A stretch of DNA of 64,000 bases from Desulforegulaceae bacterium (lineage in GTDB: Bacteria > Desulfobacterota > Desulfobacteria > Desulfobacterales > JACKCP01): assembly GCA_034006035.1 (NCBI GenBank), contig JAVETN010000001.1:1-64000 (forward strand), read 5' to 3'. The notes beneath the pieces are model-generated. The model searched no databases. It had not been told where the DNA came from and worked only from the letters and a program-made list of their open reading frames with translations. The translations under genes were made by a program, and so were the position numbers. Below are positions 1 to 64,000 of the stretch, piece after piece (position 1 is the first letter of the stretch; every line of letters begins with the position of its first letter).

Positions 1-2
1 GC

Positions 3-182
3 TGTCCATCCCTTGTAACAGAATCAATGAAAACTTTAATTGAAGAAAAAACTTCTATTCCTGTTGTTACAATTACTTATGATGGAACAGGTGGAGTTAA
101 AAACCAAAGCATTGTTCCCTATCTTAAATTTTCAAGGCCTAATCCTTGTTTTAGTGGAAATGAAAAAATTAAGGTGAGCTGA
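3..182 (+). CDS. CoA-substrate-specific enzyme activase-like protein, C-terminal fragment
   Basis: Only the last 59 codons are inside the window; the reading frame is open from base 3 to a TGA at 180-182. The fragment starts CPSLVTESMKTLIEE and contains PVVTITYDGTGG, followed by an IVPYLKF segment. This is the pattern I associate with the C-terminal domain of large activases of the 2-hydroxyglutaryl-CoA/benzoyl-CoA dehydratase family (BcrAD/BadFG plus DUF2229-type proteins), where a Cys-Pro and a TYDGT motif occur near the end. Such proteins are ATP-dependent, iron-sulfur electron donors for radical dehydratases or reductases. The assignment rests on a short fragment, so the exact subfamily and partner are unknown. 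Confidence 0.55.
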   Translation, partial: CPSLVTESMKTLIEEKTSIPVVTITYDGTGGVKNQSIVPYLKFSRPNPCFSGNEKIKVS

Positions 183-354
183 TTTTTTAATTAATATGGT
201 ATTTAACAGCTTTATTTTTTATGATGGAGCTGTTAAATGCCTTTAGGTAGTGGCTGAAGAAAAACTGTTTTTTTGTCTATTTTGGCATTTTATTCAAATT
301 TTAATTCAGTTGGCAAAGATTTAAAACAGTCTTGATTTTTTATGGAGAGTATCA

Positions 355-1173
355 ATGCATCGAACCGAAATGGTTAACAAATATTTAAAAATCCTCAACC
401 TTGATAATCGGGAGTTGGACTTTGATTTTCTTTGTCAGCTGGTGAGCCGTCATTTGGCAACTTTTGCTTTTAGCAGTGTAGGGTGCCTTCTTGGCCATGA
501 TCTGCCATTGGACTTTGATTCTTTGTTCAGCCGAATTTTAGTTAACCGTCGTGGTGGATATTGTTTTGAGCACAATGGTTTTTTTTATGAGATCCTTGAA
601 GAGCTGGGTTTTTCGCCAGAACTTTATCTGGCACGGGTGATTTATGGTCAGGACACTCACCCGGGTTTAACTCACCGATTGTCAATAGTTAAGTGTCAAG
701 GGCAATCCTATGTTTTGGATGTAGGATTTGGCCCCTATTGTCCCAGGGTACCGGTTCCCATGTCAGGGGCTGAAACAAATGACGGTCATAAAGTTTTTCG
801 TATTCATGAAAAACGTCAGGGCGAGTATCATATTCAGGTTTTAAAGGATAATGATTTTTTTTCATTGTACAGGTTTGAGCTTGCACGCTATGGTCAATCC
901 GATTGCGAGATAGGGCATTTTTATTCCCATCGTCATCCTGACGCGCCCTTGGTTAACCTGCTTGTTGCCTCCCGAGTTCTGGGTAATGAAACTCGATTAT
1001 TAAATAATCTTGAGTATTCCGTAAGCCGGGGAAATAAAAAAGAAACCATTCAAGTTTCCAGCTCTCAGCAGCTTATCCAAATACTTACTAAAGAGCTTGA
1101 TATTCAAATAACAGATGAAGAAGGTCGTCAATTGTATCAAGGGTTGTCAGCTAAGAAAACCAAACTTTTTTAA
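355..1173 (+). CDS. arylamine N-acetyltransferase
   Basis: The product is 272 residues, the usual size for the NAT family, which moves an acetyl (or other acyl) group from acyl-CoA to aromatic amines or hydrazines. The full cysteine-protease-like triad can be read: Cys70 in RRGGYCFEHN, His107 in THRLS and Asp122 in VLDVGFG. A GGAGAG ribosome binding site lies just before the ATG. The gene stands alone, with 3' end facing the minus-strand tesB. Its codon use (CGT/CGA/CGG arginine, CTG/TTG leucine) differs from most of the window, which prefers AGA/AGG and CTT, so recent acquisition is possible. The physiological acceptor cannot be told from the sequence. Confidence 0.9.
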   Translation: MHRTEMVNKYLKILNLDNRELDFDFLCQLVSRHLATFAFSSVGCLLGHDLPLDFDSLFSRILVNRRGGYCFEHNGFFYEILEELGFSPELYLARVIYGQDTHPGLTHRLSIVKCQGQSYVLDVGFGPYCPRVPVPMSGAETNDGHKVFRIHEKRQGEYHIQVLKDNDFFSLYRFELARYGQSDCEIGHFYSHRHPDAPLVNLLVASRVLGNETRLLNNLEYSVSRGNKKETIQVSSSQQLIQILTKELDIQITDEEGRQLYQGLSAKKTKLF

Positions 1174-1194
1174 ACTTTGAAAGGGGTAGGTAAA

Positions 1195-2088
1195 CTAATC
1201 TTTTTTACTTTTGCTTCCCTTGTATCTGATTAACCCCTCCTGGGCAGTTGAGGCAACAAGAACTCCGTCTTTATTAAAAATCTGCCCTCTGTTAAATCCC
1301 CTTGAGCCTGATGCACTTGGGCTTTCCATGGAATAAAGAAGCCATTGGTCCATTTTGAATTTTCTATGAAACCAGATTGAATGATCAAGGCTTGCCACAG
1401 CCATTTCAGGCCCCCAAAAAGTTTGTCCATGGGGATATAATGAAGTGGGCAGAAATCCAAAATCAGAAGCATAGGCAAGGATGAGTTTATGAATTAGAGG
1501 ATCTTTAGGAAGAATACCTGAAGCTTTAAGCCAGGCATATTTAAAAGGTTCTTTTTTTTCAGGTTTAAAAGGATCAACAGGATTTACCTGTCTTATTTCA
1601 ACGGGTTTGTCCCGGATAAGTTTCTTTCTTATAGGTTCAGGTAATTTATCTTTTATTTTTCTTAGATATTCAAGATCCGAGACTAAATTTTCAGGGACTG
1701 GAAGATCAGGCATGGAAGATTGATGTTCAAATCCGTTTTCTTCTATATGAAACGAAGCTGTCATGGAAAAAATTATTTTTCCTTTTTGAATTGCTTTTAC
1801 CTGTCTTGTGCTGAAGCTGCGTCCGTCTCTTAGGTTTTTAACTTTGTAAATAACAGGAAGTTCAGGGTTGCCGGGCCTGAGAAAATATCCGTGAACACTG
1901 TGGGCCTGTTTTTCTTTACCAATGGTTTTTGCGGCAGCAGATAAAGACTGCCCAAACACCTGTCCTCCGAAAATACTTCCAAAACCTAAATCCTCACTTT
2001 TGCCCCTGAAAATGTTTTCTTCAATTTTTTCAAGTTTTAAAAGCAAAATAAGTTTTTCTAAAGCACTGTTTTTTGAATCTTTATCCAT
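1195..2088 (-). CDS. tesB: acyl-CoA thioesterase II
   Basis: A 297-residue double-hotdog thioesterase that hydrolyses acyl-CoA to free acid and CoA in the cytoplasm. Family landmarks include the N-terminal FGGQVFGQSLSAA segment, the HSVHGYFLRPG strand and FSTRQVKAIQKG in the first hotdog. The second hotdog has YASDFGFL (Asp), a SLDHSIWFHR strand and the C-terminal AQEGLIR (Gln), which match the Asp-Thr-Gln catalytic arrangement of E. coli TesB. Length is close to the E. coli enzyme. It converges on the NAT gene and is separated from sod by a 148-nt AT-rich gap, so it is probably transcribed alone. Confidence 0.92.
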   Translation of the reverse strand: MDKDSKNSALEKLILLLKLEKIEENIFRGKSEDLGFGSIFGGQVFGQSLSAAAKTIGKEKQAHSVHGYFLRPGNPELPVIYKVKNLRDGRSFSTRQVKAIQKGKIIFSMTASFHIEENGFEHQSSMPDLPVPENLVSDLEYLRKIKDKLPEPIRKKLIRDKPVEIRQVNPVDPFKPEKKEPFKYAWLKASGILPKDPLIHKLILAYASDFGFLPTSLYPHGQTFWGPEMAVASLDHSIWFHRKFKMDQWLLYSMESPSASGSRGFNRGQIFNKDGVLVASTAQEGLIRYKGSKSKKD

Positions 2089-2236
2089 ATTCTTTCCTGG
2101 TTTTTATAAATATTAAAGATGACATAAGTCTTTTGAGAAAAGTTAAACAATTAGCATCTTAATTGTTTTAATTCAAAAAACAAAAAGCATTAAATAAACT
2201 CAAAGCTAATTAATAGCCTTTTTGCTGTTTTTTTAG

Positions 2237-2830
2237 TTAAACAAGGTTGGAGTTGGCAAACTCCCAATTAACAAGATTAGCTAAAAAGTTATCAAGGTAT
2301 TCACCTCGTTTGTTTTGATAATCAAGGTAATATGCATGCTCCCATACATCTATTGTGAGTAAAGGTTTCAAGCCATGAGCTATGGGTGTATCAGCATTTG
2401 AAGTTTTCATAATCTCTAACTTATTGTTTTTGATGATCAACCATACCCAGCCGCTGCCGAATTGAGTAAGTCCGGCATTTTTCAATTGCTCAACAAAGTT
2501 ATTGTATTCTCCAAAATCGGCTTTGATTTTCTCTGCAATTTCGCCTGTGGGTAATCCCCCTCCATTAGGTTTCATTGAGTGCCAGTAAAATGTGTGATTC
2601 CAAACTTGCGCCCCATTGTTGAATATTCCAACTTTGTCAGTATCATTTACTGTTTTTTTGATAATATCTTCTAATTTTTCATTGGCCAGGTCTGTTCCTT
2701 TGATTAGCTTATTCAGGTTAGTAACATAAGCGTTATGGTGTTTCCCATGATGAAAGTCCAATGTCTTTGCACTGATATGAGGTTCCAGCCTATCTTTTTC
2801 GTAAGGAAGATCTTGTAAAATAATAGTCAT
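2237..2830 (-). CDS. sodB: superoxide dismutase (Fe/Mn family)
   Basis: A 197-residue Fe/Mn-type superoxide dismutase, which converts superoxide to oxygen and hydrogen peroxide. The metal ligands can be read: His in LDFHHGKHHNAYV, His in QVWNHTFYWHSM, and the Asp/His pair in TIDVWEHAYYLDYQNKR. The GGGLPTG and FGSGWVWL segments are typical. No signal peptide is present, so the enzyme is cytoplasmic. Residues resemble the Fe-type (SodB), but the metal cannot be fixed by reading alone. A good GGAG ribosome binding site precedes the ATG. In an anaerobe this is an oxygen-defence gene. Confidence 0.93.
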   Translation of the reverse strand: MTIILQDLPYEKDRLEPHISAKTLDFHHGKHHNAYVTNLNKLIKGTDLANEKLEDIIKKTVNDTDKVGIFNNGAQVWNHTFYWHSMKPNGGGLPTGEIAEKIKADFGEYNNFVEQLKNAGLTQFGSGWVWLIIKNNKLEIMKTSNADTPIAHGLKPLLTIDVWEHAYYLDYQNKRGEYLDNFLANLVNWEFANSNLV

Positions 2831-2860
2831 TTTTTTCTCCTTTTTAGGTGTTTTTTGTTT

Positions 2861-3772
2861 CTAACTGTTGTTAAGACGAGTCAATCCATACTTTTTTGCT
2901 TTTTGTATGGCCTGCTGATACTCTTCAGCATAAATTACGGCATTAAGTTCAGGAAATTGGCGAGCTGTGCCTGCCACCCTGTATTGATCCATGATATTTA
3001 CAAAGCAGTTAACTGAAATTTCTTTAGCAAGGAATTTCAAAATAGCATCAGTTTCTTCAGCACCCCCAGGCATTAGGAGATGGCGGACTATTAGTCCTTG
3101 CTTGGCTTCTCCTTTTTTATTTATCTTGAGATCTCCCACTTGTCGATGCATTTCTTTCAGGGCCTTTTGAGCTGTTTCCGGATAATTTTTGGCATTGGCA
3201 TATCGCTTGGCTGAATGGGCAGACCAGAACTTAAAATCGGGCATATAGATATCAATTATGCCGTCCAGAAGTTTCAGAGTGGATACCTTATCATATCCAC
3301 TGCTATTATAAACAATTGGCACTTTAAGACCATTTTTCACTGCATGGGGAAGTGCCCCAAGGATTTGCGGTACCAGATGACCTGGCGTAACCAGATTGAT
3401 ATTATTGCATCCCTGCTCCTGCAAACTTACCATCAGCCTTGCAAGTTGCAGCTCATCCATGGGAAGACAGCTTGAGTTTTTAGCATGGCTGATATCATAA
3501 TTTTGGCAAAAAACGCAGAGCAGACTGCAGCCACAAAAAAAGATAGTCCCCGAACCCCGCTTTCCAACCAGCACAGCCTCTTCTCCGAAATGGGCACCAT
3601 AGCTGGAAACCTTTGCAACAGCTCCAGTATTGCAGAGACCAGATTCGCCAGCCAGACGATCCACATTGCAATTGCGTGGGCATAAATTACAGTTTTTCAA
3701 TAATTGCTGACTCTGGCTAATCCTTTGAGCCAAAAGACCTGATTTTGCAGCTGTCAGATAAGAACTTACCAT
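2861..3772 (-). CDS. radical SAM protein, pyruvate formate-lyase activating enzyme-like
   Basis: The protein carries the radical-SAM cluster motif CxxxCxxC as CSLLCVFCQN, preceded by GTIFFCG. An extra N-terminal cysteine set (CNLCPRNCNVDRL...GLC) is typical of the PflA-like/AmmeMemoRadiSam-adjacent family annotated as putative pyruvate formate-lyase activating enzymes. The later NLVTPGHLVPQI and YNSSGYD segments also fit. An ATG twelve bases further upstream (3784) has no ribosome binding site, whereas GGAAGG lies four bases before the ATG at 3772, so I chose the shorter 303-residue form. There is no glycyl-radical enzyme next to it, so its target is unknown. Codon use (CGC, CGT, CTG) departs from the window's norm, as in the NAT gene. 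Confidence 0.85.
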   Translation of the reverse strand: MVSSYLTAAKSGLLAQRISQSQQLLKNCNLCPRNCNVDRLAGESGLCNTGAVAKVSSYGAHFGEEAVLVGKRGSGTIFFCGCSLLCVFCQNYDISHAKNSSCLPMDELQLARLMVSLQEQGCNNINLVTPGHLVPQILGALPHAVKNGLKVPIVYNSSGYDKVSTLKLLDGIIDIYMPDFKFWSAHSAKRYANAKNYPETAQKALKEMHRQVGDLKINKKGEAKQGLIVRHLLMPGGAEETDAILKFLAKEISVNCFVNIMDQYRVAGTARQFPELNAVIYAEEYQQAIQKAKKYGLTRLNNS

Positions 3773-4278
3773 TATACCTTCCATGAGTTTTTTACTATTA
3801 TACTCGGGTTTAGCTATTTTATCTGGGAACTTTTAGGTCCTAATTTTTAACAAAACTTTTTTATAAATTATGACTTGTTTAAGTTGATTTATTTTACCCT
3901 GTTTTTTTGATAATTTCCAGCTTAACTGGCTTAAATCTTTTTTGGATTTTTATGCAAAACTATTATTATTAATTGCAATTTTTTCTAGCCAGTAAGTTTT
4001 TTTTATTGGAAAACACTAATATATATCCTCAAAGGGAAGCAAGATTAAAATGTTTTTACACAAGAATCTTTAGTCTGTTTATTGATTTTCCCATGTGTAT
4101 TGGCCCAAAAAACCAAGTATACTCTGACTGCCAATGAAAGCTCAAGTATTAGCCCTCCTTTAAAGCCAAAAGGATTTGTTTTAAAGTGTGGCTGGAAAAA
4201 TTATCTGGAATATCCAGGTAAAAACCTGTATTGGTTTTGATTTAATTGCTGACAATGTGTTGTTATTAGTTTTTTGTA
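3773..4278. other. 506-bp AT-rich intergenic region
   Basis: Between the radical-SAM gene and the YdjM-like gene there is no intact long gene. The only structure I see is a possible broken small secreted-protein gene on the plus strand at 4050-4240, listed separately. The rest is AT-rich with several runs of T and no clear terminator. Confidence 0.5.
4050..4240 (+). pseudogene. possible broken small secreted-protein gene
   Basis: An ATG at 4050 follows an AAGGGAAG sequence (11-12 nt upstream) but its frame stops after seven codons. The frame ending at the TGA at 4238-4240 encodes a hydrophobic stretch LVCLLIFPCVLAQ, which looks like a signal peptide with an A-x-A-like end. It continues into KTKYTLTANESSSIS and then KCGWKNYLEYPGKNLYWF before the stop. 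Joining the two parts needs one frame change near 4068-4075. This may be a decayed gene, a small gene with an unusual start, or chance. I do not recognise the product. Confidence 0.25.
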
Positions 4279-5289
4279 TCAACCCCTAAGCCTCTCCCAC
4301 AAAACCCCCAAGGCAGTTTTATAGCTTATTTCTCTATCTCTTTTATGTTTTAACCCGTTTGGATTTTTTCCCATTTTCCAGGTAAATAAATATTCCCATT
4401 CATCTGGAGAAGAGTTTTTAAAAGGTCTTAATTCCCCGAATCTTAAGTCTGAAACAGTTAAAACATCGTCTTTTAATTCTGCAACCCAAAAACCCTTTGA
4501 AAACCATTTTATGGCTTTTATATTTGGCTGATTTTCAAATGGTTTTATAAGTTCTTCATTTCTTTTTATCAGGTCAAATTTTATTTCATCTTTTGAGTTT
4601 TTTGAAATCAGGGAGAAATATCCAACAAGAATTCCTTTGTCTGTCAGTGAAAGATGTCTCCATAAAAGAGTGTTCATTGGAGTGGCAGAGGTTATAGATT
4701 TAGAAGGTTTTATATTTTTTGAGGCAAGCTGTTTTTTAAATAAATGATCTGCATAAAAATGGGAGCCAAGAGAAAATAAAAGATAGACACTGCTTATAAG
4801 AATACCTGTCAGGCTTGCCTTGAACCGAGCTTTTTCATTAATCAACAAGGCTGTAAGCATTCCTAAAAGCAGGGGAATTGTATACATTGGATCAATTATA
4901 AAAAGGTTTCCCCTGGCAAATCCGTATCTGCTTACAGGTGATAAAATCTGGGTTCCGTAAACAGTGAAATAATCAATGGCAATATGGGTAAAAAATATGA
5001 AAAAAAGTCCTGCAAAAAGTCTTTTTTCGGATAAATTATAAGTTGCTGATTTTTTAGCAAAAATTTTTGTTATTAAAAAACTTGCCAGAAAAATAAAAAA
5101 AATAGAGTGGAATTCTCCCCTGTGCCAATAAAGTTTTTGGGTCTGGTTAAGAAATGGATAAAAAATTATATCAAGATCTGGAAGTGTTCCAAGAATAGCC
5201 CCAAAAGCAAAAGATTTTCTGCCTAAACTTTTGTGCCAAAAAAGATGAGCTACTGATCCGCCTAGCACTACGTGAGTTAATGAATCCAT
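4279..5289 (-). CDS. metal-dependent membrane hydrolase, YdjM/DUF457 family
   Basis: A 336-residue inner-membrane protein with the family's N-terminal signature MDSLTHVVLGGSVAHLF, an acidic DLDIIF motif and a His-rich HRGEFHSIFF segment. Several predicted transmembrane helices follow (for example IFFIFLASFLITKIF and LFFIFFTHIAIDYF) and then a soluble C-terminal part of about 130 residues. The family is annotated as LexA-binding inner-membrane or metal-dependent hydrolase, but its substrate is not established. A second member is encoded at 24931-25590. The ribosome binding site is weak, and the gene lies upstream of no obvious partner. Confidence 0.8.
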   Translation of the reverse strand: MDSLTHVVLGGSVAHLFWHKSLGRKSFAFGAILGTLPDLDIIFYPFLNQTQKLYWHRGEFHSIFFIFLASFLITKIFAKKSATYNLSEKRLFAGLFFIFFTHIAIDYFTVYGTQILSPVSRYGFARGNLFIIDPMYTIPLLLGMLTALLINEKARFKASLTGILISSVYLLFSLGSHFYADHLFKKQLASKNIKPSKSITSATPMNTLLWRHLSLTDKGILVGYFSLISKNSKDEIKFDLIKRNEELIKPFENQPNIKAIKWFSKGFWVAELKDDVLTVSDLRFGELRPFKNSSPDEWEYLFTWKMGKNPNGLKHKRDREISYKTALGVLWERLRG

Positions 5290-5451
5290 ATTATTTACTT
5301 TTCGTCTTTTTTATATTTTTTATCAGTTTTGTGTTTTTCAATGAATGATTTTTATAGAAAGGTCTTTCAATTGAAATAAAAAAATAAATCAAATTGTATC
5401 AGGTGATTTTTGTTTTGATACAATTTGATTATATAAACATTTGCAGTTAAT

Positions 5452-6588
5452 TTAAGCTTCAAAACCGATGTCTGATTCAGATGGTTGTTCCACATAAATA
5501 GACTGGGATGGGAAAGCAAAATCAGTTCCAGATTCTGCTACTATCTTTTTTATTTCAAGAGCAAAAGCCTCTTTTATTTCCAGCCATTCTCTCCAAACTG
5601 TTGTTTTTGTAAAACAATAAATCATAAAATCAATTGAACAATCATTGAATTTGTCAATTCTTACAAATAAAGATCCTTGTGGAGGATGGACAAAGTCTTC
5701 TGAATTTAAAAGGTATTCTTCAATTTTATCTCTTACTGTTCTGAGCTGATCAATTGTGCTGTCATACCTTAAGCCTATTGTCCATGAAATTCTTCTGAAT
5801 GTCATCTGGCTGAAATTTATAACTGTGTTGTCGGATAATTTTACATTGGGAACAAATACAGGTGATGCGTCAAACCTTCTTATTTTGGTAGATCTAAAGC
5901 CTATATGTTCAACTGTTCCTTCCACCTCTCCTTCAACCTTGATCCAGTCTCCTATGGAAAAACGGTTTTCAGCAAGAATAAGAATTCCTGAAATCAGGTT
6001 TTTAAATAAATCCTGAGCTCCAAGTGCAACAGCAACACCAAAAAGACCAAGACCGGCAATTATTGGGCCTATTCTTATTCCCCAGATTTCAAGGATGGTT
6101 GCACAGCCGATGAAAACAAAAGTTCCTTTTACAATTTTTTTCAGCCAGTCAATCAATGGCTTTTCAAAAATTCTTTCAAGCTTTTCAAGAACCCAGGTAA
6201 ATGATTCAACAAGATTGAAAAGTACCCAGAACAAAATAAATACTATAGATGATTGAACCAGTTTTTTTGCAACTATTCCTGTTGTGCTTTCCAGGGCCAG
6301 ATATTCTATGGCAACATAAAAACCAAAAATAACAGGAACATAACTTATGGGCTTTTGAAGAGCATCTACTAAGTTGTCATCTATTTTATTAGTGGTTTTT
6401 GCTGCAAAGTTTTCAACTCTTTTAAGGAAAAAGTTTACAAAAAGTTTTCTAAAAAGGACAAAGAAAACAACGATTCCTATTGCAACTAAAATAGAGCCTA
6501 TATCTATTCCTAATACGCCTTCATTCCAGATTTCTTTTACTGCTTGTGCAAAGCCTTTAAAGTTTTTAAAAAAATCATAGTTTTCCAT
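5452..6588 (-). CDS. small-conductance mechanosensitive channel, MscS family
   Basis: A 378-residue MscS-type channel that opens under membrane tension to release solutes during hypo-osmotic shock. Hydrophobic helices at about residues 27-50, 80-100 and 110-130 are followed by the pore-lining helix GLGLFGVAVALGAQDL and the conserved NLISGILILAENRFSIGDW segment. The beta domain (VEGTVEHIGFRSTKIRRFD) and the C-terminal alpha/beta domain come next. It is longer than E. coli MscS because of an extra N-terminal helical part, common in this family. It is divergently arranged from the PurF-like gene across a 303-nt gap. Confidence 0.9.
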   Translation of the reverse strand: MENYDFFKNFKGFAQAVKEIWNEGVLGIDIGSILVAIGIVVFFVLFRKLFVNFFLKRVENFAAKTTNKIDDNLVDALQKPISYVPVIFGFYVAIEYLALESTTGIVAKKLVQSSIVFILFWVLFNLVESFTWVLEKLERIFEKPLIDWLKKIVKGTFVFIGCATILEIWGIRIGPIIAGLGLFGVAVALGAQDLFKNLISGILILAENRFSIGDWIKVEGEVEGTVEHIGFRSTKIRRFDASPVFVPNVKLSDNTVINFSQMTFRRISWTIGLRYDSTIDQLRTVRDKIEEYLLNSEDFVHPPQGSLFVRIDKFNDCSIDFMIYCFTKTTVWREWLEIKEAFALEIKKIVAESGTDFAFPSQSIYVEQPSESDIGFEA

Positions 6589-6891
6589 ATTAAATATCCA
6601 TAAAATGTTTTAGGTGTAAATTAAACAATCAACTTGGTTTTTTACTATAACCGCAGCTAAAAATGAGGTCAAGATAACTTGTTATAATAGCATAGAGGGT
6701 TTGTAATGCAAATTTAAGCTTGACGTAGTTTTAGAAAATGCAATAACTCCCCTGAGAAACCAACAGCAGCATAGATTTACTTTGTAATTATAAAAGCTTT
6801 TAGGAATTTTTATCTGACTTTAGATTTATCACAAATAAAATCGGTTCTATTTAATATAGAAATCCAGGTTGTTTTTCAAGAAGGAGAGTAA
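6589..6891. promoter_or_regulatory. 303-bp divergent intergenic region
   Basis: This gap separates the minus-strand mscS gene from the plus-strand purF-like gene and so should hold promoters for both. A perfect TATAAT lies at 6683-6688, without a clear -35 at the normal distance. A TTGACG lies at 6720-6725. Neither forms a convincing complete promoter. I see no riboswitch fold such as a purine aptamer. Confidence 0.35.
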
Positions 6892-8298
6892 ATGGGCGGT
6901 ATATTCGGGTGTGCTTTAAAACATGATTGCATAATAGATCTTTTTTATGGAACTGATTATCTTTCCCATCTTGGAACAAGAAAAGGCGGGCTTGCTGTAA
7001 AAGGAGCAAAAGGATTTAGAAGGAAAATTCATTCTTTGGAAAGTTCTTACTTTAGAACCAAATTTGAGTCAGGTCTTCATGAGTTTGAAGGAAATACAGG
7101 GATTGGAGTTATAAGCGATTATGAAAATCAGCCTATAATGCTTAGCTCCAGTTTAGGGGTTTTTGCTATTGTTTCTGTATCCAGAATTAAAAATATTGAT
7201 GAGCTTGCCAAAAGAGCCTACCAAAAAAACAGATCTTTTTCTGAAATAAGTTCAATAGGGATCAATCCTTCAGAAATTATTGCAATGATGATTTCTGAAA
7301 AAGGTTCATTTGAAGAGGGAATCGCCCATGCCCTAGAATCTGTTGAAGGCTCTTCAACTATTATTGTTCTTACAGATAATTGCCTTTATGCAGCAAGGGA
7401 CAGGCTTGGGAGAACTCCTTTGATAATTGGGAAAAAAGATAATGGATTGGCAGTTTCTTCTGAAACCTCTGCTTTTCCAAACCTTGATTATAAAGTTGAA
7501 AAAGAACTTGGGCCAGGAGAAATTGTTAAGATAACTTCTGAAGGTTATGAGCAAGTGAAGCCTCCCGGTGATAAAATGCAGATTTGTTCGTTTTTATGGG
7601 TTTATTATGGTTATCCTGCTTCATCCTATGAAGGGATTAATGTTGAGTCTGTCCGTTATGAATGTGGAAAAGCACTTGCAAGAAGAGAAACCACTGATAT
7701 TGACTGTGTATCAGGGATTCCTGACTCGGGAATAGGACATGGTCTTGGATATGCCAATGAAAAAGGAATCAGCTATATTAGATCTTTTGTTAAATACACC
7801 CCAACCTGGCCAAGAAGTTTTATTCCTCAAAATCAAAATTTAAGGGAGCTTGTTGCCAAAATGAAGCTTATCCCTGTAAAAGAGCTTATAAATGGGAAAA
7901 GACTTTTGTTTTGTGAAGATTCAGTTGTAAGGGGAACCCAGCTTAAAGGCAATGTCCAGATGCTTTATGATTATGGTGCTTTAGAAGTTCATATGAGGGT
8001 TGCCTGCCCAACTATTATTTATCCCTGTGAATTTTTAAATTTTTCCCAGTCAAGATCAACCCTTGATCTTGCAGGAAGAAAAGCAATTCAGGCAATTGAA
8101 GGAAAAGAGGATGCAAATCTTGAGCAATATTCAGTTTCAGGATCTGAAAAAAACCTTGCCATGATAGAGGTCATAAGGCAAAAACTTGGGCTTACAACCT
8201 TAAAATATCAATCTTTAGATGATTTGGTAAGCTCAATAGGTCTTCCCAAAGAAAAATTGTGCACCCATTGTTTTGATGGAACTGGTTGTTTTAGGTAA
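6892..8298 (+). CDS. PurF-like protein (amidophosphoribosyltransferase family) lacking the N-terminal nucleophilic Cys
   Basis: A 468-residue homologue of glutamine PRPP amidotransferase, with an N-terminal Ntn-hydrolase glutaminase-like domain and a C-terminal phosphoribosyltransferase domain. True PurF starts Met-Cys-Gly-Ile after processing exposes Cys1; here the start reads MGGIFGC, so the nucleophile position is Gly. Other glutaminase landmarks (HLGTRKGGLAV, AARDRLGRTPL) remain. The PRPP-binding loop is present as LLFCEDSVVRGTQL, and the C-terminal LCTHCFDGTGC cysteines also occur. A strong GAAGGAGAG site fixes the start. It may use ammonia, or be a different phosphoribosyl enzyme or a regulator. 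A true purF elsewhere in the genome would be expected. Confidence 0.8.
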   Translation: MGGIFGCALKHDCIIDLFYGTDYLSHLGTRKGGLAVKGAKGFRRKIHSLESSYFRTKFESGLHEFEGNTGIGVISDYENQPIMLSSSLGVFAIVSVSRIKNIDELAKRAYQKNRSFSEISSIGINPSEIIAMMISEKGSFEEGIAHALESVEGSSTIIVLTDNCLYAARDRLGRTPLIIGKKDNGLAVSSETSAFPNLDYKVEKELGPGEIVKITSEGYEQVKPPGDKMQICSFLWVYYGYPASSYEGINVESVRYECGKALARRETTDIDCVSGIPDSGIGHGLGYANEKGISYIRSFVKYTPTWPRSFIPQNQNLRELVAKMKLIPVKELINGKRLLFCEDSVVRGTQLKGNVQMLYDYGALEVHMRVACPTIIYPCEFLNFSQSRSTLDLAGRKAIQAIEGKEDANLEQYSVSGSEKNLAMIEVIRQKLGLTTLKYQSLDDLVSSIGLPKEKLCTHCFDGTGCFR

Positions 8299-8363
8299 GC
8301 TTTTTTTATTAATTTAAAAAAAGATTATGGGCAGTCTTTGAGTTTTTAAATTAAACTGTTCAG

Positions 8364-8813
8364 CTAAAACCACCAGGTTATTTCAATTCCACCTTCTGTG
8401 GAGTTTTCATCGGTCTTTCCAAGTCGTTCATCCAGTTCGTTTTGGACGGAACTATTATACAATCCAACATTGTCATTAATGCTTTCCACCATTTCTTTAA
8501 AATATGAAACAGAAGCTTTTGCTTTGATATAAACATCTTTAAAAAGCTGATAACCAGAGGGTTTGTTTTTGGGTAAGTATTTAAATTCTCTTATCTGGCT
8601 TTTTTTTAGATTTATTTCACTGGAACAATAAAAATTAATTTTTTTTCCTTGATAGGGTGGAAGAGATTCAAGGGTTTTTTTATCAAACCCTCTTGGCTCT
8701 GTCTTTTCTATCAATACTTTTGATTTGTTTTTTTCAGAATAGGCCTCTGATTTATATGGAGCCTGAAAAAAAAGAATAAAAGCAAATAACAATAAATAAA
8801 AAGAATATTTCAT
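8364..8813 (-). CDS. hypothetical exported protein
   Basis: A 149-residue protein I do not recognise. Its N-terminus MKYSFYLLLFAFILFF followed by SEAYS looks like a Sec signal peptide with cleavage after about residue 24. The mature part is lysine-rich and mostly polar, with no cysteine pair apart from one in NFYCSSEI, and ends in GIEITWWF, which could be a terminal beta strand. It converges on the PurF-like gene. The upstream 66-codon reading frame ends three bases before its ATG, so the two may be co-transcribed. Confidence 0.55.
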   Translation of the reverse strand: MKYSFYLLLFAFILFFQAPYKSEAYSEKNKSKVLIEKTEPRGFDKKTLESLPPYQGKKINFYCSSEINLKKSQIREFKYLPKNKPSGYQLFKDVYIKAKASVSYFKEMVESINDNVGLYNSSVQNELDERLGKTDENSTEGGIEITWWF

Positions 8814-8816
8814 TTT

Positions 8817-9017
8817 TCACCGTAAATCAGATAAATTAGGGCTTAAAAGTCTTAAAGCATCCTTATCTTTGCTTTTTATTTTTTCAGCCTTTACTTTAAT
8901 TTCAGGCTTATACCCATAAAGAAAATCATTGAAGGTATCAGCATTGTTTTTGTGAAATAAAATCAATGTCTTCCTTTTTATCGTTGTTAAATTTGTAAAA
9001 TTGTTGTTTGTTTTCAT
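8817..9017 (-). CDS. hypothetical small protein
   Basis: A 66-codon open frame that ends in a TGA forming part of the weak GGTGA site for the next gene at 8813. The product is lysine-rich (MKTNNNFTNLTTIKRK start) with no recognisable motif, and its own ATG has no clear ribosome binding site. It is retained only because of its tight spacing with the exported protein gene. It could be a chance open frame. Confidence 0.3.
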   Translation of the reverse strand: MKTNNNFTNLTTIKRKTLILFHKNNADTFNDFLYGYKPEIKVKAEKIKSKDKDALRLLSPNLSDLR

Positions 9018-9176
9018 TTGTAATTTTGTCTTTAAAGAATTTGAAAGTTTGATATTTTACAACTTAAAATAATTTTATAACAGATGATTGCAAAGTCAAT
9101 TAAACAGGGTTATTCTAAGAAAATTTTTGTTTATAAAATTTTTTTAATTATCCAGCCATTTTTTTGGAGATATTCA

Positions 9177-11555
9177 ATGAGAAAAGTGTTTTTTCTTTTG
9201 TTTGTACTTGCCTTTGTATTTTACCTTCCATGTTTAGCTTACTCCAAAACAACTAAAGGTCAAATTGTTTTTGCTGTGGTTTTAGACGGAAAAGATTCAA
9301 GATTTGATTTTGATCTTAATGGAGTCAAAAAAAAGATAAAAGAAGCTGCAGGATTTAGTAGAGAGATCGTTTTTCCTGATAAATATATTATAAATTCTGA
9401 GTTTGATTTAAAAAAAACTGAAGCTTGTGCAAAAGATCTTCTTCAAAATAAAGATATTGATATAATTCTTGCTTTAGGGCCCTATGGCTCATCAGTTTTT
9501 AAAAAAATTTCAAATTTACAAAAACCTGTAATTGCAGTTTATTTTATAGGACCGGAAAATTTTTCTCCTGATTTTAAAGGAAATTTGCCACAAAAACCCA
9601 ATCTTTATTATATAAAACCATATCCTTTTGTTTTTTCAGCCGCAGAAACTTTTCATGAGCTAGTGGAATTTTCAAAAATAGAAGTGATTTTAGATCCTTG
9701 GGTTTTTGATTTGTCCGGGAAGAAAAATAAAATTTTGTCCTCAGATTTAAGCTATACTCTTTCATTGCTTAAGGCTGAAAACAGTCCTCTTGAAACCATT
9801 GAAAAAATTGATGAAAAAACTGACTCAGTGCTTATTGCCCCTCTTTTTTCATATTCCCTGGAAGAGTTTGAAGTTCTTGTAAAAGAGCTTAATAAAAGAA
9901 AAATTTACACTTTTTCCCTTAGTGGAAATGAAGAGGTGAAAAAAGGCTGCCTTTCAGGAATACAAAACAATTTTTTTGATGATTCAATAAAAAGAAAGAT
10001 TGGTATTCTGGCTGAAAAAATAATTTCAGGGAAAAATATAGAAAATTCTTCCAAAGTTTTTTTAAAAAAACCAGAGCTTGAAATCAATATGGATACAGCA
10101 GACATTCTTGGGGTTTCTCCAAACTTCAATATTTTCCTTGAGGCGTTTTTGTATTATGGAGATTCAAAAGAAGGAAAAGAGCTGATAAACCTTGTGGATA
10201 TAATTGATTTTTCCATTGAAAATAATTCCCTTATGCGTGCTTTTAAACAGGATACAATAAAGGCCAACTTAGATAAAAAAATAGCAAAAAGTTATATTTT
10301 ACCCCAGGCTGGAGTAATGGCTGAAGGAATTGTAAGGGATGAAGATTCAGCATATTCAAGTTTAGGACAATATCCTGAAAATGAAATAAACCTTAAATTT
10401 TATATAAGACAAACTCTTTTTGATGATGAGGTTTTTACAAGTCTTGATCAGTCAAAAAAACTTTTTCTTGCCGCAATGGAAAAAGAAAAGGCAAAAAAGC
10501 TTGAAACTGCAGCAAAAACAGCTTCTGGATATTTCAAATATTTAAGTGCGGTAAAGCTTAAAGAAATAAGAAGAAATGATCTTGAACTTTCCAAAACAAA
10601 TCTTTTAAAGGCTCAGACAAACTATGAAATCGGTACAAAAGGGCCAGGGGATGTTTTTAGATGGGAAAGCATGACTGCTGATGCAAAAAAAGAACTTTTA
10701 AGGGCTGTAAAAGCAGAAAATCAGGCACTTATCAAACTTGAAAAAATCACAGGAAGAAAGTTTGATAAAAAAAGTTTGTTTGTTTTTCCCAGGCTTGACT
10801 CCAAAATTTTCTGGGTTGATGAAAAAACATTTGAAAAACTATCAAAAAACAGGGCTTCTATTGAGCAAACTAAGAAAATTCTTGGTAAATTCGCCATTGA
10901 AAACTCACCTGAATTAAGTGCCTACACAAAACTTGTTCAAGCTCAAGAAGCAAACTATAAATATTTGAAAAGAAAACATTTTGTTCCAAAGGTTTATTTA
11001 AAGGGAGAATATCTTCAAAGGGTTGGCAGATCAGGAGCAGGTTCAGATGGGGTTTCCTTTGATCTTCCTCCTCCAATGCCTGCTTTTGTTATTGATGAGC
11101 CTAAAGATAATTCCTGGCAAATAGGGTTGGAAGCTGTTCTTCCTATTTTTACAGGGTTAAGAGATAAAAACCTGGCATTAAAATCCGATGAAGAATTAAC
11201 AAGACTTCAAGTAATAAGAAAAGATATTTTGGAAAACATTGAAGAAGATATAAGTCTTCTTGTTGAGGAGGCAGCCTCTTCATATCTTGGGATTTACTTT
11301 GCCAAAGAATCTAAAAATTCTGCTACAAAAAATTTGAAGCTTGTATCAGATGCCTATGAGCTTGGGCTTGCAGATTCTGTTGATTTAATTGATGCTCAAC
11401 ATTCATATACAGGAGCAGATGTAATGCTTTCAGCTTCCCTCTACGATTTTATGGAAAAAATTTATCTTATTCAGGCAAGGCTTGGATTTGAAGATTTTTC
11501 AGATATCCCCGACAAAAAAGAAAAACTCATTGAGCTTATCAGGAGAAAGCCATGA
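9177..11555 (+). CDS. fusion protein: ABC substrate-binding-type domain + TolC-family outer-membrane channel
   Basis: The start at 9177 is chosen because GGAG lies seven bases upstream and the protein then begins with a clean signal peptide (MRKVFFLLFVLAFVFYLPCLAYS); an ATG 93 bases earlier lacks both. The product is 792 residues. Residues about 25-320 resemble the periplasmic ABC_sub_bind family: LALGPYGSSVFKKI, PVIAVYFIGPENF, and the closing LEINMDTADILGVSPN, which matches the family's usual final INLKTAKALG-type strand. Residues about 350-790 show the TolC pattern of two repeats of long helices and beta strands (LSKTNLLKAQTNYEIGTKGPGDVFRWES; LVSDAYELGLADSVDLIDAQHSY). Its stop overlaps the ATG of the efflux adaptor gene, so it is the outer-membrane factor of this RND operon. 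Confidence 0.82.
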   Translation: MRKVFFLLFVLAFVFYLPCLAYSKTTKGQIVFAVVLDGKDSRFDFDLNGVKKKIKEAAGFSREIVFPDKYIINSEFDLKKTEACAKDLLQNKDIDIILALGPYGSSVFKKISNLQKPVIAVYFIGPENFSPDFKGNLPQKPNLYYIKPYPFVFSAAETFHELVEFSKIEVILDPWVFDLSGKKNKILSSDLSYTLSLLKAENSPLETIEKIDEKTDSVLIAPLFSYSLEEFEVLVKELNKRKIYTFSLSGNEEVKKGCLSGIQNNFFDDSIKRKIGILAEKIISGKNIENSSKVFLKKPELEINMDTADILGVSPNFNIFLEAFLYYGDSKEGKELINLVDIIDFSIENNSLMRAFKQDTIKANLDKKIAKSYILPQAGVMAEGIVRDEDSAYSSLGQYPENEINLKFYIRQTLFDDEVFTSLDQSKKLFLAAMEKEKAKKLETAAKTASGYFKYLSAVKLKEIRRNDLELSKTNLLKAQTNYEIGTKGPGDVFRWESMTADAKKELLRAVKAENQALIKLEKITGRKFDKKSLFVFPRLDSKIFWVDEKTFEKLSKNRASIEQTKKILGKFAIENSPELSAYTKLVQAQEANYKYLKRKHFVPKVYLKGEYLQRVGRSGAGSDGVSFDLPPPMPAFVIDEPKDNSWQIGLEAVLPIFTGLRDKNLALKSDEELTRLQVIRKDILENIEEDISLLVEEAASSYLGIYFAKESKNSATKNLKLVSDAYELGLADSVDLIDAQHSYTGADVMLSASLYDFMEKIYLIQARLGFEDFSDIPDKKEKLIELIRRKP

Positions 11556-12658
11556 AAAAAAATATTTTAATTTTTGCCTTGGTATGTTTTTTTTCAGTGT
11601 TTTATTCATGCGGTGAAAAAAAAGAAGCTGAAAACAAAGATGAAACAAAAAGATTAAGACCTGTAAGAGCGGTAAAAGCAGAAATCCCTCAAAACGGAAA
11701 AGTAAAGATATTTTCCGGGGTAATTAGTTCTTCTCTTAGCTCAAAGCTAAGTTTCAAGGTCCCTGGCACAATTTGTAAAATCAATGTGGATAAAGGGGAC
11801 AATGTTAAAAAAGGAGAAGTTATTGCAAGCCTTGATTCCATAGATTATGAGCTAAAGGTTCAGGAAGTTTTAGGATCCCTTGCAAGAGCAAAAGCCCAAT
11901 GGAAAAATGCAGAAGCAGTCTATTCAAGAGTGACATCTCTTTATGAAAGAGGAAATGCATCCATTAGTGAAGTTGATCAGACAAGAGCTGCTTTTGATTC
12001 TGCCCGGGCAGTTGTTGAATCTGTTGAAAAGCAGGTCGAACTTGTAAAAAGAAATCTTGAATATACTAAGCTTTTTGCACCTATGGATTGCAATATTGCT
12101 TCAGTTCACTCAGAAGAAAATGAAAATATCCAGCCGGGTCAGCCCATTGCAGTAGTAAATTGCGGAAATTCAATGGAAGTAAACATTCAGGTCCCATCGT
12201 CTTTTTTAAGCGAGGTCAAAAAAGGAAAGCCTGCTTTGGTAAAAATTGATCCGTTTAAAGACAAAAAATTTAAGGGAATAATCAAGGAAGTCGGCACTTC
12301 ACCCAATGCTTTAAATACTTCCTATCCTGTTACAATTTCCCTTGGAAAAAATTTGGAAGGAATAAGGCCTGGGATGTCTGCAATTGTGGAAATAGAACCA
12401 AAGTCTTTGGAATCAAACTCCTATCCTGTTTTACCTCCTGTATGCGTGGGAGAGGATTCAAGAGGAAATTTTGTCTGGAAACTGGATTTTGAAAACAAAA
12501 CAATAGGGATAATTCAAAAGGTATATGTTGAACTTGGTGATTTTTCCGGCTCAAAAATAATAGTCACTAAAGGAATTGAACCCGGTGAATTTTTTGTTTC
12601 AGCAGGAGTAAGTCAGGTACGCCAGGGTTTAAAGGTAAGGGTTGAAACTCAAAATTGA
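11552..12658 (+). CDS. RND efflux periplasmic adaptor (membrane fusion protein), lipoprotein
   Basis: A 368-residue HlyD/AcrA-type adaptor that links an inner-membrane RND pump to an outer-membrane channel. A lipoprotein signal is visible (VFYSC, lipidated Cys20). A barrel-sandwich half (LSFKVPGTICKINVDKGDNVKKGEVIASLD) precedes a coiled-coil hairpin rich in Ala/Glu (residues about 95-165). The second half-motif comes next (LFAPMDCNIASVHSEENENIQPGQPI), followed by beta-barrel and membrane-proximal domains. Its ATG overlaps the TGA of the outer-membrane gene (ATGA), indicating translational coupling. The pump gene follows 89 bases later. Confidence 0.92.
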   Translation: MKKNILIFALVCFFSVFYSCGEKKEAENKDETKRLRPVRAVKAEIPQNGKVKIFSGVISSSLSSKLSFKVPGTICKINVDKGDNVKKGEVIASLDSIDYELKVQEVLGSLARAKAQWKNAEAVYSRVTSLYERGNASISEVDQTRAAFDSARAVVESVEKQVELVKRNLEYTKLFAPMDCNIASVHSEENENIQPGQPIAVVNCGNSMEVNIQVPSSFLSEVKKGKPALVKIDPFKDKKFKGIIKEVGTSPNALNTSYPVTISLGKNLEGIRPGMSAIVEIEPKSLESNSYPVLPPVCVGEDSRGNFVWKLDFENKTIGIIQKVYVELGDFSGSKIIVTKGIEPGEFFVSAGVSQVRQGLKVRVETQN

Positions 12659-12747
12659 AATTTCCAGTAAATCGGCAATTTGTTTTTTTAATTTAAAAAT
12701 ATGAAAATCTTAATTCAGGTTTAAATTATAATTATTGGAGTCAGGCT

Positions 12748-15700
12748 TTGTATTTAACAAGAAAAGCAATTTCAAAAAGCAGGGTAACTTTTATTTTTCT
12801 TTTAATAATTATTGCCGGAGGAATTTATTCCTATTTCAGTCTTCCAAGAAGTTATGATCCTGGTTTTATTTTAAGAGTTGCAAGGGTGGTTACTTATTTT
12901 CCGGGAGCTTCTCCTGAAAGAGTTGAACAGCTGGTAACAGATCAGCTTGAAAAAGTTATAATGGAAATGCCTGAACTAAACTATGTGGAAAGCAGCTCAA
13001 TGGCAGGTGTTTCTCTTATTAATGTATGGGTGAAAGGCGAATACACAGATCTCAGGCCCATCTGGGACAAGCTTAGAAGAAAGGTTGAAAAGGCTGAAAG
13101 AAACCTTCCAGATGAGGCAGCAGCTCCAATTGTAAACGATGAATACGGTGATATTTTTGGAGTAACCATTGCTGTTATAGGAGATGATTTTTCCTTTAAA
13201 GAACTTAAGGATGCAGGTGAAAAGTTAAGGGACGAGCTCCTTGACATGGAAAATGTTGCAAAAGTTGAGCTTTATGGAGATCAGGATGAAAAAATTTATA
13301 TAAACTATTCCAACTCAAGACTTTCCCAGTTGGGCATTACCCCCTATTATTTGATGAATCTTCTTGGAACAAGAAATATTCTTATTCCAGGGGGATCGAT
13401 TAATGTGGGAACTGAGCGGGTGGTTCTTGAGCCCAGTGGAAATTTTATTCAAATAGAAGACCTTAAAAAAACTGTAATTCCCATTCCAAAATCAGGGGAA
13501 ACAATTTTTCTTGAAGACATTGCTGAAATCAAAAGAGGCTATATTGATCCCCCCATGAATCTGATGAGGGCAAATGGTAAAAGAGCTGTTGGGGTTTCCC
13601 TGTCAATGAAAGAGGGGGGAAATATAATTCAGCTTGGGGAAAGTGTGAAAAATCTTTTAAAAGAAGTGGAATCTGAATTTCCCTATGGAATTTCCTTTGA
13701 ACTTGTAAATTTTTCTCCCAAGGAAGTTCAGGACAAAGTCCTTCTTTTTCAGGAAAATCTTCTTCAGTCTGTTTTGATTGTTCTTTGTGCAACCCTTGTT
13801 ATGCTTGGTTTTAAAACAGGATTTGTGGTTGCTTCTCTTATTCCTTCAGCAATACTTATGACTTTTTTTGGGATGAAGTTTTTCAATATAGGAATAGATC
13901 AAATGTCCCTTGCCTCCCTTGTTATTGCCCTGGGGATTCTTGTGGATAATGCAATTGTTGTTACAGAATCGGTGCAAGTGGATATTTATAAGGGTAAACG
14001 GCCTATTCAGGCAGCAGTAAATTCTGCAAAGGAATTGTCAGTTCCGCTTTTAACTTCTTCTGCAACAACAGCAGCAGCTTTTCTTCCCATTTATTTAGCA
14101 GAGTCGGAAACAGGGGAATACACAGCCCCTCTTTTTAAGGTTGTGAGTATTGCACTTTTTTCTTCATGGATATTGTCTCTTACAATGATTCCTCTTTTAT
14201 GTATAATTTTCATAAAAAAAGGGAAAAGCAAAAAAAACTCAAAGTTTAAATCCCTGGTAATTATTTTCAGGGTTTTGTACAGAAAAATGCTTTTTATATC
14301 TTTAAGATATAGGTATGTTTTTATAGTTATTGTCTTTGTTATGTTTTTTTTATCAATGAAACTTTTTTCAAGGCTTCCTGTTCTTTTTTTTCCTCCTTCG
14401 GACAGACTTATTTTCAAGGTTGAAATGAGGCTTGCTCCTGGTACTTCAATTTCTACTACAGAAAATATGGTTAAGTTGGTTGAAGGTTATATTTTAGAAA
14501 ATCTTATGTATGAAAATAAAAAAGATAGAGAAATAATTTCTGAAAAGCTTGAAAGCCCTGCTGATTCTTCTGTTTTTGGAGAAAAAAAATTCAAGGGAAT
14601 TATAAATTTTGTAACTCATTTAGGCAATGGAGGACCAAGATTTCTTATAACGCATAAAACAGAGGTGGGTCAGCCCCATTATTCTCTAATGGTCATCAAT
14701 GTTGCACAATTATCAGATATTTCTCTTATTTCAGAAAAACTTGAAGAATTTATTTTGTCAAACTTTCCTGATGTTGATCTTAAAATAAAAAGAATCCAAA
14801 ATGGCCCTCCAATTTCAGATCCTGTTCAAATAAGGCTTTCAGGTAAAGACAGCGAGCGTTTGTTTGAAATGGTGAATTCTGTAAAGAAAAAGCTTGGTGA
14901 AATTAAAGCTGTGAGAAATATTACTGACGACTGGGGGGAAAGAACAAAAAAAATTATTGTAGAAGTTGATTATCTCAAGGCAAGGCGTGCAGGGGTATCC
15001 AGCAAAGATGTGGCTGTTTCCCTTTATACTGCTGTAAGCGGTTTTCAGATGACTGATTTTAGAGAAGATGACAAAATAATTCCTATTCTTCTCAAATCAG
15101 ATGAAAACAAAGAAAAACTCATAGACAGGCTGGAATCCCTTGCAGTCTATTCAAGTGCTACAGGCCAAAATGTTTTGCTTGGGCAGGTCTGCGATCTTAG
15201 ATATGCCTGGGAAGCCTCTGAGATAAAACGAAGAGATAGAAAAAAAACTGTTACAGTAAGTTCTGGTCTTGAAAAGGGATATACAGCAAATGAAGTAATG
15301 AAGTTAATGGAACCCTGGCTTCAATTAAAAGATATTGAATGGGGACTTGGTTATAAGTATGTTTTTGGAGGAGAAGTTGAGGAGTCTATTGATGCAAACA
15401 AGTCAATTATGGATAAGCTTCCTGTCTGTGGTTTTATAATTTTAATGATTTTAATTATCCAGTTCAACTCGGTGAGGAAAACAATTATAATTTTAAGTAC
15501 AATTCCAATGGCCACCATGGGGGTTGCAGCAGGTCTTTATATAATGAACTCTTACTTTGGATTCATGACTCTTCTTGGAATAGTGGCTCTTGCAGGTATA
15601 GTAATAAATAATGCAATTGTTCTGCTTGAAAGAATCAAGGTTGAAATTGACAATGGTCATTCTTCTCAATTAGCTGTAATTTATGCTTGTGAGCGAAGAA

Positions 15701-15930
15701 TGAGGCCAATCCTTCTTACCACCATAACAACAATAATGGGGGTTTTACCTCTTTATTTTGGTGGAGGGGCAATTTGGGAGCCAATGGTTGTTTCAATTAT
15801 TGCAGGACTTGGTTTTTCCACAATATTAACCCTTGGAGTTGTTCCTATGCTTTACTGTGCTTTGTTTCGTGTCAGGTTCAGGGGAGATGAACTTGAGCAA
15901 ATGAAAGATCTTGAACAAGAATTTGATTAG
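12748..15930 (+). CDS. RND efflux permease, AcrB/HAE1-like family
   Basis: A 1060-residue inner-membrane proton-driven pump. It starts at a TTG codon with TTGGAG seven bases upstream. The N-terminus reads YLTRKAISKSRVTFIFLLIIIAGGIYSYFSLPRSYDP, the first helix and periplasmic entry of this family. The proton-relay helix is seen as VIALGILVDNAIVVTESVQ, and a repeated second half holds GIVALAGIVINNAIVLLERI. Twelve hydrophobic segments in two sets flank two large periplasmic loops. It is the third gene of the efflux operon. Substrates cannot be deduced; the unusual channel partner with a ligand-binding-type domain suggests a small-molecule substrate. Confidence 0.93.
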   Translation: MYLTRKAISKSRVTFIFLLIIIAGGIYSYFSLPRSYDPGFILRVARVVTYFPGASPERVEQLVTDQLEKVIMEMPELNYVESSSMAGVSLINVWVKGEYTDLRPIWDKLRRKVEKAERNLPDEAAAPIVNDEYGDIFGVTIAVIGDDFSFKELKDAGEKLRDELLDMENVAKVELYGDQDEKIYINYSNSRLSQLGITPYYLMNLLGTRNILIPGGSINVGTERVVLEPSGNFIQIEDLKKTVIPIPKSGETIFLEDIAEIKRGYIDPPMNLMRANGKRAVGVSLSMKEGGNIIQLGESVKNLLKEVESEFPYGISFELVNFSPKEVQDKVLLFQENLLQSVLIVLCATLVMLGFKTGFVVASLIPSAILMTFFGMKFFNIGIDQMSLASLVIALGILVDNAIVVTESVQVDIYKGKRPIQAAVNSAKELSVPLLTSSATTAAAFLPIYLAESETGEYTAPLFKVVSIALFSSWILSLTMIPLLCIIFIKKGKSKKNSKFKSLVIIFRVLYRKMLFISLRYRYVFIVIVFVMFFLSMKLFSRLPVLFFPPSDRLIFKVEMRLAPGTSISTTENMVKLVEGYILENLMYENKKDREIISEKLESPADSSVFGEKKFKGIINFVTHLGNGGPRFLITHKTEVGQPHYSLMVINVAQLSDISLISEKLEEFILSNFPDVDLKIKRIQNGPPISDPVQIRLSGKDSERLFEMVNSVKKKLGEIKAVRNITDDWGERTKKIIVEVDYLKARRAGVSSKDVAVSLYTAVSGFQMTDFREDDKIIPILLKSDENKEKLIDRLESLAVYSSATGQNVLLGQVCDLRYAWEASEIKRRDRKKTVTVSSGLEKGYTANEVMKLMEPWLQLKDIEWGLGYKYVFGGEVEESIDANKSIMDKLPVCGFIILMILIIQFNSVRKTIIILSTIPMATMGVAAGLYIMNSYFGFMTLLGIVALAGIVINNAIVLLERIKVEIDNGHSSQLAVIYACERRMRPILLTTITTIMGVLPLYFGGGAIWEPMVVSIIAGLGFSTILTLGVVPMLYCALFRVRFRGDELEQMKDLEQEFD

Positions 15931-15941
15931 GTGAAAAACTT

Positions 15942-15967
15942 AAGCTTTCAGGGGAAAATGCTTTTTT
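15942..15967 (+). terminator. weak possible terminator after the RND operon
   Basis: AAGC-TTTC pairs with GAAA-(AT)-GCTT around an AGGG loop, followed by a run of six T. The bulge makes it a weak hairpin, but its place just after the permease stop fits. Confidence 0.35.
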
Positions 15968-16175
15968 GATTTAAGAATTTTTGTTTAGGTTTTGCCTGGG
16001 ATTAATATACTATTCTTGACTTTTAGCCTTATGCACCATATAAATATTTTTGATTCTTTAAGTAAATCTTGTTTTTCTAATAATACAGGCTGTTTATTCT
16101 GGCTTGAAAAAATAAAATGAAGACAAAAAAACTATAATTGGTAGCAAACCTTTAAATCTGGGGGAGATCTAATTT

Positions 16176-18374
16176 ATGAGTAATAAAGATCCTGTTGTTT
16201 TTAACGATCCTGATAAAATTGCTGATTTTATCATTGAAAAAGTAGGAAAGAATGTGACATTGGCTATGCAGCTGGGGCTGGGTAAACCTAACAACATAGC
16301 AAATGCATTATACCGAAAAGCAAAAAGTGATCCTAGTGTCAAACTTAAAATTGTTACTGCTTTATCACTTGAACCCCCTGTATGGTCAAGTGATCTTGAA
16401 AGAAGATTTTTAGAACCCCTTTCCAAAAGACTTTGGGGCGGCTATGTTGAGTTTGATTACGCTAGAGATGTCAGGCTTAAAAAACTTCCACCAAACATTG
16501 AAGTTGGTGAGTTTTTCTATAAAGCCGGTGCTTTTATGAACAACAACCATATGCAGCAAAACTATATAAGCACAAACTATACCCATGCAGCAAGAGACGT
16601 TGTTGCCGCAGGGATGAACGTTGCTGGAGCACTTCTTTCCGCAAGAGAAATAGACGGCAAGATGCAGTATTCTGTTTCATGTAATGGAGATACTGCAATG
16701 GATGCTCTTAAAAACATGAGAGAAAAAGAAAAAAAGGATCCTTCTTACAAAGGTCTTGCAGTTGGTGAAATAAACAAACACCTTCCTTTTATGTATGGAG
16801 ATGCAGTTACTGATCCTTCTAATTTTGATGCAGTTCTTGTTGGTCCTCAATCTGATTTTACTCTTTTTGGAGTGCCTAAAGAGGCAATTAACGCAGCAGA
16901 TTATACCATAGGTATCCTCTCAAGTACTCTTATTCCTGATGGAGGAACCCTTCAGATTGGAATTGGATCTCTTGGAGATGCCATAGCTTATGGACTTATT
17001 ACCAGACACAAAGAAAATGATAAATATAAGAATTTTCTTGAAAATTCTGGAATACTTGAAAAGTACGGAGATTTGATTGAACAAGTGGGAGGTTTTCACT
17101 CCTTTGATAAAGGTCTTTACGGAAGTACTGAAATGATGGTTGATTCCTTTGTTGACCTTTATAAAAATGATGTGATGAGAAGAAGATGTTATGATGATGA
17201 GTATATCCAGGAGCTGGTCAGTGAGGAAGTTTTTAAGGACTATAAACCTAGTTCTGAGGGTTTGGTAAGGCTTGTAAAAGATGGTGCAGTTCAGCCTAAG
17301 CTAAATGAAGCTGATCTTGAATATTTAAAATATTTTGGAGTTTTTAAAGAAGATGTTGTTCTTGAAGGTGATACTCTTAAGTGTGGCGGTAAAGAATTTT
17401 CATCGGATTTAAGAGATTCTGCAAATCTTAAAGAGGTGGTGGAAAACTGCCTTGGTACTGATCTTAAAAACGGATACTGGATTCATGCAGGTTTTTTCCT
17501 TGGGCCAACCAGTCTTTACAATACACTTAATGAAATGAGTGAAGAAGAGCGTGCTCTTATAAACATGACAAGTGTTTTAAATGTCAACCAGCTTTATGCA
17601 AACAATAGATATGGTTCTGAAAAACTCAAAATTCTTCAAAGACCTAAAGGCAGATTCATTAATGCAGGTCTTATGGTTTCTCTTAATGGAGCCATTTGTT
17701 CAGACGGACTTGATAATGGTAAGGTTGTAAGCGGTATTGGCGGGCAGTACAACTTTGTAGCTCTTGCACATGCACTAGAGGATGCAAGGGGTGCAATAAT
17801 GATAAGAAGCACAAGAACTTCAGGCGGGCAAGTTAATTCAAACATTGTTTATAATTACGGGTATTGCAGTGTCCCAAGACATTTAAGGGATATTGTAGTT
17901 ACTGAGTATGGAATTGCGGACTTAAGAAGCAAGTCTGACAAAGAAGTAATGAAAAAATTGCTGAATGTCGCTGATTCAAGATTCCAGGGCGGCCTGCTAG
18001 AACAGGCACAAAAATATGGGAAAATTGAAGCTGACTATCAAATTCCTCTACAATACACTCAAAACTATCCTGAAAAAATTGAAAAAATTATTGCTGATCA
18101 CAGGGCAGATGGATTGTTCCCTATGTTTCCTTTTGGAACCGATTTCACTGACGATGAAGTGCAAATTGGTAAAGCTTTGAAGATGTTTAAAGCAAAAGCT
18201 GACAAGAGCAAGCTTTCTATTGTTCCAGGTATTTTTAAGGCGTTTACTTCTGCTATCCCAGAAGGAGCAAAGCCTTATCTTGAAAGACTTGATCTGATGA
18301 ATCCATCGGATTTTAAAGAAAAACTACTTCAAAAAATTGTTATCTCAGCTTTAAAAGACAGTGGAGCAGCGTAG
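16176..18374 (+). CDS. acetyl-CoA hydrolase/transferase family protein (large form)
   Basis: A 732-residue class I CoA-transferase fold protein, longer than the usual 430-550-residue family members. The CoA-binding and catalytic region is seen as LQIGIGSLGDAIAYGL and YGSTEMMVDSFVDLY, in which the Glu of STEMM aligns with the catalytic Glu that forms the glutamyl-CoA thioester. The C-terminal domain has RSTRTSGGQVNSNIVY and VVTEYGIADLRSKSDKEV, the closing motif of the family. The N-terminal region (FIIEKVGKNVTLAMQLGLGKPNNIANAL) and a middle insertion are extra. A strong GGGGAG site precedes the ATG. The acyl substrate is unknown; acetate or other short acyl groups are likely. Confidence 0.82.
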   Translation: MSNKDPVVFNDPDKIADFIIEKVGKNVTLAMQLGLGKPNNIANALYRKAKSDPSVKLKIVTALSLEPPVWSSDLERRFLEPLSKRLWGGYVEFDYARDVRLKKLPPNIEVGEFFYKAGAFMNNNHMQQNYISTNYTHAARDVVAAGMNVAGALLSAREIDGKMQYSVSCNGDTAMDALKNMREKEKKDPSYKGLAVGEINKHLPFMYGDAVTDPSNFDAVLVGPQSDFTLFGVPKEAINAADYTIGILSSTLIPDGGTLQIGIGSLGDAIAYGLITRHKENDKYKNFLENSGILEKYGDLIEQVGGFHSFDKGLYGSTEMMVDSFVDLYKNDVMRRRCYDDEYIQELVSEEVFKDYKPSSEGLVRLVKDGAVQPKLNEADLEYLKYFGVFKEDVVLEGDTLKCGGKEFSSDLRDSANLKEVVENCLGTDLKNGYWIHAGFFLGPTSLYNTLNEMSEEERALINMTSVLNVNQLYANNRYGSEKLKILQRPKGRFINAGLMVSLNGAICSDGLDNGKVVSGIGGQYNFVALAHALEDARGAIMIRSTRTSGGQVNSNIVYNYGYCSVPRHLRDIVVTEYGIADLRSKSDKEVMKKLLNVADSRFQGGLLEQAQKYGKIEADYQIPLQYTQNYPEKIEKIIADHRADGLFPMFPFGTDFTDDEVQIGKALKMFKAKADKSKLSIVPGIFKAFTSAIPEGAKPYLERLDLMNPSDFKEKLLQKIVISALKDSGAA

Positions 18375-18412
18375 TTTAACTTCTTTTAAGTGCAAGCTGT
18401 ATAAAAAATAAA

Positions 18413-18445
18413 AGGCGGAAATCTTTTAAGATTCCGCCTGTTTTA
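18413..18445 (+). terminator. intrinsic terminator after the CoA-transferase gene
   Basis: AGGCGGAA pairs with TTCCGCCT, extended by TCTT/AAGA with one bulged A, and is followed by a TGTTTTATTT tract. It lies between the stop of the plus-strand CoA transferase and the 3' end of the minus-strand decarboxylase, so it may serve both directions. Confidence 0.8.
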
Positions 18446-18522
18446 TTTCTCAAGTCTTTTTTTTATTTTTTAAATCTTTAATTTATCCGGCATTAAAATA
18501 TTGTTTCAGCCAATTAATACTT

Positions 18523-19782
18523 TTATAGAGATATATTTTTTTCGCTGAATTCAAGTGTTGCAAAATAATCTTTTTCAGTTTCTTTTCTTCTTATCAGCTT
18601 TACGTTTTGATCAATTCCCAAAAGAAGTTCTTTAGGCCTTAATCTTCCATTGTAGGTAAAACCCATTGAATGGCCATGGGCTCCTGTATCTTCTATTACA
18701 ACAAGATCGTTTTCGTAGAGAACAGGAAGCTCTCTTTGAATTGCAAACTTGTCGTTGTTTTCACATAAAGAACCTGTAATATCTACTATTTCAGTATTAG
18801 TTGAATTTTCTTTTCCCGGTATTTCAATGTGATGGTATGCTCCGTAAATTCCTGGCCGCATAAGAGCAGACATTGAAGCATCAACTCCAATATATTCCCT
18901 GTAAATAGATTTCCTGTTAATTACCTTTGCAACAAGAACTCCGTGGGGACCGGTCATATATCTTCCGCTTTCCATATTAAGGGCAGGCTCATATCCGTTT
19001 TTAAGAGCAAAGCCTTTAAAAAGCTCAGTAATTTCCTTTCCCATTTTATAAATATCTACTGGTTTTTCATCGGGCTTATAAGGTATACCGATTCCACCTC
19101 CGATATTTATAAATTCAAACTCAATTCCAAGCTCTTTTCCTGTTTTTTGGGCAAGGTTTAAAAGCATTCTTGCAGTTTCAACTATATAGTCTTCATTGAG
19201 TTCGTTTGAAGCAACCATGGCATGAAGACCGAATCTTTTAATTCCAAGTTTTACAGCTTTTTTATAGGCAGGAAGAATCTGTTCTGTTGTAAGTCCATAT
19301 TTTGCCTCAGAGGGATTTCCAATAATTGCATTACCTGTTCTTTCAGGTCCTGGATTATATCTAAAGGAAATTATTTCTGGAATTTCAGGCATTTTTTCAA
19401 TTAGTGAAATGTCATCAAGATTTATAATAGAACCGCAGCCATTAAAAGCAACCTCAAATTCTTTTTGAGAGGTGTTGTTTGAGCTAAACATTATATCCAT
19501 TGGGTCATTTGTTTGTTGTCTTGCAAGAATTAACTCTGGAATGGAGCTGCAGTCAAATCCAAAACCTTCTTCTTTCATAATTTTAAGTATTTCAGGATTT
19601 GGAAGTGCTTTTATGGCAAAAAACTCTTTGAAGGTTTTGATCCCTGAAAAAGCTTTTTTAAGATCTTTACATGTTTTTCTTATACCTTTTTCATCATAAA
19701 TATGAAAAGGAGTTTTAAAATGAGCCGTGATTTTTTCAAGGTTTGGAAATAGTCTTTCCTTGAAATCCCGTGAAACAGGCAT
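18523..19782 (-). CDS. lysA: PLP-dependent decarboxylase, diaminopimelate decarboxylase-like
   Basis: A 419-residue fold-type III decarboxylase. The Schiff-base lysine is Lys58 in FFAIKALPNPEILK, and the barrel contains the glycine-rich PLP phosphate loop FINIGGGIGIPY. The C-terminal domain has VDASMSALMRPGIYGAYHHI, the GSLCENND segment (the catalytic Cys region of diaminopimelate decarboxylase) and DTGAHGHSMGFTYNGRLRP. The expected reaction is meso-diaminopimelate to L-lysine plus CO2. No other lysine genes are adjacent, so a related ornithine- or carboxynorspermidine-type activity is not excluded, but the motifs fit LysA best. Confidence 0.8.
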   Translation of the reverse strand: MPVSRDFKERLFPNLEKITAHFKTPFHIYDEKGIRKTCKDLKKAFSGIKTFKEFFAIKALPNPEILKIMKEEGFGFDCSSIPELILARQQTNDPMDIMFSSNNTSQKEFEVAFNGCGSIINLDDISLIEKMPEIPEIISFRYNPGPERTGNAIIGNPSEAKYGLTTEQILPAYKKAVKLGIKRFGLHAMVASNELNEDYIVETARMLLNLAQKTGKELGIEFEFINIGGGIGIPYKPDEKPVDIYKMGKEITELFKGFALKNGYEPALNMESGRYMTGPHGVLVAKVINRKSIYREYIGVDASMSALMRPGIYGAYHHIEIPGKENSTNTEIVDITGSLCENNDKFAIQRELPVLYENDLVVIEDTGAHGHSMGFTYNGRLRPKELLLGIDQNVKLIRRKETEKDYFATLEFSEKNISL

Positions 19783-19864
19783 GGTTTTTCCTCTTTAATG
19801 AAATTTGTTTAAAAAAGCTGCTTATAAAAGCCACACTTTGTCTAATGGTTTTTCAGTTCAATTA

Positions 19865-20863
19865 TTAGAAAAGAGTTGAAGAAAACTCAAATATTTTTTC
19901 CCATTGTTCGTCTTTAAGTTCTGCTCCAAGAATAGAAACTGCTTCTCTTCCCATAAATGAGCCAAGTTGTCCGCATTTTTCCAGAGGAAGTCCTTTTATA
20001 TAACCGTAAAGGAACCCTGCTGCCCAGTAATCTCCTGCTCCTGTGGTGTCAATTATTTTATCTGGCATTGCAGGGTTTATTTCAATAATGGTATCACCGG
20101 ATTTGATTTTTGAACCATCTCCTCCAATTTTCAATCCAAATATTTTGCAGTAGCCCGATAAAATATCCATGCATTCATCAAGATCTTCAGTTCCGCAAAA
20201 AGCTCTGGCTTCGTCTTCATTTGCAAAAATTATGTCCACATATTCTTCAAGGAGCTGAGGAAGAAAATCTTTTGAAGCATTTACAACTTCAAAGGAAGAT
20301 AAATCAAGGCTGATTATACAGCCGGCATCTCTTGCTGATTTCAAAATTTTGGTGATAAGTTCCCTGTTGAAAATCAAGTATCCTTCAGTGTGAAGAAGGG
20401 GGTATCCGCTGAAATTTGCAGTTGATATGTCTTCAGGGGAAAAATGCATTGCAGCTCCAAGGTTGGTTCTCATTGTCCGCGCTGCATCTGGAGTAACCAT
20501 ACATAAGGAAATGGCTGTTGGAGCATCGGGAAGGACAATAAGATTTTCACTGCTTCCTCCTGCCTCGGTAAGTGATTGAGTGTAAAATGAAGAGTTTTCA
20601 TCATCTCCGATTTTACCGATAAGAGAACCTTCTGCTCCAAGCTTGCACATTGCAAATATTGTATTTCCTGCTGAACCTCCACAGGCCTTTTTTGATATTT
20701 CAAGGAGAGAAAGAATTCTATTAAGCTCTTCTTCACTTACAAGCTCCATTCCACCTTTTTCGCCTGAAATATTCTGTTTTAGAAATTCGTCGTCAACGTA
20801 AGCAAGTACGTCCACAATAGGTGAACCTGCACCTATAACTTTTATTTTATTTTCTTCAACCAT
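19865..20863 (-). CDS. PfkB-family carbohydrate/nucleoside kinase, probably adenosine kinase
   Basis: A 332-residue ribokinase-fold protein. The N-terminal VIGAGSPIVDVLAYVDD and KKACGGSAGNTIFAMCKLGA (GGSxxN substrate/dimer motif) and the C-terminal anion-hole motif DTTGAGDYWAAGFLYGY with its catalytic Asp are clear. The insertion pattern (EKGGMELVSEEE, then TAISLCMVTPDAARTMRTNLGA) is like the bacterial adenosine kinase/PfkB group. It would phosphorylate adenosine or a sugar using ATP. It lies 82 bp upstream of the decarboxylase in the same direction, so the two may share a transcript. Confidence 0.82.
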   Translation of the reverse strand: MVEENKIKVIGAGSPIVDVLAYVDDEFLKQNISGEKGGMELVSEEELNRILSLLEISKKACGGSAGNTIFAMCKLGAEGSLIGKIGDDENSSFYTQSLTEAGGSSENLIVLPDAPTAISLCMVTPDAARTMRTNLGAAMHFSPEDISTANFSGYPLLHTEGYLIFNRELITKILKSARDAGCIISLDLSSFEVVNASKDFLPQLLEEYVDIIFANEDEARAFCGTEDLDECMDILSGYCKIFGLKIGGDGSKIKSGDTIIEINPAMPDKIIDTTGAGDYWAAGFLYGYIKGLPLEKCGQLGSFMGREAVSILGAELKDEQWEKIFEFSSTLF

Positions 20864-21063
20864 ATTCTCCCCTGGAATTTATTTTTATTTAAACTTGAAA
20901 CTTGAATATATTGTAAAATTATATAAATTCAAGAAAATAAACAACAATATCAAAGGTTAATTCTAGCTTAAACTTAAACTCTTATTCATAGCCTAAATAA
21001 CCTGCTTTGTATATATGCTAATTTTGGAAAGCCGTTAATCAGGGCAAAAAACAGTTTTGGGGA

Positions 21064-22473
21064 TTAAAATTCATTTAAAAAATCTGGAAGACTTTTAATC
21101 CCATAGACAGAAGCTCTTGAAATTGCAGACTTTTTAAGAACATGAACGTTTTTGTCCACATAGTCATAAACTACTGCTTTTGTTTTTCCAGGTGCTGTAC
21201 GTAAGACTCTTCCAAGATACTGGGTAAGTCTTCCGCTGAAATTTACTGGTGTTGTAAGGAAAAGAGTGGAAAGTGACTTTAAATCAAATCCTTCTCCTAT
21301 TAACTGGCCTGTAGCAATTATTATGCTGTTTTCCTGTGAAGTCAGTTTTTCAAGAAGAAGAATTCTTTCTTTTTCACTAAGATCTCCTGTAAAGACGATA
21401 GAGTCTATTTTATGTCTGAACTTTAAAATCTGACTTAGGTTTTGGCAGTGTTTTTTTCTGTCTGAAAGAACAATTAAATGTCCGCCTGACTTGGTGAAGG
21501 CCTTTGCAATGTCAGATGCAATAAGCCTGTTTCTTTCGTCGTCAGAGGTAAGTTCTGTCATCATTTTTGAATATTCTGTAACAGGATTATGAAAAGGGAT
21601 AAATTCTGTGGGTCTTAAAATTATTTCAGCCTCTGTTATATATCCTTTTATCTCAAGGTTTTGTTTTTCAATTTTATGTTTTAAATTTCCAAGATACCAA
21701 AAAATCAGTTTGGAAAGATTATCTCTTCTATAAGGGGTGGCACTAAGACCGAGAAGGTATTTTGAAGGAAATGAACTTACAACATCTGTAAAAGTTCTTG
21801 AGGGGGTTCTATGGCATTCATCAACAATAAGGTGGCCGATTTTATCTTTAAGATTCCCCTGATATTTAGTAAGACTTTGAACAAGGCCTATGGTAAGTTT
21901 TTTACCTTCTTTTTTTTTGCCGGCTCCTATAAGCCCGATTTCTTTTTTATCTATGTTTAGAAAATGTGATGCCTGGTTTATCCATTGTCTTGCAAGATCT
22001 TTTGTATGAACAATAACAAGGGAGGGTTGTTTCCTTAGGTAAATCAGGTAAAGGGCCATCACTGTTTTTCCAGAACCTGTGGGTGCATTCAAGACTCCGA
22101 AATCAGTTGAAAAAATATCATACACAGCTCTTTTTTGAAAAGATTTAAGCTCTCCACTAAAAGAAAAATCTATACTTTCAGCTTCTTTTCTTTTATCTGA
22201 AATTTTATACTCTATTTGGTTGTTTAAGCAAAATTTTATGAATTCCCTTGAAAGACCTCTTGGGATTACAAGGTTTTTTTTATTGTCAAAAAAATAAAAT
22301 TTAAGGGTTTTTGATGTCTTCCCGTTCCATCTGCCCATTCTTTCATTTTCTGACCACTTCGGATTTATAATTTCAAGTTCGTTTTTTGCTTTTTTAATAA
22401 TAAGAGGGTGGGGATTTATTATTGTGAGCTGGTTTTTTACTTCAAATACTGTTGGTTTTAAATTTAATTCCAT
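21064..22473 (-). CDS. superfamily 2 DEAD/DEAH-box helicase
   Basis: A 469-residue SF2 helicase with a short N-terminal extension (about 110 residues). Motif I is GVLNAPTGSGKTVMAL, motif II is LIVDECHRTPS (DECH form), motif III is LLGLSATPYRR and motif VI is TQYLGRVLRTAPGK. The layout and DECH box are those of the UvsW/XPB-like group of ATP-dependent DNA helicases. No nuclease domain and no restriction partner is visible next to it. Its role may be in recombination or repair of branched DNA, but this is only inferred from the subgroup. Confidence 0.85.
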   Translation of the reverse strand: MELNLKPTVFEVKNQLTIINPHPLIIKKAKNELEIINPKWSENERMGRWNGKTSKTLKFYFFDNKKNLVIPRGLSREFIKFCLNNQIEYKISDKRKEAESIDFSFSGELKSFQKRAVYDIFSTDFGVLNAPTGSGKTVMALYLIYLRKQPSLVIVHTKDLARQWINQASHFLNIDKKEIGLIGAGKKKEGKKLTIGLVQSLTKYQGNLKDKIGHLIVDECHRTPSRTFTDVVSSFPSKYLLGLSATPYRRDNLSKLIFWYLGNLKHKIEKQNLEIKGYITEAEIILRPTEFIPFHNPVTEYSKMMTELTSDDERNRLIASDIAKAFTKSGGHLIVLSDRKKHCQNLSQILKFRHKIDSIVFTGDLSEKERILLLEKLTSQENSIIIATGQLIGEGFDLKSLSTLFLTTPVNFSGRLTQYLGRVLRTAPGKTKAVVYDYVDKNVHVLKKSAISRASVYGIKSLPDFLNEF

Positions 22474-22861
22474 AAAATTATCTGGTTTGTCCTGATTAAA
22501 AATTTATTACTAAAGTTTTGTTTTTCAATTTTAATATTAAAATTTTATTAATGATTAGTATTATATGATTTTATGTAAAGAAGTAATATATATATTTTAT
22601 TTTTGCAAAAGTTATTTAAGGGCAAGACTTTGAAATACAAAGCATTTTGCTATTAGTGGTTTATTTTAGTGTTTACTTTATAAATAAGTCAGAATTTTTT
22701 AAGAATATTGACTTTTAAATTGCTTATAATGACTTAATTGACAAATTCCATCAAAAAGGATAGGGCTTTGTCAGAAATAAATTTGAAAATTTTTGATTTA
22801 AGAGTTTTTTCTAGAGCATTGATTTTTTTGATTAATTTTTTAATTTATGCAAAGGTTTTTT
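22474..22861. other. 388-bp AT-rich divergent intergenic region
   Basis: This gap between the divergent helicase and nitronate monooxygenase genes should carry both promoters. It holds an 18-bp perfect A/T palindrome at 22527-22544, about 55 bases before the helicase start. No credible gene, RNA or terminator was seen. An open plus-strand frame from 22738 overlaps the next gene and lacks coding character. Confidence 0.4.
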
Positions 22862-23860
22862 ATGAAAACAAGAATGACAGAACTATTTGGTATAAAATAT
22901 CCAATCCAATGTGGAGGAATGTTGTGGATTGCCAAGCCCGAGCTTGCCGCTGCAATAAGTAATTCCGGTGCAATGGGAAATTTGACTTCAGGAAATTACA
23001 ATTCATCTGATGAATTTAGGCAGGCGGTTGATAAAACTTTAGAGCTTACAGATAAGCCTTTTATAGTAAATATCACCACCATGCCGTCTATAAGGCTGCC
23101 TGTTGAGCTGCTCCAGGATTTTTTCATAATTTCCTGTGAAAAAAAGGTAAAGGCCATTGAGATTGCAGGTGCTCCTGCAGATACCTTTCTTGGTCCAGAG
23201 TTTATTCCCATGGCAAAAGAGGCAGGTGTAAAGGTGGTTCACAAGGTGGGAACTGTAAAGCACGCTGTTCATGCTCAGAAGGTGGGTTATGACGCTGTAA
23301 CCGTTGCAGGATTTGAAGAAGGGGGCTTTCCCCATAGCGACAATGTTTCCACCATGGTCTTGGTTCCCCGTGTTGTTGAAGAAGTTGATATTCCGGTTAT
23401 TGCAGCAGGCGGAATGGCAGATGGGAAAAGTCTTTCAGCAGCACTTTGTCTTGGAGCCGACGGAATGATGATGGCAACAAGATTTCTTGCCACAAAAGAA
23501 AGCGGTGTTCATGAAAATATATATTCAGTTCTTCTGGAAAAAAATGAAAATGATACTTCCCTTAATCTTCAGAGTCTTTTAGGCGGGTTTGGTCTTCAGG
23601 TCAGAGCTTTAAAAAACAAGATAATGAAACAAATTGAAGAAGTGGAACGCAAGGGCGGAGAGCTTGACGCACTTCTTCCCTTAATTTCCGGTGAAAGAGC
23701 CAAAAAAGTCTGGAAAGAAGGAAATGCGGAAGAAGCAATGCTTACAATAGGTCAGTCTGTGGGAAGAATCAAGGACATCCCTTCAGTAGATGAGCTTATT
23801 CAGCGTATTGTCAAAGAAGCTGGAGAAAGCCTTAGAAACAGCCTTAAAACCTTTGAATGA
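22862..23860 (+). CDS. nitronate monooxygenase / 2-nitropropane dioxygenase-like flavoprotein
   Basis: A 332-residue FMN-dependent TIM-barrel protein. Family features include the N-terminal LFGIKYPIQCGGML, ISNSGAMGNLTSGNY, and the FMN-phosphate region VTVAGFEEGGFPHSD...VIAAGGMADGKSLSAALCLGADGMMMATRF. The family oxidises alkyl nitronates; many members in anaerobes instead act as enoyl-ACP reductase-like (FabK) or unknown reductases. I preferred the ATG at 22862 because AAAGG lies seven bases upstream, whereas the ATG at 22847 has none. The gene is monocistronic in appearance. Confidence 0.85.
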   Translation: MKTRMTELFGIKYPIQCGGMLWIAKPELAAAISNSGAMGNLTSGNYNSSDEFRQAVDKTLELTDKPFIVNITTMPSIRLPVELLQDFFIISCEKKVKAIEIAGAPADTFLGPEFIPMAKEAGVKVVHKVGTVKHAVHAQKVGYDAVTVAGFEEGGFPHSDNVSTMVLVPRVVEEVDIPVIAAGGMADGKSLSAALCLGADGMMMATRFLATKESGVHENIYSVLLEKNENDTSLNLQSLLGGFGLQVRALKNKIMKQIEEVERKGGELDALLPLISGERAKKVWKEGNAEEAMLTIGQSVGRIKDIPSVDELIQRIVKEAGESLRNSLKTFE

Positions 23861-24031
23861 TATTTTATTTAAATTGAGCGGTTTTCATTGATGTTTTATT
23901 TGTAAAATATGAAAATCGCTTATTTTTTTAATTGATTTTATCAGACCTTCGGATTTTATATTCCAGCCAGATGGTTACTTTCCAGATTTATAAAAATTTA
24001 AAAATATCAATTGAAACCTGGTAATTATAAA

Positions 24032-24914
24032 ATGAATAATAATAAACATTTGAATGATGTTGTAAAAGGACGGCTGTTAATTGTTGCGGCTTCAGTTTTA
24101 TGGGGAACATCAGGAGTTGTTCAGTCTTATGCACCAATAGATGCATCGCCTGCTGTAATCGGTGCTTTCAGAATTTTTATAGCAGGACTTTTTATCACAT
24201 CATTTTCTTTTTTTACAGAGCAGTCAAAAAGTTTTAAGGATTTTTTTACTCCTGCTTTAATTTTTACCGGGCTTTGCCAGGCTTTTTTTCAATTCGGGTA
24301 TTTTTCTGCAATAAAGATTACAGGAGTAGCTGTGGGAGTGATGGTTGCAATGGGAAGCTCCCCTGTATTTGCCGGTATTCTTGGAGTATTGTTTGAGAGG
24401 GAAAAACTTGGAGCCAGATGGTTTGTTTCAACTTTGCTTGCAGTTTCAGGACTTTTTCTTTTGATGAAAACTACCAATGGATCTGTTCAGATAGAAACCT
24501 TTGGAATTTTAATGGCTCTTCTTGCTGGGTTTTCATATTCAGTTTTTACCCTTGTTGTTAAAAGACTGATAAAAACAAGAAACCAAGACAGGGTGACTGG
24601 AATGTCGTGCCTTATTGGCAGTGTTTTTTTGATGATTTTCTTTTTTGTCTACCCCATTGGCTGGATTTTTAGTTTTCAAGGGATTGGAGTTATTTTATAT
24701 CTTGGAGTTATTTCTGCTGGGGTTGCTTATCTTTTTTATGGAAGAGGGCTTAAATTTGTAAAGGTTTCTGCTGTTGGAACCCTTACTCTGGCAGAACCTC
24801 TTACAGCAGCCTTTTTAGGTGTTTTTTTTTTTGGGAGAACCCTTGACCATTACTTCGGGTACGGGGATGTTTTTAATTTTTTTATCCCAGATGGCTGTTA
24901 TTTTAAATAAATAA
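24032..24914 (+). CDS. EamA/DMT-family transporter, apparently frameshifted near its 3' end
   Basis: An inner-membrane drug/metabolite exporter with about ten helices in two EamA repeats; LWGTSGVVQSYAPIDASPAVIGAFRI opens the first. In the frame as read, the protein ends at 24910 with an odd polar tail (GRTLDHYFGYGD). Removing one T from the run of eleven T at 24822-24832 gives FFLGEPLTITSGTGMFLIF and then LSQMAVILNK, ending at 24914, which is a proper last EamA helix. So the gene is either truly frameshifted, corrected by slippage on the T tract, or affected by a sequencing error. A TTG start at 24011 is possible, but the ATG at 24032 is more natural. Confidence 0.78.
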
Positions 24915-24930
24915 ACCCGGTTTTTTATTT

Positions 24931-25590
24931 TTAAAAAAAATCTTTGAAAAAAAAGACTGCCTTGGAAAGCTTATTAAAGTTTATATAAATAAGAGCAAAA
25001 ACTGAAATATAGACAAAACTTGTTGTATATTTGTTCATTCCTTTCAAGGAAAAAGCTGTTCCAAGGGATCTTTTTATAGCAAATTTTTTTTGGTCATAGT
25101 CATAAAGAGAAAACATCTCATCAAGAATAAGGTGAAGGAGATACCCAAATAAAAAAGATACTCCAATGGCAAATCCAAAAATTTCGCCGAATTTTAAAGA
25201 AGAAAAATGAAAAATAAGAAGAGATAGTAAAGCGGCCATTGGAATTGAATGGTAAATTCCTCTGTGTCTGGAATAATATTTGAAGATTTTGGAAAAAATA
25301 AATTTAATAAATATATAAACTGAAGGGGGAACAAGAAAAGCGTATTTTAATTTTGAGTCAAGCATTAAAATAATGGCCATAAAACCGCCAAGAACAGACA
25401 ATATATTGAAAACTATATTTATTGTCCTGCTGTTGTCACTGTCAATATCCGGGAAAATAGAGCCGGCATATGTACTTAAGAAAATAATTCCTGACAAGGA
25501 AATTGATTTGTCAAGAAAATACAGACTTAATGCTCCTGAGCTGTATCCTGCAACAACTCCTAGATCTGAATGTGCTTTAAAATTGGGCAT
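24931..25590 (-). CDS. metal-dependent membrane hydrolase, YdjM/DUF457 family
   Basis: A 219-residue inner-membrane protein with the family start MPNFKAHSDLGVVAGYSSGA, acidic FPDIDSDNSR motif, HRGIYHSIPMAALLS histidine motif and GYLLHLILDEMFSLYD. About four to five hydrophobic helices are visible. It is shorter than the paralogue at 4279-5289, lacking its soluble C-terminal part. Biochemical role is not established for the family. It lies four bases downstream of the MerR regulator gene in the same direction, so the two are probably one transcript. Confidence 0.8.
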   Translation of the reverse strand: MPNFKAHSDLGVVAGYSSGALSLYFLDKSISLSGIIFLSTYAGSIFPDIDSDNSRTINIVFNILSVLGGFMAIILMLDSKLKYAFLVPPSVYIFIKFIFSKIFKYYSRHRGIYHSIPMAALLSLLIFHFSSLKFGEIFGFAIGVSFLFGYLLHLILDEMFSLYDYDQKKFAIKRSLGTAFSLKGMNKYTTSFVYISVFALIYINFNKLSKAVFFFKDFF

Positions 25591-25594
25591 TTTT

Positions 25595-26008
25595 TTATTT
25601 ATTTTTTTCTTTTAAAAGTTTTTCCAGTCTGTCTTTTGCCTTTTCATGAAAACTTATAATATCCTCTTCAAGCAGCTTTAACTCGCTTATTCTTTCACTT
25701 ATTTCAACAAGACGTTTTTTGCCGTATTCCAATGTTTTTTTTATCTGGTCAATTTCATCAAGATCAATATCAGCCAGGCCAATTATTTCTGAAATTTCAT
25801 CTATTGAATAGCCAAATTTTCTCCCTTTTAAAATAAGAATTAATCTTGCCCTGTCTTTTCTTGTATAAACTCTTTGATTGCCTTCTGTTCTTCCCGGGCA
25901 GATCAGACCTTTTTCCTCATAAAATCTTATGGTTCTTGTGCTTATTTCAAATTCTTCAGCAAGATTGGAAATGGAAAATGTTTGGTGGGGGTTTTCTTTT
26001 TTTTTCAT
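25595..26008 (-). CDS. MerR-family transcriptional regulator, LiuR-like
   Basis: A 137-residue MerR protein: winged helix-turn-helix (FSISNLAEEFEISTRTIRFYEEKGLICPGRTEGNQRVYTRKDR at residues about 9-52) and a C-terminal coiled coil. It lacks the metal-binding cysteines of MerR/CueR/ZntR, and its sequence (TTRTIRFYE-like recognition helix, LILKGRKFGYSIDEI) resembles LiuR, the regulator of branched-chain and acyl-CoA catabolism in proteobacteria. It lies downstream of the CoA-transferase gene at 26192-27517, whose promoter contains a LiuR-like palindrome. A TTGACT about 55 bp upstream could be its own -35. Confidence 0.85.
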   Translation of the reverse strand: MKKKENPHQTFSISNLAEEFEISTRTIRFYEEKGLICPGRTEGNQRVYTRKDRARLILILKGRKFGYSIDEISEIIGLADIDLDEIDQIKKTLEYGKKRLVEISERISELKLLEEDIISFHEKAKDRLEKLLKEKNK

Positions 26009-26191
26009 ATATCACCGTTTTTACTTAAAGTAGGATAGAGATTTTTCAGTCAATTACAATTTAAACATTCATTCTTTTATCCAAAAAATTTAATTTGGGT
26101 AAGTAAATTTGTATAAAGATTTTGTTTATCATAAAACTTAAAAACATATTGCCCGTACAATAAGTGCACAGGCAATAAAAAAACTGATAAA

Positions 26192-27517
26192 TCAGATCCA
26201 ATTATTTTTTTCTGCTTTTTTAACTAGTTCTTCCCTGAATTGGGGGTGGGCTATGCTGATAAGGGCTTTTACCCGAGTTGCCGTGCTCTTGTATCTAAGG
26301 TTAGCCACTCCATATTCAGTGACTATATATTCAACTTCTGTTCTTGGGGTTGTAACTATTGTTCCCGGCGGAAAATAAGGGACAATCTTAGATTTTAATT
26401 CACCATTTTTATCTGTAAATGTTGAGTTTAAGGAGATAATGCTTTTTCCTCCTTTGGAAAGTTTTGCCCCATGGATGAAATTAAGTTGGCCGCCTGTTCC
26501 GCTGTATTGATATGTCCCAATTGACTCAGATGCGGCCTGACCTGTAAGATCAATCATAAGAGCATTATTAATTGAAACAAGGTTGTCGTTTTTAGCAATT
26601 ATAAGGGGATTGTTTATATAGCTTATATCTTTAAACACAAAATCATCGTTTTCATGGATAAAATCGTAAAATTCCTTTGTTCCCACACAAAAGGCAGCAG
26701 TTACTTTTCCTGGCATAAATGTTTTTTGAGAGCCGTTAATTACTCCTGATTTTACAAGTTCCATAACTGAGGGAGTTACAACTTCTGAATGCATTCCCAG
26801 GTTTTTTTTGTTTTTTAAGTTATGTCCGATTGCATTCCCAAGACCTCCAAACCCCAGTTGAATAGTTGAGCCGTCATCAATTAGCTCCGAAATATAGCTG
26901 GCAATCTTTTTTTCTGTCTCAGTAATTACAATTTCAGGAACTTCAAAAATATCGGCGTCATTTTCAATTATATGATCCACTTCAGACACATGAATCATGA
27001 AATCTTCACTGTTTATTTTTGGAAGTTTTTTGTTTACTTCTACAATTACTGTATCAGCTTTTGCAATATCCTTTTTGTGAAGGAATGAACCGAAAAGAGA
27101 CCTGCACATATAGCCGTTTTCATCGGGAGGGGTAACTACTGATGAAACTATGTTGTATCCTCTTGATTCAACATAACTAGGGCAGTCACCAAGGTGAAGA
27201 GGAACATAATTGGAAACCCCTTGCTGCATACAGATTCGTTCCACAGGGCCGACAAACATGGTTTCGATCTCAAAGCTCTCTTTGTTTTTCGGGTCCATAA
27301 AATCATAGAAATCCATCGCAAATCCAAGGCCTAACAATATATTTTTCAATTCATTGGCTCGAGCACTCAATGCTCTGCAAAAAGCCGGAGGAATGCAAGT
27401 TCCTCCGCTTAATCCGACTTTATCATTGGAGACTATAATTTTTGCGGCTTCTTCAGCACTGCACAGCTTTTGATTGTATAAATCTTTCCATTGTGTTTTT
27501 GAGACTGACTGATTCAT
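26192..27517 (-). CDS. 4-hydroxybutyrate/butyryl-CoA:acetate CoA-transferase family protein
   Basis: A 441-residue class I acyl-CoA transferase of the acetyl-CoA hydrolase/transferase family. The catalytic glutamate is Glu245 in LGMHSEVVTPSVMELV. CoA-binding and structural motifs include GLSGGTCIPPAFC, STIQLGFGGLGNAIGH, GTGGQLNFIHGA and the closing VEYIVTEYGVANLRYKS. It would move CoA between acetate and a short acyl or hydroxyacyl group. Its promoter contains a near-perfect MerR-type operator at 27553-27576 and the MerR gene lies just downstream, suggesting local regulation. A GGGAGG site precedes the ATG. Confidence 0.87.
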   Translation of the reverse strand: MNQSVSKTQWKDLYNQKLCSAEEAAKIIVSNDKVGLSGGTCIPPAFCRALSARANELKNILLGLGFAMDFYDFMDPKNKESFEIETMFVGPVERICMQQGVSNYVPLHLGDCPSYVESRGYNIVSSVVTPPDENGYMCRSLFGSFLHKKDIAKADTVIVEVNKKLPKINSEDFMIHVSEVDHIIENDADIFEVPEIVITETEKKIASYISELIDDGSTIQLGFGGLGNAIGHNLKNKKNLGMHSEVVTPSVMELVKSGVINGSQKTFMPGKVTAAFCVGTKEFYDFIHENDDFVFKDISYINNPLIIAKNDNLVSINNALMIDLTGQAASESIGTYQYSGTGGQLNFIHGAKLSKGGKSIISLNSTFTDKNGELKSKIVPYFPPGTIVTTPRTEVEYIVTEYGVANLRYKSTATRVKALISIAHPQFREELVKKAEKNNWI

Positions 27518-27552
27518 CTTGAATAATTCCTCCCGGGGTGATGGTTTTTAAT

Positions 27553-27584
27553 AAACTTTACGTTAACGTTAAGTTTCTTGTCAA
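27553..27584 (-). promoter_or_regulatory. promoter with MerR/LiuR-like palindromic operator
   Basis: A 24-bp inverted repeat with core CTTTACGTTAACGTTAAG (27556-27573, flanked by AA/TT) differs from perfect symmetry by one base pair only. On the minus strand it begins two bases after TTGACA (27584-27579). It spans the spacer to a TAAAGT -10 element (27560-27555, 18-bp spacing). A symmetrical site between -35 and -10 is the hallmark of MerR-family control. The sequence is close to my recollection of LiuR sites. It drives the CoA-transferase gene at 26192-27517. Confidence 0.72.
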
Positions 27585-27761
27585 GATAAATGTTTCTTTA
27601 GAGAATAAAAAAATAAATTTTATAATTAATCTGTAAAAGCAGGCTGTTAGCTTCATTAAAAACTGACGTTATGACAGTTGTGAGGGATTGGGTTTAAGAG
27701 TTTATACTTTAAAAATATAAAATATTGATAAAGGAGAGCTTTTAGGGTTATTTGAGAAGAT

Positions 27762-28589
27762 TTATATTTTGAACAAAGCTGTTGGTTTTTCTTCAGAAGC
27801 ATTGAAAATTTCTGATTTCAAATTTTTAATTGCCTGGGATACTATGGAAAGTGCTTTATTAGGGCAATTGTTTTCTTTGCTTAAATGACCAAGGATAATT
27901 TTTTTTAAGTTTTTATCTGCAATTTCACCGAGAAGATTTCTAGCATCTTCATTGGAAAGATGACCATTGCGTCCTTTTATTCTTTGTTTCAAAAACCAGG
28001 GGTATGGACCTGATTCAAGAAGAGTAGGGTCGTGGTTTGCTTCAATCACAATCCCTGTGCAGTTTTTAAGTCTGGTTTTTACAAGAGCGGTTGCAAAACC
28101 TAGATCAGTTGCAACCCCAAGTTTTGAGTTTCCCGCTTTGATTGTAAACCCGCAAGGGTCTACAGCATCATGTGAAATTGAAAATGGATTTATTTTCATT
28201 TGTCCTATGAAAAAAGGGACTCCAGATTCAAAAAAAACTGTTTGGAAAGTTTTTTTTATACAGGTTTCTGAGGCCGCAATGGTTTTTTTATTCCCATAAA
28301 CTGGAATATTGTATCTTCTCGATAGGACCCCAGCACCTCTAATATGGTCTGAATGTTCATGGGATATTATTATGGCTTTGAGTCCTTTTGGATCTTCTCC
28401 TATAAGTTCCAGTCTTTTTTCAATCTGCTTTCCTGAAAGACCTGAGTCTATAAGAATTTTTACATCTTTGTTTTTTATAAAAACACTGTTTCCGCTGCTT
28501 CCGCTGGCAAGAACAGAAAAATAAAGATTTGAATTGTCAATGAGTTCCGGTGTGACCGAACCCACCTGAATCTCTGGAAGTATTTTCAA
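27762..28589 (-). CDS. MBL-fold metallohydrolase, YycJ/WalJ-like
   Basis: A 275-residue metallo-beta-lactamase-fold protein. The metal motif HxHxDH is present as [11 protein letters not shown], and further ligands appear in [20 protein letters not shown] and [10 protein letters not shown]. The core starts at [16 protein letters not shown], as in the YycJ/VicX group (possible 5'-3' exonuclease-like activity). The reading frame begins at a TTG (28589) overlapping the end of dut, with AGGCGG upstream; an internal GTG at 28565 is an alternative. It closes the long pnp-dut transcript. Confidence 0.82.
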
Positions 28590-28986
28590 GATTATCCGCC
28601 TGTATAAGTTTTACTTGTTCTACTTTTGATATTACCATCTGGGCTATTCTTTGGCCTTTTTCAACAATGTATTCCCCGGAAGAAAGATTTACAAGGGCGA
28701 TTTTAATTTCCCCTCTATAATCTGAATCTATTGTTCCAGGTGAATTTATAATTGTAATTCCTTTTTTTACTGCAAGTCCTGATCTTGGCCTTATCTGAGC
28801 TTCAAACCCGGGTGGAATTGCCATTGCAAATCCTGTGGGAATTAGCTTGATTTCCATTGGCTTTAAAACCAAAGGTTTAGGTAGGAATGCTCTTATATCC
28901 ATTCCTGAGGCACCTTGTGTCATGTATCTGGGAAGCTCTATGTCAAAAATTTCAGGTTCAAGAATTTTTATTTTTATATTTGTCAT
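28537..28986 (-). CDS. dut: deoxyuridine 5'-triphosphate nucleotidohydrolase
   Basis: A 149-residue trimeric dUTPase that hydrolyses dUTP to dUMP and pyrophosphate, keeping uracil out of DNA. The five family motifs are visible: GASGMDIRA (I), RPRSGLAVK (II), [11 protein letters not shown] with the catalytic Asp (III), GQRIAQMVI (IV) and the C-terminal [11 protein letters not shown] (V). It lies 13 bases after the M16 peptidase gene and overlaps the MBL hydrolase gene, consistent with an operon. Confidence 0.95.
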
Positions 28987-28999
28987 TTTTATATCTTCT

Positions 29000-30337
29000 T
29001 TATATCTTCAAAATATTTTCAAATTGCTGTTTTTGAGAAGTGTCAGGGCCTACAACAGATGCAGTAACTGTGCTTCTGTCAAAAATTCTGTCTGCCATGT
29101 CCCTTATATCATTCCAGGTGATTTTTTCTATTTCAGAAATTGTTTCTTCAAAAGGAATATATCTTTTATATAAAATTTCATTCTGAGCGAGTTTTACCAT
29201 GAGATTTTCTGTGCTTTCCATAGATAAGAGGAGATTTCCCTTGGTAAAGGAAATTGCACTTTCAAGCTCTCCGTCAGAAGTTTTTTTATTTTTTAAATTT
29301 TTTATTTCTTTTAAAATAAGCTTTAGCGAGGGAATAAGATTTTCTTTAGAGACTGCTTCATAAACTCCTATCATCCCTGTATCAGAGAATTGATTTAAAA
29401 AGGAATAAATCGAGTAGGCAAGGCCTCGTTTTTCTCTTATTTCCTGAAAAAGCCTGGAACTCATATTTCCGCCTAAAATTGTGGTAAAAAGTGATGCTTT
29501 AAACCTGTTTCTGTCTTTTTTGGAAAAACCGTCTGTGCCCAGGCAAAGATGATATTGTTCAGTTGGCCTTTTTAAAAAAACAATTCCTTTTTCAGGTGTT
29601 GGTTTTTGCCTTTTGGCGGTTTCATATTTGGAAGTTTTTATTTTACCAAAGGATTTGCCAAGAATATTGACAGCCTCATCATGCTCAATATTTCCTGCCA
29701 GAGCTATGGTCATTTTTTCAGGTGTATAATGTTTTTCAAAAAAATGCTTAATTTTTTTTGAATTAATTGCTGCTATGGTTTGCCTGGTGCCAAGAATATT
29801 TTTTCCAAGAGAATGATTTTTCCATCTATTCTCGTCTAGAAGAGACATTACAAGATCCTCAGGATTTTCCTCAAACATTTCAATTTCTTGAAAAATGACT
29901 TGCTTTTCATGTTCAATTTCATTGGGGTCAAATTCTGAATTAAGAAAAATATCTGAAAGTATTTCAGCCATTTGAGGAAAATGTTCGTCCATTACCTGAG
30001 CAAAAAGGCAGGTTGCTTCAACAGAAGTAAAAGCGTTTGAATTTCCTCCTATTGCGTCAAATTCTTTAGCAAGATCAAAGGCGGATCTTTTTTGGGTTCC
30101 CTTAAAAAGCATATGTTCGATAAAGTGTGCTTTTCCGTGCTCGTGGGCTTCCTCATCCCTTGAACCTGCATCTATCCAAACACCCATGGTTATTGAACGA
30201 ATATATGGAATTTTATGAGTGATAATTTTTATTTTATTTGGAAGAGTGGTTTTTTGTATCTTTTGTCCAGGATTAATAAAATTACTTTTTGTTTTGGGAC
30301 TTAGGTAAATTGTTTTGCTCTGACTTGCTGATTTCAT
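29000..30337 (-). CDS. M16-family zinc peptidase
   Basis: A 445-residue pitrilysin-type peptidase related to mitochondrial processing peptidase. The inverted zinc motif HxxEH is [11 protein letters not shown] (His71, Glu74, His75), preceded by [11 protein letters not shown]. The second half shows [10 protein letters not shown], normal for a full two-domain unit. It is cytoplasmic or loosely exported (no signal peptide). Position directly after pnp and before dut is a common arrangement in Desulfobacterota and Firmicutes. A palindromic hairpin lies between it and pnp. Confidence 0.9.
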
Positions 30338-30352
30338 GAATTATTTTTTTCT

Positions 30353-30377
30353 GGTGCCGGTGTTTTTAGCCGGCACC
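30353..30377 (-). repeat. GC-rich hairpin between pnp and the M16 peptidase gene
   Basis: GGTGCCGG pairs with CCGGCACC around a nine-base loop, just after the pnp stop. On the minus strand it is not followed by a T-run, so it is more likely a transcript-stabilising or processing hairpin than a terminator; on the plus strand it is followed by TTTGTTT. Confidence 0.6.
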
Positions 30378-30389
30378 TTTGTTTAGAGG

Positions 30390-32570
30390 TTATTTTTTGT
30401 TGTCAGAGTTTCTGTCTTTTCTGAAACCACCTCTTTTATTGTCATTCTTTTTTTTATCTTTGTCATCGCTTTTGCCGGCTTGTTCAGGATCTGCTTCCTT
30501 AAGACTTAGCTGAATCTTACCATCTCTTGTAACATCAAGAACCTTAACGTTTATAACGTCTCCTGGCTTTACTACATCTGTTACTTTCGCAACTCTGTAA
30601 TTGGCAAGTTCTGAAATGTGAAGAAGTCCTGTTGTATTTGGGCTTAGATCTACAAAAGCACCAAAATCAGTAGTTCTTGCAACTTTTCCAGAATAAATTT
30701 TCCCAATTTCAGGATCAAGACAGATCTCATTTACTCTTGCAACAGCAGCATCTGAAGCCTCTTTTGAATTTGCAGAAATTTTAACTGTACCATCATCTGT
30801 AACCTCAAGGGTTGTATTTGTAGATGACTGAATTTCCCTGATTACCTTTCCTGCAGGGCCGATCAATGCTGCAATTTTATCCTGCTTGATTTTCATGGTG
30901 ATAATTTTTGGTGCATATTGGGAAATATCTGTCCTTGGTACAGAAATGGCTGAAAGCATTTCGTCAAGAATATGAATTCGACCTTCTTTTGCCTGATGAA
31001 GGGCTTTTTCAAGTATATTTTTTGGAAGCTCTTTGATTTTTATATCCATCTGGATTGAGGTAATTCCTTCTCTTGTTCCAGCAACCTTAAAGTCCATGTC
31101 TCCTGTATGATCTTCATCACCAAGAATATCTGAAAGAATAGCAACTTCATCTCCTTCACTTACAAGACCCATTGCAATTCCTGAAACAGGAGCTTTTATG
31201 GGAACTCCTCCGTCCATAAGTGCAAGTGTTGCCGCACAAACAGTTCCCATTGAAGAAGAACCATTTGACTCCATTACTTCTGAAACAATTCTTATTGTAT
31301 ATTCAAAATCCTCTTTGTTTGGCAGAACCTTTTCTAGTGCTCTGTATGCAAGTGCTCCATGACCAAATTCTCTTCTGCTTGGGCCACCAAGTCTTTTGAC
31401 TTCTCCAACACAAAACGGAGGGAAGTTATAGTGGAGCATAAAATCATTTGACTCATTGCCACCGCTGAGGGTTTCAACTCTTTGGGCGTCCTGACCTGAG
31501 CCAAGGGTAAGAACTCCAAGTACCTGGGTTTCACCTCTTGTGAAAAGACCACTTCCATGTACTCTTGGAAGGATTTTTGTATCACAGGTAATTTGTCTTA
31601 CTTTATCAAAAGCTCTTCCGTCTATTCTTTTTTTCTCAGTTAAAACTATCTCTCTGCTGGCCTGTCTTGCAACTTTTTCAAAGTAAGGTGAAATAAGATG
31701 TTCATCTTCTTCATATTTTTCTGAAAGAGCTTCTTTTATTTTTTCTCTTACTTTTTTTACAGCATTTTTTCTTCCGAATTTACCTTCAGTCTTAAGAGCG
31801 TTTTTTATATCTTCTTTACCAAGAGTTTCAATTTCATTTAAAAGTTCCTGGTTTATCTTTTTTTCAGGAAGCTGCATTTTTTCTTTACCTGCAAGTTTTG
31901 CAAGCTCCTCCTGGATTTTGATTATTGGCTGCATTGCATCATGACCAGCAAAAATTGCATCTATTACATCTGCTTCGCTTACTATGTTTCCGCCACCTTC
32001 AACCATTGTTATTCCGGTTTTTGAGCCTGTAAGGACAATGTTTATGTCACATTCAGGTGAATTGACCTGGTCAATTGTCGGGTTAATTATGATTTCATTA
32101 TTTATCCGTCCAACCCTGACTGCACCCATAGGTCCGTCAAAGGGAATTTCAGAAATTGTCAGTGCGGCTGAGGCTCCTATCAATGCAAGGATGTCGGGGT
32201 CATTTTCTTTATCCATAGAAAGCACTGTTGCAATAACTTGGGTTTCGTTTGAATAGTTATCGTGGAAAAGAGGGCGAATTGGCCTGTCAATCAGCCTGCA
32301 TGTTAAAGTTGCTTTTTCGCTGGGTCTTCCCATTTCCCTTCTCATATAGTTTCCTGGAATTCTTCCCGCAGAATATACTTTTTCCATATATTCAACAGTA
32401 AGAGGGAGAAAATCTATATCGTCTCTTCCTTCGTTACTTGCCGCAGCAGTAACAAGGACCATTGATTCTCCATATTGAACTATTACCGAACCAGATGCTT
32501 GTTTTGCTATTTTACCAGTTGAGATCGAAAGTTCGCGACCGCTGATTTCTGTTTTTACTATTTGTTCCAT
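30390..32570 (-). CDS. pnp: polyribonucleotide nucleotidyltransferase (PNPase)
   Basis: A 726-residue PNPase, a phosphorolytic 3'-5' exoribonuclease of the RNA degradosome. Two RNase PH domains are visible: [19 protein letters not shown] and [25 protein letters not shown] in the first, [13 protein letters not shown] and [13 protein letters not shown] with the catalytic [10 protein letters not shown]...[19 protein letters not shown] in the second. These are followed by a KH domain ([17 protein letters not shown], about residue 565) and an S1 domain ([20 protein letters not shown]). The C-terminus is a short basic tail ([21 protein letters not shown]). Its leader carries a strongly structured inverted repeat (32592-32701) suggestive of autoregulation. 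Confidence 0.97.
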
Positions 32571-32591
32571 TAATTACTCCGTTTTCTTTAC

Positions 32592-32701
32592 GAAATTTCA
32601 ACTTCCGTAAGACTTACGCAAAAACAGCTTTCCGGTTTTTAAATGATTAAAACCGAAAAATTATTTGCGCGGAAGTCTAATCAGGAATTTGTTGAAATTT
32701 C
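32592..32701 (-). promoter_or_regulatory. nested stem structure in the pnp leader (candidate RNase III site)
   Basis: An outer perfect 11-bp stem GAAATTTCAAC (32592-32602) / GTTGAAATTTC (32691-32701) encloses further pairs. These are ACTTCCG/CGGAAGT (32601-32607 with 32670-32676), CGCAAA/TTTGCG (32617-32622 with 32664-32669) and CGGTTTT/AAAACCG (32633-32639 with 32649-32655). The outer and second pairs share two bases, so they would compete there or shift slightly. It ends 22 bases before the pnp ATG. In E. coli a long rpsO-pnp leader duplex is cut by RNase III and mediates PNPase autocontrol; the same role here is inferred. Confidence 0.7.
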
Positions 32702-32710
32702 ATGGATTGT

Positions 32711-32748
32711 TTTTGAAAAGGGCAGAGCTTTTTCTGCCCTTATTTTTT
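32711..32748 (-). terminator. hairpin after rpsO
   Basis: A 9-bp stem AAGGGCAGA/TCTGCCCTT (32718-32726 with 32733-32741) with a six-base loop follows the rpsO stop directly. On the minus strand the T-tail is short (TTTTC), so it may be a leaky terminator that lets some transcription pass into pnp, as at the rpsO-pnp junction of E. coli. On the plus strand it is followed by TTATTTTTTTT. Confidence 0.6.
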
Positions 32749-33018
32749 TTAACGCTTAAGATTCAGTTCTTCAAGTATTGATCTGTATCTTGTGATGTTT
32801 TTCTTTCTGAGATAGTTAAGAAGTCTTCTTCTCCTTCCAACAAGAGTCAGCAAACCTCTTCTGGAATGATGATCTTTGGTGTGAACCTTAACATGATCTG
32901 TCAGGTAGATAATTCTTTTAGTAAGAATCGCGATTTGAACTTCAGGAGAACCTGTGTCTTCTTCGTGTCTTTTAAAACCGTCAATTACTTCTTTTTTTTG
33001 CTCTTTTGCAAGTACCAA
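32749..33018 (-). CDS. rpsO: 30S ribosomal protein S15
   Basis: An 89-residue S15, the normal bacterial length, which binds the central domain of 16S rRNA and bridges to 23S rRNA. Key stretches are [19 protein letters not shown], the rRNA-binding [22 protein letters not shown] and the closing [12 protein letters not shown]. It precedes pnp, the near-universal arrangement. It is separated from truB by 135 bases. Confidence 0.97.
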
Positions 33019-33153
33019 CTTAAACTCCTTAATATTTTGGAATAAATTAATAAATTTGTCTGCGGTTATCGATCCGATATTCCATTCAGACCGCAGGAAC
33101 TAGTCCTGAATTTTTGCAGAACAATTAACTAATACAACAACTTGATAATATTT

Positions 33154-34059
33154 TCAATTAAAGACCGCATCATATTTTAAATAATCGCAATTGTTTACTC
33201 TTCTTATCAAAGCTTTTAGCTGATTTTCCTGGTTAATAAGCCTGAAGGGAATGTTTTCCTCAATTGAAAAATTTATGAAAAGATCTTTTGGTAAAATTTT
33301 TTTACCATTGATTACAGCCTCTTCTATTGTTTTGTCAATTTTTATTGTGTGGATAAAATCTGTTGCCTTTTCAAGGCTTATCATACAACTTTCAAGGTCA
33401 TTTTCAGATTTTTTCTGCCTGAGCTCTTCCAGGGTAAAAGAATTTGATAAATCAAAATATCCGTTTTTTGTTCTTTCAAGATCTGTAAGATGACCTAAGG
33501 TGCCAAGTTCTTTTGCAAGGTCTGATGCCAGAGTTCTTATATATGTTCCTTTTGAACATTTTACCCTGATTTTTAAAATATCATTTTCAAAAAACAAAGT
33601 TTCAAGCTCAAAGATATTTATTTCTCTAGCTTCTTTTTCAATCATTTCACCTTTTCTTGCATATTTGTACAAGGGAATTCCCTTATGCTTCAAAGCTGAA
33701 AAGGCAGGGGGGATTTGTTTGATTTTACCCCTGAACTTAGCCATTGCGTTTTCAATATCAAAAGAATTGATTTTTGGGACTTCTGCTTTTCCTGTAATTT
33801 CACCTGTTTTATCGAGGGTGTCTGTCTGGATTCCAAGCTTTATTGTGCCTATATATTCTTTGTCTTTTTCCATTAAATATCTTACAAGACGAGTTCCCCT
33901 GTTTATACATACAGGCAAAAGTCCTTGGGCAAAAGGATCAAGAGTTCCAGTGTGTCCAGCTTTTTTAGCTGAAAATATTTTTTTAACTAAATTGGAAGCT
34001 GTGTTTGAACTTAAATCTTCTGGCTTGTTTAAAAGGATGATTCCACTTGATTTATTCAT
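33154..34059 (-). CDS. truB: tRNA pseudouridine(55) synthase
   Basis: A 301-residue TruB, which makes pseudouridine 55 in the T loop of tRNAs. The N-terminus GIILLNKPEDLSSNTA and the catalytic Asp41 in GHTGTLDPFAQGLLPV are diagnostic; IPPAFSALKHKGIPLYKYARKG and KCSKGTYIRTLASDLAKELG complete the core. A PUA-like C-terminal region follows but is weakly conserved. It lies eight bases after nrnA, in the translation-factor operon. Confidence 0.95.
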   Translation of the reverse strand: MNKSSGIILLNKPEDLSSNTASNLVKKIFSAKKAGHTGTLDPFAQGLLPVCINRGTRLVRYLMEKDKEYIGTIKLGIQTDTLDKTGEITGKAEVPKINSFDIENAMAKFRGKIKQIPPAFSALKHKGIPLYKYARKGEMIEKEAREINIFELETLFFENDILKIRVKCSKGTYIRTLASDLAKELGTLGHLTDLERTKNGYFDLSNSFTLEELRQKKSENDLESCMISLEKATDFIHTIKIDKTIEEAVINGKKILPKDLFINFSIEENIPFRLINQENQLKALIRRVNNCDYLKYDAVFN

Positions 34060-34067
34060 TGCTATAT

Positions 34068-35024
34068 TCAGATCCGATCGGCTATAGACATGATTTTATT
34101 TTTAAGTTCAGGAAAGGGAATTGTTGTTGAAAATCCTGCTGCTGTTTCATGACCTCCGCCTCCGTATGAAAATGCAATTTCAGAGACATCAATTGTTCCG
34201 TCTGATCTTAAGCTTACATCATAGCATTGCTTTTTGTTTTTCAGCTTTTCACCTTCTTTTATAAGGGCTGCAACTTTAACATCTTCTATATGCTCTGCGT
34301 AATTTATAAGTTCTGATATATCTTCTTTTTTTGTCTTTGTTTTTTTAAGCATGTCCTGGGTAAGAACCATAAGGGACATTTTTTTGTTTTCAGATATTTC
34401 AATTGAATCAAGAACAAGATTTATAAGCTTTATTCTTCCAAGTGAATAGCTTCCGTAAATCTGCTGGGCCACCTTGTGAGGAATTACTCCGTAATCAATC
34501 ATTTCTCTGCAAATGGAAAAAGCTTCTGGATTTGTGTTTGAAAAACGAAAAGATCCTGTGTCTGTAAAAATCCCTGTGTATATTGAATAGGCTATTTCAG
34601 AGCAGATCTCTACGCCAAGGTCTTTTATAATTGTGTAAACTATTTCTGCTGTGGCACAGGCATTTGGGTCAATTATTTGAAAAGTTCCAAAATAACTATT
34701 TGTTCTATGATGGTCTATATTTATAATCTCAGGAATGTTTTTCAGAACTTCCTTGCACTTTCCGGTTCTTCCAGTTTCGCTACAGTCAAGAATAATAGCT
34801 GTGTCAAATTTTAAGCACTCAGGTATTTTTCTGTTAATTTTTTCAATCCCTGGTAGGAATGAAAAAATTTTGGGTATCAGACTTTCATTGTAAAGATAAA
34901 TATTTTTCCCTTTTTTTTCAAGGGCTTTACCCATTGAAAGCATTGAACCAATAGCATCTCCATCAGGGTGAAGATGACTTGTTATTAGAACATTGGAGCT
35001 TTTATCAAGAATCGAATTCACCAT
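34068..35024 (-). CDS. nrnA: DHH-family phosphoesterase, NrnA-like oligoribonuclease/pAp phosphatase
   Basis: The DHH and DHHA1 domains are both present: ITSHLHPDGDAIGSM and AIILDCSETGRTGK, the DHH motif in NIDHHRTNSYFG, TGIFTDTGSFRFSNT, and the C-terminal GGGGHETAAGF. NrnA degrades very short RNA (nanoRNA) and converts pAp to AMP, the latter linked to sulfur assimilation. The open frame extends to 35102, but the first 26 residues overlap the end of rbfA and do not resemble the family. I therefore start at the ATG at 35024, giving 318 residues and a 20-nt overlap with rbfA. The order rbfA-nrnA-truB is common. Confidence 0.9.
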   Translation of the reverse strand: MVNSILDKSSNVLITSHLHPDGDAIGSMLSMGKALEKKGKNIYLYNESLIPKIFSFLPGIEKINRKIPECLKFDTAIILDCSETGRTGKCKEVLKNIPEIINIDHHRTNSYFGTFQIIDPNACATAEIVYTIIKDLGVEICSEIAYSIYTGIFTDTGSFRFSNTNPEAFSICREMIDYGVIPHKVAQQIYGSYSLGRIKLINLVLDSIEISENKKMSLMVLTQDMLKKTKTKKEDISELINYAEHIEDVKVAALIKEGEKLKNKKQCYDVSLRSDGTIDVSEIAFSYGGGGHETAAGFSTTIPFPELKNKIMSIADRI

Positions 35025-35391
35025 TTTCAGACCGATTTTCTGTTTTCTTGAGAGATTTAAAAAGCTCCTCCATTTTTTGTCCATTGTCAAGGACTGTGTC
35101 ATAGAAAAATTTTAGTTCTGGAATATATCTTAATTTTAATTCTGTACCAATTTTTTTCTTAAAAAAACCTTTTGCACTATGAAATCCTTTTTCTGCTTCC
35201 TTAGCCTTATTTTTATCTGCTCCTGTTACAGCAAAGTATACATAGGCAGATGAAAGATCTTTATTCATTTTAACGGCTGTTATACTTGCTCCTGAAAGTC
35301 TTGGATCTTTTATTTTTTTTATAAGCACTTCTGACACAATTACCTGAATCTGGGTTGCTATTCTTGCAGAACGCGGGTAATCTTTGGCCAT
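35005..35391 (-). CDS. rbfA: ribosome-binding factor A
   Basis: A 128-residue KH-like RbfA that helps 16S rRNA 5'-end maturation and cold adaptation. Landmarks are SARIATQIQVIVSEVLIKKIKDPRLSGASITAVKMNKDLSSAYVY and the C-terminal LRYIPELKFFYDTVLDNGQKMEELF. AAAGGAG precedes the ATG and it lies ten bases after infB. Confidence 0.95.
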   Translation of the reverse strand: MAKDYPRSARIATQIQVIVSEVLIKKIKDPRLSGASITAVKMNKDLSSAYVYFAVTGADKNKAKEAEKGFHSAKGFFKKKIGTELKLRYIPELKFFYDTVLDNGQKMEELFKSLKKTENRSENGEFDS

Positions 35392-35401
35392 TAAATCTCC
35401 T

Positions 35402-38176
35402 TTATCCCAACTTAGTAGGCTTTATTTCCTCGATCATATAACATTCTATAGTATCGCCTTCTTTTATGTCATTGAATCTATCTATCCCAATTCCACATTC
35501 ATAACCTTCATTGACTTCTTTTGCGTCATCTTTATAACGTTTGAGTGAAGACATTTGGCCGTCAAAAATTATTATACCGTCTCTTAAAACTCTTGTGTTC
35601 TTGCCTCTTTTCATTTTTCCGTTTGTTACAAGGCATCCTGCAACTTTACCGATTTTGGGAACAGAAAAGACAGCTCTTACGTCTGCTGTGCCAAGAGTGA
35701 CTTCTTTATATGTAGAATCCATCAGTCCTAACATGGCGTTTTCTATGTCCTTTATTGCATCATAGATAACATTGTAGAACTTCATGTCGATATTTTCTTC
35801 TTCAGCAAGTTCTCTTACTTTTGGAGCAGGGCGAACATTAAAGCCCAGGATAATTGCATCTGAAACAGTTGCAAGGCTTACGTCTGACTCACTTACCGTA
35901 CCAGTTGCAGAGTGAACAACTTTAATTTTAACTTCATCAGTTGAAAGTTTTATAAGTGATTCTCTAAGAGCCTCAATTGAGCCCTGGACATCTGCTTTTA
36001 TTATGAGATTAAGATCTTTTACTGCTCTATGTTCAATTTTTTCAAAAAGACCTTCAAGGCTCATTCTGGATGATTTGGCAAGCTCTTTGGCTCTTTGTTT
36101 TGCAGCCCTGTGCTCACCAACTTGTTTTGCGTCTTTTTCATCTTTGAGTGCAAGAAGTTCGTCTCCTGCTTCAGGAACTCCGCTGAGACCAAGAATTTCC
36201 ACAGGAATACTTGGTCCTGCAGACTCAATTTTATCTCCTTGGTCATTGAACAAAGCTCTTATTTTTCCATAATGAGTTCCGCATACAACAGCATCGCCTT
36301 GCTTTAGAGTTCCCTCCTGCACAAGAACTGAAGCAGCAGGACCTCGCCCTGTATCAAGTCTTGCTTCAATTACATGTCCTTTTGCAAATTTGTCAGGGTC
36401 AGCCTTTAGATCTAAAATTTCAGCTTGAAGAAGAACCATTTCAAGAAGTTCTTCAATACCGATTTTTTGTTTAGCAGAAACATTTACAAAAATTGAATCT
36501 CCTCCCCAGTCTTCAGAAAGAATTCCATGTTCTGAAAGCTCTCTTTTAACAACATCTGGGTCTGCACTTGGTTTGTCTATTTTGTTTATTGCAACAACAA
36601 TTGGGACATCAGCAGCTTTGGCATGGTTGATAGCCTCAATTGTTTGGGGCATCACTCCATCATCGGCTGCAACAACAAGGATTACTATATCTGTGACCTT
36701 TGCTCCTCTTGCTCTCATTGCTGTAAAGGCTTCATGACCAGGGGTGTCAAGGAAGGCAATTTCTCCATTATCAGTTGAAACAATATATGCACCTATGTGC
36801 TGAGTTATTCCACCTGCCTCGCCTTCTGCAACTCCTGTTTTTCTTATTACATCAAGAAGCGATGTTTTTCCGTGGTCAACGTGACCCATAACAGTTACAA
36901 CTGGAGGGCGAGGGAGATTTTTATCTTTTTCCGAGGCATCATGATGGACATTTATAAGAGTTTCTTCCTCAAAAGATGCCTTTTCAACCTCAAATCCAAA
37001 TTCTCCTGCAACCAACTCTGCTATTTCATAGTCAATTGTCTGGTTTACGGTAACCATTACATCAATGCTCATGAGCTTTGCAATCATCTCATTGGCTTTG
37101 ATTCCCATTCGTTTAGCAAGTTCAGAAAGAACAATTGTTTCGTCAACTTTTACTCTTCTTTTAATTGCCTTTGGGACAGTGATCTGGGTTTTTTGGTGTA
37201 CTGGTTTTTCTACTACTTGAACTCTCCGGCCTTTTTTGTTTTTCTTGTATTTTTTATTGAAAGCTGCTTCGTAGAGTTCATCACCTTCAACAACTTCTTT
37301 TTTCTTGGTTCTTCTTCTTTTTTTCTTGGGCTTTTTTGCTTCTTCACTGTTGTTTCTGCCTTTATTAAGCTTATCAGATCTTTCTTTTTCGTCGTCATCT
37401 CCAGAAATTATTTTAGGATCCAGTGCTTTAAATGCTTCTTCTGTATCCAGCACTATTTCAGTTTTTTTAGGCCTTTCTGATTTTTTTGAAGAAGATTTTT
37501 GTTTCTCAATCTGACTTTTACTTTTGTCTTCCTGATCTTTAACCTCTTGTGAAGGTTTTTCCAGAATAGGTTCGGGAACTTTCTCCGGTTCTTTTTTTAC
37601 CGGTGGAGGGTCAGGTCTAAAAATAATTTTTGCCCCACCTTTATTTTTTTTCTTTTTACGTTGTGTTTTTGTGCCAGCTTGAGGTTCTTTTTTCTCTGGA
37701 GAAGGCACGTCTTTTTCTTTTGGTTTTTCAGCAGCTGATTTTTCAGGCATGGCTTTCTTTTCTATTTTATCATCGTCTTTTGCAACTGAATCATCCTCTG
37801 AAACGGGTTTTTCAGCGGGTTCTGTTTTTTCTTTGCTCAACTCAGCTGCATCGGAGTCAGGTACTTCTTTTTTTACTAATTCATCTGACTTATCAGCATT
37901 TTCTGCTTTTGCTTCATTTGAATCGTCCTGAATACTGTCAGCTTGGGTTGTTGTTTTATTTGCTCTTCGTCTTCTTATAACAGTGGGCTTAACTCGTTTT
38001 TCTTCAGATTCATTGGGCTTTCCGAGGATTCTGATTTTTATTTTTTCAATAGATTCGGAATCAAGGGAACTCATGTGGCTTTTGATTTCTATGTCACCCA
38101 TCTTTCGTATTTTGTCAACAAGGGCCTTATTGGTCATATTCAATTCTTTTGCAAGTTCATATACTCTGATTCTCAT
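35402..38176 (-). CDS. infB: translation initiation factor IF-2
   Basis: A 924-residue IF-2 that delivers initiator tRNA to the 30S subunit. An N-terminal IF2_N module ([27 protein letters not shown]) is followed by a long Lys/Glu/Pro-rich low-complexity linker (residues about 70-330) and a second IF2_N-like module. The GTPase core comes next: G1 GHVDHGKTS near residue 430, G3 DTPGHEAF, G4 NKIDKP. Domain II to IV segments end in [33 protein letters not shown]-rich site precedes the ATG. It follows nusA after an unusually long 319-bp gap. Confidence 0.97.
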
Positions 38177-38495
38177 CCATTCCCCCTTTTTACGCCCTGT
38201 ATATCTGTTTCTCTAGAAAAACTAATAAAATATTTCTTAAAAAATATAAACAACTAAATATTAAAAAAATATTTGTACGGGCACTTATAAAACTAATCTT
38301 TTAAGCGGCTGCTGAACTTAAATTTTTTTAAATTTTAAACCAGATCAGAGTTTCAATCTTTTTGAAGATTTAATTTGTGTTTAAAATTAACTAAAAAAAT
38401 TTAGTTTACGAACAACTACTATTATCATTATATGTTTAAAACTTAAGTTCTTAATTTCTAATTAAATTCTTAATATCAAAACCGTATTAATAAAA
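38177..38495. other. 319-bp gap between nusA and infB
   Basis: These genes normally abut or lie close. The gap is very AT-rich and holds a perfect small inverted repeat AACTAAA-aaaa-TTTAGTT at 38389-38406 and a shorter TTAAG/CTTAA pair around 38298-38318. No gene, tRNA or convincing terminator was seen. It could hold an internal promoter for infB or a processing site. Confidence 0.4.
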
Positions 38496-40019
38496 CTAAC
38501 TTTCTTCTATATCTTTTTCCGGTTTGTTTTCTTCCAGATCAATTTCTGCATCATCAATTTCTGCATCATCAATTTCTGCATCATCAGTTTTTACGTCATC
38601 AGTTTCTACGTCATCAGTTTCTACGTCGTCATTTTCTACGTCGTCATTTTCTACGTCGTCATTTTCTACGTCGTTAGTTTCTACGTCATCAGTTTCTACG
38701 TCATCAGTTTCTACGTCATCAGTTTCTGCATCATCAGTTTCGTCAACAAAATCTTCTGAAGTTGAGTCAGAATGCATTTTTGAGGCTGAATTTATTATTT
38801 TTTGAGCTTCTGTTTCATCTATTCCTTCAATCTGGGATAGTTCTGCAGCACTTATATCCTTAATTTCCTCTGGAGAACTATATCCTCCTGAATAAAGCTT
38901 TTCTGCAAGTTCAAGTCCTATCCCAGGAACTGCCATAAGAGAGTCGTAGCCTTGTTTCATTGCAAGAGAATAAGCAGCTTCACTTTTCACATCAAGGTGC
39001 CAGCCCGTGAGCCTTGCAGCCAACCTTACGTTTTGACCGCTTTTTCCAATAGCTATGGAAAGAAATTCGTCGGGAACTATAACTTCCATTGATTTATTGT
39101 CTTCGTCTATAATAACTCTTGCTATTTCTGCAGGTGCAAGAGCGTTGCAGACAAACCTTGCTGCATCAGGGCTCCATAGAACTATATCTATTTTTTCTCC
39201 ACGAAGCTCCTGGACAACTGTCTGAACTCTGCTGCCTTTGACACCAACGCATGAACCTACTGGATCAACATTGGATTCTGAGGATAGCACTGCTATTTTG
39301 GCCCTTACTCCGGGCTCTCTTGCTGCACAATCAATTTTTACAACTCCCTCGCTGATTTCAGGAACCTCGGTTTTGAAAAGGTTTATAAGGAAATCCGGAT
39401 GGGTTCTTGTAAGAATAATCTGGGGACCTCTGCTTTCATGAAGAACCTTCATTATATTGGCTCTTATCCTGTCGCCCCTTCTATATGTTTCGTTTTTTAT
39501 CTGCTCCCTTGCAGGAAGAACAGCTTCTGCCTGGCCAAGGTTGACAATTATATCATCTCTGTCAAATCTTTGAACAATCCCGTTTATTATTTCGCCTTCC
39601 CGATCTATGAAGCTGTCATAAACTGCATTTCTTTCAGCGTCTCTAAGCTTTTGGATTATCACTTGTTTTGCAGACTGGGCAGCTATCCTGCCAAAGCTTG
39701 TTGTATCAAGTTTTATTCCAAGACTATCACCTATTTCACATTCAGGATCGAGTTTACGGCCTTCTTTAAGTGATATCTCAAGTTCGGGATTTTCAATTTC
39801 ACCGGCAACAATATCTTTAAATTGAAAAACTTCTGTGTCCCCTGTTCTTTCATTATAAGCAACTTCTATATCAACATCAGGACCCAGTGTTTTTTTTGCG
39901 GCTGAAATAAGCGCCTCTTCAAGCGCATTGATAAGAACTCCCTGGGGAATATTCTTGTCTCTTCCAATTTGTTCAATTACTCTTTTTATATCACTGAAGA
40001 CCATTCGTATATTCTCCAA
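38496..40019 (-). CDS. nusA: transcription termination/antitermination factor NusA with repetitive acidic tail
   Basis: A 507-residue NusA, an RNA polymerase-binding elongation and termination factor. The N-terminal domain (FSDIKRVIEQIGRDKNIPQGVLINALEEALISA), S1 domain (GEIINGIVQRFDRDDIIVNLG), and KH domains (VDPVGSCVGVKGSRVQTVVQELRGEKIDIVLW; FLSIAIGKSGQNVRLAARLTGWHLD) are complete. They are followed by a single helix-hairpin-helix-like AR module (LMAVPGIGLELAEKLYSGGYSSPEEI). After about residue 425 comes an acidic tail of ETDDV-type pentapeptides encoded by a 15-bp tandem repeat. It is coupled to rimP (two-base gap). Confidence 0.96.
   Translation of the reverse strand: MENIRMVFSDIKRVIEQIGRDKNIPQGVLINALEEALISAAKKTLGPDVDIEVAYNERTGDTEVFQFKDIVAGEIENPELEISLKEGRKLDPECEIGDSLGIKLDTTSFGRIAAQSAKQVIIQKLRDAERNAVYDSFIDREGEIINGIVQRFDRDDIIVNLGQAEAVLPAREQIKNETYRRGDRIRANIMKVLHESRGPQIILTRTHPDFLINLFKTEVPEISEGVVKIDCAAREPGVRAKIAVLSSESNVDPVGSCVGVKGSRVQTVVQELRGEKIDIVLWSPDAARFVCNALAPAEIARVIIDEDNKSMEVIVPDEFLSIAIGKSGQNVRLAARLTGWHLDVKSEAAYSLAMKQGYDSLMAVPGIGLELAEKLYSGGYSSPEEIKDISAAELSQIEGIDETEAQKIINSASKMHSDSTSEDFVDETDDAETDDVETDDVETDDVETNDVENDDVENDDVENDDVETDDVETDDVKTDDAEIDDAEIDDAEIDLEENKPEKDIEES
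38539..38745 (-). repeat. 15-bp tandem repeat encoding the NusA acidic tail
   Basis: About fourteen copies of a 15-bp unit (plus-strand consensus close to TTTCTACGTCATCAG) keep frame and encode ETDDV, ENDDV or AEIDD pentapeptides. Blocks of identical neighbouring units (for example three ENDDV units) show recent expansion by slippage or recombination. All units are multiples of three, so copy-number change would not break the gene. Confidence 0.92.
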
Positions 40020-40021
40020 AA

Positions 40022-40510
40022 TTATATTTCAGGGTTAAGCCTGGCTGATTTGATTTTGTCAAAGGGGATTGAGACTTCTTCATTTTCAAGCTCAATTTTT
40101 GTAAAGTTTTCATCAGAATCTTTAAGGATACCTTTAAAGTTTTTTCTGTTAGAATCAGAGCTTAGAGGCTCGAAAAGTTTGATGTTTACTTTTTTACCCT
40201 TGAATCTTAAAAAGTCCTCTGGTTTTACAAGAGGTCTGTCCAGGCCAGGTGATGAAACCTCAAGGCTATATTTACCAGGAATGTCAAGTTTTACGTCAAA
40301 CAAATTACTTAGCTCACGGCTTATTTTTGCACAATCATCAATTGTAACGCCGCCATCTTTATCTATGTACAGCCTTAAAATTTTCATTCCGGAAATTACG
40401 GCAAATTCTGAATGAACAAATTCTATTCCTTCTGATTCGCAAACAGGAATGGCCAGCTCAGAAATTGTTTTTATGAGGTTTGGTCTTTCTTTTGATGAGG
40501 TTATGCCCAT
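40022..40510 (-). CDS. rimP: ribosome maturation factor RimP
   Basis: A 162-residue RimP needed for 30S maturation. The two-domain pattern is clear: ELAIPVCESEGIEFVHSEF, LRLYIDKDGGVTIDDCAKISRELSNLFDV, YSLEVSSPGLDRPLVKPEDFLRFKGKKVNIKL. The frame is open to a TTG at 40522, but that TTG sits inside the TTGGAG ribosome binding site, so the start is the ATG at 40510. It heads the rimP-nusA-infB-rbfA-nrnA-truB-rpsO-pnp block and lies just after a strong terminator of the pheST operon. Confidence 0.93.
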   Translation of the reverse strand: MGITSSKERPNLIKTISELAIPVCESEGIEFVHSEFAVISGMKILRLYIDKDGGVTIDDCAKISRELSNLFDVKLDIPGKYSLEVSSPGLDRPLVKPEDFLRFKGKKVNIKLFEPLSSDSNRKNFKGILKDSDENFTKIELENEEVSIPFDKIKSARLNPEI

Positions 40511-40536
40511 CTTTAACTCCAATAACTTGTTGTTCC

Positions 40537-40570
40537 ATAAAAAAATAAAACGGGTTTAAGACCCGTTTTA
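40537..40570 (-). terminator. intrinsic terminator after pheT
   Basis: A perfect 10-bp stem TAAAACGGGT/ACCCGTTTTA (40546-40555 with 40561-40570) with a five-base loop is followed on the minus strand by seven T. It separates the infC-pheT group from the rimP operon. Confidence 0.88.
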
Positions 40571-40642
40571 TGAAGGAGGCATCATTAAAACTACTACAAT
40601 TAAACTGTCCTTATATTCTTTTTCACCTATAAAGTCAAGAGA

Positions 40643-43072
40643 TTAATCCTGTCCGGGAAATCTGATTTCAAAATTATTCAAAAGAGCTGAAGTAACTTTG
40701 TCATGTACTTTATTAACCCGCTTATCTTTTAGGGTTTCTTTCAATGATCTATAGGTAATTCTAAAGGACAGGCTTTTTTCATTTTCATTTACAGCTTTGC
40801 CCTGATAAACGTCAAAAAGAGTTATGTTTTCAATTATTTCTTCATTGAGTTCTTTTATAAGATTTATTATATTTCCTGCTTCAGTTGCCTTTGGAATTAT
40901 AATTGTAATATCTCTTGTCATAGCAGGAAATTTTGGAACTTCTCTGAAAAGGGCTGAATCTTTTTTATTTTTCAATACAGAATCAAGGGTAGTGTAAAAA
41001 ATAAAAGTTTTTTGGTCTATGCCAAAGTTTTTAAGAGTCTTTGGTGAAACTTCAAAAATTCTTCCTGAGATTTTTTCGTTTATAACTATATCTGCACAGC
41101 CCCCTTTTTTAGCGTAAGGAGGTAGAGATTTTGATTTCTGAAAGTCTGGTTCAATTTTAAATTCTCCATAAAAGGCTTCAGCAACTCCTTTTATGTCAAA
41201 AAAATCAGCTTCAGGGCTTTTATCATCCCAAAGAAAGTTTCTCCTGTTTCCTGTGATTGCAGCTATTATATATTCTTTTTGAACTGATTGATTTATCTGC
41301 TCAAGATCAGGGAAGAAAGTATTTCCGGTTTCAAAAATTTTAAGATTTAATATCTGCCTTGACAGGTTGGAAGATATAGTTTCAAGAATTCCTGGAACAA
41401 GATCTGTTCTCATCAAAGACTGATCTTCTGAAAGCGGGTTTAAAATTTTTACAGGATCTTTATAAAATTCACCTGTGAGCCCTGATTTTTCAAGAAGATT
41501 ATTCCCTATGAAACTGTAGTTTATTATTTCATTAAACCCCAACCCCTTCATTATTTCCTTGATTTCCAGCCTGGGCCCATAATCACTTTTGTCCTCTTTT
41601 TCAAAGAAAGGATTCTTTGGAAAGGTTGTGGGGATGTTATTATATCCATATCTTCTTGCAACTTCTTCACTTAAATCTTCAGGTCTTTCAATATCAACTC
41701 TGTAAGAAGGGATATTTACAATGAAAATTTCTGGGTTCTCAGTTTTTTCAAGTGTAAATCCCACAGATTCAAGATGGGAAGCTGATTCTTCAGGCGAAAG
41801 TTTTATACCAAGTCTTTGGTTGCAGTTTGGTGTTGAGAACTTAATCTGCTTTTTATCAAAAGGTTTTATCTGGGTATCAATATAACCATTAATTGTTTTT
41901 CCATTTCCAAGCTCTTCTATAAGCTCGGCAGCTCTGTTTAAAGCTTTTTCAACCTGGTCTGGGTCAACACCTCTTTCAAATCTATGGCTGGAGTCAGTTG
42001 ATAGCCCAAGTTTTTTTGCTGATTTTCTTACTGAAGGGGGAAAAAAATATGCACTTTCAAGTAAAATCCTGGAAGTTTTTTCTGATACTTCTGAATTTTC
42101 TCCTCCCATAATTCCTGCTGCGGCAATTTTTTTGTCATTGTCGCAAATCATTAGGATTTCTGAGTCAAGGGTTCTTTCTTTTCCATCTAGTGTTGTAAAT
42201 TTTTCATTTTCATTTCCACGCTGAACTATGATTTTAGAACCTTTAATTTCATCATAATCAAAAGCATGGAGCGGTTGTCCTGTTTCAAGCATAATATAAT
42301 TTGTAATATCAACAATATTATTTATTGGCCTTATTCCTGAATATAAAAGAATGGTTTGAAGCCAGAAAGGGGAGGGGGATATTTTGACATCTTCAATATA
42401 TCTTGCACAGTATTTTGGGCAAAGTTCATGATCTTTTACCTCCACTAAGACTTTTTCTAAAATCTCGCCTTTGTTTCTTTCATCTTTATATTTGTTTGCC
42501 AAAGGAATTGAAAGTTTTGTTCCTTCTATTGCCGCAACTTCCCTTGCTATACCAATGAGGCTTAAGCAATCTGCCCTGTTTGGAGTAAGATCAACTTCAA
42601 AAACAGCTCCGTCAAGTTCCATTGCTTCAATGAATGAGGTTCCAGGGATTAAGTCTGATGGAAGGTCCATTATCCCTGAACTGTCTTCTGTTAATTCAAG
42701 TTCTTTTGCACTGCAAAGCATTCCCATTGAGACTTCGCCCCTGATCTTGCTTTTTTTGAGCTTAATTCCTCCGGGAAGCTCTGTGCCGGGAAGGGCAACA
42801 GGACCAATCATGTTTTCATAGATATTTGGAGCCCCGCAGACAATTTGGAGGTTTTCATCTCCTCCTGTATTTACCATACAGACTCTTAGTTTGTCAGCAT
42901 TAGGGTGAGCAATTATTTTTTCAATTTTTCCTATAATTATATCTTTAAGATAGCCATAGGGATAATCTATTGATTCAACTTCAAGACCTGTCATTGTAAG
43001 AGCTTCTGCAAGTTCTTCAGGTGAAGATTTGAAGTTTGTAAATTTTTTGAGCCATTTTAAACTTATTTTCAT
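40643..43072 (-). CDS. pheT: phenylalanyl-tRNA synthetase beta subunit
   Basis: An 809-residue beta subunit of the alpha2-beta2 enzyme that charges tRNA-Phe. The domains appear in normal order: the start MKISLKWLKKFTNF, an OB-fold tRNA-binding domain (IIGKIEKIIAHPNADKLRVCMVNTG), the B3/B4 editing domain (NRADCLSLIGIAREVAA...NIVDITNYIMLETGQPLHAFDYD), B5 and the catalytic-like domain, and the anticodon-binding FDX-ACB domain (FPAMTRDITIIIP...SFRITYRSLKETL). It begins two bases after pheS, so translation is likely coupled. Confidence 0.97.
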   Translation of the reverse strand: MKISLKWLKKFTNFKSSPEELAEALTMTGLEVESIDYPYGYLKDIIIGKIEKIIAHPNADKLRVCMVNTGGDENLQIVCGAPNIYENMIGPVALPGTELPGGIKLKKSKIRGEVSMGMLCSAKELELTEDSSGIMDLPSDLIPGTSFIEAMELDGAVFEVDLTPNRADCLSLIGIAREVAAIEGTKLSIPLANKYKDERNKGEILEKVLVEVKDHELCPKYCARYIEDVKISPSPFWLQTILLYSGIRPINNIVDITNYIMLETGQPLHAFDYDEIKGSKIIVQRGNENEKFTTLDGKERTLDSEILMICDNDKKIAAAGIMGGENSEVSEKTSRILLESAYFFPPSVRKSAKKLGLSTDSSHRFERGVDPDQVEKALNRAAELIEELGNGKTINGYIDTQIKPFDKKQIKFSTPNCNQRLGIKLSPEESASHLESVGFTLEKTENPEIFIVNIPSYRVDIERPEDLSEEVARRYGYNNIPTTFPKNPFFEKEDKSDYGPRLEIKEIMKGLGFNEIINYSFIGNNLLEKSGLTGEFYKDPVKILNPLSEDQSLMRTDLVPGILETISSNLSRQILNLKIFETGNTFFPDLEQINQSVQKEYIIAAITGNRRNFLWDDKSPEADFFDIKGVAEAFYGEFKIEPDFQKSKSLPPYAKKGGCADIVINEKISGRIFEVSPKTLKNFGIDQKTFIFYTTLDSVLKNKKDSALFREVPKFPAMTRDITIIIPKATEAGNIINLIKELNEEIIENITLFDVYQGKAVNENEKSLSFRITYRSLKETLKDKRVNKVHDKVTSALLNNFEIRFPGQD

Positions 43073-43074
43073 TT

Positions 43075-44085
43075 CTAGAACTGCTCCAGAAAACGGTAGT
43101 CATTTTCATAAAATTTTCTTAAATCATTAATTCCGTATTTCAGCATGGCAAGTCTTTCAACTCCCATTCCGAATGCAAACCCGGAATATGCCTCAGTGTC
43201 ATATCCAACGTTTTCAAATACTGCGGGATGAACCATTCCTGAACCTAAAACTTCAAGCCAGCCTGTGTTTGAGCATACTCTGCATCCCTTGCCTCTGCAC
43301 ATTACACATTTGATATCAACTTCTGCACTGGGTTCAGTGAAAGGGAAAAAGCTGGGCCTGAAACGAAGGGAAGTTTCCTTGTCAAAAAGATTGTGGATAA
43401 AAGATTCTAAAATACCTTTTAAGTCTCCGAAGCTGATATTTTTATCAACGAGAAGCCCTTCAATCTGATGAAACATTGGAGTGTGAGTCAGATCCGAATC
43501 GCATCTATAAACCTTTCCAGGAGCAATTATGCTTATGGGAGGTTCGTTTTTTTCCATATATCGTACTTGAATTGGAGAGGTATGGGTTCTGAGCACCACA
43601 TTGTTGGAAATATAGAAGGTGTCCTGCATATCCCTTGCCGGATGATGCTTTGGTAAATTTAGAGCTTCAAAATTATACCAGTCTGCTTCAATTTCCGGAC
43701 CTTCGGCAATTTGAAAACCTAGTTTGAAAAAAATCGAACAGATTTCCTTTTGAATTTTTGTTATGGGATGAAGGGTTCCGGTTTTTGGTTTTCTTCCCGG
43801 AAGAGTCACGTCTATATCAGCTGATTGTTCTGATAATTTTTCTTCAATCATTTCCAGTTTGGAGTTGATTTCTTTTTCAAGTTTGTTTTTTAGAAGGTTT
43901 GTTTTTTTTCCGGCTACAGGTCTTTCCTCTGGGGAAAGTGAGGAAATGTTTCTTAAAAACAGAGTTACCTTGCCTTTTCGGCCTAAATACTCAGTTTTTA
44001 TGCCCTGAAGCTGTTCTTCAGTTTCAGCTTTTTTAATGGCTTTTAATGCCTGTTCTTCAATTTCGTCAATACTTTCAGGTGCCAA
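43075..44085 (-). CDS. pheS: phenylalanyl-tRNA synthetase alpha subunit
   Basis: A class II synthetase alpha subunit. Motif 2 is [20 protein letters not shown] and motif 3 is [22 protein letters not shown]; the N-terminal coiled coil ([23 protein letters not shown]) is normal. An ATG at 44121 is open in frame, but it lies inside a terminator hairpin and would encode the T-run as Phe. A TTG at 44085 has GAGG seven bases upstream and gives the expected N-terminus [13 protein letters not shown], so I chose it (336 residues). Confidence 0.94.
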
Positions 44086-44102
44086 TTTATCGCCTCGATT
44101 GT

Positions 44103-44131
44103 TAAAAAAAAATCCCGGCATGATGCCGGGA
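44103..44131 (-). terminator. intrinsic terminator/attenuator between rplT and pheS
   Basis: CCCGGCA pairs with TGCCGGG around a TGA loop (44114-44130) and is followed on the minus strand by ATTTTTTTTT. It sits between the rplT stop and the pheS start. Because pheST has no other clear promoter, it is probably partial or regulated, as pheST attenuation is known in enterobacteria; no leader peptide with Phe codons was seen. Confidence 0.85.
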
Positions 44132-44139
44132 TAATCATC

Positions 44140-44490
44140 CTATAGACTTGCTGAAGCCTTCTCGGCAACAGCAGTGAAAGCCTTTGGGTCCGAAATAGCA
44201 AGATCAGCCAGTATTTTTCTGTCTAGTTCTATATCAGACTTTTTTAATCCGCAGATAAGCTTACTGTAGTTAAGACCGTTAAGTCTTGCAGCTGCATTAA
44301 TTCTAACATTCCACAGTCGCCTGAAAGTTCTTTTTTTCTGGCGTCTGTCTCTGTAAGCATAGGTCAGAGCTTTGTCTACAGCATTTTTGGCAGTACGAAA
44401 CAGATTACCCCTGCCACCTCTGAAGCCTTTTGCAAGCTTAAGAACCTTATTTCTTCTTCTTCTTGCCTTAAAACCTCTTTTAATCCTCAT
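44140..44490 (-). CDS. rplT: 50S ribosomal protein L20
   Basis: A 116-residue L20, an early 23S rRNA-binding protein and usual autoregulator of the infC-rpmI-rplT operon. The sequence [33 protein letters not shown] and [30 protein letters not shown] are typical. It lies 28 bases after rpmI. Confidence 0.97.
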
Positions 44491-44518
44491 TTTAAAATCT
44501 CCTTTTACCCAGCTGACA

Positions 44519-44716
44519 TTAACTATAAGGAAGAAGTTGTCTTAACTGTTTTTCGTTTGTTTTGTCCGCAATTTTACCCGCACGAAGTTGTCTTTTACGC
44601 TTTGTAGATTTTTTGGTAAGTATATGGCTTTTGTTAGCTCTACGCATCTTGAACTTACCACTGGCTGTAACCTTAAAGCGTTTTGCTGCGCCGCGGTTTG
44701 TTTTCATTTTAGGCAT
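44519..44716 (-). CDS. rpmI: 50S ribosomal protein L35
   Basis: A 65-residue basic L35, starting [15 protein letters not shown] and ending RQLLPYS. The frame is open six codons further upstream, but the AAGGAG ribosome binding site sits eight bases before the ATG at 44716, and this gives the standard family length. It is followed by rplT. Confidence 0.96.
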
Positions 44717-44910
44717 TTGAGTATCTCCTTGCACTAAACCTGCTTAAAATCATAAGTTAAAAAATAAAATAATAATATTTGAATAAAAGCAAATAAAAAT
44801 ATTAGATTTTTATGGATCATATATATTTAATAAATATCAAAAACAAATAAATATAGCAGAAATTGAGAAAAGACAATTTCCAGCTAATTTTAAATTTAGT
44901 TATAAAATAA

Positions 44911-45435
44911 CTATTCTTTTTTTGGAGCCAAAATCATTATCATGGTTCTGCCTTCAAATTTAGGCATGGTTTCGACTGTTGCAATATCGTCTATTTCCTC
45001 AGCTATTCTTGTAAGAATATCTTTTCCCATTCCAGGTAATGTTATTTCACGACCTCTAAACCTCACAGTAACTTTTACTTTGTTGCTTTTGGATAAAAAG
45101 TTTCTTATCTGTCTTAGTTTTGTATTAAGATCATGATCTTCAGTCTTTGGCCTTACTTTGATTTCTTTTACCTGAACAACAGTTTGTTTTTTCTTGGCTT
45201 CCTGCTTTTTTTTGGTCAACTGATATTTAAATCTTCCAAAATCCATAATCCTGCAGACCGGAGGACTGGCTCCAGGGGAAACTTCAACAAGATCTAATCC
45301 CGCCTCTTCGGCAACATTAATCGCATCTTTAATGCTAAGCACACCAAGCTGATTTCCTTCGGAGTCTATAACCCTGACTTCCTTTTCGCTAATCTGATGA
45401 TTGACCCTTGTTTGTTCAGTCTTTTTAACAGCTAT
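44911..45435 (-). CDS. infC: translation initiation factor IF-3 with ATA start codon
   Basis: IF-3 prevents premature subunit joining and checks the start codon. The first ATG in frame (45342) would give a protein lacking the N-terminal domain. Extending upstream yields AVKKTEQTRVNHQISEKEVRVIDSEGNQLGVLSIK, the complete family N-terminus, from an ATA at 45435, with AAGGAG spaced seven bases upstream. The product is then about 174 residues, normal for IF-3. A non-AUG start (AUU in E. coli) is a known feature of infC autoregulation. The C-terminal domain (IKVRPKTEDHDLNTKLRQIRNFL) is complete. No thrS gene precedes it. Confidence 0.93.
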   Translation of the reverse strand: MAVKKTEQTRVNHQISEKEVRVIDSEGNQLGVLSIKDAINVAEEAGLDLVEVSPGASPPVCRIMDFGRFKYQLTKKKQEAKKKQTVVQVKEIKVRPKTEDHDLNTKLRQIRNFLSKSNKVKVTVRFRGREITLPGMGKDILTRIAEEIDDIATVETMPKFEGRTMIMILAPKKE

Positions 45436-45533
45436 CTCTATTCTCCTTATTTTATATTATCTGAATAAATACCAAATAGACGGTATTTTTAGCTCATAAT
45501 CTTGGTAATTTCAAGTGTTTTTTTATAATGCAT

Positions 45534-46031
45534 TTACAAAGAAAGAGTATACCTTGAAAGAGGACTGTCTTTCCAGTACTTGTTTTTGGGCGACTCAAAG
45601 AATTTTTTAAAAAGTGAAAGGCTTTCTTTTCTTAAAACTCTTGGGGTGACTTCTGGGAATCTTTCCTGGTAAAAAACAGGAAATTGAGTTTTGTTTATTC
45701 CACATCCGCCGCCCATTACATCTTCGTAAGCATATACAATTCTTTTAAATCCTGAAAGGGTGATTGCTGAAAAACACATGAGGCAGGGTTCCATTGTGGA
45801 ATAAATTGTCATTTTGTTTTTCTGAACCAAGGGAAAGTTTTTTTCAAGTTCCCTTATTGCATTTATTTCAGCGTGATCAATTTCTGATGGAACTTTGGAA
45901 ATAGTTTTTTTTCTGCTGCCCTTTGCAATAACCTTATTGTCATTTACTATAACACATCCAACTGGAAATTCATTAAGTTTAAATGCTTCTGAAGCTTCTA
46001 TAAGGGCTTTTTTCATAAAAAATTCATCCAT
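45534..46031 (-). CDS. nucleoside/cytidine-type deaminase
   Basis: A 165-residue zinc deaminase fold protein. The catalytic HAE is in DHAEINAIRELEK and the PCxxC motif in STMEPCLMCFSAI. The N-terminal FMKKALIEASEAFKLNEFPVGCVIV fits the CMP/dCMP-TadA superfamily. The C-terminal region (TQFPVFYQERFPEVTPRVL) differs from typical tRNA-adenosine deaminase TadA, so a small-molecule nucleoside or guanine deaminase is as likely. It starts two bases after the HsdR-N-like gene. Confidence 0.82.
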   Translation of the reverse strand: MDEFFMKKALIEASEAFKLNEFPVGCVIVNDNKVIAKGSRKKTISKVPSEIDHAEINAIRELEKNFPLVQKNKMTIYSTMEPCLMCFSAITLSGFKRIVYAYEDVMGGGCGINKTQFPVFYQERFPEVTPRVLRKESLSLFKKFFESPKNKYWKDSPLSRYTLSL

Positions 46032-46033
46032 TT

Positions 46034-46588
46034 TTAATCCTTAAAACTTTTTGAGCAGATTGAATTGTCACAAGGACATCTTCCGTCAACATCAAATGCA
46101 AAAAGGATTTTTTCTGCCTTTTGCCTGATGTCATCGGTAATTTTTCTTTTTACTATAATTTTAGCCAACTCCTGTTTTGATAAAATCCCATCTAGCCCTG
46201 TTGATATGGTTTTGCCTGAGGCAGTATCAATGGTTTCTGCGTCTTCGCCATTTGTGGCAACAGACACTGGAATTTCATATTCTCCCATAAGCCTTGCAGA
46301 TGAAATTGCACTCATATGTCTGGAAACAATTGAGCCTGGACCGTATTTTACGATCATCATGGGTATATCATCTATATATACAGTGTAGTCAATGGAGATT
46401 TTGAATCTGTTTTTTCCTTTTTCAAGAAAAATAAAATTATTTTTAATGATATTGTTTTTATTGTACCCTTTTTTATACACTAACAATCTGGCGATTTTTT
46501 GTCTGTACCTTTCGTCATGGTTGTCTTCAATTGTTTCTCCGGTTATAAAATCCTTAAGCTCGCCAAGTATTAGGTGGTGGCTATTCAT
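46034..46588 (-). CDS. orphan protein with type I restriction HsdR N-terminal-like domain
   Basis: A 184-residue protein resembling the stand-alone HSDR_N group common in Desulfobacterota: DNHDERYRQKIARLLVYKKGYNKNNI, then FKISIDYTVYIDDIPMMIVKYGPGS and SARLMGEYEIPVSVATNGEDAETIDTASGK. The usual nuclease core has a D and an ExK; here the ExK position reads IVK, so catalytic activity may be lost. No HsdM or HsdS gene is present, so it is not a restriction system. The C-terminus has CPCDNSIC cysteines. Function unknown. Confidence 0.7.
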   Translation of the reverse strand: MNSHHLILGELKDFITGETIEDNHDERYRQKIARLLVYKKGYNKNNIIKNNFIFLEKGKNRFKISIDYTVYIDDIPMMIVKYGPGSIVSRHMSAISSARLMGEYEIPVSVATNGEDAETIDTASGKTISTGLDGILSKQELAKIIVKRKITDDIRQKAEKILFAFDVDGRCPCDNSICSKSFKD

Positions 46589-46734
46589 TTTTTATTTTGC
46601 CTTTACATTCTTTTTTTCATGTGAAAAGATGAATTTTTATTTATATATTTTATCAATTGTTAGGAATTTTCCCCTTTTTTGATATAATTGTGTTTTTGAG
46701 TGTAATCTGTCAACAACTTTTTATGGTAATAGCT

Positions 46735-47787
46735 ATGACCCCCAGGGAAATTAATGAAGAAAAAGAAGAAAAAAATCTTGCAGATTATGCGTGCAAAAAT
46801 TTTCAGTCTCGTGGAAGGGTTGTTCAGGAAGAACCTTGTCCTATTAGAACACAATTTCAGCAGGACAGAGACAGGATAGTTTTTTCAAATTCATTTCGCC
46901 GTCTTAAGCATAAAACCCAGGTTTTTTTATCTCCTTTGGGAGACCATTATAGAACAAGACTTACCCATACGCTTGAAGTTTCTGAGGTTGCAAGGACAAT
47001 CGCAAGAGCTCTCAGTCTTAATGAAGATCTTACAGAGGCAATTGCACTTGGCCATGATCTTGGGCACACTCCGTTTGGTCACGGTGGTGAAACTGTTTTA
47101 AAGGAAATTTATTCCAAATATTTTTCCCATTCCGCCCAGAGCTTAAGAGTTGTTTCTAAGCTTGAAAGAGGAGGGGAAGGACTTAATCTTTCTTATGAAG
47201 TAAAGGATGGTATCTTAAAACATTCCAAGGGTTTTGGTGATATTATTCCAAGGGATCCTGGAGAAGCTGCAAGAACTGTTGAAGGAAGGCTGGTGAGGAT
47301 TGCAGATATAATAGCCTATCTCAATCATGATCTTGATGATTCTATAAGAAGCGGGGTTATAACAAGGGGAGATGTTCCAAAGGAGTTTGTCAGGGTGCTT
47401 GGTAAGAATCATTCGGAAAGAGCCAAGACAATGATCAAGGATGTTATTTTTTCCAGTTATGACTCAAAAGATGGTTTCTGCCTTAGAATAGGAGATGAGG
47501 TATATAACACAATGGTTGATCTAAGAGCTTTTCTTTATGAAAATGTTTACAGGTCACCCCAGGTTCACAAGGAGTTTGTAAAAGCTAAAAAGATTTTATC
47601 CGAGCTTTATAGTTATTTTAATGCCCATGAAGACAAGCTCCAAGAGGAACTTGTAAAGCTTGAACTCCCTCCATATAAAGGGGAACAAAAAATAGAAAGA
47701 GTTGTGTGTGATCTTGTAGCTTCAATGACAGATAGGTATGCCATTAATCTCTACAATAAAATTTTTATGCCTTCACCCCTTGTTTAA
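46735..47787 (+). CDS. dgt: deoxyguanosinetriphosphate triphosphohydrolase-like HD protein
   Basis: An HD-domain dNTP triphosphohydrolase (dGTP to deoxyguanosine and triphosphate). Landmarks are the family start PCPIRTQFQQDRDRIVFSNSFRRLKHKTQVF, the first metal His in RTRLTHTLEVSEVARTIA, the HD pair in LGHDLGHTPFGHGGE, and the later HD-contributing IADIIAYLNHDLDDSIRSG. The frame extends to 46657, but the first 26 residues are hydrophobic and unlike the family. The ATG at 46735 (350 residues) fits better; 46723 is another option. No strong ribosome binding site is present at either. Confidence 0.88.
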   Translation: MTPREINEEKEEKNLADYACKNFQSRGRVVQEEPCPIRTQFQQDRDRIVFSNSFRRLKHKTQVFLSPLGDHYRTRLTHTLEVSEVARTIARALSLNEDLTEAIALGHDLGHTPFGHGGETVLKEIYSKYFSHSAQSLRVVSKLERGGEGLNLSYEVKDGILKHSKGFGDIIPRDPGEAARTVEGRLVRIADIIAYLNHDLDDSIRSGVITRGDVPKEFVRVLGKNHSERAKTMIKDVIFSSYDSKDGFCLRIGDEVYNTMVDLRAFLYENVYRSPQVHKEFVKAKKILSELYSYFNAHEDKLQEELVKLELPPYKGEQKIERVVCDLVASMTDRYAINLYNKIFMPSPLV

Positions 47788-47796
47788 GGAGGAGCT

Positions 47797-48399
47797 TTGA
47801 GCTTTTTAGATATTTATATTTCAGATGAAGATAAAAAAGTCTTTTTTGAAAGGCTTGAGCAGATTTATCAGGAGATGCAGAAAAGATATACAATTGTAGC
47901 TGATGCTCTTGATTTTAGTTGTAGAGGTTGTTCGGATAATTGTTGTTATACCCATTTTAAACATTATACTTTAATAGAATACTTATATTTGGTTGAGGGG
48001 ATGAATTCCCTTGATAAGACTTTGCGTTCTGAGGTTGTTGAAACGGCCGGTGAAGTTGTTGTAAAAACTTCTGCAGCAGAGGCGAAAGGTGAAAAAATAA
48101 GAATTTTATGTCCTCTCAATAAAGACGGACTTTGTATTTTTTATAAGCATAGGCTGATGATTTGCAGGCTCCACGGAACTGCTCATTATTTTGACACCCC
48201 AAAGGGTAGAATTGAAGGGCCTGGATGTTTTAGGTTTGAAGAGCTTTCAAAAGGAAAGAGAAAAATACCTATGATTGACAGGACAGACATATACAAAGAC
48301 CTTGCTTTCCTTGAAAGGGACTTAAGAAAAAAAACAGGGTATCAGCTTAAGTTCAAACATTCCATTGCAGAAATGATATCAGGAACTTTTGGGAATTAG
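47797..48399 (+). CDS. YkgJ-family cysteine-cluster protein
   Basis: A 200-residue protein with the CxxCxxxCC pattern (CRGCSDNCCYTHFKHYT near residue 49) and a second cysteine set (CPLNKDGLCIFYKHRLMICRLHGT), the layout of the zinc/iron-chelating YkgJ domain. It starts at TTG with GGAGG upstream, nine bases after dgt. It is the first of three such proteins in this neighbourhood and is followed two bases later by the second. Biochemical function of the family is not established. Confidence 0.82.
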   Translation: MSFLDIYISDEDKKVFFERLEQIYQEMQKRYTIVADALDFSCRGCSDNCCYTHFKHYTLIEYLYLVEGMNSLDKTLRSEVVETAGEVVVKTSAAEAKGEKIRILCPLNKDGLCIFYKHRLMICRLHGTAHYFDTPKGRIEGPGCFRFEELSKGKRKIPMIDRTDIYKDLAFLERDLRKKTGYQLKFKHSIAEMISGTFGN

Positions 48400-48401
48400 A
48401 A

Positions 48402-49187
48402 ATGAAAATTTTTGAAAAATCCGATCAATTGTCAAGTCGAGGCGTGGTGCTTGAAAAAGGCGATGTTTTTGTTTTTGATTGTAACCCCAATGTTTCTTGC
48501 TTTAATAAATGCTGCAGAAATCTTAATCTTTTTTTATACCCCCACGACATAATTATGCTAAGGAAAAAGCTTGGGATAAGTTCCGGGGAATTTATTGAAA
48601 ATTATACCGACGTTATTCTTCCTCAAGATCGATGTTTTCCTGAGCTACTCCTCAAGATGTCAGATAATAAGGAACAAACCTGCCCTTTTCTTTCTGAAAA
48701 GGGTTGTTCAGTTTATACTCACAGGCCAGATTCATGCAGAAATTTTCCCATGGAACATGGTGTCCAATATAACGATAAAGGTGAGGTTGAAAATCAGGTT
48801 CATCTTTTCAGGCCTCCGGATTTTTGTCAGGGACATCTTGAGCAAAAAGAACATAATCTTTTGTCCTGGGCCAAAGATCAGGATGCTGAGCTTACTAATG
48901 AAATGACTCTTTTGTGGAGTGAAACTGCTAAATATTTTTATTCCAATCTATGGGGAAGCCAGGGCCCGTATGGTAAAAAAGCTAAAATGGTTTTTATGGC
49001 CGCTTATAATATAGATAGTTTCCGGGAGTTTGTTTTTGATAGCAGTTTTTTAAAACGTTATAAGGTTAAAAAAAACATTCAGATGAGAATAAGGGTTGAT
49101 GATGAGGCCATGCTTAAGTTTGCCTTTCAATGGATAGGTCTTTTTGCTCTTGGGCTTAAAACAGATTTGATTAAATTGAAAAAATAA
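48402..49187 (+). CDS. YkgJ-family cysteine-cluster protein
   Basis: A 261-residue YkgJ protein. Cysteine motifs are CNPNVSCFNKCCRNLNLFLYPHDIIML near the N-terminus and CPFLSEKGCSVYTHRPDSCRNFPME in the middle. These resemble the third paralogue at 50027-50734 closely (LCC, YDILML, CIFL...C..Y..RP.SCR..P). It follows the previous YkgJ gene by two bases, so both share the dgt transcript. The family is thought to bind metal; no partner enzyme is evident. Confidence 0.85.
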   Translation: MKIFEKSDQLSSRGVVLEKGDVFVFDCNPNVSCFNKCCRNLNLFLYPHDIIMLRKKLGISSGEFIENYTDVILPQDRCFPELLLKMSDNKEQTCPFLSEKGCSVYTHRPDSCRNFPMEHGVQYNDKGEVENQVHLFRPPDFCQGHLEQKEHNLLSWAKDQDAELTNEMTLLWSETAKYFYSNLWGSQGPYGKKAKMVFMAAYNIDSFREFVFDSSFLKRYKVKKNIQMRIRVDDEAMLKFAFQWIGLFALGLKTDLIKLKK

Positions 49188-49200
49188 AAATCAAAACTTT

Positions 49201-49222
49201 AAAAAAACATCTCTGTTTTTTT
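49201..49222. terminator. weak A/T-rich hairpin between convergent genes
   Basis: AAAAAAACA-TCTC-TGTTTTTTT forms a 9-bp mostly A-T stem at the meeting point of the plus-strand YkgJ gene and the minus-strand SDR gene. It could act weakly in both directions. Confidence 0.35.
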
Positions 49223-50057
49223 ATTCAACTCCCTCGGGCATTGGAGGTACTTTTTCAGCTCCAAGAACATAGCCGCCGTCAAGCCTTAATGTTGCTCCTG
49301 TCATAAAAGGGGCTTGATGAATTATAAAATTAACAGCTTTTGTTATATCTGATATTTTCCCTGTTCTTTTTGAAAGAGTGTGGTTTATTATTGATTCTTT
49401 TTCTTTTTCAGATAAAAGTCCCCATCCCCTTGTTTTTGGGCCGTGCCTTGTTTCCATGAATCCAAACATGATTTCATTTACTCTTGTCTTGGGAGCAAGA
49501 AGTTTTGCCCATGTTTCAGTAAAAACAGAAACGGCTCTGCTGGCAGCACAATACCCGTCATTGAAAATAAGCCCGGCAGGTCCGGTTCTTCCTGTGATGG
49601 CTGCTATGGATGAAAAGTTTATTATACATCCATTTTCAATTTCTTTTATATAAGGATACAAAGATTCAAAAACAAAGTGTTTGGCCCTTAAGGTAGTTTC
49701 CTGTTCCAGGTCCCATTGAAAGGGATTGTATTTGCCGTGGACAATCGGCATTCCTCCCCTTTCAATATTGTTTATAAATATATCTATTTTTTTATGAAAC
49801 TTAATTACATCCTCAATCAGGGGAGGTATTTCTTTTGTATCCCTCAGGTTTATACTATGCAGAGAATATCTGTCTCCTGTATTTCTCAAGTCTTTTTTGA
49901 GGGTGTCAAGCTCTTCAAGCCAATCAAAATATGTTACAGCAACGGAGCATCCCTGATTCAACAAATCAAGGGCTATTGCTTTTCCGATTCCTTTGATTCC
50001 TCCGAGAATGAGGGCTGATTTTCCGCTTAGTTTTTTATTAATTGTTCTCTTGTCCAT
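49221..50057 (-). CDS. SDR-family oxidoreductase with atypical active site
   Basis: A 278-residue Rossmann-fold protein of the short-chain dehydrogenase/reductase family. The cofactor motif is seen as ALILGGIKGIGKAIALDLLNQGCSVAVTY, with NNIERGGMPIVHGK and FSSIAAITGRTG from the substrate region. The active-site segment reads NDGYCAASRAVSVF, lacking the usual YxxxK: the Lys is replaced (Arg is the nearest basic residue). The C-terminal RVNEIMFGFMETRHG and MTGATLRLDGGYVLG are normal. It resembles enoyl-ACP-reductase-like SDRs. It overlaps the end of the upstream YkgJ gene by 31 bases in another frame, implying coupling. Confidence 0.8.
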   Translation of the reverse strand: MDKRTINKKLSGKSALILGGIKGIGKAIALDLLNQGCSVAVTYFDWLEELDTLKKDLRNTGDRYSLHSINLRDTKEIPPLIEDVIKFHKKIDIFINNIERGGMPIVHGKYNPFQWDLEQETTLRAKHFVFESLYPYIKEIENGCIINFSSIAAITGRTGPAGLIFNDGYCAASRAVSVFTETWAKLLAPKTRVNEIMFGFMETRHGPKTRGWGLLSEKEKESIINHTLSKRTGKISDITKAVNFIIHQAPFMTGATLRLDGGYVLGAEKVPPMPEGVE

Positions 50058-50734
50058 TTTATACCTGTTTTAAAAAGCTTAAGAGGATTATTTTCAAGTT
50101 CATCTGCGTTTACCGGCTCAGAGTAGCTAATTTTACCGGTTTTTAAATCTTCAAGGAAAAGATCGGAATTGTAGCAGCCTTTTATAAAGATTTCTCTTTG
50201 ATTTTTGTCGAGTTTAAGGTCTTTGGGCATATAATCAAGAACAAAATCCATAAAAAAATCATTTGCTTCAATGTAGTCGTTGGTGTTTTGATCTTTTAGC
50301 CATTCAGAAATTGACATGGTTTTGCCTTTGCCAAAACCTGTGCATTGATCTTCATTTATTATGGCAAAGTGCTCCTTTATTTTCCCGGTTTTTTTGTCTT
50401 TGCTTATACCTCTTGCCACTGGATAAAGTCTGCATGAAATTGGTCGTGCATCATATACAGTACAGGAGTCTTCAAGGAAAATACAGGCATTGTTTTTGTC
50501 TGGCTGCTCAAAAAGAGAAACAACCGGTATATGGGTTTGTTTTCCTGTGTAGGTAAAAGTGTATCGTTTTAAAAAAGAGTCTGTAGATATTTTTTTAAAC
50601 CTTGAGAGCATGAGGATATCATAGCCGGTCAGGCTTTGATTTATTTCGCAGCAGCAAAGATTTCCGCAATTGGAGTCAGGAGCACATCCAAAAAAAATAT
50701 CATCTGTTTTGCTTATTGGGTCTATTGAGGGCAT
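50027..50734 (-). CDS. YkgJ-family cysteine-cluster protein
   Basis: A 235-residue YkgJ protein with CAPDSNCGNLCCCEINQSLTGYDILML at the N-terminus and CIFLEDSCTVYDARPISCRLYPVARG further on. It is the closest relative in the window of the 48402-49187 protein. The stop overlaps the start of the SDR gene. It is divergent from aprB across a 479-bp region with inverted repeats. Role unknown; the fusion-like coupling with an SDR protein hints at a redox or metal-linked function, but that is only inference. Confidence 0.85.
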   Translation of the reverse strand: MPSIDPISKTDDIFFGCAPDSNCGNLCCCEINQSLTGYDILMLSRFKKISTDSFLKRYTFTYTGKQTHIPVVSLFEQPDKNNACIFLEDSCTVYDARPISCRLYPVARGISKDKKTGKIKEHFAIINEDQCTGFGKGKTMSISEWLKDQNTNDYIEANDFFMDFVLDYMPKDLKLDKNQREIFIKGCYNSDLFLEDLKTGKISYSEPVNADELENNPLKLFKTGIKWTREQLIKN

Positions 50735-51213
50735 AGTTGAACCTTATTGTTAGTTGATAATTAAGATAGTTTTAGTCCAGTAAGTTTAAATCTTGACCAC
50801 TATAATTTAGGCAAGATTTAAAATTATTTGTGTTTTTTATAATAAAAAGATAAATACTTCAAATGAATTAAATTTATTAATTTCTGGCTTTTATCCTGAT
50901 TTTTTTTGTTTCAACTTAAAAAACAGTGTTTAGTAAAGTTCTATAAGCCGTTGGCCCAATTTGCATCTAATTAGTTTTAGATTTTGAGAATTGACGTTTT
51001 AAAAAGTCTTGACAACTTTTATGGCCGGTGCTAACTTCGCAAATTATCTCTAGAAAGGTATCCGGCAAGCATTAGAATCTCGTTTTTATCTGTCTAGTTG
51101 TAAATCTTGCCTTGTTATTTGTGAGATGAATATTATTAAATTTGCAATGCATTAAGCATTGTTGATATAAGGTGAATGTTAGTATTAAACGTTAATGAAT
51201 GGAGGTATTGTAA
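50735..51213. promoter_or_regulatory. 479-bp regulatory region upstream of aprBA
   Basis: This is the gap between the minus-strand YkgJ gene and aprB. It contains a perfect 11-bp inverted repeat TTTAAATCTTG/CAAGATTTAAA (50785-50795 with 50812-50822, 16-base spacer) near the YkgJ start and a sigma70-like promoter at 51009-51037. A CAATGC/GCATTG inverted repeat (51145-51150 with 51156-51161) lies in the leader. No gene or known riboswitch was seen. The long leader (about 170 nt) is notable. Confidence 0.55.
51009..51037 (+). promoter_or_regulatory. probable aprBA promoter
   Basis: TTGACA (51009-51014), a 17-bp spacer, and TAACTT (51032-51037) with a TGC extended -10 just before it. It would give a leader of about 170 nt before aprB. 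The perfect -35 and extended -10 fit a highly expressed gene; the -10 hexamer itself is weak. Confidence 0.5.
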
Positions 51214-51657
51214 ATGCCAAGTTTTGTAATTGCAGAAAAATGCGATGGGTGCAAAGGCGGCGAGAAGACAGCTTGTATGTATATCTGCCCCAATGACCTG
51301 ATGGTTCTTGACCCTAATGAAATGAAAGCTTACAACCAGGAGCCTGATGCATGCTGGGAATGTTTCTCATGCATCAAAATCTGCCCAACCCAGGCTATTG
51401 GTGTTCGCGGTTATTCTGACTTTGTTCCAATGGGTTCAGACCTTGTTCCAATGATGGGTACAGAAGACATCATGTGGACATGTAAATTCCGTAACGGTAA
51501 CATTAAGCGTTTTAAGTTTCCTATCAGAACTACTCCTGAAGGAAGTGCTAATGCTTACGAAGATCTTAAGGGCGACGATCTTGAATCAGAGCTACTTTCT
51601 ACTCAGGCAGGCTGGACTTTGCCTGTTCCAATTGACACGCCAGAATGGCAGAAGTAG
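51214..51657 (+). CDS. aprB: adenylylsulfate reductase beta subunit
   Basis: A 147-residue iron-sulfur subunit of dissimilatory APS reductase, which reduces APS to sulfite and AMP. Two [4Fe-4S] clusters are bound by CDGCKGGEKTACMYICPNDL and CWECFSCIKICPTQ; the latter carries the CxxCxxCxxxC(P) spacing. The C-terminal tail (GWTLPVPIDTPEWQK) wraps around AprA in known structures. A strong GGAGG site precedes it, and aprA follows after 78 bases. AT-poor, regular codon use suggests very high expression. Confidence 0.97.
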   Translation: MPSFVIAEKCDGCKGGEKTACMYICPNDLMVLDPNEMKAYNQEPDACWECFSCIKICPTQAIGVRGYSDFVPMGSDLVPMMGTEDIMWTCKFRNGNIKRFKFPIRTTPEGSANAYEDLKGDDLESELLSTQAGWTLPVPIDTPEWQK

Positions 51658-51735
51658 TTTCTTTGGTTTGTTTGTTTTTATTTGGCAAAGTTTTAGTAAG
51701 TTAGAAAATATCCTTTACATCTAAGGAGGAAATAG

Positions 51736-53712
51736 ATGGCATTACCTAATAAAGCAGTGGGTGAACTTAAGTGTGTTGAAACCCCTGAAATTAAAGAGCA
51801 TGAAGTAGATATTCTTATCGTTGGCGGTGGAATGGCTGCCTGCGGTACTGCTTTTGAAATTAAAAAGTGGGCCGATGACGATATGAAAATTCTTTTGGTT
51901 GATAAAGCTGCAATGGAAAGATCTGGTGCTGTTGCTCAGGGCCTTTCAGCTATCAACACTTATATTGGTGAAAATACAATCGACGACTATGTTCGTATGG
52001 TACGTAACGACCTTATGGGTATAGTTCGTGAAGACCTTATTTTTAACCTTGGCCGTCATGTTGACGATTCTGTGCATCTTTTTGAAGAGTGGGGACTTCC
52101 AATCTGGAAAAAAGATGAAGAAAACAAGAACGTAGACGGTAAGCGCGGGCTTAAGTTTGGTTACCTTAAAGATGGTGCCAAGCCTGTTCGTACAGGTAAG
52201 TGGCAGATAATGATCAATGGTGAGTCTTACAAGAGAATCGTTGCTGAAGCAGCTAAAAAAGCACTTGGCGAAGATAATATCATGGAAAGAATTTTCATTG
52301 TTGAACTTCTAACCGACAAAAATGAAGAAAATCGTATTTCCGGTGCAGTTGGTATTTCAATCCGTGAAAACGAAGTTCATTATTTCAAGACTAACGCAAT
52401 GATGGTTGCCTGTGGTGGTGCTGTTAATATTTACCAGCCACGTTCAGTTGGTGAAGGTAAAGGCCGTGCATGGTATCCAGTATGGAACGCAGGTTCTACA
52501 TATACAATGGCTCTTAGAGCAGGTGCTGAGCTTTCCATGATGGAAAACCGTTTCACCCCAGCTCGTTTTAAAGATGGTTATGGTCCTGTTGGTGCATGGT
52601 TCCTTCTTTTCAAAGCTCATCTTGAGAACTCTCTTGGTGAAAACTATGCAGCTTCTCAGAATGCAAAAGATGAACTTGCAAGTTACGCACCTTATGGAAC
52701 AGCCCCAATTACACCTACCTGTCTTCGTAACCACCTTATGCTTTTTGAAATGAAAGCAGGACGTGGACCAATTACAATGACTACCCCTGCAGCTCTTGCA
52801 AAACTTGGCGAGACCATGAGTAAAAAAGAGCTTAAGCAGCTTGAAGCTGAAGCATGGGAAGATTTCCTCGATATGACATGCGGCCAGGCTAACCTATGGC
52901 TAGCAACAAACACAGAGCCTGAGAAAAAAGAATCTGAAATTATGCCTACCGAGCCGTACCTGCTTGGTTCTCACTCAGGATGCTGCGGTATCTGGGTTTC
53001 AGGTCCAGACGAAGACTGGGTCCCTGAAGATTATAAGTGGGGCGATGGCGGAAAAATTTATTCTCAGATGACCACAGTAAAAGGCCTTTTTACTGCTGCT
53101 GACGGTATTGGTTGCTCAGGTCATAAATTTTCTTCAGGTTCACATGCTGAAGGTAGAATTGCTGCTAAGCAGATGGTTCGCTGGGTAAAAGATCATCCTG
53201 ATTTTAAACCAGAGCCAGAGATGACAGCTCAGGAAGCAGCTGATATGGTTTGGCAGCCTGTTAAGACTTGGTTTGCACATAAAGATTATTCAACAATGGC
53301 AGACGTTAACCCAAAATACTGCAAGCCTGCTGGTATGACATTGCGTCTTATGAAAGCTACCAACGAGTACGGTGGTGGAATTGCAACTCATTATACAACC
53401 AACCAGAAAGCTCTTGAGCATCTAATGGAACTATTCCAGATGATGAAAGAAGACTGTGAATTGCTTGCTGCTGGTGACCTTCACGAACTAATGAGATGCT
53501 GGGAGATTATCCACAGAATTTATACTGTTGAAGCTCATACACGTCATATAATGTTCCGTAAAGAAACTAGATATCCAGGGTTTTACTATAGAACAGACCA
53601 TAATTACCAGGATGATGAAAACTGGTTCTGTTTTGTAAACTCTTCATTCGATAAGAAGACCAACGAATGGACAATGAGAAAAGCTCCATACCACAGAATC
53701 GTCCCAATGTGA
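51736..53712 (+). CDS. aprA: adenylylsulfate reductase alpha subunit
   Basis: A 658-residue flavoprotein subunit. The FAD-binding motif is DILIVGGGMAACGTAFEI, followed by the fumarate-reductase-type AMERSGAVAQGLSAINTY and the catalytic region ELSMMENRFTPARFKDGYGPVGAWF. Further on are GSHSGCCGIWVSGPDEDW and the C-terminal MFRKETRYPGFYYRTDHNYQDDENW. This is the marker enzyme of dissimilatory sulfate reducers (or sulfur oxidisers running it in reverse); the adjacent qmoABC favours reduction. AAGGAGG precedes the ATG and a 13-bp terminator follows the stop. Confidence 0.98.
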   Translation: MALPNKAVGELKCVETPEIKEHEVDILIVGGGMAACGTAFEIKKWADDDMKILLVDKAAMERSGAVAQGLSAINTYIGENTIDDYVRMVRNDLMGIVREDLIFNLGRHVDDSVHLFEEWGLPIWKKDEENKNVDGKRGLKFGYLKDGAKPVRTGKWQIMINGESYKRIVAEAAKKALGEDNIMERIFIVELLTDKNEENRISGAVGISIRENEVHYFKTNAMMVACGGAVNIYQPRSVGEGKGRAWYPVWNAGSTYTMALRAGAELSMMENRFTPARFKDGYGPVGAWFLLFKAHLENSLGENYAASQNAKDELASYAPYGTAPITPTCLRNHLMLFEMKAGRGPITMTTPAALAKLGETMSKKELKQLEAEAWEDFLDMTCGQANLWLATNTEPEKKESEIMPTEPYLLGSHSGCCGIWVSGPDEDWVPEDYKWGDGGKIYSQMTTVKGLFTAADGIGCSGHKFSSGSHAEGRIAAKQMVRWVKDHPDFKPEPEMTAQEAADMVWQPVKTWFAHKDYSTMADVNPKYCKPAGMTLRLMKATNEYGGGIATHYTTNQKALEHLMELFQMMKEDCELLAAGDLHELMRCWEIIHRIYTVEAHTRHIMFRKETRYPGFYYRTDHNYQDDENWFCFVNSSFDKKTNEWTMRKAPYHRIVPM

Positions 53713-53760
53713 TTTAAGGGAAAATTGATTTCAGTGGAAAGATAGCTGTATAAAATAACT

Positions 53761-53797
53761 ACCTCCAGATCCTCATAGGATCTGGAGGTTTTTATTG
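53761..53797 (+). terminator. intrinsic terminator after aprA
   Basis: A perfect 13-bp stem ACCTCCAGATCCT/AGGATCTGGAGGT (53761-53773 with 53777-53789) with a three-base loop, followed by TTTTTATT. It ends the aprBA transcript before qmoA. Confidence 0.93.
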
Positions 53798-53808
53798 ATT
53801 TTAGCTGT

Positions 53809-53854
53809 GCCCATATTTAAAAGTGCATAAAAATATATTCTTTTAAATATGAGC
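53809..53854. repeat. AT-rich inverted repeat upstream of qmoA
   Basis: CATATTTAAAAG (53812-53823) is perfectly repeated in reverse as CTTTTAAATATG (53840-53851), extended by GC pairs at the ends (53809-53854, one mismatch), with a 16-base spacer. It lies about 70 bases before the qmoA start, so it could be an operator or mRNA structure. Confidence 0.75.
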
Positions 53855-53922
53855 ATAGTGCGAAGAGCATAGGTGCAAAGATTGAACAAAAAGGTTTAAA
53901 ACATTAATCCAGGAGGAGTAGA

Positions 53923-55197
53923 ATGAGTGTTGAAACTACAGCCCCTGCCGGTGGCAGCATTCTAGTAGTAGGTGGTGGAATCAGTGGTCTTACCACCGCA
54001 CTTGAAGCAGCCGAAGTCGGTTATGAGGTTTATATTGTCGAGAAATCCCCCTCTCTTGGAGGAAGGGTAGCTCAACTGAACCAGTATTTCCCCAAGCTTT
54101 GTCCGCCAACCTGCGGACTTGAAATCAACTATCGTAGAATTAAGGACAACCCGAAATTAAAAACTTTTACCATGGCTGAAGTGGAAAAAGTAACTGGCTC
54201 TGCGGGTAACTATGATGTAACCATCAAAGTCAGTCCAAGGTATGTGACTTCAGAATGTACCTGTTGCGGTGAATGTGCACAGGTTTGTGAAACTGAAATT
54301 GACAATGAATACAATTTTGGGATGAACAAATCCAAGGCAGCATATCTTCCCCATGAAATGGCATATCCCCAGAGGTATGTAATTGATCCTTCCATTATAG
54401 GTACAGAAGAGGCTCAAAAGTGCAAAGAAGCCTGTAAGTACAAGGCTGTTGATCTTGAGATGAAAGCTAAGACTTTCACCCTTAAGGTGGGTTCGGTTGT
54501 TTGGGCAACAGGATGGGAGCCTTATGATGCAACTAAGATAGACAATCTTGGTTTTGGAAGATATCCAAACATCATTACAAACATGATGGTGGAAAGAATG
54601 GCATCAGGAAATGGGCCTACTCAAGGAAAAATTTTAAGACCTTCAGACGACAAAGCTCCTGAAAGTGTTGTTTTTGTTCAGTGTGCTGGTTCTAGAGATG
54701 AAAATCACCTTCCTTATTGCTCCTATATTTGCTGTATGGCTTCTTTGAAGCAGGCAACTTATATAAGAGCACAATATCCAGATGCAAAAATTTATATTTA
54801 CTATATAGATATGCGTACCCCTGGATATCGTTATGAAAAGTTTTACAAGATGCTTAAAGAAGATGAAAATATTTTCTTCATCAAAGGTAAGGTTGCAGAA
54901 GTTACTGAAGATGATGATGGTAATATCACTGTAGTGGCTGAAGATGCAGTGTCAGGCGAAAAAAATCGTCAGAAAGCAGATCTTGTTGTTCTTGCAACAG
55001 GAATGCAGCCCACTGCTGCTAAAGAAAAGCCGAATGCTGATCTCAAAATTTCTGAATACGGTTTTATTCAAAATGATTTTGACAAGGGCGGAATGTTTGC
55101 TGCTGGATGTGCAAATAAGCCACTGGATGTTGTTTCCAGCAACCAGAATGCAACAGGTATGGCTCTCAAAGCTATTCAAACCGTTAAGAGATCTTAA
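53923..55197 (+). CDS. qmoA: quinone-interacting membrane-bound oxidoreductase subunit A
   Basis: A 424-residue HdrA-like flavoprotein of the Qmo complex, which passes electrons from the quinone pool to APS reductase. The FAD motif is ILVVGGGISGLTTALEAAEVGYEVYIVEK with SLGGRVAQLNQYFPKLCPPTCGLEINYRRI. A ferredoxin-like cysteine cluster is CTCCGECAQVC, and CAGSRDENHLPYCSYICC is the HdrA-type cysteine signature. GGAGGAG precedes the ATG. It begins a three-gene operon with qmoB (15 bases away) and qmoC. Confidence 0.96.
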   Translation: MSVETTAPAGGSILVVGGGISGLTTALEAAEVGYEVYIVEKSPSLGGRVAQLNQYFPKLCPPTCGLEINYRRIKDNPKLKTFTMAEVEKVTGSAGNYDVTIKVSPRYVTSECTCCGECAQVCETEIDNEYNFGMNKSKAAYLPHEMAYPQRYVIDPSIIGTEEAQKCKEACKYKAVDLEMKAKTFTLKVGSVVWATGWEPYDATKIDNLGFGRYPNIITNMMVERMASGNGPTQGKILRPSDDKAPESVVFVQCAGSRDENHLPYCSYICCMASLKQATYIRAQYPDAKIYIYYIDMRTPGYRYEKFYKMLKEDENIFFIKGKVAEVTEDDDGNITVVAEDAVSGEKNRQKADLVVLATGMQPTAAKEKPNADLKISEYGFIQNDFDKGGMFAAGCANKPLDVVSSNQNATGMALKAIQTVKRS

Positions 55198-55212
55198 AAG
55201 GGAGCAGGTAAA

Positions 55213-57546
55213 ATGGAAAAAAAGTATTGCACATATATTTGTACAGGGTGCGGAATTGGCGAAGCCCTGAACATTGAAAAATTGGAGGAGGCTGCAAAGG
55301 AAAAAGGCTATGATAGTAAGGTTCATCCTTGTCTTTGCAGTGAGGAAGGCGTTGAGTTACTTAAAAAAGATGTTGCAGATGGAGTTAATGCTCTTTCAAT
55401 AGCAGCATGTTCACGAAGAGTTAACTTTGACATTTTCCGTTTTGATGGATGTGTTGTTGATAGAGTAAGTTTAAGAGAAGGTGTTGTCTGGTCTCATTCA
55501 AGGGAAGATTTTCCGGCACCCACAGAAGAGCAGCTTGATGATGAAACCTTTGTTGATAATATTCAGCATCTGGCAGATGACTATATAAGAATGGGAATTG
55601 CAAGGCTTGAAAAAATTACAGTTCCTGAGCCTTATAAACTTGAAAATTTCAACCGCAATATTCTTGTAATAGGCGGGGGTGTTACAGGTCTTACAGCAGC
55701 AGTTGAAGCTGCAGATGCAGGATACAATGTTACCGTTGTTGAAAAGACTGAAGCACTTGGCGGCTATTCTGCAAAAATGAGAAAACAAATCCCAATGGGT
55801 GACTACTCACAGGGACTTGTTGACCCCATTGTTGGCAAGCTTATTGAAAAAGCTGAAGCCAGTTCAAATATAACAATTAAAACAAATACTTTAGTTGCAC
55901 GTATTGCTGGTCAACCAGGTGAGTTTGTTGTTACTTTTAAGAAGCCTGGTGAAAAAACTGAGTTTGACGTTCCAATGGCGGTTCCTGAAGAGCGGCGTTA
56001 TGATGAAAAAGGGAATCCTCTTGACGTTGATCAAGTAAGAGAGATTTATGAAGAAATAAATGTAGGCCGTGCAGACGTTCTTACATTTGACCCTAATGGC
56101 GAACCATTTGCAGGTGTTGTTGTTGCTGCTGGATGGAGACCTGCTGAAGTTGATCCGGAAAAATATGCCCATCTTGGAGTTGGAAACAAAGATGTAATTA
56201 CAAACCATGAGTTTGAGCAGCTTGCAGCTAAAGGAAAAGTAGTAAGACCATCAGACGGCAAGCCGGCCAAAAATGTAGTATTTATTCAAAGCCCTGGAAT
56301 GGATGAGGGTGACTCTGATTTTGAATATACAGGTTCTGTGACAAGCATGGTTGCATTGAAACAGGCTAAATATGTTAGAGACGATTATTCAGACGGAAAA
56401 GCATATGTTATTTATCAGCATATGAAAACCCCGGGTCTTATGGAGGATTTCTATAAAGAAATTCAGCAGGACAGAGGAATTTTTCTTACAAAAGGTGAAG
56501 TTACTGAAGTAGTTGAAAATGGCGATGTCCTTGCAGTTTCAGCTGAGGGTACTCTTCTTGGAAATGATGTAACAATCAAAGCTGATCTTGTTGTTCTTGC
56601 AACAGGAATGGTTCCTGCCACTAAAGATGATCCTGTTGTAAACCTGGCATACAGACAAGGTCCTGGATTTAGAGATATAGATATTTTTGACGGATATGCA
56701 GATTCAAACTTTATTTGTTTTCCATACGAAACTCAAAGAACAGGGGTTTATACAGCTGGTGCAGTAAGAAGAAGTATGACAATTGAAGAGTCAACTGAAG
56801 ATGCACGTGGTGCAGCTCTTAAGGCAATTCAGGCAATTGAATCAGCCAACAGAGGTACATCAGTTCATCCAAGATCAGGTGATATGACTTTCCCTGATTT
56901 TTTCTTCCAGCGTTGTACTCAGTGCAAACGTTGTACAGAAGAATGTCCTTTTGGAGCACTTGATGATGATGAAAAAGGTACACCAAAGCCAAATCCGACA
57001 CGTTGCCGTAGATGCGGTACTTGTATGGGTGCTTGTCCTGAAAGAATTATCGGATTTGCAGATTATAATATTGACAGTATAGGCTCTATGATTAAGTCTG
57101 TCTGGGTTCCTTCAGACTGGGACTATGATCCAGTTCCACTTAGAATTCTTGGTTTAGTATGTGAAAATGATGCACTTCCAGCCCTTGACATGGCGGCTCT
57201 TCACAGAAAAAACATAAATCCCAATGTACGTATTGTTCCGGTTAGGTGCCTTGGTTCAATTAACGTTATATGGATTAAAGATGCCCTGTCTCAGGGTATG
57301 GACGGTGTGTTCATGCTTGGATGTAAGCATGGAGACGATTATCAGTGTCACTTTGTTAAAGGAAGTGAGCTAATGGATATCCGTACATCAAAAATGGGTG
57401 AAACTCTAGAAAGTCTTGCCCTTGAAAATGAAAGAATTGCACAGTTTGAAGTGGCTATAGACGATTATGACAAGGTTTCCGATATAATAAACGGATTTGT
57501 TGAAAAAGTTGAATCTCTTGGTCCCAACCCATTCAAGGGCTTCTAA
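55213..57546 (+). CDS. qmoB: quinone-interacting membrane-bound oxidoreductase subunit B
   Basis: A 777-residue cytoplasmic subunit. An N-terminal HdrA-type region with cysteines (YCTYICTGCGIGEAL, CLCSEEG, IAACSRRVN) is followed by an FAD domain (NILVIGGGVTGLTAAVEAADAGYNVTVVEK). Two [4Fe-4S] ferredoxin motifs come next (CTQCKRCTEECPFGAL, CRRCGTCMGACPERI), then a C-terminal MvhD-like domain (VRCLGSINVIWIKDAL, FMLGCKHGDDYQCH). This domain order is that of QmoB. It begins 15 bases after qmoA with GGGAG upstream. Confidence 0.96.
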   Translation: MEKKYCTYICTGCGIGEALNIEKLEEAAKEKGYDSKVHPCLCSEEGVELLKKDVADGVNALSIAACSRRVNFDIFRFDGCVVDRVSLREGVVWSHSREDFPAPTEEQLDDETFVDNIQHLADDYIRMGIARLEKITVPEPYKLENFNRNILVIGGGVTGLTAAVEAADAGYNVTVVEKTEALGGYSAKMRKQIPMGDYSQGLVDPIVGKLIEKAEASSNITIKTNTLVARIAGQPGEFVVTFKKPGEKTEFDVPMAVPEERRYDEKGNPLDVDQVREIYEEINVGRADVLTFDPNGEPFAGVVVAAGWRPAEVDPEKYAHLGVGNKDVITNHEFEQLAAKGKVVRPSDGKPAKNVVFIQSPGMDEGDSDFEYTGSVTSMVALKQAKYVRDDYSDGKAYVIYQHMKTPGLMEDFYKEIQQDRGIFLTKGEVTEVVENGDVLAVSAEGTLLGNDVTIKADLVVLATGMVPATKDDPVVNLAYRQGPGFRDIDIFDGYADSNFICFPYETQRTGVYTAGAVRRSMTIEESTEDARGAALKAIQAIESANRGTSVHPRSGDMTFPDFFFQRCTQCKRCTEECPFGALDDDEKGTPKPNPTRCRRCGTCMGACPERIIGFADYNIDSIGSMIKSVWVPSDWDYDPVPLRILGLVCENDALPALDMAALHRKNINPNVRIVPVRCLGSINVIWIKDALSQGMDGVFMLGCKHGDDYQCHFVKGSELMDIRTSKMGETLESLALENERIAQFEVAIDDYDKVSDIINGFVEKVESLGPNPFKGF

Positions 57547-57594
57547 ATTTGAAGTTTTGTGATGTTGTAATTAATTTTCTAAGGAGGTTGGAAA

Positions 57595-58779
57595 ATGTCT
57601 GAAAAATATATGGTGGAGCCTGATCTGGAATTCATAGATGATGTGATGGGGCTTGGCGGTGAAAGCTTAAAAAAATGCTTTCAGTGTGCAACATGTTCGG
57701 TGGCATGTCCTATAGCACCAGAAAATAAACCTTTCCCAAGGAAAGAAATGATAGCTGCGTCCTGGGGATTAAAAGACAAACTTGTTGGAAACGGTGATAT
57801 TTGGCTTTGCCACAATTGTGGCGACTGCTCCACTCTTTGCCCAAGGGGTGCAAAACCAGGTGATGTTCTTTCAGCTCTTCGCTCATACGCAATTACAGAA
57901 TATGCAAAGCCAAAAGTACTTGGAAAAATGGTAAATGATCCGAAAAAATTCTGGACACTAACCGCAGTTCCAGCAGTAATTTTTGCTGTATTTGCTATAT
58001 TTACAATATTTGGCGGAGAGTTTATGGCCGGTATTTTCGGCGGTAAGCTCTGGTATCATACACCAGACGGTAATCCTTATCCTGGAGTAGCAGCTTCAAA
58101 TTTTGTTTCAAGCTGGTTTGTTGACGTTGTTTTTATACCTCTTGCAATTTTTGTAGTCACAGTTTTTGCACTGGGTCTTAAAGATTTTATTGCTGATATG
58201 CATAAAAATGCAATTCTTGAAGGTAAAACAGCTAAAGAAAAAATTAATCTAAAAGAATTTCTTTTGACTTTTAAGGTCTCTATCCCTAAAATTTTAAAAC
58301 ATAGACAATTTACTGAGTGCGGTGAGAATAGAGAGCGTTCAACAGCTCATATGATGGTTCTTTTTTCATTCATAGGTCTTTTTATTACAACCGCAACAGT
58401 ATTTGTGGGAGTTTATTTGCTTGGCTACGGCACTCCCTACAGCCAGCTTAATCCGATTAAATGGCTTGGTAACGTTTCAGGTGTTGCTCTTTTAATCGGT
58501 GGTGCTCTAATGGTTAAACAAAGACTTGATAAAAAAGAAGACCAGGTATCTTCATATAAAGACTGGTATCTTCTTGGTCTTATTCTTACAGTGGGCGGTA
58601 CAGGTATGCTTACTCAAATGTCAAGATTAGCAGGTTCAGGTTTTTTCTGCTATACTTTTTACTATGTGCATTTGATTTCAATCTTTCATCTTTTTGCATA
58701 TCTTCCATACTCAAAATTGGCACATCTTGTTTACAGAACAGTTGCCATGAATTATTCAGAGTATGCTGAAAGAAAATAG
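57595..58779 (+). CDS. qmoC: quinone-interacting membrane-bound oxidoreductase subunit C
   Basis: A 394-residue fusion of an HdrC-like ferredoxin domain and an HdrE/NarI-like cytochrome b domain. Two cluster motifs (CFQCATCSVACPIAP, CHNCGDCSTLCPRGA) lie in the first 90 residues. About six hydrophobic helices follow, including FWTLTAVPAVIFAVFAIFTI and MMVLFSFIGLFITTATVFVGVYL, with conserved histidines (HRQF, AHMM, HLISIFHLF) likely to bind heme b. It is the membrane anchor and menaquinol site. AAGGAGG precedes the ATG and a terminator follows. Confidence 0.96.
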   Translation: MSEKYMVEPDLEFIDDVMGLGGESLKKCFQCATCSVACPIAPENKPFPRKEMIAASWGLKDKLVGNGDIWLCHNCGDCSTLCPRGAKPGDVLSALRSYAITEYAKPKVLGKMVNDPKKFWTLTAVPAVIFAVFAIFTIFGGEFMAGIFGGKLWYHTPDGNPYPGVAASNFVSSWFVDVVFIPLAIFVVTVFALGLKDFIADMHKNAILEGKTAKEKINLKEFLLTFKVSIPKILKHRQFTECGENRERSTAHMMVLFSFIGLFITTATVFVGVYLLGYGTPYSQLNPIKWLGNVSGVALLIGGALMVKQRLDKKEDQVSSYKDWYLLGLILTVGGTGMLTQMSRLAGSGFFCYTFYYVHLISIFHLFAYLPYSKLAHLVYRTVAMNYSEYAERK

Positions 58780-58804
58780 TACTTAAAGCTCAAGTTTAAA
58801 ATTT

Positions 58805-58840
58805 AAAGGTCGGAATTTTTCCGGCCTTTACTTTTTTTGA
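58805..58840 (+). terminator. intrinsic terminator after qmoC
   Basis: AAAGGTCGG pairs with CCGGCCTTT (one G-T pair) around a seven-base loop and is followed by an ACTTTTTTT tract. It lies 25 bases after the qmoC stop. Confidence 0.85.
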
Positions 58841-58847
58841 GAGTAAA

Positions 58848-59822
58848 ATGAAAAATAATAAGTTTAATAAAAAATCCATCTTGTATATACTGATAATTCT
58901 TATTTTTATAGTATATTCCAGGGTGTTTTTTGTTGTTTTTTCAGATAAAGAAGTTTCTGGAAATACTTGCTTGAAAAAACAAACAAAGCTAAATAAAGTT
59001 TTTGTAGAAAAGACCACAGGGCTAAAGTTTGTCAGAATGGACAGTGGTGAGTTTTACATGGGAAGCCCTGAGAGCGAAGATGGAAGAAAATCAGATGAAG
59101 GTCCTTTAACAAGAGTTTGCATTAATGAGTTCATGATTTCAGAAAGTGAGACAAGGGTTAAGGATTTTTCATTGTTTGTCTCTCAAACAAATTATATAAC
59201 CACAGCAGAAAAAGAAGGCTTTTCCTATATTTATTCTCCTTTAACGGGTAGATGGGAAAAAAAAACAGGGGTTTCATGGAAGAAGCCGGGCTTTGAACAA
59301 ACTGAAGATCATCCGGTGGTTCATCTTTCTTTTTTTGATGCAATGGAGTTTGCTAACTGGCTGGATCAAAAATATAAGCAAATAAAAATAGGGCTTCCAA
59401 GTGAACATCAATGGGAATATGCTGCAAAAAAAGGCTATATTGAATTAAAAAACAAAGAAGAAATCTGTTTGTATTCAAATTCAGCTGATTTAAGTGCAAA
59501 GGGAAATTTTCCAGGGTGGAAGATTTCAAGCTGTGAAGACGGTTTTGTGTTTACTGCTCCTGTTAAGAGTTTTAATCCAGATACCAATGGACTCTACGAT
59601 ATGGCAGGTAATGTTTGGGAGTGGTGTGATTCAGAATATAAGCCTTATATCAGTAGCCAGAACTTAAGTGTTTATGGGAAAAAAAAGAGTGTTGTGATAA
59701 AAGGTGGAAGTTTTTACAGTAAACCGGAGTTTTTGAGGTTTTCTGCAAGGGAGCATTTAAACTCAGGGAAAAAAAGAGCTTATGATCTTGGGTTTAGATT
59801 AGTGATAACAGGCAATGATTGA
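58848..59822 (+). CDS. formylglycine-generating-enzyme-fold (SUMF1-like) protein, membrane anchored
   Basis: A 324-residue protein with one N-terminal hydrophobic anchor (ILYILIILIFIVYSRVFFVVF) and an FGE-sulfatase domain outside. Landmarks are LKFVRMDSGEFYMGSPESED, the PVVHLSFFDAMEFANWL region, LPSEHQWEYAAKKG, and YDMAGNVWEWCDSEY near the end. True formylglycine-generating enzymes use a C-terminal cysteine pair; none is seen here (SAREHLNSGKKRAYDLGFRL), so it probably does not oxidise sulfatase cysteines and may be a structural or binding protein. No sulfatase is adjacent. Confidence 0.83.
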   Translation: MKNNKFNKKSILYILIILIFIVYSRVFFVVFSDKEVSGNTCLKKQTKLNKVFVEKTTGLKFVRMDSGEFYMGSPESEDGRKSDEGPLTRVCINEFMISESETRVKDFSLFVSQTNYITTAEKEGFSYIYSPLTGRWEKKTGVSWKKPGFEQTEDHPVVHLSFFDAMEFANWLDQKYKQIKIGLPSEHQWEYAAKKGYIELKNKEEICLYSNSADLSAKGNFPGWKISSCEDGFVFTAPVKSFNPDTNGLYDMAGNVWEWCDSEYKPYISSQNLSVYGKKKSVVIKGGSFYSKPEFLRFSAREHLNSGKKRAYDLGFRLVITGND

Positions 59823-59828
59823 TTGAAT

Positions 59829-60578
59829 ATGAGCGAAAAACAAACAAATATAAAAGAAAATGAAAAATTTAAAGGGCTTTTTTCCCTGTTTTCAGGAAGA
59901 GAGCTGAAAACATTTTTTAAAAAATACATTGTTTTTATTGTTGTAATTGAAATCTTGATATTCATGATTTGTTGGCTCTATCAGATTGGTGCAATAGGTT
60001 ATGACAGGTTTGGTCCTGTTGAGAGCAGCTTTCCCTGGAAGGTATATTTTATAACTGCCTTTATGGTTCCAGTTGGAATTACTTTTATGTTTGGAGTTTT
60101 TATTGTAACTTTTGAGCACTTATTTTTTCACGGAAGAAAGATCAATGAAAAAAATAAAAAGAGAGAAGAAAAAACAATAAGGCTCAGGCAGTTTTTAACT
60201 TTTGTTTTTCATTCACCTTTTCTTGCTTTTGTTTTAGTTTTAGGTGTTATTTTGCTCTTATTCCTTGATTTTGATAGATTGAGCTTTTTTTTAGAAAGTA
60301 GTAGTAAAAATTTTTTTGAAGGTGTAAAGATTTTGCTTATAGGGCTGAGTGCAGGGTTGACTTTAGTTGCACTTGGGTGGCTTTTGTTTAGATACAAGCT
60401 TAAAAGAAAAGAAATGGATTATTTGTATAGATTGAAATTGGCCGAAAAAACTGGTGTGGTATGGATAGAAAAAGATAAGGTAATAGAAAAAGACGGTAAA
60501 ATTATTATTTTGGGAAAAAAAGGTGATGAAAGTGATGATTTATATCTGCCTGGAATAAAACCAAATGATGATAATTAA
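59829..60578 (+). CDS. hypothetical membrane protein
   Basis: A 249-residue protein I do not recognise. It has four hydrophobic segments, among them FIVVIEILIFMICWLY, VYFITAFMVPVGITFMFGVFIV, FLAFVLVLGVILLLFL and ILLIGLSAGLTLVALGWLLF. A short soluble C-terminal stretch ends in DDLYLPGIKPNDDN. The frame is open to a TTG at 59823, but the ATG at 59829 is more likely. It starts six bases after the SUMF1-like gene, suggesting a two-gene unit, and no homologous partner is evident. Confidence 0.65.
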   Translation: MSEKQTNIKENEKFKGLFSLFSGRELKTFFKKYIVFIVVIEILIFMICWLYQIGAIGYDRFGPVESSFPWKVYFITAFMVPVGITFMFGVFIVTFEHLFFHGRKINEKNKKREEKTIRLRQFLTFVFHSPFLAFVLVLGVILLLFLDFDRLSFFLESSSKNFFEGVKILLIGLSAGLTLVALGWLLFRYKLKRKEMDYLYRLKLAEKTGVVWIEKDKVIEKDGKIIILGKKGDESDDLYLPGIKPNDDN

Positions 60579-60579
60579 C

Positions 60580-60608
60580 TTGACAATTTAAGATTAGAAT
60601 GTAAAAAA
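60580..60608 (+). promoter_or_regulatory. possible rplU promoter
   Basis: A perfect TTGACA at 60580-60585 is followed, after 16 bases, by TAAAAA (60602-60607). It lies about 50 bases before the rplU ATG. The -10 is weak, so confidence is limited. Confidence 0.4.
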
Positions 60609-60658
60609 TGTGATTTTGTAAAGATTATGGAATTTTTTGTATAATAAGGAGAAAGACC

Positions 60659-60970
60659 ATGTATGCAGTCGTGGCAACCGGTGGTAAACAATACAGAGTT
60701 GAAGAGGGCGAAGTCCTCAAGGTAGAAAAACTTCCCGGAGAAGTGGGTTCGGAAGTTGTTTTAGATGATGTACTTCTTTATTCTGATGGAGAAAATGTCA
60801 GTATAGGTCAGCCAAAGCTTGAAGGTGCTTCTGTGAAAGCAGAAATTGTAGAGCAGGGCAGACTTAAAAAAGTGATTGTTTTCAAGTTCAAGAGAAGAAA
60901 ACGTTATAGAAGAAAACAGGGGCATAAGCAGCATTTTACTGCGATTAAGATTAAGCAGATTGAAGCATAA
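60659..60970 (+). CDS. rplU: 50S ribosomal protein L21
   Basis: A 103-residue L21, starting [25 protein letters not shown] with the conserved [23 protein letters not shown] block. AAGGAG precedes the ATG. It starts the rplU-rpmA-obgE-proB-proA cluster. Confidence 0.97.
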
Positions 60971-60995
60971 TTTTTTATAATCCAAGAGGTGGATA

Positions 60996-61250
60996 ATGGC
61001 TCATAAAAAAGCAGGCGGGAGTACCAGGAACGGCCGTGACAGTGCTGGTCAACGCCGAGGTGTAAAAATATTCAGCGGACAAAGAGTTCTTGCAGGCAAT
61101 GTGCTTGTAAAACAATTGGGTACTAAAATTTATCCTGGAGAAAATGTCGGGATGGGACGTGATTTTACCTTATTTGCAACATCTGACGGTGTTGTAAAGT
61201 ATGAAAGAATGGGTAAAACTCGTAAAAAAGTAAGTGTTGTTGCCGCGTGA
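60996..61250 (+). CDS. rpmA: 50S ribosomal protein L27
   Basis: An 84-residue L27, starting [23 protein letters not shown], whose N-terminus reaches the peptidyl-transferase centre. There is no Firmicutes-type N-terminal extension to be cleaved. Its stop overlaps the GTG start of obgE. Confidence 0.97.
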
Positions 61251-62248
61251 AATTTGTAGATGAAGCCTGGATCAAGATAGAGTCAGGAAAAGGCGGCCCG
61301 GGCTGTGTCAGTTTCCGTAGGGAGAAGTTTATCGAAAAAGGTGGCCCCAACGGAGGAGATGGCGGAAAAGGCGGGGATGTAATAATTCAGGCTTCAGAAA
61401 ACCGCAGAACTCTTTACAGATTCAGATACACTACCGTAGTAAAAGCAGAAAACGGAAGGCCCGGGGAAGGAAGCTTAAGGAGCGGACGAAAAGGCAAGGA
61501 TGTCACTCTTGAAGTTCCCCCTGGGACACTTGTTTTTCATTCAGATACAAAAGAACTTATTCACGATTTTTCTGCTGAGAATGAATCTATCATAGTTGCT
61601 AAAGGCGGAAGAGGCGGAAAAGGGAATAAATTCTTTACCACATCAACCAACAGGGCTCCAAGATTTGCTCAGCCTGGTGAAGAAGGTGAAGAGCTAAACC
61701 TTTTTCTTGAGCTCAAACTTTTGGCAGACATTGGTATTATTGGTTTTCCCAATGCAGGAAAGTCATCTCTTATAAGCAGAATTTCAGCAGCCAGGCCTAA
61801 AGTAGCAGATTATCCTTTTACAACTCTTATTCCTAATATAGGAGTTGTTGATCCAGGTTTTGGTGAGCCTTTTGTTGCAGCTGATATTCCCGGAATAATT
61901 GAAGGGGCTCATAAAGGAGTTGGGCTTGGGCACAGGTTTTTAAAGCATGTTGAAAGAACAAAGCTTATTGTCCATCTTATAGATGCTTCATCTATTGATG
62001 AAACAGACCCTCTTTATCAATTCAATTCATTAAATAATGAATTAAGACTTTTTAATCCTCAAATTCTTAAAAAGAAACAAATAATTGTTTTAAATAAAAT
62101 CGATTTAACAGAGTCCGTTGAAAAAGTTGATATATTCAAAAAGCAATTCCAGGGTAAAAGAGTTTTTGAAATTTCTGCTGCCACAGGCAAAGGAGTTGAG
62201 CAGCTTGTCAAATTTTTAGGGCAGGTTTTAAAAAGAGATGATAAATAA
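61247..62248 (+). CDS. obgE: GTPase Obg
   Basis: A 333-residue Obg/CgtA GTPase involved in late 50S assembly. The glycine-rich Obg fold ([33 protein letters not shown]) precedes the G domain: G1 [10 protein letters not shown], switch [14 protein letters not shown]3 [11 protein letters not shown]4 NKID, and ISAATGKGV as G5. It begins at GTG overlapping the rpmA stop (GTGA), so it is translationally coupled. The short C-terminus lacks an OCT domain. Confidence 0.97.
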
Positions 62249-63371
62249 CAAAGAGCATATAGAAACTGCAAGAAGAATAGTAATTAAGCTTGGGAGTAAT
62301 GTTCTTACAGGAAAAAATGATCTTAATATTTCAGTAATAGCTTCTTTGTCCAAACAGGTTAATTCCTTAATTCAATCAAATAAACAGGTTATAATCGTAT
62401 CTTCAGGGGCAATGGCTGCTGGGCTTAAAAAAATGGGGCTTAAAAAAAGACCGGTTCTTTTGCCTGAACGTCAGGCTGTTGCCGCAGTTGGTCAGACCAG
62501 GCTTATCATGGAATATGACCGTGCTTTTTCTGTTTATGGGATAATTGTCAGTCAGCTTCTTCTGACCTCGGAAGATCTTGGTGAAAGAAAACGGTATTTG
62601 AATGCCCGTAATACCTTAAACACTCTTTTGTCTAAAAATATAATTCCAATTATAAATGAAAATGATACAGTTTCAATTGATGAAATTGCTTTTGGGGACA
62701 ATGATAACCTTTCTGCAATGGTTGCAATGCTCATGGACGCGGATCTGCTTATCAACCTTACAGATATTGATGGAGTATATACAAAAGATCCAAGAAGATT
62801 TGAAGATGCTGAGCATATAAGTCTTATAGATTCAATTACTGAAGATATTGAAAAAATGGCTGGAGATATTCCAGGTGCTCTTGGTACCGGAGGGATGAAA
62901 TCTAAGATCAAAGCCGCAAAAAAAGTTATGATGCACGGAATTCCAATGATAATTGCAAACGGACTTCATTCTCATACCATAGATGATATATTTTCTTTTA
63001 AGGCAAATGGAACTTTTTTTGTTCCTTTAAGGGAAAAAATTAAGAGCAGAAAGTCCTGGATAGCTTTTAATCTTAAGCCTAAAGGATCAATAGTTATTGA
63101 TGAGGGTGCAAAAAAAGCCCTTGTTAAAAATGGAAAAAGTCTTCTTCCCGGAGGAATTATAGTTGTAAATGAAGATTTTCATATGGGAGAACCAGTTAAG
63201 ATTCTAGATAAAAAAGGTGAAGAAATAGGCTCAGGACTTGTGAATTATTCCTCTGCTGATATAAGAAAAATTGCGGGAAGAAAAACCGATGAAATTAAAA
63301 AAGTTCTTGGCCTTAAGCCCTATGATGAAATTATACACAGGGATAATCTTGTTATAATACTTACAAAATAA
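62238..63371 (+). CDS. proB: glutamate 5-kinase
   Basis: A 377-residue proline-biosynthesis kinase that phosphorylates glutamate. The amino-acid-kinase domain has RRIVIKLGSNVLTG, IVSSGAMAAGLKKMG, NENDTVSIDEIAFGDNDNLSAMVA and GTGGMKSKIKAAKKVM. The C-terminal PUA domain (GSIVIDEGAKKALVKNGKSLLPGGIIVV) is complete. It overlaps obgE by 11 bases and is followed by proA. Confidence 0.96.
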   Translation: MINNKEHIETARRIVIKLGSNVLTGKNDLNISVIASLSKQVNSLIQSNKQVIIVSSGAMAAGLKKMGLKKRPVLLPERQAVAAVGQTRLIMEYDRAFSVYGIIVSQLLLTSEDLGERKRYLNARNTLNTLLSKNIIPIINENDTVSIDEIAFGDNDNLSAMVAMLMDADLLINLTDIDGVYTKDPRRFEDAEHISLIDSITEDIEKMAGDIPGALGTGGMKSKIKAAKKVMMHGIPMIIANGLHSHTIDDIFSFKANGTFFVPLREKIKSRKSWIAFNLKPKGSIVIDEGAKKALVKNGKSLLPGGIIVVNEDFHMGEPVKILDKKGEEIGSGLVNYSSADIRKIAGRKTDEIKKVLGLKPYDEIIHRDNLVIILTK

Positions 63372-63486
63372 TTTTTTGCTGGTGCGATTTAATTGGGTTT
63401 AATCTTCTTCCCCTATTTGTTTCCAATTATTGATTAATATTTCAGACCAAAGATTTAATATTGAAAACTTGAAATCGGGGTGAAAA

Positions 63487-64000
63487 ATGGAAAAATTAAT
63501 AACCGAAATTGCTCAGAGTGCAAAAAATGCCTCAAGAAAAACAGCCATCCTTTCAACAGATCAAAAAAACAAGGCTTTGAAAGAAATAAAGTTAAGCCTT
63601 GAAAAAAACTACAAAAAAATTCAGGAAGAAAATTTAAAAGATATTGAAAAAGCAAGGGAAGAAGGACTTTCATCTGCAATGATAGATCGACTGACTTTGA
63701 GTGATAACGTAATGAACTCAATGATTTCAGGAATAGATGAAGTTATTCTTCTTGACGATCCTGTTGGGAGAATAGGTTCCATAAAAAAAAGACCAAACGG
63801 CCTTGAAGTAGGGAGGATGAACATTCCAATCGGAGTGATAGGAATGATTTATGAATCAAGGCCAAATGTTACAATAGATGCCGGTGTTTTATGTCTTAAA
63901 GCAGGTAATGCCGTTATTCTAAGAGGGGGAACAGAAGCTTTTCACTCAAACCAGATTCTTGGTTCAGCAATTTCGGAAGGCCTTGAAAATGCTGGTCTTG
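63487..64000 (+). CDS. proA: glutamate-5-semialdehyde dehydrogenase (gamma-glutamyl phosphate reductase), 5' part
   Basis: The first 171 codons of proA, cut by the window end. It begins MEKLITEIAQSAKNASRKTA with GGTGAAA upstream, and continues with DRLTLSDNVMNSMISGIDEV, DPVGRIGSIKKRPNGLEVGRMNIPIGVIGMIYESRPNV and AGVLCLKAGNAVILRGGTEAFHSN, all standard ProA sequence. It uses the product of proB and NADPH to make glutamate semialdehyde. Confidence 0.95.
   Translation, partial: MEKLITEIAQSAKNASRKTAILSTDQKNKALKEIKLSLEKNYKKIQEENLKDIEKAREEGLSSAMIDRLTLSDNVMNSMISGIDEVILLDDPVGRIGSIKKRPNGLEVGRMNIPIGVIGMIYESRPNVTIDAGVLCLKAGNAVILRGGTEAFHSNQILGSAISEGLENAGL

Follow-up and report, generated by a model that had tools for sequence, protein, structure and literature searches.

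Can an outer-membrane exit channel carry a binding domain of the kind that serves importers and, if so, what would such a domain do there? In tripartite pumps, the exit channel is generally regarded as a passive duct that the adaptor and the pump open. The question is raised by a gene in the window analysed here, a 64,000-nucleotide stretch of contig JAVETN010000001.1 from a Desulforegulaceae bacterium: a single open frame, 9177-11555, encodes 792 aa ending at 11555 in which a domain resembling a class I substrate-binding protein (SBP) precedes a TolC-type channel (Table 1).

Table 1. Features of the fusion gene and of the operon that it opens; positions are those of the window.
Feature	Position	Strand	Basis
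Ribosome-binding site GGAG, ATG 7 bases further on	9166..9169	+	sequence
Fusion gene: signal peptide, SBP-like domain and TolC-type outer-membrane channel, 792 aa	9177..11555	+	
Sec signal peptide, residues about 1-24, without lipobox	9177..9248	+	
Class I SBP-like domain, ABC_sub_bind/TrpX type, residues 28-322	9258..10142	+	
Connection joining both modules, residues 324-337	10146..10187	+	
TolC-type channel, two OEP repeats, residues 338-775	10188..11501	+	
Periplasmic adaptor subunit (RND_mfp, TIGR01730)	11552..12658	+	E 5e-61
RND pump, HAE-type permease (PF00873)	12748..15930	+	E 1e-163

Architecture of the fusion protein

The start codon at 9177 is sound, with GGAG upstream and a clean Sec signal peptide after the ATG. 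Pfam detects OEP (PF02321) in two stretches of the window protein (E 3e-34), beginning at residue 342, and ABC_sub_bind (PF04392) at residues 207-323 with 20.9-24.3 bits, just below the gathering cut-off of 25.9 bits. NCBIfam returns weak TolC matches only for the window protein, and none for its N-terminal domain (N-domain). Of the exit channels, OprM and CusC have an N-terminal lipid anchor and TolC has none; thus, the absence of a lipobox-like motif from the window protein is compatible with TolC-type membership. Such a motif is found in one of the 75 family members compared. The connection between the modules is 14 residues long in 67 of these members and 13 in seven, and this near-constant length in 74/75 proteins from many phyla fits a fixed geometry and not a floppy tether.

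Fold of the N-terminal domain and the channel

The family profile and the AlphaFold2 alignment were built from 62 homologous N-domains, 48 of which match PF04392 singly (E <= 0.01); the relative from Sulfuricurvum kujiense scores 38.6 bits. The use of this profile in place of the window copy alone makes detection of the fold more sensitive, and PDB 3LKV (1.9e-11), 3LFT and 6HNI are matched. The AlphaFold2 model of the N-domain, based on the same 62-domain alignment and, like all structure predictions here, of a monomer only, has a pLDDT of 87 and a pTM of 0.85. In Foldseek its best PDB match is 3LFT (E 3e-13, TM 0.69/0.73), with 3LFT, CD0873 and 3LKV on top (E about 1e-13, TM about 0.7) and all other class I folds ranked below them. 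The three leading structures, 3LFT, CD0873 (6HNI) and 3LKV, are class I SBPs with bound Trp, Tyr and Phe (PMC6816091). The full-length model resembles both TolC and 3LFT, and its channel half matches the TolC, OprM and CusC structures (TolC fold, E 1e-15).

The sequence-only reading of this DNA had proposed a one-frame fusion of a signal peptide, an ABC_sub_bind-type domain and a full TolC-like channel, and the 792-aa frame, the Pfam and profile matches and the AlphaFold2/Foldseek comparison bear it out; the periplasmic-binding fold, checked by structure prediction, is present. As modelled, the N-terminal part is the binding-protein fold of the ABC_sub_bind family, set in frame with a complete TolC-type channel.

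Operon and genomic context

The stop codon of the fusion gene overlaps the adaptor start codon (ATGA, 11552-11555), and the RND pump at 12748-15930 has MexK as its closest solved relative. The TIGR01730 and PF00873 matches agree with the earlier view that the two next genes are the adaptor and pump of the same RND operon. No permease or ATPase partner of an ABC importer is found in the operon, which holds the adaptor and RND pump. The genome encodes five OEP channels; two of them are fusions, and these are its only PF04392 proteins. An acetyl-CoA hydrolase-like gene lies downstream of the RND operon both in the window (16176-18374) and at a second locus (L034, 14847-17036); this shared neighbour suggests that the two loci are orthologous between families.

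An association with RND genes also emerged from the genome survey: at 47 of the 57 full-length loci, adaptor and pump lie within 4.5 kb of the fusion gene and share its strand. Two more loci have the pump beside a contig end, and in a further two the pair is convergent. In Desulfuromusa kysingii, a Nitrospira MAG and Sulfuricurvum kujiense, ABC-2 exporter genes and an HlyD adaptor are found instead of the RND pair, one of these three cases being an annotated isolate plasmid. Thus, since ABC-2 exporter operons also use the fusion channel, the domain belongs to the channel and not to RND efflux. In a Nitrospinota MAG (L109, 4940-9421), the fusion channel gene comes after MlaD-domain (PqiB-like) genes, without an RND pair.

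Distribution across genomes

Within the same order, the Desulfobacterales, 390 genomes were sampled and 54 of them, from 32 of 150 genera, encode related fusions, which also occur in other orders of the phylum. A scan of contigs with the window protein as single query gave no match, the window copy being too divergent; the query that worked is an alignment of four typical members. In the species-genome scan, 62 fusion loci were recovered from Thermodesulfobacteriota, Myxococcota, Pseudomonadota, Nitrospirota, Nitrospinota, Acidobacteriota, Gemmatimonadota, KSB1, Planctomycetota, Bacteroidota, Calditrichota, Latescibacterota and Krumholzibacteriota. The fusion spans roughly a dozen phyla, with many loci from MAGs, so that single taxon labels need caution. 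Isolates that carry it include Desulfoluna limicola, Desulfosarcina alkanivorans, Desulfuromusa kysingii and Sulfuricurvum kujiense (Campylobacterota), the last with a protein named ABC transporter substrate binding protein in RefSeq. No description of this architecture was found in an open-access library without most subscription journals or any preprint servers, and an earlier description is possible. The outer-membrane factors with an N-terminal class I SBP-like domain are a widespread and apparently undescribed subfamily.

Several variants occur. The 726-aa TolC family protein of an RND operon in Cetobacterium somerae (Fusobacteriota; L186, 4440-6620) has an SBP-like domain that is shortened, divergent and below Pfam detection. 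One copy of the same order (L039, 5475-7874) has a single TAG that breaks the channel part. In a Chromatiales MAG (L147, 6707-8607), a gene for the SBP-like domain only stands directly before what is left of an RND pump gene, its C-terminal part; the locus is probably a decayed operon.

Origin and co-divergence of the two halves

The fused N-domains form one branch of the N-domain tree (SH-aLRT 99); their nearest relatives are stand-alone domains encoded near MFS-type transporters, and canonical SBPs are further off. The fused SBP domain is of single-clade origin. In the tree of the channel half, nine unfused TolC proteins group on one side (SH-aLRT 99); several branches are long, including that of the window copy, the exact placing of which is unsure. 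Mean pairwise identity is 36% for the N-domain and 41% for the channel, and the divergences of the two halves correlate with r = 0.77 (2,775 pairs). One widespread subfamily of channels has the SBP-like domain throughout.

Stand-alone ABC_sub_bind genes occur at L045 (6874-11483), L049 (1751-6901) and L050 (6857-11081), where neighbouring genes encode about 300-450 unannotated N-terminal residues and then an MFS domain; an unusual SBP/MFS pairing is possible. Elsewhere in the order, ABC_sub_bind matches often fall within open frames 800-1,260 aa long; these may encode sensors that use the domain as their input module.

The window copy and a second copy in the same genome

The window copy is among the most divergent members of the family (about 24-25% identity to others) and is without D125 and the S138-G139 consensus. 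A second fusion gene of the same genome (G000:C4:12799-15132, minus strand; about 5797-8111 of L033) has an adaptor and an RND pump of its own beside it; its SBP-like domain contains two stop codons, a TAA and a TAG, while the channel part is open. This lineage may be relaxing constraint on the SBP-like domain, and so is not the best representative of the family for experiments. Where the channel gene of the second copy meets the adaptor gene, a short tandem duplication (L033, about 5600-5800) repeats the peptide MKDYIQNN...FQKYGTLCSGFNKEKK.

Residues of the binding cleft

In TrpX, the amino-acid ligand is contacted by T108, A127, T129, D152 and N233 (PMC9382623). Among the 75 fused members, the positions of T108, A127 and T129 are hydrophobic in 81%, 92% and 92%, respectively, that of N233 is R, Q or H in 70, and D152 is not kept; the window copy has P, Y, I, P and S at the five positions. 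Canonical and MFS-associated proteins mostly stay polar there. With the TrpX contacts replaced in nearly all fused members, binding of amino acids in the manner of TrpX is unlikely, judging from residue identities. Other positions are firmly held: D37, G101, R273 and N304 are invariant in the fused family, and position 125 is D in 63/75. Mean conservation of the cleft-side loops (0.39) does not exceed that of the far side (0.45) or of the helices (0.43), in a comparison that used secondary structure only, without coordinates. At the level of aligned residues, the changed cleft is open to two readings: it may accept a new ligand, or it may be packed and closed with a structural role.

Proposed role and alternative explanations

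In TolC, the first helix of the channel runs up from the equatorial belt towards the outer membrane; by this topology, the SBP-like domains, three to a channel, are expected round the belt, far from the pump entrances. They would lie in the outer periplasm and act as accessory modules of the channel, not of the pump. YbjP runs along the same first helix of TolC (PMC13082787). The SBP-like domain is proposed to respond, most likely, to a periplasmic ligand that is not an amino acid and is probably hydrophobic or amphiphilic, with lobes that would open and close and so adjust how the channel assembles or opens at the adaptor contacts. A module that is fixed to the channel and has a ligand-responsive or assembly role, with putative ligand binding and gating, is given a probability of roughly 0.45. 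The hydrophobic contact positions count against a response to ligand in that they vary and could equally pack a permanently closed cleft.

The close and main rival, itself a possible account, is that the domain is purely structural, with ligand binding lost, and forms a collar by which the channel is kept steady in the envelope or against peptidoglycan. There are collar analogues in the lipoprotein YbjP and the lipidated N-terminus of OprM, which wrap the TolC surface. The loss of the amino-acid contacts, a cleft that is not preferentially conserved and a connection that is short and constant in length all suit a collar, and the 74/75 members without a lipobox are proteins that another anchor could help. 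On TolC, YbjP occupies the region from the equatorial domain to the membrane, and the authors of that work found an allosteric role unsupported (PMC13082787). However, a two-lobed binding fold of 300 residues is kept over many phyla, with the polar D37, R273 and N304 invariant and D125 found in 63 of the 75 members, and a collar would need no complete hinge and cleft.

Capture of a periplasmic substrate and its passage to the RND pump for export is unlikely. While an SBP fold in an RND operon invites the idea, and hydrophobic cleft positions would suit the substrates of HAE-type pumps, the first channel helix is near the outer membrane in known tripartite structures and the connection has only about 14 residues, so that, by analogy with those structures, passing a substrate straight to the pump looks difficult on geometric grounds. 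The same channel family, moreover, works with ABC-2 exporters, which mostly draw their substrate from the cytosol or inner membrane. A precedent for capture is CusF, the periplasmic carrier of the Cus system (PMC8277102). Of the earlier suggestion that the domain could capture or sense a substrate for the pump, the binding fold stands; the TrpX-type contacts, by contrast, are lost, and the cleft loops show no special conservation.

An accidental joining of an ordinary ABC-importer SBP to a channel gene, by recent fusion, misassembly or as a pseudogene, is highly improbable: the two stop codons in the SBP-like domain of the second copy and the plain importer label of the S. kujiense protein would fit it, but it is contradicted by the genome survey, in which dozens of genomes from about a dozen phyla share the fusion with its linker and operon conserved, and by the lack of an importer permease in the operon and of any further PF04392 protein in the window genome. 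An assembly chimera or local accident is ruled out, as the fusion recurs in dozens of unrelated genomes.

Relation to known systems and meaning

The fusion shares with TolC, OprM and CusC (PF02321) the two OEP repeats, the TolC fold and an operon with adaptor and RND pump; it differs in its about 300 extra N-terminal residues of SBP fold and in having no lipidation motif. The ABC_sub_bind/TrpX SBPs (PF04392; 3LFT, 3LKV and CD0873, 6HNI) have the same whole-domain fold as the fused domain (TM about 0.7), and a C-terminal L-x-IN-x-x-x-A motif and the family profile match are held in common. These SBPs, however, serve an importer, whereas the fused domain sits on an exit channel with its amino-acid contacts replaced and, in the window copy, a Pfam score under the cut-off. 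The nearest relatives, the stand-alone ABC_sub_bind proteins near MFS-type transporters of Desulfobacterales, have no channel attached and most retain polar amino-acid contacts. Two accessory proteins of known pumps are also comparable. YbjP, a partner of E. coli TolC, is an extra periplasmic module near the equatorial belt, where the fused domain would also lie (PMC13082787); by contrast, YbjP is a separate, unfused DUF3828 lipoprotein of some Enterobacterales and is not of SBP type. CusF is a periplasmic accessory of an RND pump that binds substrate, as the fused domain could, but it is a small metal-binding protein, not joined to the channel, and delivers copper to CusB.

A wider reading, held tentatively, is that a channel subfamily of many phyla bears one receptor domain per subunit, such that the exit duct itself may sense periplasmic compounds and be gated or assembled by ligand, whether the pump is of the RND or ABC type. 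A two-lobed binding domain that is built into a channel subfamily and stays in step with the channel over many phyla would allow regulation or loading at this point to be tested, and annotations that name such proteins merely as parts of ABC importers would be corrected.
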